Of a stretch of 64,000 nucleotides of DNA, positions 1 through 64,000 are shown piece by piece. Position numbers and translations under genes: made by a program. The stretch comes from Nymphaea colorata (lineage: Eukaryota; Streptophyta; Magnoliopsida; Nymphaeales; Nymphaeaceae): the NCBI RefSeq assembly GCF_008831285.2, contig NC_045138.2:40539115-40603114 (forward strand), given 5' to 3'. Numbering within the stretch: position 1 is the stretch's first letter; each line of letters starts with the position of its first letter. The notes beneath the pieces are model-generated. The model was given only the letters and a program-made list of their open reading frames with translations, did not search any database and was not told the origin of the DNA.

Positions 1-223
1 TCAGCTCTTTGAATTTTTTATATAACATGGTTGCTAATCCTGGAACTCGGACAAGTGACTCGTCCCTAGAATCACTTGGGTAGGTTGTTTGGATATATAT
101 ATAAGTAACGTTAGGTGGTGAGCAGAAGAAGTATTTCATCATAGTATAAACTTCATCTTTTCTCCTATTTCTCAAGGTTTCAAGCTTGCTTGAACAAGTA
201 GTGATTTTTCAAATTTATAACAG

Positions 224-322
224 TAAGGAATATATTTGTAATTTTTGTCAATATAATATATTTTAAGGAATATATTTGTAATTTTTGTCAATATAATATA
301 TTTGTAACTTTTGTCAATATAT
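224..322. repeat. 40-bp tandem direct repeat, about 2.5 copies
   Basis: The unit starting TAAGGAATATATTTGTA occurs at 224-263 and again at 264-303. A third, partial copy with small changes follows to about 322. The copies are almost identical, which suggests a recent local duplication. No coding or regulatory role is visible. Confidence 0.75.
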
Positions 323-692
323 TAAAAAACAACCGGCTACTTCAACCATTTTAGGTTGTTTTTTTTTTCTAAGAATCCAACCAAATCTAAATTGAAATTG
401 GATTGTAAAAAATGTTGAGGAATAACTGTCGTACTTCTTTCATAAATTGGATTCTTTGGCATGTCTTTGTGTATGAGGATGTCCATTTTGTTATTCGGCT
501 ACGCACCGTCTTTTGTTTGTTGTTGTTGGGTGACTCAGTTGCTCAGTCTATCAACACTCTCATCACCCTTTTATTTTGTTTTATTGTACTGCTTTATTGT
601 ATATTTTTTTTTGTATTTTGTTGTTGTGGTTTGTTTTTATATCTAGAAGACTTTTTGTTTCTAAATTTTTTTATGTTTTTTCATTATGTTGG

Positions 693-840
<148 letters not shown>

Positions 841-3791
841 AAAATCGACTTCTATTTCATTTTTTTTAAATCCAACCCTACAAATGCCATGCTATATGCC
901 ATTGGCTAATTTAATATGGTGGAAAAGGTCATTTGAATCGATCAACACTAACATTGTTATCGATAAAAAATACACAGTAGTAAAGTAGAAAATTTTGAGA
1001 AAATAATCATTTATAATAATTAAATTAGCACGACTTGGTTGACACTGATTATTCACCGGGAAGAACCGCTTGACTTAGGCGATGACTTGGGCGAGTCGTT
1101 TGACTTGGATGAGTTAACTCATACACGGGAGGCCCTTATTTTCCGATCAAGACCCCCAAGTCCAACCAAGTCAGCGAGTCAACTCGTAACCACGGGATCG
1201 AGCTATCAATTGGTAACCTCGGAAATAATAAAAAACTAGGTCTTAACTTTTTAAGATAAAATTTAAAAGAGCTACCCATTAACAGAAAACATTAATTTTG
1301 AATATAAAATCATAAAAAATATACAAGCGTGTCTAAAAGGTTATGCAATTAAATACAAAAAAACAGCGACGTTAAAATCAATCATGAATCGGTCCCATTG
1401 ATTGATAAGATACTGATCAAAAGAGAACAAGCGTCCGGTAATTAAGTAATTTTAAACTTTAAATTTCTTTATATGTTTGAAATTAGTTGATTTTAACATC
1501 ATAAAAGAAAATCACCCAATAGGGACTGATGAGCATTTTCTCAAGGTTTTAAAAAAAAAGAAAACGATGGAAACGAATACTTACAACATTTATGTTCCAG
1601 CTTAGTTAGCAAAATAATTATCTTTTATAAATGTGGCAGACACCACAAGTGAAATTAACTAGGGAATAGTTTTAAACTAAAGAAAACCATAAGCGTCAAA
1701 GTTTATTTCCACTTCTCTTTATTAAATGTTTAACACCTAGCAGTAAAAGAAAAATGTCTAAACTGTATTAAACGTTAGTTGATATTATCTGATTTACAAA
1801 TGGATGGTGATAAATGTTTTACTATAATTTTTGGGTAAGATTCATAAAACACTTCTAACTACCAAACGATCCATTAAGTTCACATCTAAAACTTAACAAA
1901 TCTGTAGATTTTAAAAAGCCGGTTAGCGGCTACTTTCTATCCCTTTCATAGAAAGGAGCCCTTGTAATTATATACATTTAATTATATTGGAATCTGCTCA
2001 ACTCTACCATGTCAATTTTAAAAAATAAAAAGTTTTCCAATGATTTTTTTTTAATTTAAAAAAAACTATTTTTGGTGTAAAACCCTCAAGGTCATATCTT
2101 TATTCTTCTAAGATTCTACCATGCTTTTGTCTCTAGATGTACCTTGAATGCATTCTTCAACCCTAATGTATGTCGCAACTACCATTATTTGCTACCGAAA
2201 AGAATAATGCATCAAAACATGACAGTGACTATAAGATTTGAATCTTGAACCGCGCCATGTTACCCGCTTGCATTTTATATCTGAAAAAATTAAAGAATTT
2301 TTTTTTAAATATTGGAGGCGAGAGAGACCACTCCTTTTAGCAAACTGATTTCAAAATAGGCTGATTTTAGAGTGATTTTAATTGATTCAGACCGAATCCG
2401 CAAATGATCTGATTCAGTGGATTCAAAAGTGCCGTGTGCCAATTAAAAATTTATCTTATTATTATTTTTTTTAATATATTATTTTTTTACTATGCTTGCA
2501 ACATTATTTAGATGGCAGAGCTTGTAGTTATGAATGTCATGATTTTGATTTCTCATGTCTACATCATGAAGAAAGAAATTCGACACGAACGGACATGATT
2601 TTGACATTACAAAACAATGACTTGACAAAGGAATGAAATAGTGGTTCCATGCCCACAGTTGGCAGATCGCCGATAATAGATGAAATAATTGTGCTTTTAA
2701 TTGCTGGGAAATGGATTCCCAGGAAAATTAATCGTCGGTTGCCGATTCCAAACTACGAACTCAGTGGCACGCCTGGACTCTCTCCATTTCAGTCAACAAA
2801 TAAAAATAACTAAATAAGTATTTTGGCTGCACCATATACGTTAGGTGCATACGAAAACAAATATATTTTGTATAAAAATATTTCATTAGCTTTAAAAAAA
2901 AATGTGGTCACATGTAAGTGCACTGTAGTATCCTTTGAATTTTAATTTCATATTGAGCGGTTAGTTGGTTGCTAGTTGGTTGTTTATTTTACTTAAAGTA
3001 GGCAATTGTGTTTAACTAAAAGGCAATTATTTGAATTAATCATGGCTGCTGGGAATTGAGATTAGGAATATAAATGAATCGGATTTGAATTGGATATAGC
3101 ATTTACCATATTGAATTTCTTATATGTTCATATATTTGCATTCCAATCCAACCTTTGAATTCGCGATTGAATCTAAACTCCATGCTTACTGTCTGAATTT
3201 ATCTAAAGTTAAATTTGAATACCATCAAGATGTCATTTCTTAGGTTCAAAGTCTTTTTGAGGCAAGAAAGCTGAATATCTAATCTGAATCCAATTCATTA
3301 ACACGAAACTACATTTTTCTTGTGAACCAACTTAAAATAGACTTTTATGTTTATAATAAAATAAAAAGAAAAATAAAATATTAAAGATTGGAAAACAAAA
3401 AACTCTAATTCATGTAGAAATTTGACGAGGTTAAATGTAATTATGTTTGATTATTAACTAAGGTGATTTTTTTTCTCTAAAATTAACCCCAAGGAATTCC
3501 AATTCCAATTACCAGGTCAAACTCTAATGCTGCGTTAATTACTCATGGGGTGATCCACACTGTCAAGGTCCGTAACCAACAATCCGCCAGCTGGTGAAGT
3601 CGATAAAGCAAAGACAGTTTCGGGGAAGAAAACACGATCATTTTTCAACGTGGCAGAAGATTGGAGACAGCTTGATTCTTAAATCAGCATTTGATGATTT
3701 TCTAGCTGTCGTAACACCTGGGCTGCAATGGAACCGGATGCTGCCCGTAGGTTTAACCGGTAGGCCCGGTGGCTAGGGCTTCACCTCGTGC

Positions 3792-3800
3792 CTATAAATA
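3792..3800 (+). promoter_or_regulatory. TATA box, likely distal promoter of the ERD15-like gene
   Basis: CTATAAATA is followed about 30 bases later by a GC-richer, purine-rich stretch typical of a plant 5' UTR. A good splice donor (AAAG|GTAAAC) lies at 3940/3941. An ACGTGGC word (ABRE-like core) lies about 145 bases upstream at 3647. I infer that this promoter drives a non-coding first exon (about 3825-3940) spliced to 8373, ahead of the ERD15 start codon. A second TATA-like word at 8345-8353, immediately upstream of that exon, is the competing explanation. Confidence 0.45.
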
Positions 3801-4949
3801 CCGCGATATCCCCTAGCCCCCCGCCTCCAGGACGCGTAAGCTTCGGGTTGGATAGACTGTGAGTGGAGGAGAGAGAAAGAGGGAGGGGTCAAATTCCCAA
3901 GAAAACGTTTACTCAGAGACCACAGCCAAACGCCGGAAAGGTAAACGCTTTCCTCTTCGTCTTCTTCTTACTTTTTCATCGTCTTCTTGGAAAGGAAGAA
4001 AACTAGGGATTGTTGGCGAAATTCCTTCGTTTAGTTCATGAATTCGTTCATGAAAACTTGCTGTCGCGGCATCAGGGGGCGTCCGTCATCATTCTTGGCT
4101 CAATCCGTTGGCCTGAGGTCCACGGAATGACGGGAATGGCCTTTTCTGGCTTCGGTATATGCGAATTGCTTGTGTCTATTTAGCACGATTGTTTCGTAAC
4201 GATTCGTGAGCTATGTCTTCATCCGCGGTTTCCGAGGGATCGGATTTCGTTTAGTCGTGCTTTTTGTTGCTTTCTGCTTTCTCTTTGGAGAGAGTGTCCA
4301 CACGGAGCCTTCTGGAATTCTGTACGATGTTTTCGATATGGATTTCGGGAGCCAGGGAGTCCTTTGCGACTTTGCGTTATGTTCCGTTCTAGATTTTCAA
4401 TTTCGCTTCATCTTCTTCTGATTTGGCGCTGATATGAAGGTGCGGCTTCAATTATTCTGCTGTTTCCATCAGTTGATCTTTTAACTATTTCCGACTAGTT
4501 TTGGTGATTCTGGACAAACGTTCTTCATTCCTCCATAATTTCCAAGGAGTCCCTTTCAAGGAAATTGATCAGACAGGAACAGAAACACTGACAGAGGAAG
4601 ACACCTGTCTCTCTCTCTCGCTCTCTAAGTTGTTTGTGGACTTTTGTTCCTTTTTTACCTCTTTAATTTCTTCTTCTCTTTTACGCGGCTTCCGGGCTTG
4701 AGTTACGTATCTGAAAGCCTAGTGCCGGACTCTCCGCGTTTTTGCTTTTAAAAGGGGAAAAATATCACCCGACAGCCCTAGCTCACAGGGCCTTCATAAA
4801 TTCGCGGTAGTTTACTTTATTGGCGTTTCGCCGGTGGCACGCACCCGCGTGGTTACAACGGCAAACCGCCAAGATGGACTTCATGTGAAGAGCCCGTCCC
4901 CTCAATGGTTCTTTATCAGCCGCCTAGTTTGACCGGTGAATCCATTGGT

Positions 4950-5110
4950 AGGCAGACGGTGCTTTGCTCAGCTGGTTGTCGTTCTTCCTGCTCTGGATCC
5001 AATCTTAGACAAATGGGTCATATCCAGGATTTTGCCATTTCTGGCTGATCCTGAGTTCGACTCCGGTCGACTTTTTGTATTCCGCTGTCAGGATCTAACC
5101 CTGGCTTGCA
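4950..5110 (+). mobile_element. SINE-like fragment with tRNA-type promoter words
   Basis: A box-A-like word, TTGCTCAGCTGGTTG (about 4965-4979), is followed about 90 bases later by the box-B-like GAGTTCGACTCC (about 5053-5064). The spacing is larger than in a tRNA gene, and no cloverleaf or target-site duplication was found. A tRNA-derived SINE remnant is the best guess. Confidence 0.3.
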
Positions 5111-5118
5111 CTTGAAGT

Positions 5119-5347
5119 TAGGGATGTAAATAGACTGGATATATCCAATTACCAACTTACATTTGAACCGCGTAGCAGGATTTGGTAAAGATCTGATTAT
5201 GTATAGATATCAGATATTATACCTGACCTGAAATGGGCTTTAAAAGATAAAATTCAAATCTGGTTCTGAATCTAAATTTGGATCCAAGTACTATGAAATC
5301 CGATTAGAAGTTGGATCTGTCCAGAGTCCCAACGATTTACATCCCTA
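5119..5347. mobile_element. MITE with perfect 13-bp terminal inverted repeats
   Basis: The left end TAGGGATGTAAAT (5119-5131) is the exact reverse complement of the right end ATTTACATCCCTA (5335-5347). The 229-bp element is AT-rich and has no coding capacity. I could not find an intact target-site duplication, so the superfamily is uncertain; hAT is plausible from length and end sequence. Confidence 0.65.
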
Positions 5348-8300
5348 GTGAAATCGCGTAGGCATTAGGCAAGTGTTCATAATGCCCGTCTCTTGTTGAG
5401 TTTTGCCTGTTCATGAATGAGCGGGGAAAGCGTCTCGCTAAATAGGCGAGATGACACGCCCCCTGATGCAGATACATTGCACTAGATACTCTTCGTTTAT
5501 TGTCTCCTGGGGCCCTACCAGGTGGCTTGTGTGGCATTTAGTCTTTGCGGGTTAGGTCAAGACACTCTGCAATTGATGTAAAGCTTGTTTTCCCGAAAAT
5601 TGGGTTTGCCTGTCTTGCCTTGCCATGTGATGGTTCAGACTTTGTGCAGAATTAATGTATTTTTCAAAATTTGTATCGCATGGTCATGATGTCCACTTTT
5701 TTTAAACCACAACTCTATATTTGGATCGACTACTTTGCATTTGTGAATGATTTTACAAGAATCGAGAATTTAACGATTTTTTAGATTTTGTTAGGTTCGA
5801 GGATCCTTATTCAAATAAACTGATGAAATGATTGTTCTAACTTTTGAATAATGATAGGGGTAGTCATATGGTCAAATTTTTGAAGAAAATACATGAAACT
5901 GCTTTATAAATGCAATGGCTCGATTTTTGGCAATTATGTTATACCGGATGATCTCTTATTTGCAATTAGGGGAACTGAAATCAGAGTTCGACGGGCCATA
6001 CTCATAGTATGGTACTATCATGTAGAGGAGGCATAATAAAATATTAAATAAACGATGGATTGAAATTGATGTTTAAACTCAATAAAGCACTTACAGAGGG
6101 TTGTTTAATCTCTCTAAAGACAATAGAAACATTTCATAATTTAGTAAAATCTCGTCATTCAAGGTTAACAATTCATTGCCAGATCCATTAGCCAAGCTAA
6201 TAGGGTGCCGATAATCCGTCCCGTGAAGGCAATCAGCCATCGAACTTGTCACCCTTTTAAAAGCACTCCGCTGGTATGGGGTTGCCATAAAGTGCGATCA
6301 GATCCGGCCGTTTACCAAATGCCTGAATCATCTTTAAATGCCTAAAACACGCTTTGAACGGAAGCTTGCGTCTGTACTGTTAGTGCACATTCATCGCCGT
6401 TTCTTGTGCCTTAATGGTGGGGTTCACTAAAAGGATGAACTGTTAGTGCTTAGGGTGGTGGCCGAAAGCTGTCATCAAAATTGAAAATAGTCATGTCCAC
6501 AAAGGGTTGCACCTTGAATAACATTTTACGGTAGACATAGATTTTATATTTGCTCATAATTGTTGGGTCCCTACTCTTGGCTTGTAATTTAGATTCTCAA
6601 GGAGAGACGGAGGAGTTTCCTGAAAAATTTCTTTGGGGAATGAGGTTTCGCATCTTCCAATGAGTCGCCTACTTCTCCTGCAACCATTACTTTTGCATGT
6701 TATGAGAAAAACGAGATACTTTACCAAAGGGAGTCCCGAAAGAAACGAGTATGCTGATGAATGGATGGAGGATTTCTTGAAGGATTTTGTCCCACTTTTC
6801 ACCGAAAAAAAATCGAACTTCCATTTTTCCTTATAAACGAAAAAGCTGAGACACTTTTGCGACACTTGCACATGACACGACGGAACTCGAATTATTTAGA
6901 TTCCATGGTTTTTGCGTGGCGAACTGTGACTGGCTTGACAGGAAAGTGCGGGTTGGACTTTAAGGGAAGCGCTGCCGTGGTAACCTTGGGACCGTAGGTT
7001 TGTGAACCCCCGTTTGTCCTTTTGCCCTAGGCTCAGCTGCTGCGTACACGAGTAATTATTTTGCTGGAAGGTTCATCCCCACCCACACAGCCTAATTATT
7101 TTGTCTTTTTCTTATGAAACTGCAACCCGTCTAACACTTGTTTTTCCTAGAACAAAGCAGCTTTCCTTCAAACTTTGAGGCTTTTTTTTGGGTGTATGGT
7201 GCAAAGTCGAATCCTTAAGTAGCGGTCCTGGCTGAAAAAAATATCACGGTCGGCCTCGACTCTAGTAAGTACACTTGTTTGCGCATTGGCAATCAATGGT
7301 ATCCGACGAGAGGCGAACCTGTGGCCAGTGGTCGCTGTCTACACTACCCTAGCATTTTTAAAGCGTTTGGTTGCTTTAACCTTGCCCTCACTTCAACTCA
7401 AAAATTACAGCTGTTAAAATATTTCAAAAAGAAAATTTCACAATAATACATTAATTTCTTCTTCAAAGAACTAATGTTTAACCTTCAAACCCAAGAGCAT
7501 CTTGTCATGCCTTCAAACCTAAAAGCGTACGTTTGGTTAGCCCTTAGAAAGTGAGCGTCATTTTATAAGAACATTGTTTAAAAACCCTCTACGGCAGAAG
7601 CGCAGGCTTACAGAGGAATACTGCTCGATAAGAAGTGAGGTTTCCACTTCCTGTTCAACGGATTGGATTCACCTAGCCTTCCTTTGTTCTAGTAGCAGAT
7701 GCTTTATTTGCTGTGTAAATAGAGCATCTTAATTATGATTCTGTCTCTTGCATCATCATGATCCATGGTATATTTAATTAGAAAGTTGGAGAAAAAAGAA
7801 ATCAAGAAAAGTGAATATGGCTTCAGTTGGCTTCAGGACTTTCTTTAGTTTATAACTAATCATTCTTATAGGTACCACTTCCTGCTCCTTGGATCCTGCT
7901 GAAGGGTCTAATCTAACGCCAACAAAATTATTCGACCTGCACCTGCCACATGGTGTGTTGTAGACTGTTTCTTCATTTATCTCTTGAACATCTCTTTACT
8001 GCATTTAATATTTTAACGTACAACCGAACTCGCCGTCGTTTAAACTACATAAATATTACCGAGCCGTTCAAGCCTTAAAGTATCTTTTGTGTTATTCGTC
8101 CATGTGGTGCTTCGTGGCTTATTTGTTTTTTGTTTTATTTTTTCTTGAAATAAAAAAATCAAGGCGTATGCCACTGTCACATGGTGGACTCCACCGCATC
8201 TTTTGGACGTGCACTCCTTTTTTTCTTGTACGCGGAAAGAGTAACACAGTTTACTTGTTCCTAGCTATATGTTTTTGGTTACTGAATTGTGTATGAATTA

Positions 8301-8421
8301 GTAAAGCCGTTGGGCATGATAGCGTCTCCCTCTCTCTCTCTCCCCATATAAAGAGTTGCAATTGTTGCGCAGGCTTCTAAATCAAAAAGAGAACGAGCGG
8401 TTGATGAGACGATAATAATTC

Positions 8422-9415
8422 ATGGCAGCAGCACCAGGAATCATCAGATCCTCACTTAACCCGAATGCACCTCCCTTCATCCCCTCCTCCTTTCAGCGGG
8501 TGGAGGACTTCTCTCCGGAGTGGTGGGAGCTCGTGAAATCATCGACGTGGTTCCGAGACTACTGGGTGGATCAGCACCAGGAGATCGTCGATGGTGTTAG
8601 CAATGCCGGAGAGGAAGATGACATTGTGGCTCTTCTGCCGGAAACCTTCGAGCTAGAGGAATTTCCCGATCTTCTCGATGAAGGGGTATTCTTTCAGCCT
8701 GAGCAGCCGAAGCATCTGATGAGCAATCAAAATGGCGATCTTAATCAAGAGAAATTACGACTGGGTAATTCACTATGTTCATTAGGCCATGACGTTATGT
8801 GACATACCTTGATAATAATAATCCCAAATGAATTCGGTTTTTGCACATACAAATTTGTGCTACCACACCGCCACCGGTGCTCTTTATCCATGTTGCTGGC
8901 AGAACAGAAGACCATGGTGGCTTTTGGAAAAGTTGCCCATTGGGGACCCTTTCCTTATCCTTCCGGTTGTGCTTTCCATTGTCGTTGCTATCCATTTTGA
9001 AAGCTTTCAAATATCTATCATTTCTTTATTTCTGAGAATAGTCCAAAACCCGTATGATATATTTCTTTCATGTCTTTGATGTGGGGACTGTTGAGAATCG
9101 TCCTCTTACGGACCATTGGTTTGTTCTTCTAGATCCTTTTTCTGAAAGATGATGAATGATGATGAAATCCCTTTAACGTCCACAGTAATTTTCCTTTTCC
9201 CAAAAAGCCAAACTCTTTTCAGGGTACATTTTAGCAGGCCTGCTCGTTACTTAAAATTTTGCTGTACTATGTGGCTTGCAGACATAGCAGAGAGCCTGGG
9301 TTTGAAATCGCCAGGAGGCGGGACGTGGGAGCAGCGGGCCAAGTACTGGGAGAAACCACCGCAGACCGTCAGCCCCAGGACCCCCAACCGTAGGATCATT
9401 CAGCAGCCGCGATGA
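8422..9415 (+). CDS. ERD15: ERD15-like PAM2-motif protein
   Basis: Coding exons are 8422-8764 and 9282-9415, giving 158 residues. The donor is CTGG|GTAATT, the acceptor TTGCAG|ACATAG, and the frame continues across the junction. Near the N-terminus is a PAM2 motif (about residues 10-24, [15 protein letters not shown]), which in this family binds the MLLE domain of poly(A)-binding protein. It is followed by the conserved PEWWELV..STW.RDYW block (about 32-48), an acidic middle, and the family's C-terminal QPR ending (IIQQPR). Arabidopsis ERD15 is a small, acidic, dehydration- and ABA-responsive protein; a similar role here is inference. The length fits the family (about 160). The ATG is the first in the exon. 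Transcription may start 4.6 kb upstream, with a spliced 5' UTR. Confidence 0.93.
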
Positions 9416-10911
9416 TCATCTTCACAAGAAAGAAGGGGACACTGCCGTGAGAACTCTCTTGAGTTTTGTCTGCAACTCGCTCTCCCTTCCTTTCCCCTCC
9501 TTTTGTTTATTTCCTGTAAAGGGATGCTTAAATATCTGAAGTTGGTCACATGTCTCCTGGCAGCGATCTCTGTTAAGTAAATTTCGGTGAATATTATCTT
9601 TCTCTCTTCCTCCCACATCACTGCCGCGCCCTCTCTGCATCTTTCATTTCAACCCGTGCCCTCCCACAAGTTGAGCATAACCAAGTATACTGTGAACCCT
9701 GAGCTTTCCCTTGGTGCTGCCTTCAGAAGGCAAGGTGGTCGCTGAAGGGTTCGATTCTCGTGGATGGTTAGGGAGCCAACCTCTCACCAGGGGCCGCCTA
9801 TTTAACCCTTCGATACTAGTACGGCCCTTATAATAAGCCAAGGTTCAAAAAAAGATTTCGTGGGAAAGGATTTCCATGGGAATGGGCAATCACTTGAAGA
9901 TAGCAAATGGAACGACCTAGGAATATCGCCATTAATCAAATTAACGGTGGGCACTAGCTGTTTACACAGCAAGGAAAAAGAAAAAAAAACCGTCTTTTTC
10001 TGGGCATATTTTGACACGAAGCTACTTGAAAGAAAAGGACCCGACAATTATAGGAGACAATGCAAGTTTCCCTTACAAGATCGCCACAAAAATTACAACT
10101 TAAAACAAATGAAAATCCTCCACAGCATCCGAAAGATTTAAAACATAAAAAATCCTTTTTTTTGGGTTGGAAATTTTGTTTCCCTTTCACATAATTCCAT
10201 AATTGGTAGTGTGTACACATGAAGACTTTATGCTAAACAAGCGAAGATATAATGACATAAATTTTCCATATCAGCCCTTCCAATGCGTCGCATGTGAATC
10301 ATGTCTTCAAGTTATACTTAGAAAAAGGTGGCCACGCACAAGAGCCTTCGGAACAACCTGAAAACCTGGCTGTCGGCAGTTTAGCCGCAGATCCACCTTG
10401 GAGCTACTACAGCCATGGGTGTCTGACACCTAGATTCATCCTCCCCGGCCTTTGTGCAACCTTCTAAGCTTCCAGGAAGCAATTATAACTAAAACCAACA
10501 TTTGGAGACAATCACTTCATCGCATTACTTATGAGCTTAGCTCCCAGCGAACGCAGAAGCCGAGGAAAGCACACCATCAAAGAGAGGCAGGCGCTAAAGG
10601 GAATGGGGATCCGATAAAATTGATACGATAGCCATTGCATTAAACTCATGGAGATATTAGTGTGGACTGTTTATTATGGGATCAGTGTACTACTACAACT
10701 TATCCATGAAGGCAAAGATAAATAAAGCGAGACAAAAACATAACTTTAATCTATTCAAAATGAAAAATTTTTAAACAGACAACTGGCGAACACTCAAGCC
10801 TCTGCACTTCATTCGAAATATTGGCGTATAAGGACACGTCCACATAACATGGAACAAGGTAAAATGTGGAAAAAAGGGCTAGCTTATTTTGCCTGTATGA
10901 AGCCATTAGAG
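9416..10911. other. Convergent intergenic region, ERD15-like and THUMP genes
   Basis: The two flanking genes point towards each other, so this interval should hold both 3' UTRs. The first 200 bases are the likely ERD15 3' UTR. A SINE-like segment occupies about 9640-9855. The rest shows no coding signal. Confidence 0.6.
9640..9855. mobile_element. SINE-like segment with box-B-like word
   Basis: The segment contains AAGGTGGTCGCTGAAGGG next to a strong box-B match, GGGTTCGATTCTCG (about 9747-9760), and ends in an A-rich tail near 9848-9854. Neither a clear box A nor a target-site duplication was found. It looks like a tRNA-derived short interspersed element inserted downstream of the ERD15-like gene. 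Confidence 0.3.
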
Positions 10912-13900
10912 TCAAGACTTGGAGGAGGTCAGCTGCCGGAGATTGTATTTGGCAAGTTCCTTGTACCTTTGGACCACACCTATTAAGCAGACAGTCTGCA
11001 AGAACAATAACAATGGTTTTATACTGAGTTAGAAGCACGGTAATAGGAACTCTATGCAAACAGGAAGATAAAAGGCAAAAGGTGCCACAAAAATTGGATG
11101 TAAGACGGGTCACAAGACCTTGCCTTCACTAGACCTGACAAAAGTCACTTGACCACTCATTGCAATACCAACTTTGGATGTGCTTATCCACAGCTTTACC
11201 GCATGATTGGAAAAATATAGATGTTGTATGAACTATAAAACTAGATTTCATGTTTTCTACTTGAATACAGTTGTCACAAGAGTACGACTCACAACTAAAA
11301 TGAAGACTACGATTTGCCATGATACATATAAACACACATATAAATATATATCAGTCCTAGTCATGACAGTAGACAAAAACTAATCTTAAATTGCATCTGC
11401 TATTTACATCCATTGGTGAAGAGATCCACTAAGATCAGAAGCAAATGCACCCAGTTTGATGAAAAAACAAATTAAGCAAATCTTTAATTAGAAATTTAAT
11501 ACATCCCTACGGATTGACATAGCTAATATTGTTTTCTGCTATATAATACCACAACAATATCCACTTGTATCGCCTGCCACAGGTGGTACAATAGCCCTAT
11601 GGACATAGGATACATTAACCGCAATTACTTGATCAAATGACAAGGCAACATGTTCAGATATGCATGCCACTGATGTTGGGTATAGTAATGATTTTACAGT
11701 TGGACCCCAAATTGACTTCAAACAATTTTACTCAACCTTGTTTAAGATGATGACCTAGAAGTGACATAAATATTGTATAACCTCATCAGGACTATCATGT
11801 GCACAAGCCCCAGTCTCAGTATCCTTTTTCTCAGGGTCATACACTGTATGGTCATTTTATTCCAGAACATACGTACTTGCATAAACATAACTTTTAACAA
11901 TTGAGGAGGAGTACCCAATTAAAAGAAATTTGGTATAAGCAGACTCCACATATGATGCAGATGTAAAAAATAAATACACATCAAAAAGTATGACAAAGAC
12001 AGAACTTTTCTATAGAGAACAATGCACAACCATTGACTGTTACCACATGAAACACCAAAGAATACAGGAAAGACATCCTTGTTTCTACATGAATATCCTA
12101 CTGATACCCTAAGGATCTGGAAACTACAAAGAGAAAACAGTAATTATAAAACAAATTTGTCATGAATTTCACAAAATTACATGGAACACCGGCTTCAGTG
12201 CAGGTCAACAGGTTTGCTTGGTAACATTGCAAATGCAGAGTAATGGCATCACCAATTGCTTACTACAACAAGTATGAACTAAAATACAGTAAGATAAAAT
12301 GTTCTATCCCAAGAAACAAATGGACAAGTGCACGAGCAGATAGATGGTCAATAGAACTCTCAGTTAGAAAAAAGATTTCATGATGCTTCACATTCATCAT
12401 GTCAATTTCAGAAAGGCAGTAAGTGATTAAAAAGATGGTGCAAAATCACACACTGACCTTGACAATCTGCACGACAATGGTCTTATCTGGATTGCTGAGA
12501 TCCACCTTATGTGGCTTGGGAACAGATTTGGCAACTACATCTATGATTTTTGACCGTTCAATTCCAGTGTTTGCACGGGCATCATATAATACTGCAAACT
12601 GTAAAAAAATGGAAAATACACTTGAGACAGCCTGTGAGGGATATCAATAACCATATTCATGTGAAGACAGTCCCATGACTCCCATCATCCCTCGACATAT
12701 GGAAGAAAACTTGTCCTCGAGAAGTAAAGCAATTACAAAATCCTTCCAAGGTCAGCCGATGTGATCAACACAATATTAGGAGCATACTTATTTCTTTTTT
12801 CTCCTCCAGAGAAATGTAAACACGAAAGTGTCAGTAGAATAGGCACTGAGAATACCTTTTGTGATGCACCTTCAGCTGGAAAGTGTTGGGAAACTAGTGG
12901 TTTAATTGCCTCAGAAATTTCTTCCTCAGATGCATAGCATGTTAGTTCAACTGGTAATAACCGCAAGATGAACCTGAACAAAAGCAGCAGTTATTGAAAG
13001 ATTCATGTAAACTATCATCACCAAGATGGACAGAAAGGAAAATGAGATGCTAAAAGAGTAAGTGAATTTAAACAATCACATAATGATTAGAATTTGAGTG
13101 TAAACCTAGACATGTGTTTCCTTGTAGAAGCAGCTGTTGTCATCAAATGTTCTACAATCTTGGTTGGACCAGGATCTCCAGAGGATTTATTCATCCGGAC
13201 GAAGATAATCCCATTACAGCCTGAATCGAGACTTGCAAAACGTCTCTAATTAGCAAAAAGCAAAAAGAATGTAATTAGCTTATAGATTACAACATAATAA
13301 TGTATTAAGAAAATTGTTTGAAGAAGCAAGGGCAAAAAGAAAACACACACACACACACGTACACGCAGTATATAAACAAAACCAATATCAACCTAATAAA
13401 AGATCAAAAATTGAAACTAGCATAGATCAATACACCACGTGATACTGTGCAGATCGCAATTAAACAAATTGTTGAAAAAATGTGATGGACATTATTAAAT
13501 AAAATAGGTACACTGTTTGCAAATTGCAATTTGCATAGAAAGCCCTACTTCAATGCTGCATCTGCAAGTTAAAACTTAAACCCATTCACCAAAGTAGACC
13601 CACAAGTCTAAACCAACTGCAGAAGAAAGGATGTGACCAAGACTGAACTGGATGAAAATTCAAAAAAGGTGTTTGCAGTTCAGAAAATATCAGCAAAATA
13701 ACAGACTTTAACTTTTCTATATTTTTCTGAAATAAGTTGGTTGCTTATGTGTGTGCAATCACCAAGAGAAAGCTATTACTTCACTGCCCCACATTTTTTA
13801 CCAGTTAGCTTGCTGGTAGACAACTGCTGTGCTCTTTTTCCAATTGGGTGGATCAGGAAACTAGCGGAACATCAGCTTACACTCCATATTTCATGCCTTC

Positions 13901-15983
13901 AGTTGGTTATCTCCCTAGAGAGGTGAACCTTCTAACTTCTAAGGGTCTCTTTTTAAGGTGTCGCCCAGTATTTGACTACAGTAAGGAAATTTAAGCTATC
14001 TAAACACAACCTTAGGTCAGTAGCTGTGAAAACTGAAAGGCTTCTATTTATTCCCCACCACCAAGACAACTGCATGAACGCTCACTCCGCATTTATCATT
14101 TGCAGATTCCTTACTATTATGTTCATATTTTGCTACCTTTATATGTAAGTCATGTGACTATAAGGCTTAAAATGCACTTACAAGACAAGTAGCAAGATGA
14201 AAAAATCTCAGTTCCACAGTTCGATCTCTTACAATATTAGTCATCAAAAACTCTGTTCATTTTTTCCGTCCTTGATGGGGGGGGGGGGGGGAGCAATAAT
14301 GAGAAAAACTAAATCACCTTACTCCTATCATATAATTCTGCAAATTCATCTTCTTGTTGCTCATCTGTACTCTTTTGTTCAGCCTTGTTAGATTCTGTTG
14401 AGTCATCCTTTTTTCTATCAGCATCCACACCTTCTGCTGTGTCATCCTTTTTTGTATCAGCTTCCAAGTGCTCTGCTGTGTCATCCTTTTCCCTATCAGC
14501 ATCCACACGCTCTGTTGTGTCATCTTTTTTTGTATCAGCATCCAAATGCTCTGTATTCCCATACTCCTTTTTATCAGCATCCATGCACTCTCTTGCATCT
14601 GAATGTGCTGTTGTATCATGCTTTTTCATGTCACCATCCAACCGCTGTTTCTTAGCTAGCTTTTCATCTGTATCCTCATTGTGATTTTCTATATTCTCTT
14701 CCTCTTCATGAGATTCAGGTTCTTCGTCACTCCCAGATGAATCAGAGTCGTTAAACAGGATTTTTTTGTTCAAAGGTTTACTAGTGATTGTACTGCTCTT
14801 CTCATCTGAACCTTTCCCGTCAACTAGTTCCTCAAAAAACTGCACAACGACATCATGGTCATTTATTGTGAAAAACCAAATGTTAGCTTGCAGGAATATC
14901 AGGTCAATGCTGAGATTAATATGCTAAAAGAAGAAGCACCTGGATGTACATGAACATTAAGAAGAACTAAAACAACAACAAAAAACCGAAAACACAAAGA
15001 TCGTATACAAAAACATGTTAAAGATAGTCTAATGAGCTAATTCCAGAAAGCACTAACACAATTTTTAACGACTCAAGAACCACCATAGGATCTGGGCACG
15101 GAAAACATCGGATGTATTCATATGATTACCAGATGAATAAGGATCCTCGATAATTAACATAAACGAACAGCCTCGACTATTTGTATTTTCACTTTGTTTA
15201 GGGGAACATACCTGTGTATGAGGTGCTTGTCGCTTAAAAATGTTTATCTGCAACAGCCGCCATCTGCTACTGATGTCCCATACAATTACTAGGCAACCAG
15301 TAATTCCTTGATTGCACCTAAAAACTATAATCTGGAAGCTCGAGGCAACCAGACTAATAATTTTTGTAGCCTCTACAGGAGACGCATTGTTTGCATAATG
15401 GCTAAGCTTGCTCCAAGCAATCAAATACGTTATAAAGCATAACAAAAAGGCCTTTTTTTTCAATGTGTTGTGTGTGAGAGAGAAAGAAAGAAAGAGAGGG
15501 AGAGAGAGACAGCTAACTTAAACAACTAAACGTGGAAAGAACCATAAACACTCTCAGAATCAAGATGAGGAAGCACTCCATACCAACAAAGAAATACTGA
15601 AACCAAATGTGATAAACCAAACAAAAAAGCGTGAATACACCCTTATGAAACAAAACGAAGAAGAAGAGGGGGAGGTGGGGGAGGTCGTACCCGGTCGACA
15701 AGAGCCAGCGCCTCCCTGGTGGCTTGGCGCTCTCGGCCACCGTCACACGTGAGGAAGAATCCCTCCACTCCCGGACGCAGAGGGTACAGTCCTTTCTTCA
15801 CCGGCTTCTGCAAACCATGAACAGCCCAACCACGATGAATCTCCCAAAAAAAAAGAGGAAAAGAGTAGTGATTAGCGTCGGAGGCAAAAGGGAGAAAAGG
15901 CTTACGTTGTGAGGGAGATAACGTGGCTTCCTCTTCTTGCTCTTCCCATTTGCTTTGTCACCTACCTGACCTGCGTCCGCCAT
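10912..15983 (-). CDS. THUMPD1: THUMP-domain protein, THUMPD1/Tan1 type
   Basis: Seven coding exons on the minus strand join in frame to 399 residues: 15983-15906, 15807-15691, 14839-14318, 13245-13106, 12973-12856, 12598-12458, 10995-10912. All introns are GT..AG. The product opens with a basic KKRKPRYLPHN segment, then KPVKKGLYPLRPGVEGFFLTC and DGGRERQATREAL, as in eukaryotic THUMPD1. An acidic, low-complexity exon 3 follows. The THUMP region starts at residue 240 (RRFASLDSGCNG) and continues through SRFILRLLPVEL, FAVLYDARANTGIERSK and QIVKTVCLIGVVQRYKELAKYNLRQL. Yeast Tan1 and animal THUMPD1 are RNA-binding adaptors for tRNA N4-acetylcytidine formation by the NAT10/Kre33 acetyltransferase; that role is inferred here. 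Exon 3 carries a 13-residue tandem repeat. The gene is complete, with no frameshift seen. Confidence 0.95.
14277..14291. repeat. G15 homopolymer in THUMP gene intron 3
   Basis: Fifteen consecutive G bases lie on the plus strand, which is C15 in the transcript. The run begins about 27 bases into the intron after the exon-3 donor (14317). Such runs are prone to replication slippage and sequencing error. Confidence 0.9.
14393..14587 (-). repeat. Coding minisatellite: five 39-bp / 13-residue units
   Basis: Residues 150-214 of the THUMP protein are five 13-residue units: CMDADKKEYGNTE, HLDADTKKDDTTE, RVDADREKDDTAE, HLEADTKKDDTAE and GVDADRKKDDSTE. Units 2-3 and 4-5 also match as 26-residue pairs. 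A diverged sixth unit, RLDGDMKKHDTTA, lies six residues upstream. The repeat is highly charged and probably disordered. Confidence 0.92.
15472..15510. repeat. GA-rich microsatellite in THUMP gene intron 2
   Basis: A (TG)n stretch passes into imperfect (GA)n/(GAAA)n. It lies inside the intron between exons 2 and 3 and shows no function. Confidence 0.8.
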
Positions 15984-16252
15984 TTCCTTCTCTCTCTCTC
16001 TCTCTCTCTCTAGAGTGGGCGGTTTCTGATACTTCTGATAAACCCTCCCGGTGCAGGGAGTGCCCCCATTTTCGGGCTAGCTTTTGTCAGGGCATGGATC
16101 TAAACCCGTATCCTTTTGAACAGAGTCCAAAGACTAAAATATCTCTCCCGACGGCTCTCTCCCTCTTTCTCTTCCTCTTAGCCTTGGTGCGCCTTCCGCC
16201 GCCGTTCTCCTTCTCCGCCCCCACCTTCTCAAATACGTTGAGATTAAGGGGT

Positions 16253-16531
16253 TTAATGTTGTAATTGATCGAACTGATAGAAGTTTAAGGGCTTCATGTA
16301 ATTGATCGGATTAATGTAATTGATCGAATTGATAGAAGTTTAAGGGCTTAATGTAATTATTTGGATTAATGTAATCGATCCAACTGATAAAAGTTTAAGG
16401 GCTTGATGTAATTGATCGGCTTAATGCAATTGATCGAATTGATAGAAGTTGAAGGGCTTAATGTAATTATTTGGATTAATGTAATTGATCCAACTGATAA
16501 AAGTTTAAGGGCTTAATGTAATTGGTATGAC
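16253..16531. repeat. 55-bp tandem array with a 110-bp higher-order pattern
   Basis: Unit starts fall at 16272, 16327, 16382, 16437 and 16492, exactly 55 bases apart, each beginning AA(C/T)TGATA(G/A)AAG followed by TTTAAGGGCTT.ATGTAATT. Units 2 and 4 share ATTATTTGGATT where units 1 and 3 have ATTGATCGG(A/C)TT. Units 3 and 5 share AACTGATAAAAG. This alternation gives a 110-bp dimer. The array lies about 270-550 bases upstream of the THUMP start codon. Confidence 0.93.
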
Positions 16532-17984
16532 TGGTTGGCTAGATAAAGTTTGACATAAGTTATGTTCACATATGAAAGACCACCACCATGGTCGATTCAA
16601 TAATGTTTTTATGTTTTGTTGAACATGATCACTTTTCTTGGGTTCTTTGATAATTGTTTCCTTTTGATTGAAATGAGGAGAAGGAAAAGAAAAAAAAAAT
16701 AGAACTTTTCATTGGGTGATATATGGTGAAGAACTTCTTAGATTGAGAAATGCCACTCATAAACCTTCTAAATTTGAATGAAAAAATAATAGAAAAATAA
16801 AGTGATATCCAGGTTAAATACTTGAAACCGGAACTGTAGAATAAATTATAGTAAAGTGTTTTAAACAACAAAAATACAAGAAAACATAAGAACATACTGT
16901 TGTGGTGTTATAGTTAAGTACTTTAAACAACGATAGTTTCTAATAGTATTTTGAAAATATTGTGTTCTGGCGGTGGTATTTCATTTCAGAAGTATCGGAA
17001 TATGATCACAACTACTGAATACCAGATGGGGGAAGTGTTCTTCAAGATCCTCTAACCATTAGAAATAAATAAATAAATAAGGATAAACATATCTGCGTTA
17101 TGTTAATTGTTTTTATATACACATAGGGAGCGGATACTCAATGTTAGTAAATGGTTAAAATTTAAAAAAAAATCATCATTGTGTTTATGAGAACCGATTT
17201 CTTAAATTTGTAATAATGACTGCTCAACAAAAGAGTCTAAAACTTCTACCTTCGTTTTATCCTTTTGGGTTACTATTCGAGCACTCCCTATATTTCAACT
17301 TACTTATTGATATCTTAAAATATTTGAAACAAAGATTAACTTAAGGTCCGTTTGATGCGCAAGAAGAATTTAACGTGGTAAATTTACCATGATAAATTTT
17401 TTTGAAAAAATTTACAAGATGAAATTTATCTCTGATCATGTTTAATGACATGGTAGAATTTAACGTGATAAAATTAACCATGTTTGATGCACAAACTCTT
17501 AATATCACCCTCGCCACCCAACTCCCTCGAAAATATCTAAGTCGTCACAATCATCATACTTTCTAACGTTTTCATTAATAATGGGATTTAGGAACTCACA
17601 ACGACGTGTTCCCTTATTTGACTTAGAAATATTTATTAATGACAAGTAACGGTCTAAGTTCCTCTAATTCCAAAGTCTACTTATTTAATAAAAGAGTCGT
17701 GGCCACGAACAACGAGGCATGCTTATGATTAATAGAACTTACATGGATAAAACGGAAAATAAATACATTAAAAAAAAGTTGAAACTTGTTTTTGATATTA
17801 AATAACAAAAAAGAAAAAAATTGGCTAAAGGATAAGAAAAAAAAAAAGGTAAGGTAGAAACAATAATTAGTTCGAGAAAATATGCAGGCGCATTGAAGGG
17901 GGCGGGGGCGATGATACCGTCCATATCGTTAAGAACAAGTCTTGGATTTTATAAAAGTATAATTGCGAAATGGAAAAAGGTTTG

Positions 17985-18170
17985 CAGGTGATGCCCGTTA
18001 AAGCCGACACGGACAGATCCTGGGGTGACCACAGTTTTCCGAGACAGACGGCTCCCCCTATCAACGGAACATGGGTTTGAGTCGGAACCCACGTCCTGGT
18101 AACAGGCAGCCTCGCCCCGCTCCAGCTTGGATCCAGTCGGTGGCCCTCCAATTTTTTTTTCTTTTTTGAA
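17985..18170 (+). mobile_element. SINE-like segment ending in a T run
   Basis: A GC-rich island in AT-rich DNA contains a box-B-like word (GGGTTTGAGTC, about 18072-18082) and ends in a run of T at about 18153-18166. Plant Au-type SINEs have a T-rich 3' end. No box A or target duplication was confirmed. Confidence 0.3.
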
Positions 18171-18510
18171 TATAAAATATTTTTTAAATAACAACTTTAA
18201 TACTAGCTAAAGGCACAACTTGTGTGGTTTTTGTGTCAATTAAAGAGGGGAGATTATTTTAACCATGAAAAAGAAATGTGGATCCAAATCTAAGGTCTGA
18301 AAAGAAAAAGAAGTCAAAACCCGATTGCCGAAAACCACGTTCTGGGCCGACTCGGGGTTCCACCCGAACCGGTCGTTAATTTTCAAATGTCAACCGGAAG
18401 CAGCCCACAGGACTTCCCTCCCTCAACCTCAACTAAATACCGTCGACGACGACGAAGAAAGAAGAAGAAGAAGAAGAAGAAGAAAGAGGGAAGGAGATCG
18501 AAAACCTGTA

Positions 18511-21500
18511 ATGGCAGGGCGCTACGGTCCTCTGAGAGTCTCTGCTCCCTCTCCGTCCTCGAGGCTCATCATTCTGCTGACGCTCCTCCCCCTCGCTCTC
18601 GCGGCCTTCGCGTTCGTCCTTCAATGGCGAGGAGGCCTCGTTGATCCTTCCAGTCGATGGCCCGGCGAGCCGCCCTCGTTTCCAGGCATGGTGGATAGCC
18701 CCCCCGTAGCTAGGCCTTCCTTGTTGTCGACAGTTGATTGCTCCGATCGATCCCACCGTGGTTCATCCTCCGGATTCCCATACTTTAAGGGGCGCGGATT
18801 CGATTTCCCTGCCGAGCAGCATCCTAAGGTCTGAAATTATCGATTTTTCACATCTATGTTTCCTCCGTTTCTTCCTTCCATGTGTTTTTGATATCCGCGG
18901 AAGCAACCCCTTTGACTTCCTTTTAGTCTATGCCTCTGTTCCCTCATGAAGGGGTGTTTGAATTATTGCTCTAACTTTGTCCGGCAGCCGTTAGACCAGT
19001 ACTCAGCGGCGCTTTCAATTCGAAAACGATGAAAAAATGGTTTGTGGTGTGCTCTCTGTGGTACCGTTAGCTGAAACCTGTGTAGATTGTAGTTGTTTAT
19101 CGTTCACTTGGTAGTGTGATGAAGTGCAAGAGGAGACCTTGTTTCGAATCGGGTCAGCTTTTATGTTGCAACGCGAGCGTCTGGGTTCCGGTTTCGAATA
19201 CAATCGCAGTAGCCTCAATCTGGTAACCGTCTGTCGATTATCATGGCTGTAATTTTAGTTTGGTGCATTGCCGGCTCAAGACTTCTCTGTGAGATGCCTT
19301 AATAAACCGGACTTGTATATAATCCATTCTCGAAAACCCATACTGGAGTCTCTATACTATAACAGGAAGTCGTAGCTCCTCTGTTCAAGCCAGGCACGTA
19401 CAATGATAAATACAAATGGACAATATGCTTAGTTCCATGTCGTGTTCTTGCAATCTTATTTCACCATTTGTTTGCTTGAAACGTTCCTGAGACATGCAAA
19501 TCCGGCGAATTCTTTGTTGATTTTCTCATGTTTTAGTCTTTACTGCACATCATATGCTTCAAGTTAAACGATTTTTTCTCTTGGTTGAGTATGCGAGTAA
19601 TTGTGCATGCTTGCTTGTTAACTGCCATATGCAATCTTGAAATTGTTGTTGCTCTGGAGTTCAAATATAACTATGGAGTATGGAGTTCATAAACTGATCT
19701 GCTAATAATGTTAGTATTTCTGACGGATGCAAGATCTGCAAGCTATTGTCAGTCTACATTTTTTCTCTTTGGTTGTATTCCAGCACTGTAAGAAGGAAAT
19801 GGCAAGTCCGTGTCATGATAACCACATCTGCGCTCAATTGCTTAGTCGTTCTGCTCTTAGGTAACTATTTAATGTTCAGCTGCTTAATTAATTTCGTGCT
19901 CTGCAGATTTGCATTACAACAAGTACATCAGCTGGTTTAGATCAGCTTCTACCATGGATATTCTATCATAAAATCATGGGAGTTTCCAACTACTTTTTGT
20001 TTGTGGAGGGAAAAGCTGCATCTTCAAATGCCACTGCCGTCTTGGAGGCTATCCCCGTCAGTATTATCATTTGTTTTTGTGTTTCGTTGAAAATTAGAAC
20101 ATTTGAAAGCCTTGTTTACAGGCTAAAAATAAAACTGTTGAAGATTAACCAGCTTTACTCATCCTCTCACAAACTTATCTGTCTCTGTGGCAGGGAGTGA
20201 AAGTGATATACCGAACCAAAGAATTGGAGGAACAGCAGGCTAGAAGGTTTTTCGTCCATCTAACTTCTTGTGTCTACTGTTTGTATTTCATGCATTTAAC
20301 CTTAAGGTTTTGTTGCGTACTGGCTTGCCTTTACTATTATCATGTCTAAACTGACAGGAAATCACTTTAAGAGAAATGCATACTCATGCTTACATTAGAT
20401 AAAAGGAGAAGCTACTTACAATTAACAGCTCAAGTTATCTCATTTACTGGTCAAAAAATATCCAATATTTCCATGCTTGAAGGAATAACAATAAAACCAT
20501 TCCTTCCACTGGGGCCTTATTTTTTAGCCTATAGTTGACCTACTGATTCTGTTGTCTGTTATCTCTTTGCATCCTTTAGTTTTTATATATGATTTAATTT
20601 TTGTGTGCATCCATAAATGTTTTTGCCGATTGAATGGTCTTCTATGAAACAATAGAAATCATTTTATCAACAAGATTTGTTGTTTTCATTTTATTGAACC
20701 GCTATTTCCCACTTATTGGATTACTTATATTTTTCTCTCCTTTTCTGAGTTCAGCCGTATTTGGAATGAGACTTGGTTGTCATCTTTCTTTTACAAGCCT
20801 TGCAACTATGAGCTATTTGTCAAACAGACACTTAACATGGAGATGGCTATTGTGATGGCACGGGTATATTTCTTTTTTCTATCTTTTTCAGTTATCTCTA
20901 TTCATCTTATTTCTTTTACTTATTGTATGAATGTGAAGTTGTTTAATTCTGTTGAACCTGTTGATCCTCACAGCAGGTTACCATGCTAGCAGGATTGTTT
21001 TTTGTTGTTATTTGCTGACTAGATATGTATAGTTTTTGTGCCTGCAACCAGTTCATCGTGATCACCTAATCCTTGCATGAATTAGTAATGAGCATGCAAG
21101 AAATTAAAAGTCAGGCTTGGCACAGAAGTTCAGAACAGGACTCTAAGAAAAGACGAATATATGAAAGAAACTATGCCGGCTCTTGAAAATTATCTGCTTT
21201 AGTTCAAAATTTGAAGGAGCGTGGAACATGGTTCTGTCTTAATCTTGCTTTATAAATGTTGGTAATATTTCAAAGTGCTGTAGTTGCATTCATTTTGTTT
21301 TCCAGTATCTGTTTTTTGTATTTCAAGCTGCTTTAGAAGGGCCTCAAAATCCACAGAAGATGTAGTGTTTTGTAGTTGAAAACTTCAAAGAATGTCATAA
21401 ATCGCATTTGTTTCTTCCTGTAATTCTTTTACCTTTCTTCTTCCACCACCCCTCAAGCCCCCTTCCCTCCCCTCCCACCCCAACCAAAGTTAGTCAAAAG

Positions 21501-24500
21501 ATTGTTTCAAATCCTTTCTGCAAAGGAAGCATGTTTGATGTAGTTTCAACTGGGCTGTTTATAACTGTCCAATTCCAAAATTTGCATGTGTTATGGATGT
21601 TAGATAAGAAAACTCTGAATCCATTTCCACACAGGTTCATACCTAGCTGGACAGAACTTTTTTTCTCTTTGGCACACACACCGATTGATGTGCACACATA
21701 TCTGGGCTGAAAATTTTGTGTTTGCTATATCTGTGACATTATTTTATCTCATGTGAAACTTTACTGATGACTTTTCAAAGAGAACAAATGCAATTAGCAG
21801 TTGGAATAATTTTCTATCAAAATCAATGACAAAGTGCTTACAATTGCATGAGTTTGTTATATAATGAATAGATAAGGTTCTTAGTCCACTGATTTCTTGA
21901 CACTAGTGAAAAATTGCTGGACATGCAAGACACACTTATTGAGGGAATGATTCTCTTTGTTTGTCTTGGTTACATTAGCTGTTAGTTGTCTCTCTTGTTC
22001 TAACTTCAAGCTTCACAAAACCATTGGAAATCGCAGGATGCAGGCATGGATTGGATTATTCATCTTGACACTGATGAACTTGTTCATCCAGCTGGTGCTC
22101 GGGAATACTCACTTAAAAGTTTGTTCAAAGATGTTCCAGAAAATGTTGATATTGTCATTTTTCCAAATTATGTGAGTCCATGATCTCTATAGCTTCCATT
22201 CTGCATCTTGATTGCTTCCAGACTGAACAGTCAGTTTTTTGCTTTTCTAGGAGAGTTGTATTGAGCGAGATGACATAAAGGAACCCTTTGTTGAGGTATG
22301 AAATGTTATGGAGCTTATTCATGTATACCATGTGGTTGTGCATCGATAATTCAATAGCCTATGGTAGTGTCACGTATGCACATGATCATATCATATAGTT
22401 GAAATTGTTGAAGCTAAATAAACTTTTTCATATGATAATGTAATAAATTTCTTCTCTTTCATGCATTTTCATGCAAGATGGAAAAGATAAGTTACTTCTC
22501 CATGGCTTGTTGCACTATCAGCGAGTAACTTGTTGAGTTTTTTCTCGCAGTGTTCGCTGATTCTGTTTTTTCGAGAGCTTTAAAAACGGAAGATGTGTGT
22601 CACTGCCTTTTAATTTCATCTATCCTGCCACTCACTCTGCTTGTGCGTCCATTCATATTTTGTTTCATACCCTGACTGAAGTCATCAATTGTTTTTCTTT
22701 AGGTCTCTATGTTCAAGAAGAACTATGATCATCTCACGAAGGAGATGTACTTTGGCAATTACAAGGAAGCAACTCGTGGTAACCCTAATTATTTTCTGAC
22801 TTATGGAAATGGAAAGTCAGCTGCTCGTGTCCAAGATCATCTGCGTCCTAACGGTGCGCATAGGTGGCATAACTACATCAAGACACCAAAGTAAGATTTC
22901 TTACAGCCCTTAAGCTGCATTCGGCCTCTATTTTGTTGACTACTAATATCTTGTGAATTTTCCTGGAGACTTCTTTGTGGAAATGTGGTACTTTGCTAAC
23001 TTTAGAATGGAATTTCATTGCTAGTGAGGTCAAGCTGGAGGAGGCTGCAGTTCTACACTATTCTTACACCAAATTCTCAGACATTACTTCTAGACGTGCC
23101 CGCTGTCGTTGCAAGGCCACGAAGGAGGATCTTAATAGGTGTTTCATGATCGACTTCGACAAAATTGTGAGTACCTGCCCTTATCGTCTGGGCAATTTTC
23201 TTATGGGAATTGCTTTTCTAATCCTAATTTGATCTTCAAGTCTTTTCATATGATACAAACTGATCTCTTTCCATCTTTACATTGACAGTTCATCTAACTA
23301 AGCTGAAATTTGTGCAAACTACATTTTTTAAGTAATTTTATATGCTAGAGGCTTTTTAAGCTTCTGCCAGTTGAACGTTCCAAAGAGACCGAGTTTCTTC
23401 ATATGCTTGAGAGCAGTTTATTGATTTTGCAGCTTGAATATCAAGCTGATGCCCTAAATAGTAGCTAGTAGTTATTCTCTACACATGCACGAGAGTGTGG
23501 CGTGCCAGATTTTCATCTGATTAGTTGGAAGAACCTTCTTAGAAGCCTTCCTCTTAATCTGATGATGAAAAGTCAATCTGTTGTTGATTAAGTTTATGTA
23601 ATTAATTTCGTATTAGTTGGTTCTGATTTACCTTTTTCTTCTTTCTTGTTCTTCCTATAATCATTCCTAACTCTCTTTCAAATGCTTATTGAACTACCAT
23701 CCTTTATGCACAGGCGTACATAATTGCTTCAACCGCGTCCGAAGAGGAGATGCGTCAGTGGTAACTATTCTAACCAGAGTTTTTAATTTCCATCTTCTGT
23801 TGGCAAATATACCCACTTTGTTAGGAAGATTTTTTGCCGAAGGTCAGGCAAGTTATTTGCAAATGGGCTGTGTGGGCCTTCTGCGATGCATATATCTTCT
23901 AGATATGGAAATTATTCTGATTGAGGCCATACGTGCTGTAAAGTGAGGCACTTGTTGAACTCTGTTGTGCACCATGGGAACTGGCTAGAAGAGAGCAAAA
24001 CCCAGAAATGCTTGGTTCTATCTATCTCTTCTGTAGATTGTCTGACGGTGCAATTTTTTTTCTTTTGGGTGTGAAGGTATCGCAAGCAAGTGGTCTGGGC
24101 CGATGAAGCTTTGAAGCTGAAGCTTCTCAAAAAAGGCATTCTCACCCGAATTGATGCCCCCTCGGTAAGCTTCAAACCCATGTGGGTGTGTCCTCCAAGA
24201 ATTGATTGATGTCAGATCTTGGAAAATTTTCCCGTGTTTAATAGCCGGTTGTTTTGGCAAACAACAGAGTTACCTCCCATCCCTTGATTCTCAATATTGG
24301 TTATCGAGACGCTCGGGGTTCGACATATTCAAAATATATTAAATATATATATATATATATATTTTAATTATTCTTCAAACAAAAGTAAACTTTGGGCCAT
24401 ACAAGCTGATGCTTGTAGTTCAAAATGATCAGTCAGAAACTGATACAATGCGTAGTTGCGTACACCAATATTGACCGCACTGCTCATTTGAAAGGGCATG

Positions 24501-25400
24501 GCGACCGGGTTTACTTCAGTTTTCTTTTTTCACTTAAACATCAAAACTCAAGTGGATCTCATATTTGTAGACCTTTTGATGCAGCCGAAACATGCGCTGC
24601 CTTCTTATGTGAAGTGATGAACACATTAAATACTCGTTTTCACGTTTAAATCCACCGAGTCTAGTACATTCGGCCTATTCAAAACATGAGATGCTTCCTG
24701 ATGCCCCTTCTGAAAGATGCTTCTTGAAACATCTGTGTTCTTGGCGTCCCAAGAACAGCATATTCTACAGGGAGATGGAGCATTCCATCTCCTAACTCCT
24801 ACCATGAAACGTCTGGAACAGAGCACTCGATTACCATACATCAGGTATTTTTTCCATCCATTAGGTACGTCATAGGAACGTAGAAATTAAAAGTCATTTC
24901 AGCCTATCCCCTACATTCAAACCTCCCTTTTTACCATTAGCAAGAAAGTTTACAAGTAAATTACAAAGATTTGATTTTAGCCCCGTGCCTTGAATCTGCA
25001 TATCCGTGTTTCCCGCATATTTCAATCAGACGAAAAATACATGGATGATTTGTGAATGCTGTGCAAGTATTTTTATTTATTTCACCTTATTTGGTAGGTT
25101 ATAATTCAAGGCTTGAAGGATTCTGGCATTTTCAGCTCGTTTCTTGAATCTAGAAAAGATTCGGTGCCAAAGGAAAACATCTCCTCCTCCATGGAACGTC
25201 CAAAGGACACCAACATCTCACAAGTACCACATACACATACAGTGTTGAAGATGAAGCCACTTCCAGCAAGGAGGAGGAACGGGGGAAAGCATCAAGCAGT
25301 TGCTCGAAGAACCCTGGCTTCCATTGATGCTTTGGCGAAAGCAGTGCCTCCGCGCCCCTCACCTGCTGGGAGGCGGACGAGGGCCAACTTCACATCTTAA
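18511..25400 (+). CDS. KOB1: KOBITO1-type glycosyltransferase-like membrane protein
   Basis: Eleven exons join in frame to 525 residues: 18511-18828, 19907-20056, 20194-20246, 20755-20863, 22037-22171, 22251-22295, 22703-22890, 23025-23166, 23714-23760, 24077-24164, 25098-25400. All introns are GT..AG. A single N-terminal membrane segment (about residues 22-40, within [21 protein letters not shown]) predicts a type II membrane protein. The glycosyltransferase-like domain contains [39 protein letters not shown], the DxD-type motif HLDTDE (residues 219-224), [21 protein letters not shown] and [20 protein letters not shown]. Arabidopsis KOBITO1 (ELD1/ABI8) is needed for cell elongation, cellulose synthesis and normal ABA/sugar response; its exact substrate is unclear to me. 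The C-terminal 60 residues are basic and less conserved. The first ATG of the reading frame is used. No defect seen. Confidence 0.96.
24343..24363. repeat. (AT)n microsatellite in KOB1 intron 10
   Basis: About ten uninterrupted AT units lie within the last KOB1 intron (24165-25097), which is otherwise AT-rich and featureless. Confidence 0.85.
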
Positions 25401-28400
25401 TTGCCTCTTTCTGTTTAATGATCCTTGGTGAGTTGGTGTGATGATTGATATCACGACATAAAGGGGGAACAGGAGAGAGTGAGAAAGAGCAGTTTGGGTG
25501 TCAACTGTTCTGCTTATTGGCGCCTCTTTCCTGCCATTACGCAAACACTGTTGTAAAGTTCACGTTCCGGTGCTGTCTCACGGGTTAACGGAATACGGGA
25601 CTTTTCCAACTTCTGATGAGGACTTCAATCGTCCATTTGCGAATCGATGGTTTGGTGTATAAATTACAGGCCGGAGAAGGGGAACGCTGGGTTGCTCGCA
25701 GAAGATCCGGTATCTGCTGAAGGAATGTAGATTAGTTTATTCTTTTTTTCTCTTTAATCCTTTTTTTATTCGATGCTTGGACACGATATAATTTACATTT
25801 GCTTGTATTGATGATATTCGATAATTTGATATGACAATGTTTCTATGGATTGCCTAACATACAGAGCGTTTTCCTTTTCGGAAGAGAAATCTCATAAAAA
25901 AAACAAGCTTTTTAACTACAAAAAAGACTTCCTCCATGCATAGAAGGATCAAACCAGAGTTGGCCAGAGTTCAGCCGACCGAATTATCTGCAAACCGCTG
26001 GCCCATGAGGATGTATTTTTATTTGATTAAGTATTTATTAATTGATTTTTTTTTAAAAAAAGGATTTGCATGATATAAGACAATGTTGGACGATACGGCA
26101 ATACCGTTATAATGAAGCGCAAGCAGCCGACGACGTTACCATCCGAAAACCTTGCCTCTTAGTTTATCCTGAAACTTTATATTTCTTTCACAAACTAAGA
26201 GTCATCCATTTGGCACTCTTAAGCCGCAAGAGGTGTAACATAGCTTGATCAGCTTGGTGGCCTCATAAAAGTTTGATCATGTTGGTGCTCTTTTTTAGGT
26301 TGCAAATGGTGGATGCAAGACACTTTAGTTGATGAATGTCTTATTCTCCACTTAAGTCCAAAATCACTTCTGAATCCCGAAGCTAGAGAGAAAGGTTTTG
26401 ACATTTTGGAGGTATCTTTATTTAGCGCTCTTCGGCGGCAATGCCATCAAAACTGACATGAAGTAAAGAATGACATGTCATTTATGAGTTATTTCTTAAA
26501 TAGTTTAACATTTTTTACTTTAATTATTTTCTATATTTTTCATTCATTTTTTCCAAAAAAAAAACCGTCTATTTTGTACCGTACACCTATTAACGACTAA
26601 TTCAGCTGAATTTGTGGATCAGCAGCTTGGCCAATTCGATTCACGAACTGACTTTCATAAGAGTAACTGCCTTCTTAGCTAGAGATCATTATAGTTGCAC
26701 TCATCTCAAGCCTCCTACACAATACTAGTTACTTGCGTGATGTCAAAGGTGTCAAGATGAACACTTGTTTGAGACGACCCTTCTCATTTCCTCAATGTGG
26801 TGTTGATTCAAAGTAGTAGGTGGCTGAAAAAACAAGTTTGTCTTTTATTTTTTAATTTTCAGAAAGAATAATTTTTTAGAATAAAATTGAAATATCAAAT
26901 ATTTGCTGACAAATAAGCAAAAAAAAGCTTCATAGGAAGGCCTGAAGAATATAAAAAAGGTATGTTCGAACTCAGAGAGGGAGTGATTTTAATGAGAGAG
27001 GGACCGGGGGAAAGCATCAAAGCATATGCTGCTTTTTCTTGGAAAGAAGAGAGAACATGAGTAACATCCCATGAGTAATATCCCAGATCATCAGATACGG
27101 TGGAAGAAAGAAAAAGAGAAAAAGGGCATCAAGTATGTTCTTCAGCATATTTACCCTTGTCAGACTCATTCTTTTCTTGTCATAATTTTCAAAATTTATG
27201 GTTTTTTTCTTTTTGAGTATCTGGCTTGACCCATATATCCGAATATACAAATTCATGATCATTTCCTGAGTATCTGGCGCAACCCATACTGTCTAAATAA
27301 ACACAAATTAGATGTGAACTTGGATGATTAGTGGAAAGTATGTTTTTTTTTTTAATACTTGGTCATATCTCAACAATTAAACTATGAACTTTTCATAACT
27401 AACTTGTAAGTGTTTTCTTATGACACTAAGGAGGCGTTTGGCAACAACAACCGTTCATGTTTTATGAATATGCTCCAAATATTTTCTTCTCATACCAAAC
27501 AGCCCCTAAGTAACTAAATCAAATCTTGATGACCACACAAGCGTAAGAATTGGTAGATTTTTTTTTTCTTGATGCATAGACTGAAATTTTATAAGCTGAG
27601 AATGATTTCTTTCGTTGGATTTTAAATTATCTAGAAACTTGTACATCAAAATACATGTTTTGTTTGTTGTTAGATTTTTCAACCTAGAGGTGGCATAGGA
27701 GCAGTGAAGATAGGCAAGGCAAGTCCCGAGCCCGTTGCTGTAGGCCATTGCCTACACAGCCCACAAAAATTGCATTATTTACATATTGGTATCTTACTCA
27801 TGTTTACCTCATTCATATGGCTTCCTACACAGACCCTTCCATTTTCAATGGTGACCTGGGACCAATTATACGGGTTGCGCACCTGTCTCAAACTTATGCA
27901 TCTGCCATCTTCATGAGCCACAAGTTCTTAGGAAAATTACTCATGCATGTTTTTAGAACATAGTTTCATCCTTCATGCTTTTTTTAGTTTGTCACTTATC
28001 ACCACAAATTAGAGAACAAAGCATCTTCAAATCAGATTACTATCAGCTTATATTAGCAGTGGAGGTAAGTGCAGGCTGGGGTAGGCCAGTGCCCATGTCA
28101 ACCAACACAACTACACAAGTCCTTGAAAAAGTTTATTACGAGGGAGTTGGGCGTAGTTCCAGTCAAATGTGGTGTCCACATCAAACTCAAGTTAATGCCT
28201 TATAAGCACCAAGGTTAGTGTCCTTCATAAAATTTTTTAACTCCACCCTTGGCTTGTAAGTTATGATATGATGGACTTTGTGCCACTTAAAGAAAAGATG
28301 GATGAATGTGAAAAATATGAGAACAAAAATATGGATCTGAAAAATTGCTCCATTGGGGACTGCTACGAAAAAGAATTTAAGTAGAATTGCGCTCACTAAA

Positions 28401-28551
28401 GCAAGATCACGAAAGTTTGTTGATAAAGGAAGAAAAGACTCGTGAGTCGAGGCAAGGACAATGAAGATAGGGATAAAGAAGAAAAGCCAGTCGAATAAAG
28501 AGAAGTTTGTCCTGCAAGTAGCGTGCGGGCTAAGCAAGCCGGACACTGATC
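25401..28551. other. KOB1 3' flank and intergenic DNA
   Basis: The first 300 bases or so are the probable KOB1 3' UTR. The rest is AT-rich with no recognisable gene. A short terminal-inverted-repeat element lies at about 27431-27508. A sentence-like duplication, GAGTATCTGGC..ACCCATA, occurs near 27214 and 27268. Confidence 0.6.
27431..27508. mobile_element. Short MITE-like copy, GTTTGGCAA family
   Basis: The left end, GGAGGCGTTTGGCAACAAC, is roughly inverted at the right end, TACCAAACAGCCCC. The internal TTTATGAATATGC resembles the TTCATGAA..TGCC core of the longer copies near 48.4, 54.4 and 55.7 kb. It is a short or internally deleted member of that family. Confidence 0.4.
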
Positions 28552-28561
28552 GGATATAAAA
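28552..28561 (+). promoter_or_regulatory. TATA-like box upstream of the first MIRNA-like hairpin
   Basis: ATATAAAAAG lies about 160 bases before the hairpin at 28713. That spacing fits a plant MIRNA primary transcript starting near 28585. No independent evidence of transcription can be read from the sequence. Confidence 0.35.
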
Positions 28562-28712
28562 AGGAGAAGACCTGGAAGCAATAGCAGGAAGCTTATATTG
28601 GCAGCTCCGGCTGCCATTGCCCGTCTGGATGCAGGAGCTTCCTCCTTCCATGGTTACGGAAGGAAGGCATGAAAAGGAGAAGGAAGAAGGAAAAAGAAAC
28701 GCGATTGTGACT

Positions 28713-28850
28713 CATGACATGATTGCTCGGCTGAGTTTGTTCAGTTGGTGTTGTGGTCCGGGCACCAAAGTGGGTCTCTGATCGACGAGCTCCTCTGATG
28801 CATGGGCCTCAACACCAACTAAACAGACTTAGCTGGTCCATCATGTGATG
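28713..28850 (+). ncRNA. MIRNA-like precursor hairpin, copy 1 (family not recognised)
   Basis: The 5' arm (28713-28755) folds on the 3' arm (28808-28850). Of 43 stem positions I count 34 Watson-Crick pairs, 4 G:U pairs and 5 mismatches. The 24-position core from 28730 to 28753 has one mismatch and two G:U pairs. The loop is about 52 bases. Size, bulge pattern and near-perfect central duplex fit plant miRNA precursors. The 5'-arm core AGTTTGTTCAGTTGGTGT (28734-28751) is identical in a second locus at 37076-37093. I do not recognise either arm as a conserved miRNA family. Transcription from the plus strand is favoured by the upstream TATA-like box. A small MITE-type foldback is the alternative. 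Confidence 0.55.
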
Positions 28851-28861
28851 CGTCGCGGCGT

Positions 28862-31800
28862 CCTCCTTCCTCCCTCCTTTCCTTTCATCTTCAGCAGCCA
28901 TGCAGGAATGGACCCTGAGCGATCTTCTTGGATAGAATGATACCTTTTCTTTTTCTTTTGGTCTGCTGCCATCATCTTAGAAATGTTTAGCTATCTAAAG
29001 GCAAAGGAGGGAGAGACCAGGAAGCTTTTGGCAGTGCGTATGGCGGTACCTGATCTTCCTAGATTGAAGATCTGTGCCTCCGATAGTCGTCTGATTCAAA
29101 TTAATTAGTTATGTCCTTTTGATTTCCTGAACCATCTCATGTAATGTGGGGAATGATCCCCAGGAAATACATTTTCTGTAATGGAAGGCGGAATTATAAA
29201 TTAGAAGTGGGTATCCACTTAGTTTGATCTTATTGTGCTTGTTCCAATTTTTCTTTGCTCCAGTTGCACTTGCTTATTCGTGTCGCTCATATATAAATCT
29301 GCAAAATATTGAGATTAAATCGACATTAAGAGGCCAAGGCATTGATGGCCTGGACCTAAAAGGAAGGTGATCAGACTCCCTCACTATGGCAGGTCGATCG
29401 ACGTGCAACTCTTATGTCTAAAAATGTTTTTCGGAACATGATTTCACTCAAAGCCCCAGGAACAGGAATGAAGAACTCTTGTTTGGAATTGTTTGGGCCG
29501 TCCGCAGGCAGTATGCTCTCTTAGTTTTGCAAGCAGGCTTCTAACCTTTGATAAATTACAGAGGCTTGGGATTCTTGCTAATAGATTACATGGGCTTGGG
29601 ATGCTGGCTAATAGATGCAGAGTCTTGCAAGGATGTAATGTAACTATGCGGTCAAGACCTGGAACTCATTGCAGGAGATTTAAATCCCACAGGCTGCCTT
29701 GTACGAAAGTTAAAGGGGGATGATAGAACTATTCATTTTCAATGATTAAGCTATTCATTGTAAGAAAAGATAACTGAAGACAAATTACTTAACAAAAACA
29801 CAAAAACAATTGAATGTTGTCGCCGACCCTCCCTCCCTTCTCCCCCCACTCCTTCCCCCAACACCACCCGCCCGTCGCGCCTCTCTCTCTATTAACATGG
29901 TCTTATTATGAACGGCGTGCAGTGGGAAGACTAACCAAGGGGCCCAAAGAATATGCTTTGAGAAAAAGATCCTTTTTTTCCTAGTAAATTGGGAGGACAT
30001 CAGTTTTAAACTCTTACAGGCATCATACCCTTGGATTTAAGATCCGATACCAATTGAGATAATTGAGAATATCGTATTTAAGGTAAGACCTCCCTCTGAT
30101 CCAACCTCAAATTTGAGGTTTTGACCATATACCCAGGGTCTCAAACTATCTTTTCTAGTGGTAAAATTCGGTAGTTGTTTACACTGTGGGTTCCACGCAA
30201 AGATATCTGATAAAAGAAACCTTAAGTCAGCCTCGTATCAGAGATCTAAGGCTATCAAACACACATTAGCGACATAATCGCTTCAAAGTACCAGGTCATC
30301 CCTTAATCCCAGCGTACGATCCTATACAATCCAATTGCACAAGGAGAGGCCACTTATGAGAACACAACATGAAAGCCTTCATTTTCTTTGCCACTTGCCT
30401 TTCACCATGACATTTCAAACACTTTGTGCCAGTCTGTCCTTGTAGAAAAAGATTTGACATATCAACACGTTTTAACGTTTCAAGAGAAATTAACCAAACA
30501 TAATAGAATTGAAGAATAGTGAAGTAAATAATTGAAGAAGAGTGGAGTAAAGATTTAGGTATCATTGAGTATTGTAAATACAGCAATATAAACGCAATCT
30601 TCCAGGTCACAACCGAGTTTTACAAAACTTGACTATAGTTCCCAGTGGACCTCGCATGCCAGGCATAGTGTCCTTTGTTCCAATTTCTTCTTCCGCATGT
30701 AAAATGACAAGTTCCAAACTTCAAGCCCCTCGCATGGTTGAGATGTTCATAGCTCCTATGTGATATTCAGATGGTAGTATTTAGAGGCCAAACTTGCATT
30801 TTGGCCGTGTGAAAAATGTGAAATTCCCTGGCGTTTTCTTTAGCATGCACACTCTAATTGCCTCTGAGAAATTCCTCTTAAAGAATCCAAATTATTCATC
30901 ATCAACTTCTTTCCAGGAGACCAGTTGCTTCACCATTGAGAACAAACGAGACCAACTTGCTTTCAAGCTTCAAAACAGATTCCAGCAACGAGGGCAGAGG
31001 GACAGAGTTTGCTGATCATTCTCTTGGGCAGCATGCATGATTAGGTGCATATTATAAAGCATTCAACGGAGTTCGGAATGTGTCAGTTCCTCAGAAAACG
31101 CACTTTGCACTTGGGGCCTTGATCTTCTCTGGTGTTTAAGAAGAAAAGCCACCTCCAATGGCTATAGCACATGGATAGTCAAGACTGGACATGGTTCCTA
31201 TGGAGAAGGGCCCAGCGAACAGGAAGAACCATCCATATAGCTGAGAAAATGCAAGTATCAGAATGCATCTCGCATGCAGACTGATGAAAAATCAGATGAA
31301 GCTTTCATGACAACAGAAAGAATTAGTAGTCATCATAGCCAAGAAAATAAGTTACTTCTTACTCATCAAGTCCTTCATTGTGGAACTGCACCACATTCTA
31401 AGTGCAACACACGCCTCAGGTCTTAAAAACCATAGACCACGAAGTGGAACCACTTAACCTCCTGGGTAGATATAGGAAAACAGGAGTAAAGACAGGAAAG
31501 ATGGGATGCTTATTTGACTTGCACTTGACCATATTACTGCAGAAAGGATGGTACCTGCAGCATGCAACAAATTTATAACATGGTAAGGGAGGGCATGAGA
31601 GGAGTAATCTGAACCTTCAATCTTTGCCAAGGGTATGAAAGTACCTATCACTATATAGCGTGTCCTTTAGCTGCGATGCAAAGTTTTCAGTGCCAAGCCC
31701 GCGAGCGCAGGGCCTTGTAGATGCCAAACAAAGAAAAACACCCTAGGAAAGGAAGCGGATGGATGCTAAAGAGAATTGCGCAAAACAATTCAGCAATTTC

Positions 31801-32697
31801 ACTACCCTAGCAAGGTTTAGGAATCAAGGTTATTGAAAGATTCTGTGTGTGCGTGTGTGCATGGGCAAAAAACAGATTAAGATTCCCACCCAAGAAACTC
31901 TGCAACAATTGTTAAACAGTTACCACATTAAAATAATACGAATGCATAAATACAGAAATTATTTTCACGTAGGAAGTGGGTCCATTTTGAAATTACTAAA
32001 GAACGTGAAAATGCACAAAAAACTACCAAGTACCAACAAATTACTTTTAAGTGATTTTGCTTGCTGCTGCTGGAAATAAATGCATCAGAGACTGTCAGAA
32101 GTACAAACATGTAAGTGCAACCTCATGCGTACTCACGGTTATAGAACTTTGAAAAGCATTTGCATGCAATATTGTTACATCTCATAGAGCTCTTTTGATT
32201 GCAGGGAACACCATATTCAGGGAACACGGCATTCCAGTAAGTGGTAGGGCCAGCAACATGAATGATGAATGCAGAATGTGGCGCACACTCCACCTCCAAT
32301 GGTGGAGTCACAGTCTCTGTCCGTGCATGCAAACACAAACTGGACAGTTTGTGCTGTGACAGAAATAGCAATCAAACAACCTAAGAAGGATACTCCGATG
32401 GAAAACCTGTCGATGTTTCTGTATCATATCCATAACATTAATCAGAATGTGATTTAACAAGAACTCACTGCTGAACTATGTGATAATAATCTTTGAACAA
32501 TATTCTCATGATAAACAAAGAAGTTTAGACCAAGATTCCAGAAAAGTTGCATCATCAGATGACAATTACGTATATACACATTAAGGATTTCTCTATTAAA
32601 AATATGCTTCGCAACTATCATATCAAGCCATGAAGTGTCATAGGGCATGGTTTGCTACCAAAAACAAAAATGAAAAGAGCAAGAAAGGAGATGGTAC
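28862..32697. other. Intergenic DNA, probably including the PPR 3' UTR
   Basis: No convincing protein gene. A 30-bp duplication occurs at 29563-29622. On the minus strand, a splice donor (GAG|GTACC, 32698/32697) lies 25 bases after the PPR stop. Further donor- and acceptor-like sites occur at about 32145, 31555 and 31240, so part of 31.1-32.7 kb may be spliced PPR 3' UTR. The candidate coding frames there are too short to call. Confidence 0.5.
29563..29622. repeat. 30-bp tandem duplication
   Basis: GGCTTGGGATTCTTGCTAAT at 29563 recurs 30 bases later as GGCTTGGGATGCTGGCTAAT, both followed by AGAT. There are two copies only, with no visible function. Confidence 0.7.
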
Positions 32698-32722
32698 CTC
32701 TTCTGCCGCAGACATGAAGCAA

Positions 32723-34879
32723 TTAGCTCCCCAACAACTTGGATTTTGGACCAAAAAACTTCAGCCCAGAATAAACAAGGTCCATGGTAATCTTTTTTAG
32801 ATGTTCATTTAATAACTCGTTGTACATTATCAAATCTGCATCAGTAATTGTCTTCTTTTTCTCCATAAAAGCAAACACCTTTCTTGTTTCTTCGGCAGTT
32901 CCATGCTTGCAGAGTCCATGTATAATGGCACAATATATAATATCTCCTGTTGGAATATCCAGTTGCATCATCTCATCTAACACCTCTATCACCTTGTCTG
33001 ACTTACCCGACTTACAAGCATGGAGTATAGTAAGTGTATACTTGAAAACCATCGGTCCACTGTTTACACTCCCCAAACAATCTTGAACTAGAGATAGAGC
33101 GGCCATTATCTCGCCACTCCTACAAAGTCCTTTAACAAGAGAACAATATGAAGCAACAGTAGGCACCCAAGACATCGCCTTGATCTTATTATAATATGAA
33201 CATGCATCTAATATTTCACCAGTATCAACCAAGCAATCAATTACCTTGCTATATGTCAAAGAATTTGGTTCAAAACATGAATTCTTCATTTCCTCAAAGA
33301 GAGACAATGCCATCGGTACCTTCCCAATTTTGTGAAGCCCACTTATAAGAACATTGTATATGGAAGTGCTGCAATAGTGTCTTCCTTTTAATTCGTTGAA
33401 TGTTTCCAATGCTTTCAATACTCTCTCATCCTTGTTCACCATGAAAGAGAAGAAATCAAGCAATACATCATCAGCACTTAATCCCAGCGTAGATATCTGC
33501 TTGAGCAAACTGCAAATGTTATCAAACATTTCTCTGTCTGCATATGAAACAATCAATGGCCTAACTGTTATAGAGGTAGGAACAAGTCCTTCTTGAACCA
33601 GCATTTGTAAAACGTTACTTGCTTTATCCAATTCACCTTCACTGCAGATTCCATCTATCAAGGAATCATAAATGAGCAAGTCAGCTCTATATCCCATTTT
33701 GTTCATCTCCTTATATAGGCTACAAGCACAGCTTACCCTACCAACACTCACAAAAGAGGTGATCAAGCTTCCATAAACTAAACGATCGACCAACAGCCTC
33801 TTCTGTTTCATCCGTTCAAATAAACGATAAGCTTTCTCCACATCTCCCACCTTACAAATCCCACAAATCATCGTAGTATAAGCCATAACATCAGGCTCAA
33901 CACCATCCTTGACCATCTCTTCCCAAACCCTCCATGATCCGTCCAAATTTTCTGCACGAACCAACGTCCTTATCATTGCCGTATACGCGAAAACATCAGG
34001 CTTGCACAGATTTCTCCGCATTCGATCCAGTATCTCAAAAGCTTGATCGATTCTACCAGCTTTACAGAGGCCTTTGATGAGAATCATGAATGTAATGCTT
34101 TCTTCTACATATCCATCATTCTTAAAATCATCATAAACACCCAACGCCAAGTCTAGATGTTGGGATTTAACAAGAGCGTCTAGAATCCTATTATAAATGA
34201 AAACACTAGGCTTGCACCCAAATTTCTTCATTTTTTGATACACAAAATGAACTCTAAGGCCTCTACCGGCATCAGAGTGCATTCTGAGCAGAATCTCGAA
34301 TTGCTTCTCAGTAGGTTCTCTGCCGTACGATTTCATGAGCTCGACGACCTGATCGGCCGCCCGATACCAGTTCGATCGATTCAAGCAATAAGTCAAGGCA
34401 TTGAAAGTAGAGAAATTGTGGTGGAACCCCTTTTGCTTACCTGCCCAGCTGAAGAACTTGGAGCAAATCCGGGGGTCGTCGTACCCTTTGAGCACCTCGG
34501 CCACCACGTTCTGGTTCACCCGCCGGAGCTTGCGCAAGTCGGCTATGACCTCGGCGCCCCAATTCTTGTGCTGGCGGAAGCTGTCCACGACGTACCGGGC
34601 GATCGGCGACAACCGGCGGCCAGAGGCGAGGAATTTCTCAGATGGGTTGTTCCAAGTCGGGGCCTGTTGGACTGAATCCGGGTCCCAGAGACGGAAATCG
34701 AAAGCGGATGGTTGAGAAGCGTTACGTCCGCCGACCTTCTTGCCTTTGGCAGTGGTGGGTGGGAGGGAGACAGTCTTCCGGTTGGTGAAGAAGCCGCCGA
34801 AGACGACGGGGCGGTTCTGAGAAGGAACCCTGTGGCCATAGAATACGTTGTACTTCTTAGGGATGGCAGAGGGCGGCAT
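32723..34879 (-). CDS. P-class pentatricopeptide repeat protein
   Basis: A single uninterrupted frame of 718 residues, intronless as is usual for PPR genes. From about residue 190 to 690 it consists of tandem 35-residue PPR units, for example blocks opening VFIYNRILDALVKSQHLDLA, SITFMILIKGLCKAGRIDQA and SLTYSKVIDCLVDTGEILDA. No E, DYW or SMR domain follows, so it is P-class. PPR proteins bind organellar RNA in a sequence-specific way; the target is unknown. The N-terminus is basic and poor in acidic residues (YNVFYGHRVPSQNRPVVFGG), consistent with an organelle transit peptide. The whole protein resembles Arabidopsis At4g20740-type PPR proteins from memory. The chosen ATG gives the longest frame and the family's YGHR..SQNRP start. 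A splice donor follows the stop by 25 bases. Confidence 0.95.
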   Translation of the reverse strand: MPPSAIPKKYNVFYGHRVPSQNRPVVFGGFFTNRKTVSLPPTTAKGKKVGGRNASQPSAFDFRLWDPDSVQQAPTWNNPSEKFLASGRRLSPIARYVVDSFRQHKNWGAEVIADLRKLRRVNQNVVAEVLKGYDDPRICSKFFSWAGKQKGFHHNFSTFNALTYCLNRSNWYRAADQVVELMKSYGREPTEKQFEILLRMHSDAGRGLRVHFVYQKMKKFGCKPSVFIYNRILDALVKSQHLDLALGVYDDFKNDGYVEESITFMILIKGLCKAGRIDQAFEILDRMRRNLCKPDVFAYTAMIRTLVRAENLDGSWRVWEEMVKDGVEPDVMAYTTMICGICKVGDVEKAYRLFERMKQKRLLVDRLVYGSLITSFVSVGRVSCACSLYKEMNKMGYRADLLIYDSLIDGICSEGELDKASNVLQMLVQEGLVPTSITVRPLIVSYADREMFDNICSLLKQISTLGLSADDVLLDFFSFMVNKDERVLKALETFNELKGRHYCSTSIYNVLISGLHKIGKVPMALSLFEEMKNSCFEPNSLTYSKVIDCLVDTGEILDACSYYNKIKAMSWVPTVASYCSLVKGLCRSGEIMAALSLVQDCLGSVNSGPMVFKYTLTILHACKSGKSDKVIEVLDEMMQLDIPTGDIIYCAIIHGLCKHGTAEETRKVFAFMEKKKTITDADLIMYNELLNEHLKKITMDLVYSGLKFFGPKSKLLGS

Positions 34880-37048
34880 CTTCGAATCTGCAGGTTCTCT
34901 TCGCTCCTCTCCTTCCTACCTTCCCGCTACATCTGGTTCGATATTCGGAGTCTGGAAGCGTCAAGCAGAAACTCTTACTCTCAATTCTACACCGGCGCAA
35001 CCATGTCTGCCGAAGTAAGGGGCGGCGCGTTTGAGAAGTGGAGTGACGAAGCGCGAAGCGACAGCGTAGAGCAGATTTTCCAAAATAGACCTACAAATTT
35101 GAAGATAACATAATCGCTCGTAAAATTTAAGAAATATTATTGAAAACCTTTCAAAAAATTCGACAAGTAACCATGAACAAAAAGCACATGGCAATGTCAT
35201 CCTCATTTCCCAAATGTCATTGCTACACTTTGAAGGGAGACGTTTTTTTCGGGTATTTTTTTTAGAAAGGTTGTTTTTCCCATGAAAATGTTGAGAAAAT
35301 TAAAAAAACCTACAAATTATTGACAAATGGTTACATTTATGTTTAAAAAGAAGAGAAAAAGGAAAATTGGGCAAATGTGAAAAATGTGATAAATTTATCT
35401 TCCGTTCTTGCAAAGAAAATTGCTGTTTAGCTTTTTTTTTTCTGTTTTTATCTTTTTTTAGTTAATATTACGATATTTTAAAAGTATAATCAAGCTCACT
35501 AAATGTCCTGGTTCTTGAAAGTTTTTTTGAATGTAAAGGATCCTTGTCCTAGTGGCACTTAACCAGCTTTATTTAAATTAATAAATTTGACCCAAATACT
35601 TTCAAGCCTATTGATTTGCATGTCCACTATTTTATATTAGCTCCTCTAATAACTGTCAACATTTTTAACGACATTTAAATTCATCAGTCATAATAGTTAA
35701 GTAATTCTTTGGGGGAGTAGACGTAATATATCTTTAGAAGTTCTTTCGTGACAAAATGGAACGTTATAATTGACAGCTGTATCAACAATTTCAGAAATGG
35801 CAGAGCCTTCTGAAATTATGATGCAAGAGTTGGGACTCAAAACGAAAAATTTCCCTAACAAAGGCCGGCCAAGGCAAAAGGCCATAAACCGAGCTCCTGC
35901 TGAAAGGTGTTTTGGCGGGAGAGGCGGGCAAGGCTCGGCCTCCCCGCCGATTCCTTCTCCATTGCTTCTTCATGAATTCGTGCGCTTGCTTCTTGTTTCT
36001 AAATTCTTGTTGATTGCCGCCATTATCACCACCACCACCACCACTATCACCGTGTACTCGGCCTGTCCCTCTCTTTTCAAGCCTTTTTTGTGGTGCTCGG
36101 ATCTAGCAAGCAACGATTGCTCTGAACGCATGGCTCCTCCGAGTGCACCAAAATTTCAGCCCTCCTGGTAAGTGGAAGCTCTCGTTTTCTAAAGTTTCCG
36201 TTTCGTTCGTAACTAATCCCGAGGTTCTTAACTTCTTGCTACCTCTCCGTTTTCTTTCATTCTTTGGTTTTCCTTTTTTTTTTGTGTCTTTATTTTTCTC
36301 CAGGGAACTTGTGGTTTCCTCATTTGGTATTTCTTCGAATTGAATACGAGTAGCTAACATGATCTGCCTTGTACATTGATCTAAGATCTTCACCTTCATT
36401 TTGAGCTGCTCTATTTAAGACCAGCAGATGATGGCTATCTTAGACAATTTTCACATTGGTGATTCATTTGGTGGTTGGATCTGTTATTATTTTATGGAAG
36501 GATTTTCGTTCTTTCAATGTCTCCTTTATCTTCTCTTTTTGATTTTCTGGCTATCTCTTCTTTATTTCATCTTATCTGGATTCAAGAGGGTTTTTTCAAC
36601 AGCCTGATTTGTTCGCACAGGGTTTATATACAGGATGTAAAAATCTCCAATTTTTTGTAAATAAAGGTTTGGGGGCCTAACCCCCTAGCAGTCGTTCTCC
36701 GGTAGTGCAAGGGAAAAGAGAAAAACCTTGATCAAGATTAGGGCTAATCAAAGCATGCTTGCTTGCAAGAAAAGGAGAGGGACAGTGAGAAAAGTGATAA
36801 AACACAAAAGAGGGAGGGAGGGGGTGGGAAAGAGGGGAGAATCAAGATCTCCGGGGATCTTGCAGAGTTCGAATGTTGCTAAGGAATGAGGCCGACTGAT
36901 AGTATATGTATGCAGGAACCTAGATTGAAAGAAAGATTGGGAAGCTGGTAGTGCCCCTAAGCATGTACAAACTACGCAGTTAAGCTATGTTGGAGATGCA
37001 TTCCATGGTTACTGGAGCAAGGCATCAAGACAAGAAAATGAAAAGTGA
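34880..37048. other. Divergent flank of the PPR gene, non-coding
   Basis: This holds the PPR promoter and AT-rich sequence. A GC-richer patch at about 35870-36171 ends in an excellent splice donor (CTCCTG|GTAAGT, near 36168). It could be the first exon of a transcript running into the hairpin at 37049. The 133-residue frame across that patch (from 35770) has no recognisable domain and is not called a gene. Confidence 0.45.
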
Positions 37049-37511
37049 GGCAATGCATGACATGGCTGCTCAGTAAGTTTGTTCAGTTGGTGTCATTGGC
37101 CAAGCATAAAGTATGTTGCAATTTATGTATCATGATTTTGCTTGAAACTGTGTGGCTTGTGTGATTTTAATTCAAACACCTCATCCCATTCCCGGGGCTA
37201 CTGAAATATGAGGACTAGAAAACGTAAAAACTTATTAGACCCACCTTTTAGTGGTTTTACTGTATCAGGTCATCTGACTCACAGGTTGTCACATTAAAGT
37301 TGCTTTTTCTAATGAAGTCTTAAAGAGGTAGAAAAATGTAGTTTTGATGTGGCAACCGGCAACATACGTATTGTTGATCTAATCTGGTCGAATGATTTAC
37401 AGACGACGTGGTTCCGCAGCAGTTATTGTGCTTCTTGGTTTTTTATATACCAAAGCAGCGTCTCAATGGCAACTAGACAAACTTAGCTGAACCACAATGT
37501 GATGCATTGCC
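37049..37511 (+). ncRNA. MIRNA-like hairpin, copy 2 (paralogue of 28713-28850)
   Basis: The 5' arm (37049-37099) pairs with the 3' arm (37462-37511) around a large loop of about 360 bases. The base of the stem, GGCAATGCAT with ATGCATTGCC, is perfect, as is the TAAGTTTGT/ACAAACTTA core. The outer and middle parts carry more bulges than copy 1. The 18-base 5'-arm core matches copy 1 exactly. The 3'-arm segment AACT(A/G)(A/G)ACA(A/G)ACTTAGCTG is nearly the same. Flanking words (CCATGGTTAC before, TGTGATGC after) also match. The long loop and extra mismatches suggest either a younger miRNA precursor or a decaying duplicate. Confidence 0.45.
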
Positions 37512-38205
37512 GTGTACGTCTTCTTTTATGCTATCGTGAGTAACCATGTCAGAATCTGGTCTTTTCTCTTCTTAAACATGGTTTACCTGTTCATTCTTTT
37601 AAGAATGCTAAGCCATGGCCAACAACTTCATTTGGATGAGTAACGGCCTAATGTCCTACATTTTGCAGAACATGCACAACTAGTTTGCAGTGTTGCTTGT
37701 AACTATTGTCTGCCACTATGCGAATGCGATGCAGAGAAAGCAAGAAGACTTTTTGAGGGGAAGCAGCGCCAGTTATTCCCCAAACTTGAAGTCTTCAACA
37801 TCTGTTGGCACTATTTATCAATATGGACTTGCCCAAAGAAATTTTTTCCCCATGCTGGAATCTCGTGTAGGCAAGAACGTTTCACACTTTTTTGTGCAAA
37901 ACTTGGTTAACAGAGGAATTTGGAAGATATTAGATAAGACCTTGGATGAAGCTTCAATTCTGCCAATTCTTTTTTGCTTTTCCTTGTGTTGCCGTAGGGC
38001 TTCGAAGCTGCAACTCTTTTCGATTTCATTTCTCCTCCCACAGCCCATTAATCAAGTTCGCTGGCCTTCGAAGGGTTCTCATTTTTCTTTGTAAAGCAAG
38101 CTCGGCAAATCTGGCTGCAAATTAATTGTTGAAAAATGCTTATTATTTTCTTAATTGTTCATACTTTTCTTCACTTGAAATACTCGAGTTGGAAGTCCTC
38201 AAGTG

Positions 38206-38362
38206 CAGGGGCGAAGCCAGGATTTTTTTCAGGGGCGAGCCAAGAAAAGCAACGAGTCGGGCCAAATTAAAAAAAATTGATTTTTTCAATATACAAAAAA
38301 ACCTACGCTCACCTAAGCCATGGCCCAGACGGCCTCCCGGCTCCCCCCTCCCTCCGCCCCTA
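38206..38362. mobile_element. 157-bp hAT-type MITE with perfect 8-bp target duplication
   Basis: The element is flanked by the direct repeat CTCAAGTG at 38198-38205 and 38363-38370. Its ends are inverted: CAGGGGCGAAGCC on the left, and CCTCCGCCCCTA on the right, which reads TAGGGGCGGAGG in reverse. An 8-bp duplication with CAGGGGCG-type ends is the signature of the hAT superfamily. The element has no coding capacity, so it depends on a transposase encoded elsewhere. Confidence 0.85.
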
Positions 38363-38370
38363 CTCAAGTG

Positions 38371-40336
38371 GGTTGGTGCAACGGTCAGGGTAGAAACTAA
38401 TAGGCGGTCATTTCTCGTATCGAATTTATGGAGTATCAACTCTCTGTGCTGCAAAAAAGGGTGTCATTGACACGTAAGTTGAAGTAAAGCATACCCTATA
38501 GTGACAATGAGTTGAGTGAGAGTTCCGGCTTTCTTGTTTTGCAATAGAATTAAATACTCCTCATACTCACCTAAAAATAATTAGAAACATTAGTATATGT
38601 AATGTTCACTTAAAGAGAAATTTGATCAACTACCTTTTTTCCGGTGGTCCTGTTCGCCAATGTTTGCCGTGATCTGTTGGTTCTTAGAAAGATTCTTTAC
38701 ATTTGTTGGCAGCGTGTAGCACTTGGCATCATTTATTGGAGCGGGTGGTCAAAATTGATTCATCCCCGGTGCATGGCAATATAAACTGATTAAGAACTGA
38801 ATTTGGATATGCTACATAGCTTCAGTTTTGAGTGAGAGTCTAAACTTTAGATAAATCAAATATAAATGCTTATATAGTTGGGATATTAGACTGTCTGGAT
38901 TTTGGTTTTTGACTTCAAAAGAAAAACACATACACACCCACTTCAAGATTGAATTCAAAATGCAGAATCAATTTTGATCAAGTCAACCACAAGTTAAAAA
39001 AATTTACATTTCTAGCCCTAAAAATATAACTTCCACTAGTTTTACTAGTGTTAGAGACAGCCAGTGAGGCTTCAATTTACATGTTCACCGGGCTTAGGAC
39101 GGTTGAATGAAGACAAGAATCAATAGTTGTATCCGTCTCATATAATGTTCCTGTTGCCAAACAACTTTTAAAGGGTCATTTGACTACAGTAACACATTAT
39201 TATTGTCCAATGAATTATCCCAAAAAATGGTCCTGATTCTATAGTGTCATAGATCTATGTTATTTTTTGAAACAGATTCATATATGACAGCAACAATATT
39301 TTATTGTTATCAAACAACCACTGAAGTGATCTCTTTCTACCATTGTGGTTTTTAAGAAATTTTATTCAAACTTCACAATTCTTATATGAGTTTGACCAAG
39401 TTAAATCCAACATAAGGTTCTTCCCCTAACTTTCCTTTAAATGCCAATAAGTAGGCAGGTCTGCGTGACAATTTAGCTAAAACCAATTCAAATACTTCAA
39501 TTGGTTGCCCTCATCCGCACTCGAGACATACAATTTATATGGAAATTAATATATTTCAAAATCTTATGCATATCAGATTATCTTCACTTATTTTTATAAT
39601 TTAAGCGACAAATCAAACTCATTTATGAGGACAGAACATGTGGACTGGATATAGATAAAGACCAGATGGCCTCATCATTACGACCCGCTTTGATCGGCAT
39701 CGCATCTCCTGATTGCAAGGAAAAACGAGTGTTTATCACGAATTCAAAGGAAAATGTGGCGCTTAATTAGGTTTTTTCGAGTAAAAGGTCGGTTGGTATT
39801 AGAAATTTGGGAAGGAGACGCTATTTTGTTTACAGCTGGCGTTCCTAAAGCCTCTTACTTGACGCTAAAATGTGTTATTTGGTCACAAATCATAGACGTC
39901 CAGGTGCCAAATTCTCCTTCCGCTCGGTCCCTCGTTGTAGAAAGAGAAAGAGGGAGAGGAAGAGACACCAGAGGGAGCCGGGAGAGAGGGGGGCGGAGCT
40001 GCCGGCGCGAGTGCGTTAGGGTTTTGTTCCTGTTTGGCTGTTGCTCGAACACAGAGTGGGGCGGTCGATGCTCCGTCCGCCATCGACCCCTGTGCCTTCG
40101 CCTTCTTCTCCTCCTCTTCCTCTTTCTCATTAAATGTGCGTCTGCACCCCCGCAGCTGCCACCATCACCACCATCATTGCTGCTTGTATCGCCACCGACT
40201 CAGCTACTAGCTTCCCTTTCATGTCTTCCTTGTGCTGCCGCCTTTGCACTGCCCCTTCCGGTGCTGCGCTTCTCTATGAAACCCTAGCTCACATACGATC
40301 CCAACACGAGAGCTTTCTGTATCTCCCTCTCCGGCA
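38371..40336. promoter_or_regulatory. UBP24 upstream region and 5' UTR
   Basis: A MITE-like copy lies at 39172-39320. From about 39900 the sequence becomes GC- and purine-rich (GAAAGAGAAAGAGGGAG), then CT-rich with a potential leader of up to 400 bases before the ATG at 40337. No TATA box stood out. The open frames across 39754-40340 are leader-sequence artefacts of low stop density. Confidence 0.45.
39172..39320. mobile_element. MITE-like copy, GTTTGGCAA family (diverged)
   Basis: The left end, AGGGTCATTTGACTACAGTAA, and the right end, TTGTTATCAAACAACC, are imperfect inverted repeats. The internal GATTCATA..GACAG words match other copies of the family. No target duplication found. Confidence 0.45.
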
Positions 40337-40701
40337 ATGAGTAATCCCAAGGTTGTTGGTCTTGCATCTTTGTTTGTTTTTTTCTTTTTTGTTGTTTGTC
40401 GGAATTTGTGTCTTCACTTGCTGATTTTCGGTTCCTACTATATTAAATCCTTGCTCGTTCTATTTGATTTTATTTTTGTGGTTATCTCTGGTACTCGTTT
40501 TTCGTGCTAGAAGGATGTTTCTACGGTTCGATTCATTTGATTAAAATTGTTCGGGAATTAGCGTTTGGAGTACAATGGTGTGTAGTTCTGGAATATGGAA
40601 AGATGAAGAGTCCGCCTTGTCGTGGAGGTTTAATTTTCTTTTGATGTCTATATCGGTGATCCGGGGAAATTGGGGATTCACGAGCGTTTTCTTTCCCTTT
40701 C

Positions 40702-40736
<35 letters not shown>

Positions 40737-43700
40737 CTTCCTTAAAAAAAATACAGAAATCAAAGAACTTGAGATTGCTGTTGGGAGCTTTCAATGATCA
40801 GCTGACTCGATACTTCTCTTTACCTTGTTCTCCCTTGGAAAAAAAAAAGGATCATTGAACTAATAAATTTGATTTGCGGATGGAAACATTGTGGTGGATA
40901 AAAGTTTTAGTTGATATGATCTGCTCGGGCATTCTAATTCTTTTGATGGTTCTCAGATTGCCGTTTTGGTTATACCGATTCAACCCAGAAAGAAGAAGGG
41001 ACGGCCCTCACCTGTTTTAGATATTTATAACTCCTTTATGTGGCAGTGATTACATAGTAGTTTCTTCGTGAAGTTTATGCAACATTTTTTAATTTGTTTG
41101 AGTGTGCTTGCCGCCTTGAACGTATGTCTTCTGATGGTCTTTATGCTTCAAGGTGCATAAAGTCTATAGATTGATGAGTCTATCTTTTTTTAGCAGGTTG
41201 TGGTGTTTGGATCATTCACTGAAGATGAAACAAGGTTGTTCCAGAAGGCTTTGGTTGGAAATCCTTCCGAGTCTGTGAAGAAGACTGACTTGCAATTTGG
41301 CTCATTGGACTATGCGGCAGTCGTTGGGAGCTACAGTGCCAAACAGCCGAGCCAAGCAAATGGTTCTAAAATATGTGAACCAGTAAAACCACTTTCTGAG
41401 AATGGGCTACCAACTAGTCACAAAGCTAAGTCCACGGATGGCATACAGAGAGTATCTGCAAATACAAAATCAGTTGTCGCTTCTCCTCATTTCAGTCATG
41501 TTAATACTGGCACTGAAGCAGCTAAGAAGGTCGCTGCTGGAATTAGATCGGTGTCTGGGTCACTACAAAATGGATCAGGTACCTTAAAGCCATCAACGGG
41601 GCAGCTGCCTGAGAAGGATGCCCGTTCTGTTGGGAGCCCTGATGGGGCAGCCAAACATTTATGCGTAGAAAATTCCACTAGTACTTTGGCCCACATTTTG
41701 GATGTTCAAACGAATGTCAAAGGAGGTTCCGATGCTAAGCCTGTCATTTCAGACAAACCAGAGACAGTTTCTGCTTCCTTGCAGAAGTTGAATATCGGGT
41801 TGGGCGTGGAAAATAGTGGTTCTCAAATTTCTCATCTATCTGATGTTCATGGAGATGGCAGTATGTTTGTTTCAGGAGTTCTTCAGAAGCCAAAGTCTGA
41901 GGACCACCATGGTAATAGTGGGGGTAGTTCTCCACACGTCCCTGAGGATGGAACACCAAAATATGGAAGCAGCACAATCACTGGTGATATCATTTGCAGT
42001 AATTCCTTTGTTCACTCGTCAAACGGTCCGACTTCAGGAAAGGATGTAAACAATGCATCAAATGGGATAGAGACATCTGTCAAATATGTGCAACCAAGAG
42101 GCTTAATAAACTTGGGCAATCTGTGCTTTCTTAATGCAACTCTTCAAGCACTTCTTTCGTGTTCACTTTTTGTTCAGCTTTTACAGAAACTTATTGTTCG
42201 TGATATCCCCAAGGTCAGCACTTTAAATGAGAATTTCTTTTTTGTAATTTTGGGTGAGAATTCATGAATAATATTTTTTTCTCTTTTTTCCTTTTTAACG
42301 TTAGACGGGATACCCAACATTACATGCGTTTACTGAGCTCATTTCTGAGTTTGAAGCATCAAGGGATTTGAGTGCAAGAAAGAATGCAAGTGCTGTTGTT
42401 GAGGTTGGAAAGCCATTTAGTCCTGTGATGTTTGAATCTGTCTTAAAGAAGTTCACTCCAGATTTGCCTGCAAGCATATCAGGGAGGCCAAGGTACCTTA
42501 TGCTGGTTAAGTTCTCTTGTCTGATTACAATTAAAATGCCAGAGGATTCAGTCTTTTTTGTCTTGAGTAGTACAAAATTGGTGGAATTGCTTACAGATTA
42601 TCAGTCACTGATGATGATTATGAATCTTAGTCTGCCTATTCTAATTGGAGAAGTATATGTGCTTGTGCCAGTAACAAGTTGTAATTTGAATCCATGTGCA
42701 GGCAAGAAGATGCTCAGGAGTTCTTAAGTTTCGTGATGGACCAGATGCATGATGAGTTATTAAAACTGGAAGGTCACCTGTCATTTTCGGATGGGGGAAG
42801 GTCATCATTGGTTTCTTCTGCTGAAGATGATGACTGGGAAACTGTTGGACCAAAAAATAAGACTGCAGTGACCAGAACTCAAAGTTTTGTGCCATCTGAG
42901 TTGAGTGATATATTTGGAGGGCAGCTACGAAGTGTTGTTAAAGCAAGAGGTTTGTTAATGTGTGATGCTTATATGAGTCCCTAGTTGTAGGTTGTAGGTA
43001 CTTATGCTTCTTCTGTCTGTGGTGCTTACATAGAGACATATTTATACTTTATACACTTTGCACTTTTTTCTTATAAGGAAAAAAATTTCGCCATGCATAT
43101 GTGCATGTGCATGCATTGAATAGATCAGCCAAGTGAACTGAAGAGCTAGTGGCGTGAACTTTACCATGAATCTTTCTAATACTAAAGGCTTTGTTTTTCA
43201 TGTACATATATTGTTTCCGAAGATTAAAACCCTGTTGTTGTTGGACTTTTTTTTCTGACAGGCAATAAAGCATCAGCTACAGTGCAGCCATTCCTTCTGC
43301 TTCATTTGGATATATTTCCTGATGCTGTTCATACAATTGAGGATGCACTCCGGCTGTTTTCTGCGCCAGAAACACTTGAAGGCTACAGAGCATCAACAGG
43401 AAAGGTATTTGAATCTTGGCAAAACCCGGCGCCAGTAATTGGACCAAGAGAGCAAAATTGGTGAATGAAAGATATTCTTTGAAAATGGGCAGGTCTTCTG
43501 TTGTGCTTTACAGTTTAGCGACCGAGTCTAACATATCAGTGTGGTACATAATTGCATGACTGTTCTATTAAAAAGAACAAGGTGTAGACGACGTGGTGAT
43601 TGTGGTTAAAGATTACTACAAGTAGCATTGCATTCATATAATTCGTGTAGGTGTTACCAATAAGAAACAGTGTGCAAGCACTTTTTCTTGTTTGATATTG

Positions 43701-45623
43701 GGGAGAGTTTGTGGAAGGATGTCACTTGAGAATGAATTAAATTGGTAACAAAGAAGCTTGAGAATGAGGCAGAACAGAAATAAGAGCCAAAGCTTCTCCT
43801 TACCTAATGAATTTTCTATTATAAATCCAGTGAAGGTTTCGTAGAATCATAATGCGCCCTTCAATCCTATTTGCTATCAAACGCTTGATGTGGATCACCA
43901 AGTGTTTGACTCCATATTTCTGATGTTTTCAGTGGTATTTTCTTTGTCGTACTATGCCTGCAAAACTTGGAGTCATTGTATCTAGATTTCAACAATTATT
44001 TGGTAAGAGTGTTATCCACTTAACAGTAGTCCTTTTATATTCTTTTGATCTCTGTGGAACAAACTGATGATTTTGTATTCTATATTTTTATGTACCGTGA
44101 TGCAAGGTGAGCCAATTGCAACGGCACTTTTTATGGCAAAAATAGCTTTCCTGCTGAAATAGTTTTGGAATTGCTATATTCACACTGTATTTTGCTTCAG
44201 ATGGCTACTTTCAAATTGAATTCCTGCTGTATTAATTATTGTTAAATGTTTTAAGTTTTAACAGATATTTTGAATCAGGATTTCATGTATATGAGTCACC
44301 AAACCAATCACATGCCAGAAAATTGATCACCGCTATAGTCAATTAGTCATGTATGTAACTAACATATAAAGGTGGATGAACTTATAACCATAGTTGGTTG
44401 CAACATTGAACAATTCACTACGCATAGAGCTTTCAAAACAGTGTTTTGCACACCCACATTGCCGTCATCATGTCCTTATCACGTGCATTGGGAATTTTCA
44501 TAAAGAAATATCTTTAATAGTGTGTTTTGGGAGCTTTCAGATACAAATACCTTTATTGGTCAGGCTCCTTATTGGAGTTTATTTCGAGCAAATTGAAGAA
44601 TTTATAATGATATTTTTGCAAATTTTTAAAGAAAATCCCTATGAATTTGTGTTTCCAGCAAATAGGATGTTATCTTGGTAACAGCTGGCAGAATGACCAT
44701 CGGTGCAGATCTTGATGGTAGTAGCAACTATGCAAATGAGAACTAGCTTGTTTATCAACTTCTGGCCCTCTAAGTTTCGTTGTCTGAAGGCACTTCTTTT
44801 CTAAAACTGTTATTGGTAGTGATCCACATATTCTCCTTGTGAGCTTTATCAGTTTTGTATGTATTCCTGTCCTGCTTCCTTCACTTTGTTGATTCCTACG
44901 ATTGGTGTACCTTAGGCAGGCAAATTTGGACTTCAGAATGTAACCATTGTTGTTTCTGCTTGATGTGAAATAGATGGTCTTCAACTCAAAAAGTCGAGAA
45001 TTGTTATTTTGTAGGCTTGGAGACAATTAACTTATGTTTCCATACTGTATCAACTAAGTTGCCTTATGAGCTCTGGTGTACTGATAGGCTAATATTATTG
45101 TGACCTGATTGATTTCAATCTTTCATCGCCTTGCTGCTTCTTGGTGCTGCTGTCATATAACTTTGTCTTTTATGATAACAGGCTGGAGTCGTCAGTGCCC
45201 AGAAGTCTGTGAAAATACAGACCCTGTCCAAGATTATGATTCTACATTTGATGCGGTTCAGCTATGGGAGCCTGGGAAGTACCAAACTGCATAAACCTGT
45301 TAAATTCCCCCTAGAATTGGTTCTTGGGCGTGAGCTGCTTGTCTCATCTACGACAGAGGTCAGATTGCTCCGGGTTTTTGCTTCTTCTGTTTTTTCTGTA
45401 ATAATTCTTAAATTAACACTATGGTGTTCTCCAGGGCAGGAGATATGAACTTGTTGCTACAATTACCCATATAGGGAGAGACCCATCAAGAGGACATTAT
45501 GTAGCTGATGCGAAGCATGTGGAAGGCAGATGGCTACGTTTTGATGATGCATCAGTCAGTGTCGTGGGTCAAAATGACGTGCTCCATGATCAGGCTTACG
45601 TACTTTTTTATCAGCAGGTTTAG
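40337..45623 (+). CDS. UBP24: Ubiquitin carboxyl-terminal hydrolase 24-type (USP10 family)
   Basis: Seven exons join in frame to 658 residues: 40337-40351, 41197-42213, 42305-42492, 42702-42949, 43262-43404, 45182-45358, 45435-45623. The first coding exon is only five codons (MSNPK) and splices to [13 protein letters not shown], the start typical of plant UBP24. A long Ser/Gly-rich, probably disordered region fills residues 20-300. The Cys box [19 protein letters not shown] places the nucleophile at C315. [19 protein letters not shown] follows. The His box is [12 protein letters not shown] (H617), with LRFDDASV carrying the acidic partner (D633/D634). All catalytic residues are present, so it should be an active cysteine deubiquitinase. 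Arabidopsis UBP24 has been linked to ABA signalling; the same role here is inferred. It is about 100 residues longer than Arabidopsis UBP24 as I remember it, mostly N-terminal. Confidence 0.95.
40704..40734. repeat. (CT)n microsatellite in UBP24 intron 1
   Basis: About fifteen uninterrupted CT units sit in the first intron (40352-41196), downstream of the five-codon first exon. Confidence 0.9.
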
Positions 45624-46126
45624 GTTTCTCCTGAGTTTCGCTGTAAAGTTTCACAACAACTTACTGTAGATATTGCCAGGGAAGTGGCTGTTGCCACCAA
45701 TCGGTATCATGTTCATGGCTGAAGCGCCATATGTGAAGTTCCTTGACGAGAAGGGGTGGTTTTCAGCCATTTGTATTTTTGGTTTCACATGAACTTTTCG
45801 CCATTTAACCAAGCTGTCGTGACCGACGGCTTTTATTGACTCCTGTAAATTTGTTGAGAAATTTGTGCACCATCTGTAGATATAGAGGCGACATGGCGTT
45901 TATGTAGAGTGGTTTATCTACGCATTCCTTGCCTGTAGTTGGACATACATGTGCCTGCATTCGCTTGACTGCCTTTTCGTTGCATGGTTAAGATAAAGAA
46001 AAAAAAATTACTATAAGTATGTGTGTACGTGGAGAACAGGAGGATCATGGGATTGAAAACAATGTAATGAGGACGAGGGAGAGAAAAAAGGGCGGGAGGG
46101 TTGTGGAAAGTGAAAAGAGGAGTGAG

Positions 46127-46305
46127 AAAAAGTGGTTTAAGCTGAAGTCTTCCATTCATCCCGGATGCACGGATGTGTGTGTGTACATCGTCTCACACAC
46201 ACATCCGATGCATCCGGGATGAATGGAAGAAAACCGCTCAAGCATATCTAAGGGATTCAAGGATCTGTCGTTCCGGGTTCGGAAGATCAGCTTAAACCAC
46301 TTTTT
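46127..46305. repeat. Nested inverted repeat (foldback)
   Basis: The outer arms are a perfect 19-bp inverted pair, 46127-46145 and 46287-46305 (AAAAAGTGGTTTAAGCTGA and its complement). Inside them, about 40-bp arms (46148-46187 and 46191-46230) pair almost perfectly around a very short loop. A 56-base stretch on the right side only (46231-46286) breaks the symmetry, and GGAAGA occurs at both its edges. It could be a foldback transposon with an insertion, or a hairpin RNA gene. It starts about 500 bases after the UBP24 stop. Confidence 0.8.
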
Positions 46306-46357
46306 AATATATATATACATATATATGTATATATATAGAGAGAGAGAGAGAGAGAGT
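46306..46357. repeat. (TA)n / (GA)n microsatellite
   Basis: An imperfect (TA)n tract interrupted by CAT/GTA passes directly into (GA)n, immediately right of the foldback. Confidence 0.85.
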
Positions 46358-48404
46358 GAGTCTTGTGACAACTTTGCAGTGAGAGAGAGAAACTCATGAC
46401 AACTTTGCCATGTCAATGTATTATGTTCTTTGTTTTATCATAAAGGGGTTTTAAGGTTGTGATACAACGTACCTGCTGAGCATCTCACAGGAGAGGTAAA
46501 GGTGGTTGTATCAGGATCTAGACTCCCTACAATCTCTTTATATGACTTCGATTTCGAAGGACCAAACGTTTAGAAAGTGACAAAAATTGTTTAAATATGA
46601 ACTAGATATTGACATATTGAAACAGTTCAAACGACCTTCCTTGTCTCTGTTTTTTTTTTTTAATACTCGAAAAGGAAAGATATTTGATTTGTTTCAAACA
46701 TTAGCCAACAACGTTGAAGTTCACATACGCAGAGCAAGGAAGGTGGCAGTAATAATATCCAGTAACGATTCAGTTTGTGTCCTGAACCAGGTCGAATCTG
46801 AAGGGACGCACATAATGGTATCGATGGTTTAGCGTCCGCTGCTGCACTTTCCTGCTTCTTGGAACGTAGAAATTGCTTTCAGCTATGGAGTCGGATGTAT
46901 TTGTTTAACATACCATACTTACCATCATCTTCAGGTGGAAAGCCTTTTGAAATCATCGAACTTTTATTCAGGCAGTAGTGCAGCAGATCAGAATTGGGAT
47001 TGATATTGCTATTATCAAGTCCGACCATTTGTACATTGCTTACTGAACTCTGTTTGGAATACTGAAAAGTTGTATCCAAGTTTTTTATTTGATTATGCTC
47101 GTGAAAATTGGATATCCATCAGATTTGACAAGGGAAAAAAGTTACACTACATTCAGACCCAATTGATCGGATGTGAATTTTTCTTATTGAGTCAAACTAT
47201 TTGAGGTTTGGTTTCAAATCGAACTTTGTATTATAGACGAAGCATTGACATCCTTAACAAGTGTTGTTTGTAAGAAGAACACTAGAGTTCATTCTCAAAA
47301 GCAGAATTAAATTTGTTAGGCCTCGTAAGTCTCGTTGGTGTACATATTTTGTCACAGGTCACAGTGTGGTCTCATCTCTCGTGTGGCATCGATAAGTGGA
47401 AAACCTTTTTGCTCAGATTGCGTCTGTTATAAAACGAGGCAACAAAAGCTGCTGAGTTTAATGTTCCCAAAAAAACGGAAATATAAAAAATTTTAGAACA
47501 TATTATGGAAGGTATCGGTTGCAATATCTATGGCTATTCCAGTTTTCATCAACAAGCAATCAAGTTCAATAGGAATATATCCGTTGTATTGTGTCCAATT
47601 TGCAGATGGTTCTACTGAAACTTATGAATAATGGAATTGTGAACCAGTGGCTTGGTAGGTAAAATTCATAGATTTAATTTACTTGACTTTAGCGAACGAC
47701 TGTGGAAGCAAAAAAGCAAATATCCCAAAAATAAACGTGTCTCCCTTTTGTATTGTTCTATTTCAGTAAGAAGAGGAAACGAACAGTCTCTTTATTCTTT
47801 CCTAACTAATGAAAAGAAGAAAATAAATTAATACGTAAAGCCCATTCCGTAAAGCACTATTTATTTGGTGAAAACTTGTTCACCATTAGTTGTACTTGTT
47901 GTTCCTTGTCTGACTGCATCTTTCACTATTTGCATCAGGTTCTCTAGATTCAAAGTTTATATTTCTAAACTTCTATGCCCCAAGATTCTAAGAGTTGACT
48001 TAAACATGTTCTTTAACGTGGATAATATTTTTTAACATGAAGTTTCAACAACTGAATTTTAAGATTCCAATAGAATCTGATTCATGGACCTTGAACAAAA
48101 TGGAGAGCCAATTGATTCTTACATTATTTGGCATGCGAATCCCCACATACTTTATTTTATGCAAAAACACCCACAAATGTGTTTTAACATCAATTCTCAA
48201 ACCAAATCCGAACCACCTGCATCCATGCTTTAGAAATACTTGCTTTCTTTCAAGGGTGCTGCTCATATCTCTATTCATGTTTCTCATACATACATCCGTA
48301 CCTACAAACACAAACACAAACACATATTAGGGTTGGAAAGTGCCCAATCCAAATTGGAAGTATTGACATTTCTTCTTGTTCCGTCTTGTTCAGAAGTGAC
48401 TTAT

Positions 48405-48572
48405 AGGGGCCGTTTGGCAACAGTAATAATATTCTGTTATTATTTCATGTACCTACCCCAAATATTAGAGCAGATTCATAGAATATTGTAACATAGTGTT
48501 CCATGAACCTGCCCTAATAATTTAGGGTAGATACCTGAAAGAGTTACATAATGTCGTTGTTGCCAAATGACC
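48405..48572. mobile_element. MITE copy, GTTTGGCAA family
   Basis: The left end, AGGGGCCGTTTGGCAACAG, is inverted at the right end, GTTGCCAAATGACC. Inside are ATTCATAGAATATTGTAAC and TTCCATGAACCTGCCC, words shared with the copies at 54435 and 55713. The end sequence and size suggest a hAT-like non-autonomous element. A clean 8-bp target duplication was not found. Confidence 0.65.
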
Positions 48573-48579
48573 TGATAGA

Positions 48580-48740
48580 GGAAGTTTGGTAATACATACA
48601 CTGCATTCCTTGAAGCACAATGTTTCATGGATCTTTTTCTAAGGTTGAGATCTATACGTGGAACATTCTGCATTTTTCTAAAATTGAGACGGATTCATGA
48701 AGCAATGTATAGCACAGTATTCTCGTTACCAAATGCCCCC
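48580..48740. mobile_element. MITE copy adjacent to the previous one
   Basis: It begins only a few bases after the preceding copy with AGTTTGGTAATACATA and ends with TCTCGTTACCAAATGCCCCC. The internal GATTCATGAAGCAATG and TTTCATGGATC words are shared with the family. This is a tandem or nested pair of diverged copies. Confidence 0.5.
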
Positions 48741-50365
48741 ATCGTGCTTTTAGTTGTCGATCTGACCTATTTGCAACCCTAACACGCACATGCATGCATA
48801 TACGTACACTGAAGTATGATCAACAGACAGATCGACGTGTGTAATAGTGTGGTAGTTGCCAATGAATGCAGATCAACCTCATGGGGTCTGGTTACCGTGG
48901 ACAGCCGACATGCTCTGGGTTTAATGGTGAGGAATGGCGGTTTGGTATCTCCTTCCGTCCCTACTTCTCACTGGGGGCCATTTTATTGCAGTAAATATAG
49001 CTACTTTTCACAGTGTTGTAAAAAGGCTGTCCTGGCCTTTAAAGCTGGCTGCCTCCAGTAAAAGCGTGTTGCATCTGGGCTACTGCCTGGTATCGATCCA
49101 TTTCTAAGCAATATTGATGCCATATTCTCAGCGTTTCTTTGTGTATCATGTACCAAGTATAGCTATACATTAAACCACAGCCAATGGCCTCTTGCTGTGT
49201 ATCGAGTTTCTTTTTCTGTCTTTGAATTGGATATAATTGTTTTCTTGTAAAACTATTGCTACAAACAGAGATAATCAATAGCATCCAACAATTTGAGATT
49301 GAATGAGGAGGCTCTTCAAATGATGCTAAGAGAAAATTGAGCACTTCTGTAAAAAATTCGAAGCAGCCTTGGACCCGGGATGAGTAAGTAGAAAGGGGGA
49401 GGGGTTTCGGCCTCTTTAAGGCAAATCATCATCTCCTTCTAGATGCTTTCTACCGACCACATGCTAATTCATATTGGTTTTGTTTCCCTTTTTCGGATTC
49501 GCAAGCTGAGTTTAGGCAAATCTCTACCGGATTATGTTAAAATAAGCACCTTGGTGACCCTACTTGACTTGAAGATCTTAAATCAAATCGCCTGATTAAA
49601 TGCACACTTAGATTGCCAAAAAGGCTGATTCTTTTCAATCATCAAATATTTTTTTTTTTTATATAGTCAAAAAACCCTTTGCAGTGTTAGACATAACACG
49701 ATAGCATTGGTAGATTGTCATGTTATTATTGCCTACAGATATTCTTAGTGCCACATATTGGATTTATATTTTCTTTCTTTAGACATACTCAATTTGAATC
49801 GATAAACTTTAGTTGATGCACTAGTTGCACCCCCTAGGCTCCCAAAACCCTAAGCCTGGACCTGACCTAAAGTGAACATGCTAGCTAGGGTTAGGTTTGG
49901 CCATGCTTAAAGAATAAGCACCATGGCATCACATATGCGCCACTAGCAGCATGTTGATCAGCTAAAATATTACACCTTTGGAAGCAGTTGCATCATTAGA
50001 TACGGCAATCTGCTCATTTAATGCAAGTAAGTAGCAGAGCTCTAAACTTCGATGGAGAATCAAACGTGGTAGGAGGAAATTCATATATAATGAACTACTT
50101 AGGCAGCATCTGCATCTGTTCCCTATTCAATCACCATAAATATTCAGTTGACCTCTCTCTCTCTAAAAGCATGTGAGAGGCTGTGGGACAATGTACAACC
50201 CTGTGTAGATCCACTAAATAAATGCAACAACCAAACAGAGGTCTGCTCACTGCTCCTGTACAGTTCTTCATTAAAGCCAAGGCAAGGCTTCTGTTCGCAA
50301 TTTCTTATGGGGACTAGCAGAAGTTGACTCTTCAAGCAAACCTTTCACCTACCCAATTCTTCATC

Positions 50366-50410
50366 TATATATATATATATATATATATGAAGAAAGAGAG
50401 AGAGAGAGAA
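50366..50410. repeat. (TA)n(GA)n microsatellite
   Basis: About eleven TA units are followed, after a short gap, by about seven GA units. Confidence 0.9.
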
Positions 50411-53400
50411 ACTGAAATTAGCTGGCTATCTCTGTGGTCGGATGATTATTTTTTAATTTTATGTGGCTAAAAGTTATCATAAAAGATGTATTTGCGACAG
50501 TTAACTGTTTGGTCGCGGTTTTTAGCACTGAAATGCACCGTTGCGACAGTTTTTAGTGACATAAAACAAAAAACGAGACACATTTATTCTGCTTTGGTTG
50601 CTCGAACCAGGCAGAGCTGGTTTCGTCTTGGCCCAGGCTCAGCCTGGGGAGGCTAACCCACTTTTCTTCGACATGTAACTTTCAGACCCTCTCTTGTGGC
50701 TTACGTCTATTAGACCTGTAAACAGGGTCCCTTCAATTTAATACAGTGAATTTGGTGGGCCGCGTGCCCCCAGAGGATTGGATCTGTGGTCATGTTATAT
50801 CCATTAAATGGGCAGATCCAGAATGGGAGTTAAACCAACCCAGACACCATTTTCTGGCACAATCAGTTTTTGTCTACCGAAATCCGATCCAGAATCCAGA
50901 TGTAGGGAAGTCAAAAGCGGTTAAAGTCCGATTAAGAAATCAGAACTGGATTTGGAATTAAGAAAATGTCATCCAATCAAATTTGGAGTCCTTTTTAAAT
51001 AAATGTCAGATCATATTTGGATTCACTTTTAAATTAATTTACATTTTGAAAGTCAATTTTTAGCATATCAAAATATGATTCCTAGATACAGATGTAAATT
51101 TAAAAACCAGATTCTTATTGGATCCAGATTGCAAGTTTAAAATTCATATTTACATATGGTATGCAAACCTTGGTTTATTTGTGTTTGAATCCGACTATGT
51201 GAATATGTGATCAATTAGATATGAAAAGTAATGCAATTGATTTGAATACCATCTGTTGGCATCTAATTCTCAATCATACCAGACATTTATTTTGAACTTA
51301 AGAACATTAGTTACCAATAAGATACCAAAAAAAATCCATAAATATATTCAACAAGCAAGGGCTAGGGTAATGAGGTTTGTTCAATGCTAATGAGTAGTGT
51401 TTATGAGAAACTACACAACACTAATTTGGACCCACTTGAATCTGGTTCCAAGATTCCATCGTGACCCGGTCCATGTCAAATCGGACATTGACTTATATTC
51501 TGAAAAGAGAAAGAGAGCCTTTTGAAAATCAAATTGGAGCTGGACCCAGTGTTAAGGAATCTGAGCTGGATCCAATTCATGTCTGTACTTTGCATTCCCA
51601 AAAAGCCCACCTCTGGGAATGTTGGGAACCAGCTGGTTTATTTATTTGGCTCTCTACTTTAGTTCCATTACCTCATGGGCCTCCATCCCATCAGTCAGTC
51701 CGTTTCCCAAAGCACTTTCCCAGGTTTGGATCTGGATTTGGATTTGAATCCAACCAAACATGGGCTGGGCCCAAATGGATCTAAAATTCAAAACCCAACA
51801 ACTCTAAACAGTGATAAAATCAAGCAACCATTTGAACGACGCTCTAGGAAAAAAAAATCTTTTCACAAAAATCAGGATTTGCTGGACTTGGTAACTTTTT
51901 TTTTTTTTGTTAAACTTAGTTGTGTCTTTGGGTTCATGAAAAACTTGGAGGGAAGAGGGTTTAGGTTATTGTAAATGAGTAGAAGCCTACCACTCGAAAG
52001 AGAATTAAAGATCTCACCGAACCCTTTGTTTTTTTAAAGTTCAAAGTTTACTTTTGGTGCTTCAGGGTGAATGCTTCAAGGTGAAGTTTAATTTGCGGAA
52101 GATTGAAAATGAAAACTTTACTAGCTTTTAACCTAACCGTTGTGCCAACTTCCTTGGAAATGGGATTAAGGTTATTCACTTTCTTTCATCAAAAATGAGT
52201 TTTTCTTTATTAGTTGTCCAAAGTACGAAACAATACTCTATTTTACTTCTAAAATGTTGTTTAGTATTGCGCTTGATGAGATTTGAGACTGCTGCATAAA
52301 AAAAAGGTGTGTTTTGGAAGATCTTCAATTTAAACAAATTAAAAATCTTCATACATGCTACATGCTAAAAGTCATGAGTTTAAGATTTGATTGAGGAGGG
52401 TTCCACATTAAATCCATGAATCTAACTTTGATATTGATATCAGCAAGGAAGAAAGGCAAACTAAAAAGTGTCATTCATTCAAACACAATCTCTTGTCTCA
52501 AAAGCAAATGCATGTAGACTCGGTCAACAAAAACCCAAGAGTGGGGTCGGCGGTTAACTTGATTGGTGAGCCTAGGTCCGAGTCCATTGGCTGCTGGGCC
52601 TTGTTTTGTTCCAATTGCCGACCGTTTTGTTTCCACACGGAGTACACCTGCAAAGGAATAATCAAATAAAAAACAATTTCATAATTAAGCAATCGACGGG
52701 CAAAGCTGTTAAATTAATCAACACGATCAGCCGATGGGACATCCGGGTCGTACTTCCGGTTTCGGGTCGCACCGTTTGAGTCAACTTAGGGGGACCCACG
52801 GGAGACAGAGGCGGTCCTGGCTCGGTCCGGGACCGTGCAGAAAAGATCTCACAAGATTTGTTGGGGGCAAGGGTCAGGTCTAGAGACCTAGAGAGAGAGA
52901 GAGAGGTAGAGTGGTCCCCCAATGATTGGACTCACGCTCGCGGGGGGAGGCGAAACGTGTAGCGAGGCGTTTGGTGGACTCACCTACCACGAGTCCCGGA
53001 CACCCGTTGCGGGCCCCACTGCTGCCGACGTGGACAGTTGCGCGTGGCGTGGCGTGGCGTGGGATGGGAGGGCCCTTTTTTTTTTTTGTCCCTCGTTGGA
53101 CCCTTTGTCCCCTGGACAAGTTGTCCACATCCCCTGCCGATTTTCCCGTCGAAGCCCTCATTTCTCAGGTTTTTATCAATAAGCGTGCTTCTTTCTTTTT
53201 ATTCAGAACTTGTGCGGTCGTTGGAGGCTGGAGTTGCTTTTTTGTTTATTTGTTTATTTGGGAAAAGCACTCACTCCAAATTATCATTCTCATATGTTGT
53301 CTGAGTTGCGGTCATCTTTGTCACCTTCGATTTTTGTTTGTGAATTGTGTATCTCATTTTAGAGGGACTAACACTCTGCAGCCGTCTTTTGTAAAAGTAA

Positions 53401-54289
53401 CACAAACGACCCTCAAGCTAAACCCGGAAAACACGATTTTCTGTGGTGAGGTTATCGACAGGTTAATGGAATATCTAAAAACTAAAGCCGCCAAAAGAAA
53501 ATTTGTCACATTTTGTGCGTCCGGTGATTTGATGGTCCCCCTGCCAGGTTTGGCGTCTTCCTCTTTATGACATAGCAAAGCCACTTTTCTTGCAATTTCC
53601 ACATCAACTACATGGTCTTACCAAATTAACATTTTCCTTTTTTTTGTTGGGACGTGTTTGATGGTATCCAAAACTTCGAGGTGATTTGAAATTAGTGTTA
53701 CTGAGAAATCTACTGTTCAAGCAAACAATGAATTTTAGTATAATAGATTTCATATTCACAAAGGTATGTGGTCTGACAAAGAAGAGGGCGGTGCTGACAT
53801 TCATATAGATCTCAAATTAATCACCTTAGACCTTTCATTTTAGGAGATAAAATACAGCATTGATAAAGGCAATGAAAATGTGTGTGAACAGTAAAACGTA
53901 TTGACGTTAAATCAATAAAAGATTCTACCCACCTTTTACGGCCTTGCAAGAATCTACTTCTCTTTTTAACGCATGGGTTTAAAATGCACTACAAGGAGCT
54001 CCCAAACTAATTTACATGGATATCCATTTTAATTTCTATAAATTAAAACAAAAAACTTTAAGGCAGGGGACATTGGCAAAACAATGTTTTACCAAAAGCA
54101 TGTTTTGTGATAACCTAATTTTTTTAACTAGTTTTTAGAACCTGAAGCATGTGTTTGGGTAACAAGAAAAGGTCCAGATTTTTTTTTGTAAATAAGCGAT
54201 CAGGTTAATGAACACTAATTTTTTCACAAACCCGATTACGACCATCAATCAAACCTCCAAAACAATGTTTAAGGTTGTTATTCAAATCT

Positions 54290-54425
54290 ACCTTCAGGGC
54301 CCATTCAAGGAGAGAAACAATATTCAGGGAGAGAAACAATATGTTATTGTCTCATGTTGCATGAATTTACCTCACTCTTTAGAGCAGATGCATGAAACAA
54401 TAGCATAATGTTATTGGTTCCAAAC
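54290..54425. mobile_element. Diverged MITE-like copy
   Basis: The interval begins near AGGGCCCATTCAAGG and ends in GGTTCCAAACATTCCC. The internal GCATGAATTTACC and GAGCAGATGCATGAAACAAT match the core of the family. The left part also contains a short direct duplication of GGAGAGAAACAATAT. Confidence 0.35.
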
Positions 54426-54434
54426 ATTCCCTAA

Positions 54435-54590
54435 CGGGTCGTTTGGCAATTGAAATAATTTGTAAAAATTCCATGAACATGCCTTTAAAATAGATTCATA
54501 AAATGCTATTTCTTGTGTTCTATGAATTTGCCTTGTTTTTTTGGGTCGATTCATAAAATACTTGTAAAGTGTTCCAATTGTCAAATCACT
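54435..54590. mobile_element. MITE copy, GTTTGGCAA family
   Basis: The ends GGGTCGTTTGGCAATTG and CAATTGTCAAATCAC are inverted over about 16 bases with a few mismatches. The core has TCCATGAACATGCC, GATTCATAAAATGC and GATTCATAAAATAC. Confidence 0.6.
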
Positions 54591-55712
54591 TCTTGTGTTA
54601 CAGGTAAAACTGAGTTTAGGGGCAAAATAATCCTTTAAAATTCAGTTTTAAGCTTGTCTTATTGATGTCAAAACTCATTTTTCATGAAAGACAAGAAAAA
54701 CATACTCCTTCCTCAAGTTTTTATCTTGTCATTCATTTAAAAACTACCTAGAAAATCATTTTTTTACATAACCTAGTTTTGAGTCATTCAAATGGACTTA
54801 CAACCCAATTCTATGTTAAAATAATAGCAACAACTAAAATGGCAGTAATACCTAAACTGAACTTGGGTAGCTTTAATGGTAGTGGCAGTGCTACCTGTAC
54901 AACAATGGATTGTTTGAACTCTAAAAGTAAACAAACGAATATACATTACTGGTTATTGATTATTATTATTATGTTTAGGTCAAACAACCAATTGGGACTC
55001 ATTGAATTAAGAGAATGAAAGGATATTATTAATGGCGGGTATCTCTCTCCTGAGCTGGGAATTTAGCTTTTCCTCAACATTGTTTCAGTTGCCTGATATT
55101 AATATTATAAAAGAGACAACTGACCTATTGCAATTATACAAGGAATTTTCGCTGTTTATAAGAAGCTGGCGATGGCTGGCTGTGACAGTATGTCGCCATA
55201 GTTCCATGGACGAAACCTATAAGTTATTGCTCTTGTAGTGCTTCACTAATAAAACATGCTAATATCATTTCTCCTTTTGCCATTAGCTTACTGCATAATC
55301 AAAAAAATGACTTTATAGATGATATAAACCATTACCTCATATGAAATGGAAACTGGCATCTCTACTAATCAGAGTCGTCGGAATTTCAGCACGGTGGTTA
55401 AAAACTCACAAAGTTTTTCCAAGTTTCTCTTTTTATATAACGAAGGAAACCATCAATGCAAGGCCAAGCGGAGCTACTTTTGATAAGAAGATTAATGTAT
55501 CAATGCGATCTAAAAAGATTATGTGCTTCTTTCAGAAAACGTAGTGCATGTCACTATGGATATTATTTTACAGAATCAAAACATTATTTCTCTTGGAACA
55601 AGAACATGGTGTTTGTTAACATGTGTTTTAAGAACATGTACTATAAGACTACGTGTTTTTCATATCAAATGACCTGGTTTGATATATTTAATCGCACAAA
55701 ATTAATCTCTAA

Positions 55713-55883
55713 GGGGCCATTTAGCTAATGGAATAGTTACTTACCGTTCCATAAACCTGCCTTTAAGAATTAGGACGGATTCATGGAATACTAGAACCTA
55801 GTGTTCAATCTAGTGTTTCACGAATCTTTCTCAATTCTTGGGGCATCAACGATATGTAAGTGTTTCATTAGCCAAACGACCCC
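55713..55883. mobile_element. MITE copy, GTTTGGCAA family
   Basis: The ends GGGGCCATTTAGCTAATG and CATTAGCCAAACGACCCC are inverted with three differences over 18 bases. The core carries TCCATAAACCTGCC and GGATTCATGGAATAC. This is the best-preserved pair of ends in the family. Confidence 0.65.
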
Positions 55884-56560
55884 AAATTGTGGATGTAAAC
55901 TCATTTGGTGCTGCTTGTCTATTGCATCTTTGTCAAGGAAATAGTTCTCCTCCTTGCAATGCATAAAAAGTGTTGCATTATTATATTTTGCAAACGGGTA
56001 AGGAAGGGTGGCGTTAGGAACCAAGATTTATTTTTCTGTTTGTTTGTTTGTTTTTCATTTTAGCATTTGGGCTGTTTGGGAAGGGCATCATCAATTTCAA
56101 CCACTCAAATTTATTGTGATGCAGACCAATTAAATACTTATAATAATCACTTTACAGTAGGCAGGTCACATAAAAACTTAAAAGAGGCATATAAAACTGG
56201 AAGGAATATCAATAGAAGGATAATAAAAGTACATTTGTGTTTGTGCAAACAAGTGTGGCTGTTCCTTTTAATTAGTATATTGGTCGACCTTCATTACCAT
56301 ACATGGAAAGTGAGCAATCCCCTAAACCCTGATGTGATATTGTGTAAACCAAGTTTAGTGCTAATAAAAATATGGAACTAGTAATTAGGAACACGTTTTT
56401 GAGGTTATGTTAGAGAGAGAGAGAGCTTGTTTAGGACTTCAACCAAACTTGACTTGATCATCCTTTGTAATTCTCTTCGGATACGAACTCAAACCCTAAC
56501 TTTTAGAGCCAAATTTGGATCTAGAACTAACAAATAGGAACAAGTTTTTGAGGTTCCTTT

Positions 56561-56561
<1 letters not shown>

Positions 56562-56601
<40 letters not shown>
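56562..56601. repeat. (GT)n(GA)n microsatellite
   Basis: About nine GT units run directly into about ten GA units. Nearby GGTTAGAGAGAGAG sequence at 56410-56425 is a smaller relative. Confidence 0.85.
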
Positions 56602-56603
<2 letters not shown>

Positions 56604-57588
56604 AGAGTGATGGCTTAGGACTTCAACCAAATTTGGATCCAACCGGCATCATGTAATACGGTCGTTTCCATGTTGAATCTGATTCAGACATGAAACTTGG
56701 ATTGGAATCAGAATACAAGAGCTCAGACGTGCAAATTAAAGTAGCGCTAGAGCTACTGCTGCGACTGTTTGATTGTGAGGCAAAACCTGCGCCGCTCAAG
56801 ATATCAGCTGTAACCCAAGTTTTAAAACGTCATTAGTCGAAAGTGATTAGCTAATGCCTGTGATTAGAAAACTGGAAACTGCCAATCTCTAGATATGGCA
56901 GCTAACACGTGAAAAAAGTGGATGCCATGACTGCTTTGAATGTGAAATATACAGGAAATGTAATGCATATACCAACTTTATGAATGTTTGTTTCACCAAA
57001 CAACCATCTCTGTTCTATTCTGCCCTTAATTGGTATAGTATAGCTGGTCGGCATGAGTATCATGTTGATGATACATCCATTGTTCTATTATATTATATGC
57101 TACTCGTCTATACTGTAAATTGTAGCATGCACGTCACTTGAGTTAAAGAGGACATCGTAGGACCACTAAGGTTCCAAAGCAACTGTAGACCCCGAGAGTG
57201 TGGAGAATGAGGCAAGAGTGGCTTTGCCTCTCCCGAACTGCGAAATCTGACCTGCTTTAATCCCCATCATTTCAGTATATATTTGGTTCAAATGACGGTG
57301 GAGATATTATGAATCTTATCAAAGAAAAAAAATCTGTTCGGTTGTATTTCAATTTTATGATATAAATCTATTTTTGGAATTGAGAGCACCAAATCTTCCT
57401 CAAAAACATGTTACCCTAAAAATGCCTTAGTATTTGCCAGAGTATTGGTCATTTTTTTTCGCTTTGCTAACCTGATTACTTGCCAAACCCTACTCATGAA
57501 ATTAATAAATTATGTTTTGTGCGTCCTATTTCATAGATATAATGTGCATTATGCATTCTTTTTTATTGAAAAACAAGTTTCAAATAAC

Positions 57589-57799
57589 GAAACCCGAGGG
57601 GTAGCACACTAGATGGCAAGGTGGAAGGTACAAAAGGGGATCAAAGTTCGAAAATGCGGCCGTTGCCCCATCCATGTGTGCTCCGTTCCTGGACGCCACA
57701 AGGGTCCTAGAGCAAGCTCTGTGCCCCGGGGGTGGTTAAGTGGCTTCTCTTAGAGGCTGTGGAAAAAAGAAGATCCACTCAGCTTAACGAAAAAAAAAA
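57589..57799 (+). mobile_element. tRNA-derived SINE with 14-bp target-site duplication
   Basis: The element is bracketed by AAGTTTCAAATAAC at 57575-57588 and 57800-57813. It starts GAAACCCGAGGGGTAGCAC, has a box-A-like TAGCACACTAGATGG, a box-B-like AAGTTCGAAAATG about 40 bases later, and ends in an A run (57790-57799). The long identical duplication plus the A tail shows LINE-type retrotransposition. The perfect duplication implies a relatively young insertion. No autonomous partner is present in this window. Confidence 0.85.
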
Positions 57800-58227
57800 A
57801 AGTTTCAAATAACCTAGTTTTCATACATATACGGTGACTTTAGTCCCTTCAAACGCAAACTGCTCACATTTTATGTTCCAACTACAATATTTAAAACGTT
57901 GATCTCAATCAAACAAATATTCAATATGCATGCATGGTATGGTTACAACAGTAGAACCTTTAGTTTCAGCTCATATCGAAAGCAGATCCATATTATACAT
58001 ACACACATATATAGAAACTGAGAGGTGCTGCACATTTAGATTCTAAACAAATGAATGACATTTTCAATCCTTGATTTTTTTCCACAGGTAGACAAGTAAG
58101 AGAAAAACAAAGAGAAAGAAGCAATCATCTTCGTCGGTTAGTATTAGTTTACTTCGTTTCTCCTTGTTTTTAACTCAATTGTCGATTTAGAAAAGATCAA
58201 AGATTGAGATTATTTTTTTATCTCTTT

Positions 58228-58235
<8 letters not shown>

Positions 58236-58293
<58 letters not shown>
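58236..58293. repeat. (TA)n(GA)n microsatellite
   Basis: About sixteen TA units are joined directly to about twelve GA units. Confidence 0.92.
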
Positions 58294-58297
<4 letters not shown>

Positions 58298-61277
58298 TAA
58301 GGTTGATTCTTCAACTGGTATGCCAGCCCAGACTCTTCCGGTTGTCGGCAAGCAAAACCAAAATAAATGCACGGGATTGGCGTGTGTGGAAGACCAGCGC
58401 CCCTGTTTTTAAGCATCATCTTGTCTCCTCCTCAGTTGCGTTACTCACCACCTTCGAATTAAACCCTCGCGTTGCAAACGATACATATATTTATGGCCTT
58501 GTCTGCCGACCACACTCCTTTCCACCACAGTTGTGAAATCAAATCTTCAAACTAAAATTAAGCAGAAGAACCACACTTCACTATGAACACTAATTTCTCG
58601 CGATGCATTGACGTTTGAGTTTGTGACATCTCTCTTATTTGAAGTCCATGATAAATTTTATTTTTATTCAACCACGTGAACAGTTTGCCCTGCTTATTTT
58701 TACTTTCGACTTACGATAGAACCTAAAATTCATATCAATTTTCTCACACTACGAAACAAACATAAGAAGCTAAATCTCACCAATTCTCAAGAATTTCCTT
58801 CAAGAAGCAGAAAATGTCGGCCAAGGGGGCAGTAGCTCAAATAAAAGCTTGAGTTTTTTTATAAATAGGGGAAATTAATGAGCTGGAATGTGAATTTGGG
58901 TTTGGAACAGAGGCTGCTGCACCTATGATCCGGTATCCAAGCTGGTCTGGCTTGACCGACCAAGCCCTTTCACGTGGGCTCGAGCCCAGACCCATCCGAT
59001 TAGCCAATGCCTTTGATCTTCTTTTTCTAAACTTGCAATCATATTACACTTCAACTCCCTCAAGAAAACATGATTTGCAGAAACAACCGCAACTTCATCT
59101 TCTTACTCCATGCCATTCAAAATCTTCCTTTTTATTATTATTAAACTTGGCAGACTAGAACCTAAAAAATATCACCGGGGACAGGACCTACAGCCCCAAT
59201 CCCAGCACATGCTATAAGGTCTAAAAAACTCGATTCGAACCATGAATAAAACCATGGTGGAATTGGAACCATGAATCGATTCATTTTACTAGGACTTCTA
59301 GCTAGAATCTGTCTTAATGGTACCAACTAACAAGCAAGATGAAGCTTAGAAAATCTTGGTTGAGAGGCATTAGCTATAAAATTTAAAATTTTTAAAAAAC
59401 AAAGAAAAATCTTTAAAGTATCAATATTTAAATGTGGATTTTTTGTGAGTCCGTGTGGACAGTTAGCTTGCCTCTAGTACTAATAAGAGCGTCGTTATCA
59501 GATCAGTTCATATACGAGACCAGTTATGGAGGTTTGAAACAAAGGTTCGGGTCAATCCTGACCTACGGAGTGTGGCCGATCGTCCCAAAAACTTAAGGTG
59601 GCCACTGGTAAATATTCCTAAGCTTGGGTTCCATTCGAGAATTATGCCAAAACACAAGGCCCTTCTCCCGCTTCCACTAAAAAAAAAAAAAAAAAACTTC
59701 TCTTTTTTTTTTTCCGTCCCTCGTGCTGACCGTACGGTCCCACACCGGCTTAGCTGGCGGCAGCAGGAGTACAGCTGGCGTCCGTACTCGGCCCGATACG
59801 CCAGCTACCGTCGCCGTTTGGGCGAGAGTTTTTGTCGAGAACTGTAGCCGCGAACGGGAGGGGGAGTTGGTGGGCCGACGACCTAAATTACCGGAGAGCC
59901 CTCCCTCTCAATTAGATCCCACAAGTTTGTCCTCCACTTAAATAATGAAAAGGAAAACCCTCCTCGGTTCGGTTCGGTTCGGTTGGACTAAAATGGATTT
60001 CTTTCTTAGAACCTGCTGGTAGTGGGGGAAGAAGTATGGTCTTTTTTTATAATAGAGAATCTTTAATAGTGCCGCCATTTTGGTTCTCATTTTTTAAACC
60101 GAACCATCAATTTCCGTAGAGATTATAAACGCTAAAATGATTTGATACAAGGTGACATCAGAGACGATGGACAATGACAATGATCTTTTCTCTCTCTCTC
60201 TTTTTTTTTTTAATACTACCTAGAGTGAGAGAGATTATGATCTAAAATTAGAACTGAGCTGCCACAAGTTTGTCACTGTCAAGGCTATTTTGGCACTTTT
60301 TTTCCCTTGCTCATAAGATATCCGCGACTGCATAAGATCCGCCACTGCTTCGAGTTTTGAGTGAACTTGTGGTATATATGTCAAATAAAGTTATCAAATG
60401 ATCGGACTCTCTCATCAGGCTACCAACCTAACTAACAATGCTATACACTCGCTTAAATACCCGATTCTATGACTAATCTCTAATTTCACCGTTCACTTAG
60501 TTTAAGTTTGATGTAGCCACCACATAATTTTGAAAACAGTCTTAATATAATTTAATGAAGTTTTTGATGAACAGGCGTAAGTAGTGGCCTAAACGAGACC
60601 TGATGATTCATTGTTAAATCAAGCAAAAAAAAAGCCAGAAATGGCAAATAAATCAGCGTCGGTATTGCCAAATGGCCGTTCACATTTACGTCGCTGAAGC
60701 AGAGACCCCACGACGACTGTTGAAGAAGGAAAAAAAAGGAAAATAACGAAGAAAAATAAAGTGGGTATTTAAGAGAAAGAGAGAGGGATGATTTGGTCAA
60801 AGGAAAGGAAAATGCAAGAGGGGAGAAAAGAACACGTAAGAAGGAAAAAGGAAGAGAGAGGAGAGTGAGAGAGGGACACATTAAATGCATACCCGCCCGC
60901 CTCACTGCCTCCTGTCCCCGACTCTCCCTCTCTCTATCTTTCCTTCCATTCTGGTTCTCTTTCTTTTTGATGATAACAGCATAGCAGCAGAGCGGGAGAG
61001 AGAGAGAGCAGTTCACTGTGGGGATTTCTGTTATTTGGTTCCTGTTTCTGTGGCTTTCTGATTCGTTGAAGCATTTCGTCGAGCACTTCTCTTTTCAAAG
61101 GGCCGTGGCACTCGATCTGGTTGTCTGAATCGCATGGTTGGCTTGGTTTTCGACGAGTGGCGGATCGTGGGGATCATTGGGATGATGTGTTTATAGCGTT
61201 GAAGGGTGGACTAGCTCTCTCTTTGGGTTGAAGGCTCGGTCGCTCGTTTTGCTCCGGGGTTCTCGTTTCAGTTGTTG

Positions 61278-62581
61278 ATGGGAAAGGTGGGGCTGGGAGT
61301 GGCGGCGGGGTGCGCGTTGGTGTCGTGCACGCTGGCGGCCATCCTGGTGAGCAGGCGGCTGAAGAGCAGGGCGAGATGGAATAGGGCGGTCAGCGTGCTG
61401 AGGGAGTTCGAGGACGAATGCTCGACGTCCATTGGACGGTTGAGGCAGGTGGTCGACGCCATGGCCGTCGAGATGCATGCTGGTTTGGCATCCGAGGGTG
61501 GTAGCAAGCTGAAGATGCTTCTTACCTTTGTGGATACTCTCCCCAGCGGGTCTGTGGAACCACTAGCCTCTCTCTCACTCACTCTCCCTCTCCCTCTCTC
61601 TTTCTCTCTCTCTGTCTGTCTCTGCTTTGCTTTTAGCAGCTTGATGCTGATAGCTTTCGGGATTCCTTTAGGAGCGTTGCTTCAGATTTAAGCTTTGGTT
61701 GTGCGTCGTATTTTTGTTCTTTCGTTTGTTTCCCATAGGTGTTTTGTAAAAGAGGGGGACATTTGTTTTTCACAATGGCCTTTTGCTATATATACGTTCG
61801 TTCTATGGTTTCTAATTAGTTTTTTGTCGGTTAGTCGTTTGAGAAATGGTCTAACTGAGATATTTATCTGTCGCAAAAGGAAAAAAAAAAGCAAAAGACT
61901 GTTAGCAGGATAATTTGGTGCGCTGTAGGTTCTTTAAGCACGATCTTTTCTGGACTTGAGATGTTGAATAGACGGCTGGTTCTATTGGTTTACATTCTCT
62001 TCTATTGAATATGGATTCCTTCAGTAATTAGTCGCATGTTGGTGTTTCCTTGTGGGTGAATGCCGGTAGATCGCGTAACTCTTGGTTCTCTCTTTGTTTC
62101 AGCCACGAGAAGGGAATCTATTACGCATTAGATTTAGGAGGAACTAATTTCAGGGTGCTAAGGGTCCAGCTCTCGGGAAAAAGGCAAAGAATTATAGACC
62201 ATCACGTGGAGAAACAGGCGATTCCCCCTCATATAATGACTGGTACAAGTGAGGTAGCTGAATGGTTCTTTTCTTGCAGTTTGGAAAATATTGAAGGATA
62301 TGATCTTCTTCCATTAATCGAATTACTTTTGTACGCTAATGAATTTCTCCATCCGTTTCATTCGTGGTCTTGAGCCTTTTTCTGGTCTCTTTCCATTGTT
62401 GCAGGCTCTTTTTGATTACCTTGCTTCTATCTTAAAGCAGTTTGTTGAAAAGGAAGAGGGTTATCAGCCGTCTCCCGGCACAAAGGCACTTGGCTTTACG
62501 TTTTCATTCCCCATGAAGCAGACCTCTGTTTCTTCAGGTGTGCTTGTGAAGTGGACAAAGGGTTTTGCAATTCATGACATG
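61278..62581 (+). CDS. HXK: Hexokinase, membrane-anchored type B (5' part only)
   Basis: Three coding exons, 61278-61549, 62103-62253 and 62405-62581, join in frame to the first 200 residues. Splice junctions fall where plant hexokinase introns do (after TLPSG, TGTSE and AIHDM). Residues 4-26 form a hydrophobic segment followed by SRRLKSRARWNRA, the N-terminal anchor of type B plant hexokinases, which sit mainly on the outer mitochondrial membrane. The phosphate-binding motif LDLGGTNFRV is at residues 100-109. The sugar-binding region LGFTFSFPMKQTS with SGVLVKWTKGF follows at about 170-195. The product should phosphorylate glucose with ATP and may act as a glucose sensor, as Arabidopsis HXK1 does; sensing is inference. 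The rest, including the catalytic Asp, lies beyond the right edge. The first in-frame ATG is used. Confidence 0.93.
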
Positions 62582-64000
62582 GTTAGTGTATGCTTGATTT
62601 CGGATGACAAGCTAAAATAATTTCAGCCACGTATATTTCATAGAGCACTCAGCATCCAATTCGTCTGGTCGCTTGGTGCTCTTAATTTGTTCCATTTGAA
62701 TGTTCTCTACGTTATATAATTCACCAAGCAAGATAAGAATGTTGTACACTTGCTAGAATTATTTTCTTTTATAAGGATGGAAAAACAATAGGTTGGACCA
62801 AATTCAGGTACAAATTTGAGGACGGTAGGGAGCCATCTTTCCCCAGGCTTCTTGACAATGGCAATTTCCGTTTCTGGCTTATAGGGTTAACCATCCACGG
62901 AACCTCTTGTGCACATTAACTATCCTTCTCATATGATTACCTTGATTCGTCTGGAGTACTTGTTATGCTACTGAGCTATCCAGAAATTTTTGTTTTTGAT
63001 GGGGTAATTTTATCTAAGCCTGACTTGTGTTTTTTCCTGAAATAATTTTAATGACTTGAAGTTGGAAAGTGCAAGAAAGTCACTTTTTAGTGCTGGAGCC
63101 AGCTCCTCCATGAGTATTCGTTAGGTTGTGTCATAATGGAACATGTAATATCTATATGGTTTGTCTATTATTCTATTGATCTCCTGGCTCATGTTCGTAT
63201 CTCATAGTTTGGTAACTTCAAGCACTGAACTCAACTGATGAGATAGCTAATCATATCTACTATTTATACTTAGACCAGCCTACCGGTTTATTACTTTATT
63301 TCAAACATGTTACATGAGGGCATATTCCATCTTCCTGCAAGTTGATATGTTTCTGCATTGTGTCTACTTTGTATTTGACTGTTTTCTCCAATAGTGATTA
63401 ACATCGTGAACAGATTTTAACCACAATCTGGGCTTGTCTATGAACACTCAAAGCAATCTACCCATGTTTTCTTCTTCTTTTTGTTCATGAAAAACATTAT
63501 ATTTTTGCACTGTCTTATATGATATGATTTAGTTTCCAAAAGACGAAACAATCCTTGGCTTGCTTGGGGCATTGAGTTTTATTTTCTATTATATGATTGT
63601 TATTGTTTTTATTGTTGTTGTGGTGGTGAGGTGTGTGTTTTTCTTGAGCAGTTTATCTATATATTTTAATTTCCTATTCACTAAAGTGCTTTCAGATGCT
63701 TTTTTTTTTTTGTAAATTATTTGTCTTTTCCTGAGAAGCTGTTGCTGCAATAAAGTTATCTTCTGTGCAGCCTCAGGATGGTGCTGCCTTTAGGATAATT
63801 TTTTTCAGCAATTTTAGGGTTTGGACATGATTTAATAAAAAAAAATTGTCACTGTTCTGCATACCTAATGTTGAAAGGGATTGTTCTAACGAAATGCATA
63901 TAATGATGTCTCATTATTTTACACTGTAATGCTATTGTGTGTCTTTCAGTTAATGGGGTTCTGTTTCTCTTGACTTCCTTTCCTGGGCCCAAACGTACAT
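62582..64000 (+). other. Hexokinase intron 3, running off the window
   Basis: It opens with a GT donor after CATGACATG. The next expected exon (VG.DVV..L..A....G) was not found before the window ends, so this intron is at least 1.4 kb. No other gene is visible inside it. Confidence 0.7.

Follow-up and report, generated by a model that had tools for sequence, protein, structure and literature searches.

Two related foldbacks on the forward strand of Nymphaea colorata contig NC_045138.2, copy A (~28646-28905) and copy B (~37001-37548), are probably a tandemly duplicated pair of MIRNA genes. They probably represent a candidate MIRNA family, perhaps a small one, which we did not find described in Rfam or in the main texts of the papers that we searched. 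Four parts of this model are observed: the foldback itself, its paralogous partner, arms that are conserved between the two, and pairing that is for the most part kept. Coordinates refer to the window, by which we mean the entire 64,000 nucleotides analysed (contig positions 40,539,115 to 40,603,114). The window has the appearance of nuclear plant DNA, and open frames elsewhere in it match ubiquitin hydrolase, hexokinase, and a PAM2 motif.

Copy A had been picked out in a sequence-only reading as a stem of 43 positions with five mismatches and a 52-base loop, whose central 24 positions carry one mismatch and two G:U pairs. Recomputation gave the same geometry: the arms (28713-28755 and 28808-28850) align over 43 ungapped positions with five mismatches and four G:U pairs, and the best 24 positions are 28730-28753. 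The foldback is bigger than that reading stated. Copy A matches itself across 28673-28885 (E = 1e-16), and the MFE structure of 28640-28910 has its closing pair near 28643/28907. The reading had proposed folding 28690-28870, and with RNAfold the + strand of this segment reached -90.7 kcal/mol. By comparison, 200 dinucleotide shuffles averaged -53.8 (sd 4.1), and none of them folded as well (z = -9.0). The minus strand gave -78.6 kcal/mol (z = -6.8).

To place copy A within the window, we used two scans. Among 6384 segments of 160 nt from both strands, 28701-28860 on the + strand was the energy minimum; by GC-corrected residual, copy A ranked 11th, behind eight AT-microsatellite segments and two segments at 46141-46300. 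We also scanned for ungapped foldbacks of 43 positions, allowing up to 5 mismatches and a loop of 20-150. This returned two clusters, copy A and an AT microsatellite, and none in five block-shuffled windows. (A long TA microsatellite at 712-828 swamps naive hairpin scans.) As for the TATA-like box that had been placed 160 bases upstream, TATAAAAA is present and begins at 28555, which is 158 bases before 28713. Because TATAWAWR is common in the window (1.8 per kb per strand), the box alone says little.

The second, diverged hairpin lies on the same strand, about 8.4 kb from copy A, and a comparison of copy A with the remainder of the window showed that it shares an upstream block and both arms. 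In the 5' arm, 18 bases are identical (28734-28751 = 37076-37093). The 3' arm of copy A matches 37470-37489, and the block directly upstream matches as well (28646-28670 to 37001-37025). Gapped searches aligned 28646-28751 with 37001-37093 on the same strand (71.7%, E = 5e-8) and, collinear with that block, 28808-28869 with 37462-37523 (74.2%, E = 3e-5). When profiles of both copies were run against the 64-kb window, no third copy passed the inclusion threshold; the 5' profile gave five weaker, chance-like matches below it. Between the two copies, on the minus strand, is a 730-amino-acid open frame with PPR repeats (32723-34915).

When 36980-37580 is folded, the same arms pair around a loop of ~360 nt. 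The energy of 37001-37552 is -170.4 kcal/mol (z = -5.0), which none of 100 shuffles matched. For the minus strand, z is -3.3, and one shuffle in 100 did as well. A 74-nt hairpin within the loop contributes to the values for both strands. The stem of copy B is poorly paired at 37064-37069/37491-37496, and its lowest-energy duplex has a 3-nt bulge. The 74-nt hairpin (37284-37357) has the ends GGTTGTCACAT and ATGTGGCAACC, and is perhaps a small inserted element that lengthened the loop.

Table 1. Features of the two foldbacks, in window coordinates; mature products are predictions.
Feature	Position	Strand	Remarks
TATA-like box upstream of copy A	28555..28562	+	weak evidence alone
Copy A, whole foldback including outer stem	28646..28905	+	from MFE structure of 28640-28910; self-match 28673-28885
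Copy A, 5'-edge block	28646..28672	+	23/27 identical to 37001-37027; 0/1000 shuffles as good, tested as 28646-28708
Copy A, lower stem, 5' side	28706..28731	+	G.G mismatch at 28716/28847
Copy A, predicted 5p miRNA	28732..28752	+	inferred register; sequence UGAGUUUGUUCAGUUGGUGUU
Copy A, loop of 43-position stem	28756..28807	+	52 bases, partly paired internally
Copy A, predicted 3p/star	28813..28833	+	2-nt overhang assumed
Copy A, lower stem, 3' side	28832..28857	+	
Copy B, paralogous long-loop foldback	37001..37548	+	
Copy B, predicted 5p	37074..37094	+	sequence UAAGUUUGUUCAGUUGGUGUC
Copy B, long loop (approximate limits)	37100..37460	+	contains the 74-nt hairpin 37284-37357
Copy B, predicted 3p/star	37467..37487	+	

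Most of the stem pairs of copy A still pair in copy B. We considered the 44 pairs between 28700 and 28752 for which both sides align to copy B; pairs that meet a gap on one side or both, or that lie beyond this range, were not counted. Pairing is retained at 39 of these 44. If the same number and kinds of changes are placed randomly on the same sides, then 33.3 pairs are kept on average (sd 2.1), and 39 or more are kept in 98 of 20,000 simulations. All four of the pairs that changed on both sides still pair, which by itself is borderline (1136 of 20,000 simulations reach four). The changes are about equally divided between the two sides of the stem (11 on the 5' side and 12 on the 3' side). 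Beyond the counted range, several of the alignable upper-stem pairs (28753-28763) are broken in copy B, which also lacks equivalents for many pairs in the purine-rich linker. The kept pairing supports selection on the RNA, short of proof, because gene conversion from arm to arm could mimic it. We also compared G:U pairs with A.C mismatches on the + strand, and the ratio is 6 to 1 in copy A and 3 to 4 in copy B. Since G:U does not exceed A.C in copy B, a strand preference is unsupported in that copy by this measure.

At the level of sequence, 80 of the 101 columns of the 5' homologous block are identical, and 4369 of 20,000 permutations of the block contain a stretch of at least 18 identical columns in a row. 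The 18-base run is thus unexceptional within its block, and we do not claim for the duplex a stronger conservation than that of the rest of the block. The copies align across the foldback block and not across the flanks. By local alignment, the outside flanks had no significant homology (219 and 183 of 1000 shuffles were as good upstream and 779 of 1000 downstream), and neither did the 3' outer part, 28855-28910 (477 of 1000). Extensions anchored at the block edges fared weakly better, with 12, 8, and 7 of 200 shuffles doing as well. The anchored upstream extension gets as far as the TATA regions, where copy A has TATAAAAA at 28555 and copy B has only TATATGTA at 36903. These anchored extensions are suggestive, but not decisive, of gene duplication rather than two element insertions.

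We predict that the mature 5p begins at 28732. Of the 86 21-nt registers on both arms, this is the sole one that has a 5' U and at least 19/21 identity between the copies. It also matches a published eight-position GC signature (PMC7102948) at six of eight positions in both copies, although 13% of the window's 21-mers equal or beat this score. The two copies share a G.G mismatch, at 28716/28847 in copy A and 37059/37501 in copy B, and the predicted 5p starts 16 nt (A) or 15 nt (B) above it. In base-to-loop cutting, the guide is described as a bulge that lies 15-17 bp beneath the duplex (PMC8688358). We noticed the agreement with the signature and with this spacing after the register had been chosen, and a single mismatch makes a weak ruler when the stem goes on below it.

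The duplexes can be compared with the published rules for plant miRNAs: at most five mismatches, no asymmetric bulge above 3 nt, a length of 20-24 nt, and a 2-nt overhang (PMC12594335). The same paper lists, for read data, at least 10 reads on the miRNA/miRNA* pair and a precision of at least 75%. With the star placed by assuming a 2-nt overhang, the copy A duplex has one mismatch and two G:U pairs and falls within the structural rules. The copy B duplex has two mismatches in the aligned register (the overhang is not counted), whereas its MFE register has a 3-nt bulge; it too can be fitted to the structural rules. For precursors above 300 nt, miRScore gives a warning rather than a failure (PMC12594335); copy A, at ~260 nt, is below this length and copy B, at ~550 nt, is above it. 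Plant MIRNA precursors can exceed 500 nt (PMC8688358), and copy B resembles these long precursors in its total length and its loop of ~360 nt, but it is past the length at which miRScore warns.

If these are MIRNA genes, then Pol II would produce a primary transcript, and DCL1 would cut the foldback from base to loop, ~16 nt above the G.G mismatch in the predicted register. The released duplex would give up its 5p strand (28732-28752, or 37074-37094 in the sister) to AGO1, which is loaded through the 5' U, and the loaded strand may then guide the cleavage of complementary mRNAs. Within the window, a complementarity scan with four candidate 21-mers (penalty of at most 5) returned only copies A and B themselves. 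The foldbacks share several features with plant MIRNAs that DCL1 processes from base to loop: an imperfect foldback with a well-paired segment of duplex size, a mismatch ~16 nt below the duplex, a predicted 5' U, and tandem paralogues. They differ in that the stem runs well below the supposed ruler mismatch and that no family matched. Tandem duplication is a common route by which MIRNA families grow (PMC3327684), and conserved plant miRNAs often lie within duplicated segments (PMC3738527; PMC3327684).

The sequence-only reading judged that the arms do not resemble conserved families, and our searches agree. No Rfam 15 family reached its gathering score anywhere in the window, and even with lax Rfam thresholds, no plant family matched either stem. 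For copy A, the lax search gave eight weak matches, the best being mir-627 at 21.9 bits versus 86. The models that span both arms are mir-627 and mir-138, which we take to be animal families, and they match mainly the hairpin shape. The seven weak matches for copy B are all within the loop. We also searched for 28 sub-sequences of the arms, most of them in both RNA and DNA letters, in the main texts of papers, and judging by titles and the starts of abstracts, none of the hits was a plant-miRNA paper. We looked for the 18-mer core in two collections that are not of plant genomes. It had no matches among viral contigs and ten among genome contigs, all ten in bacterial records, which is near the ~7 that we estimate by chance; the longer arm pattern was absent from all ten of those loci. 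No tRNA was found in the window (using a finder with the bacterial code), so we rejected a tRNA origin.

The serious rival to the miRNA-like reading is that the foldbacks are two copies of an old MITE or other foldback transposon. Their hairpins would then be relics of inverted repeats that are inert or kept silent by 24-nt siRNAs, and they would either not be miRNA genes at all or have been recruited as such only later. We consider this unlikely. Significant homology between the copies is restricted to the foldback, and a mobile element would produce the same limits; complementary ends such as CATGGTTAC and GTAACCATG lie at the edges of the copy B foldback; and the window has other element-like foldbacks (46127-46305 and 48406-48572). 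In rice, MITE-related miRNAs make up a large part of the miRNA genes (PMC3237417), and our pair resembles MITE-derived miRNA genes in being an inverted repeat with homology mostly inside the foldback. But it differs from them in having no convincing target duplication, just two copies in the window, and pairing that appears to be constrained. By eye, neither copy has a target-site duplication at the foldback ends. A 13-base CT-rich near-repeat around copy A (12 of 13 identical; 28637-28649 and 28858-28870) could be read as one, but it is of low complexity and we saw no counterpart in copy B. The earlier reading would have given way to a MITE if there were many copies with target duplications; within the 64-kb window we found two copies and no third above the inclusion threshold, and the near-repeat of copy A is the only candidate duplication. 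Also, more pairing is retained than random changes allow (39 of 44 versus 33.3), and there are weak signs that homology fades outward from the foldback. What adds to the miRNA-like reading is the paralogous hairpin, with its conserved arms and largely kept pairing.

The two other foldbacks are worth describing. At 46127-46305 there is a nested, near-perfect foldback with an outer 19-bp perfect stem. It reaches about -85 kcal/mol per 160 nt whichever strand is folded, and this symmetry hints at a MITE or else at an inverted repeat of recent origin. The foldback at 48406-48572 has the ends GGGGCCGTTTGGCAAC and GTTGTTGCCAAATGACC, which resemble MITE ends.

It is quite improbable that the locus is instead a transcribed long inverted repeat that feeds DCL2, DCL3, or DCL4 and yields heterogeneous hairpin siRNAs rather than one miRNA. 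The foldbacks are long enough to invite this explanation (~260 and ~550 nt), but the stem is imperfect, with 5 of its 43 positions mismatched, and its best-paired stretch is duplex-sized, as in miRNA precursors. It seems more improbable still that the hairpin arose by chance or is another sort of structured RNA. The fold of copy B is the weaker one (z = -5.0, with the loop hairpin contributing), but copy A has a z of -9.0, five shuffled windows contained no such foldback, and the paralogue keeps the pairing.

Upstream of both hairpins are collinear ATGs that open frames at 28629-28781 (50 amino acids) and 36996-37076 (26 amino acids). The two frames begin alike, with MQELPPSMVTEGRH and MHSMVTGARH, and might possibly encode a miRNA-encoded peptide. 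Of the first eight aligned codons from MVT, four differ, and three of these four differences change the amino acid. As this gives no sign of a conserved peptide, we rejected a coding origin.

Returning to the duplicated MIRNA pair, a more specific account has, in our estimate, somewhat less than an even chance of being right: an old, undescribed family in which the tandem genes retain almost no alignable flanks and yet both still make a 5p with the same core. The two 5p forms would differ at positions 2 and 21, and the loops of their precursors are very different. In our judgement, undescribed plant MIRNA families are common finds. If the foldbacks are processed, then they would add a small-RNA regulator in this lineage, and the two would lend themselves naturally to asking how long a loop can become (from 52 to ~360 nt) before processing suffers. 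The pair also illustrates that evidence of conservation can come from a paralogue in the same window, without another genome.
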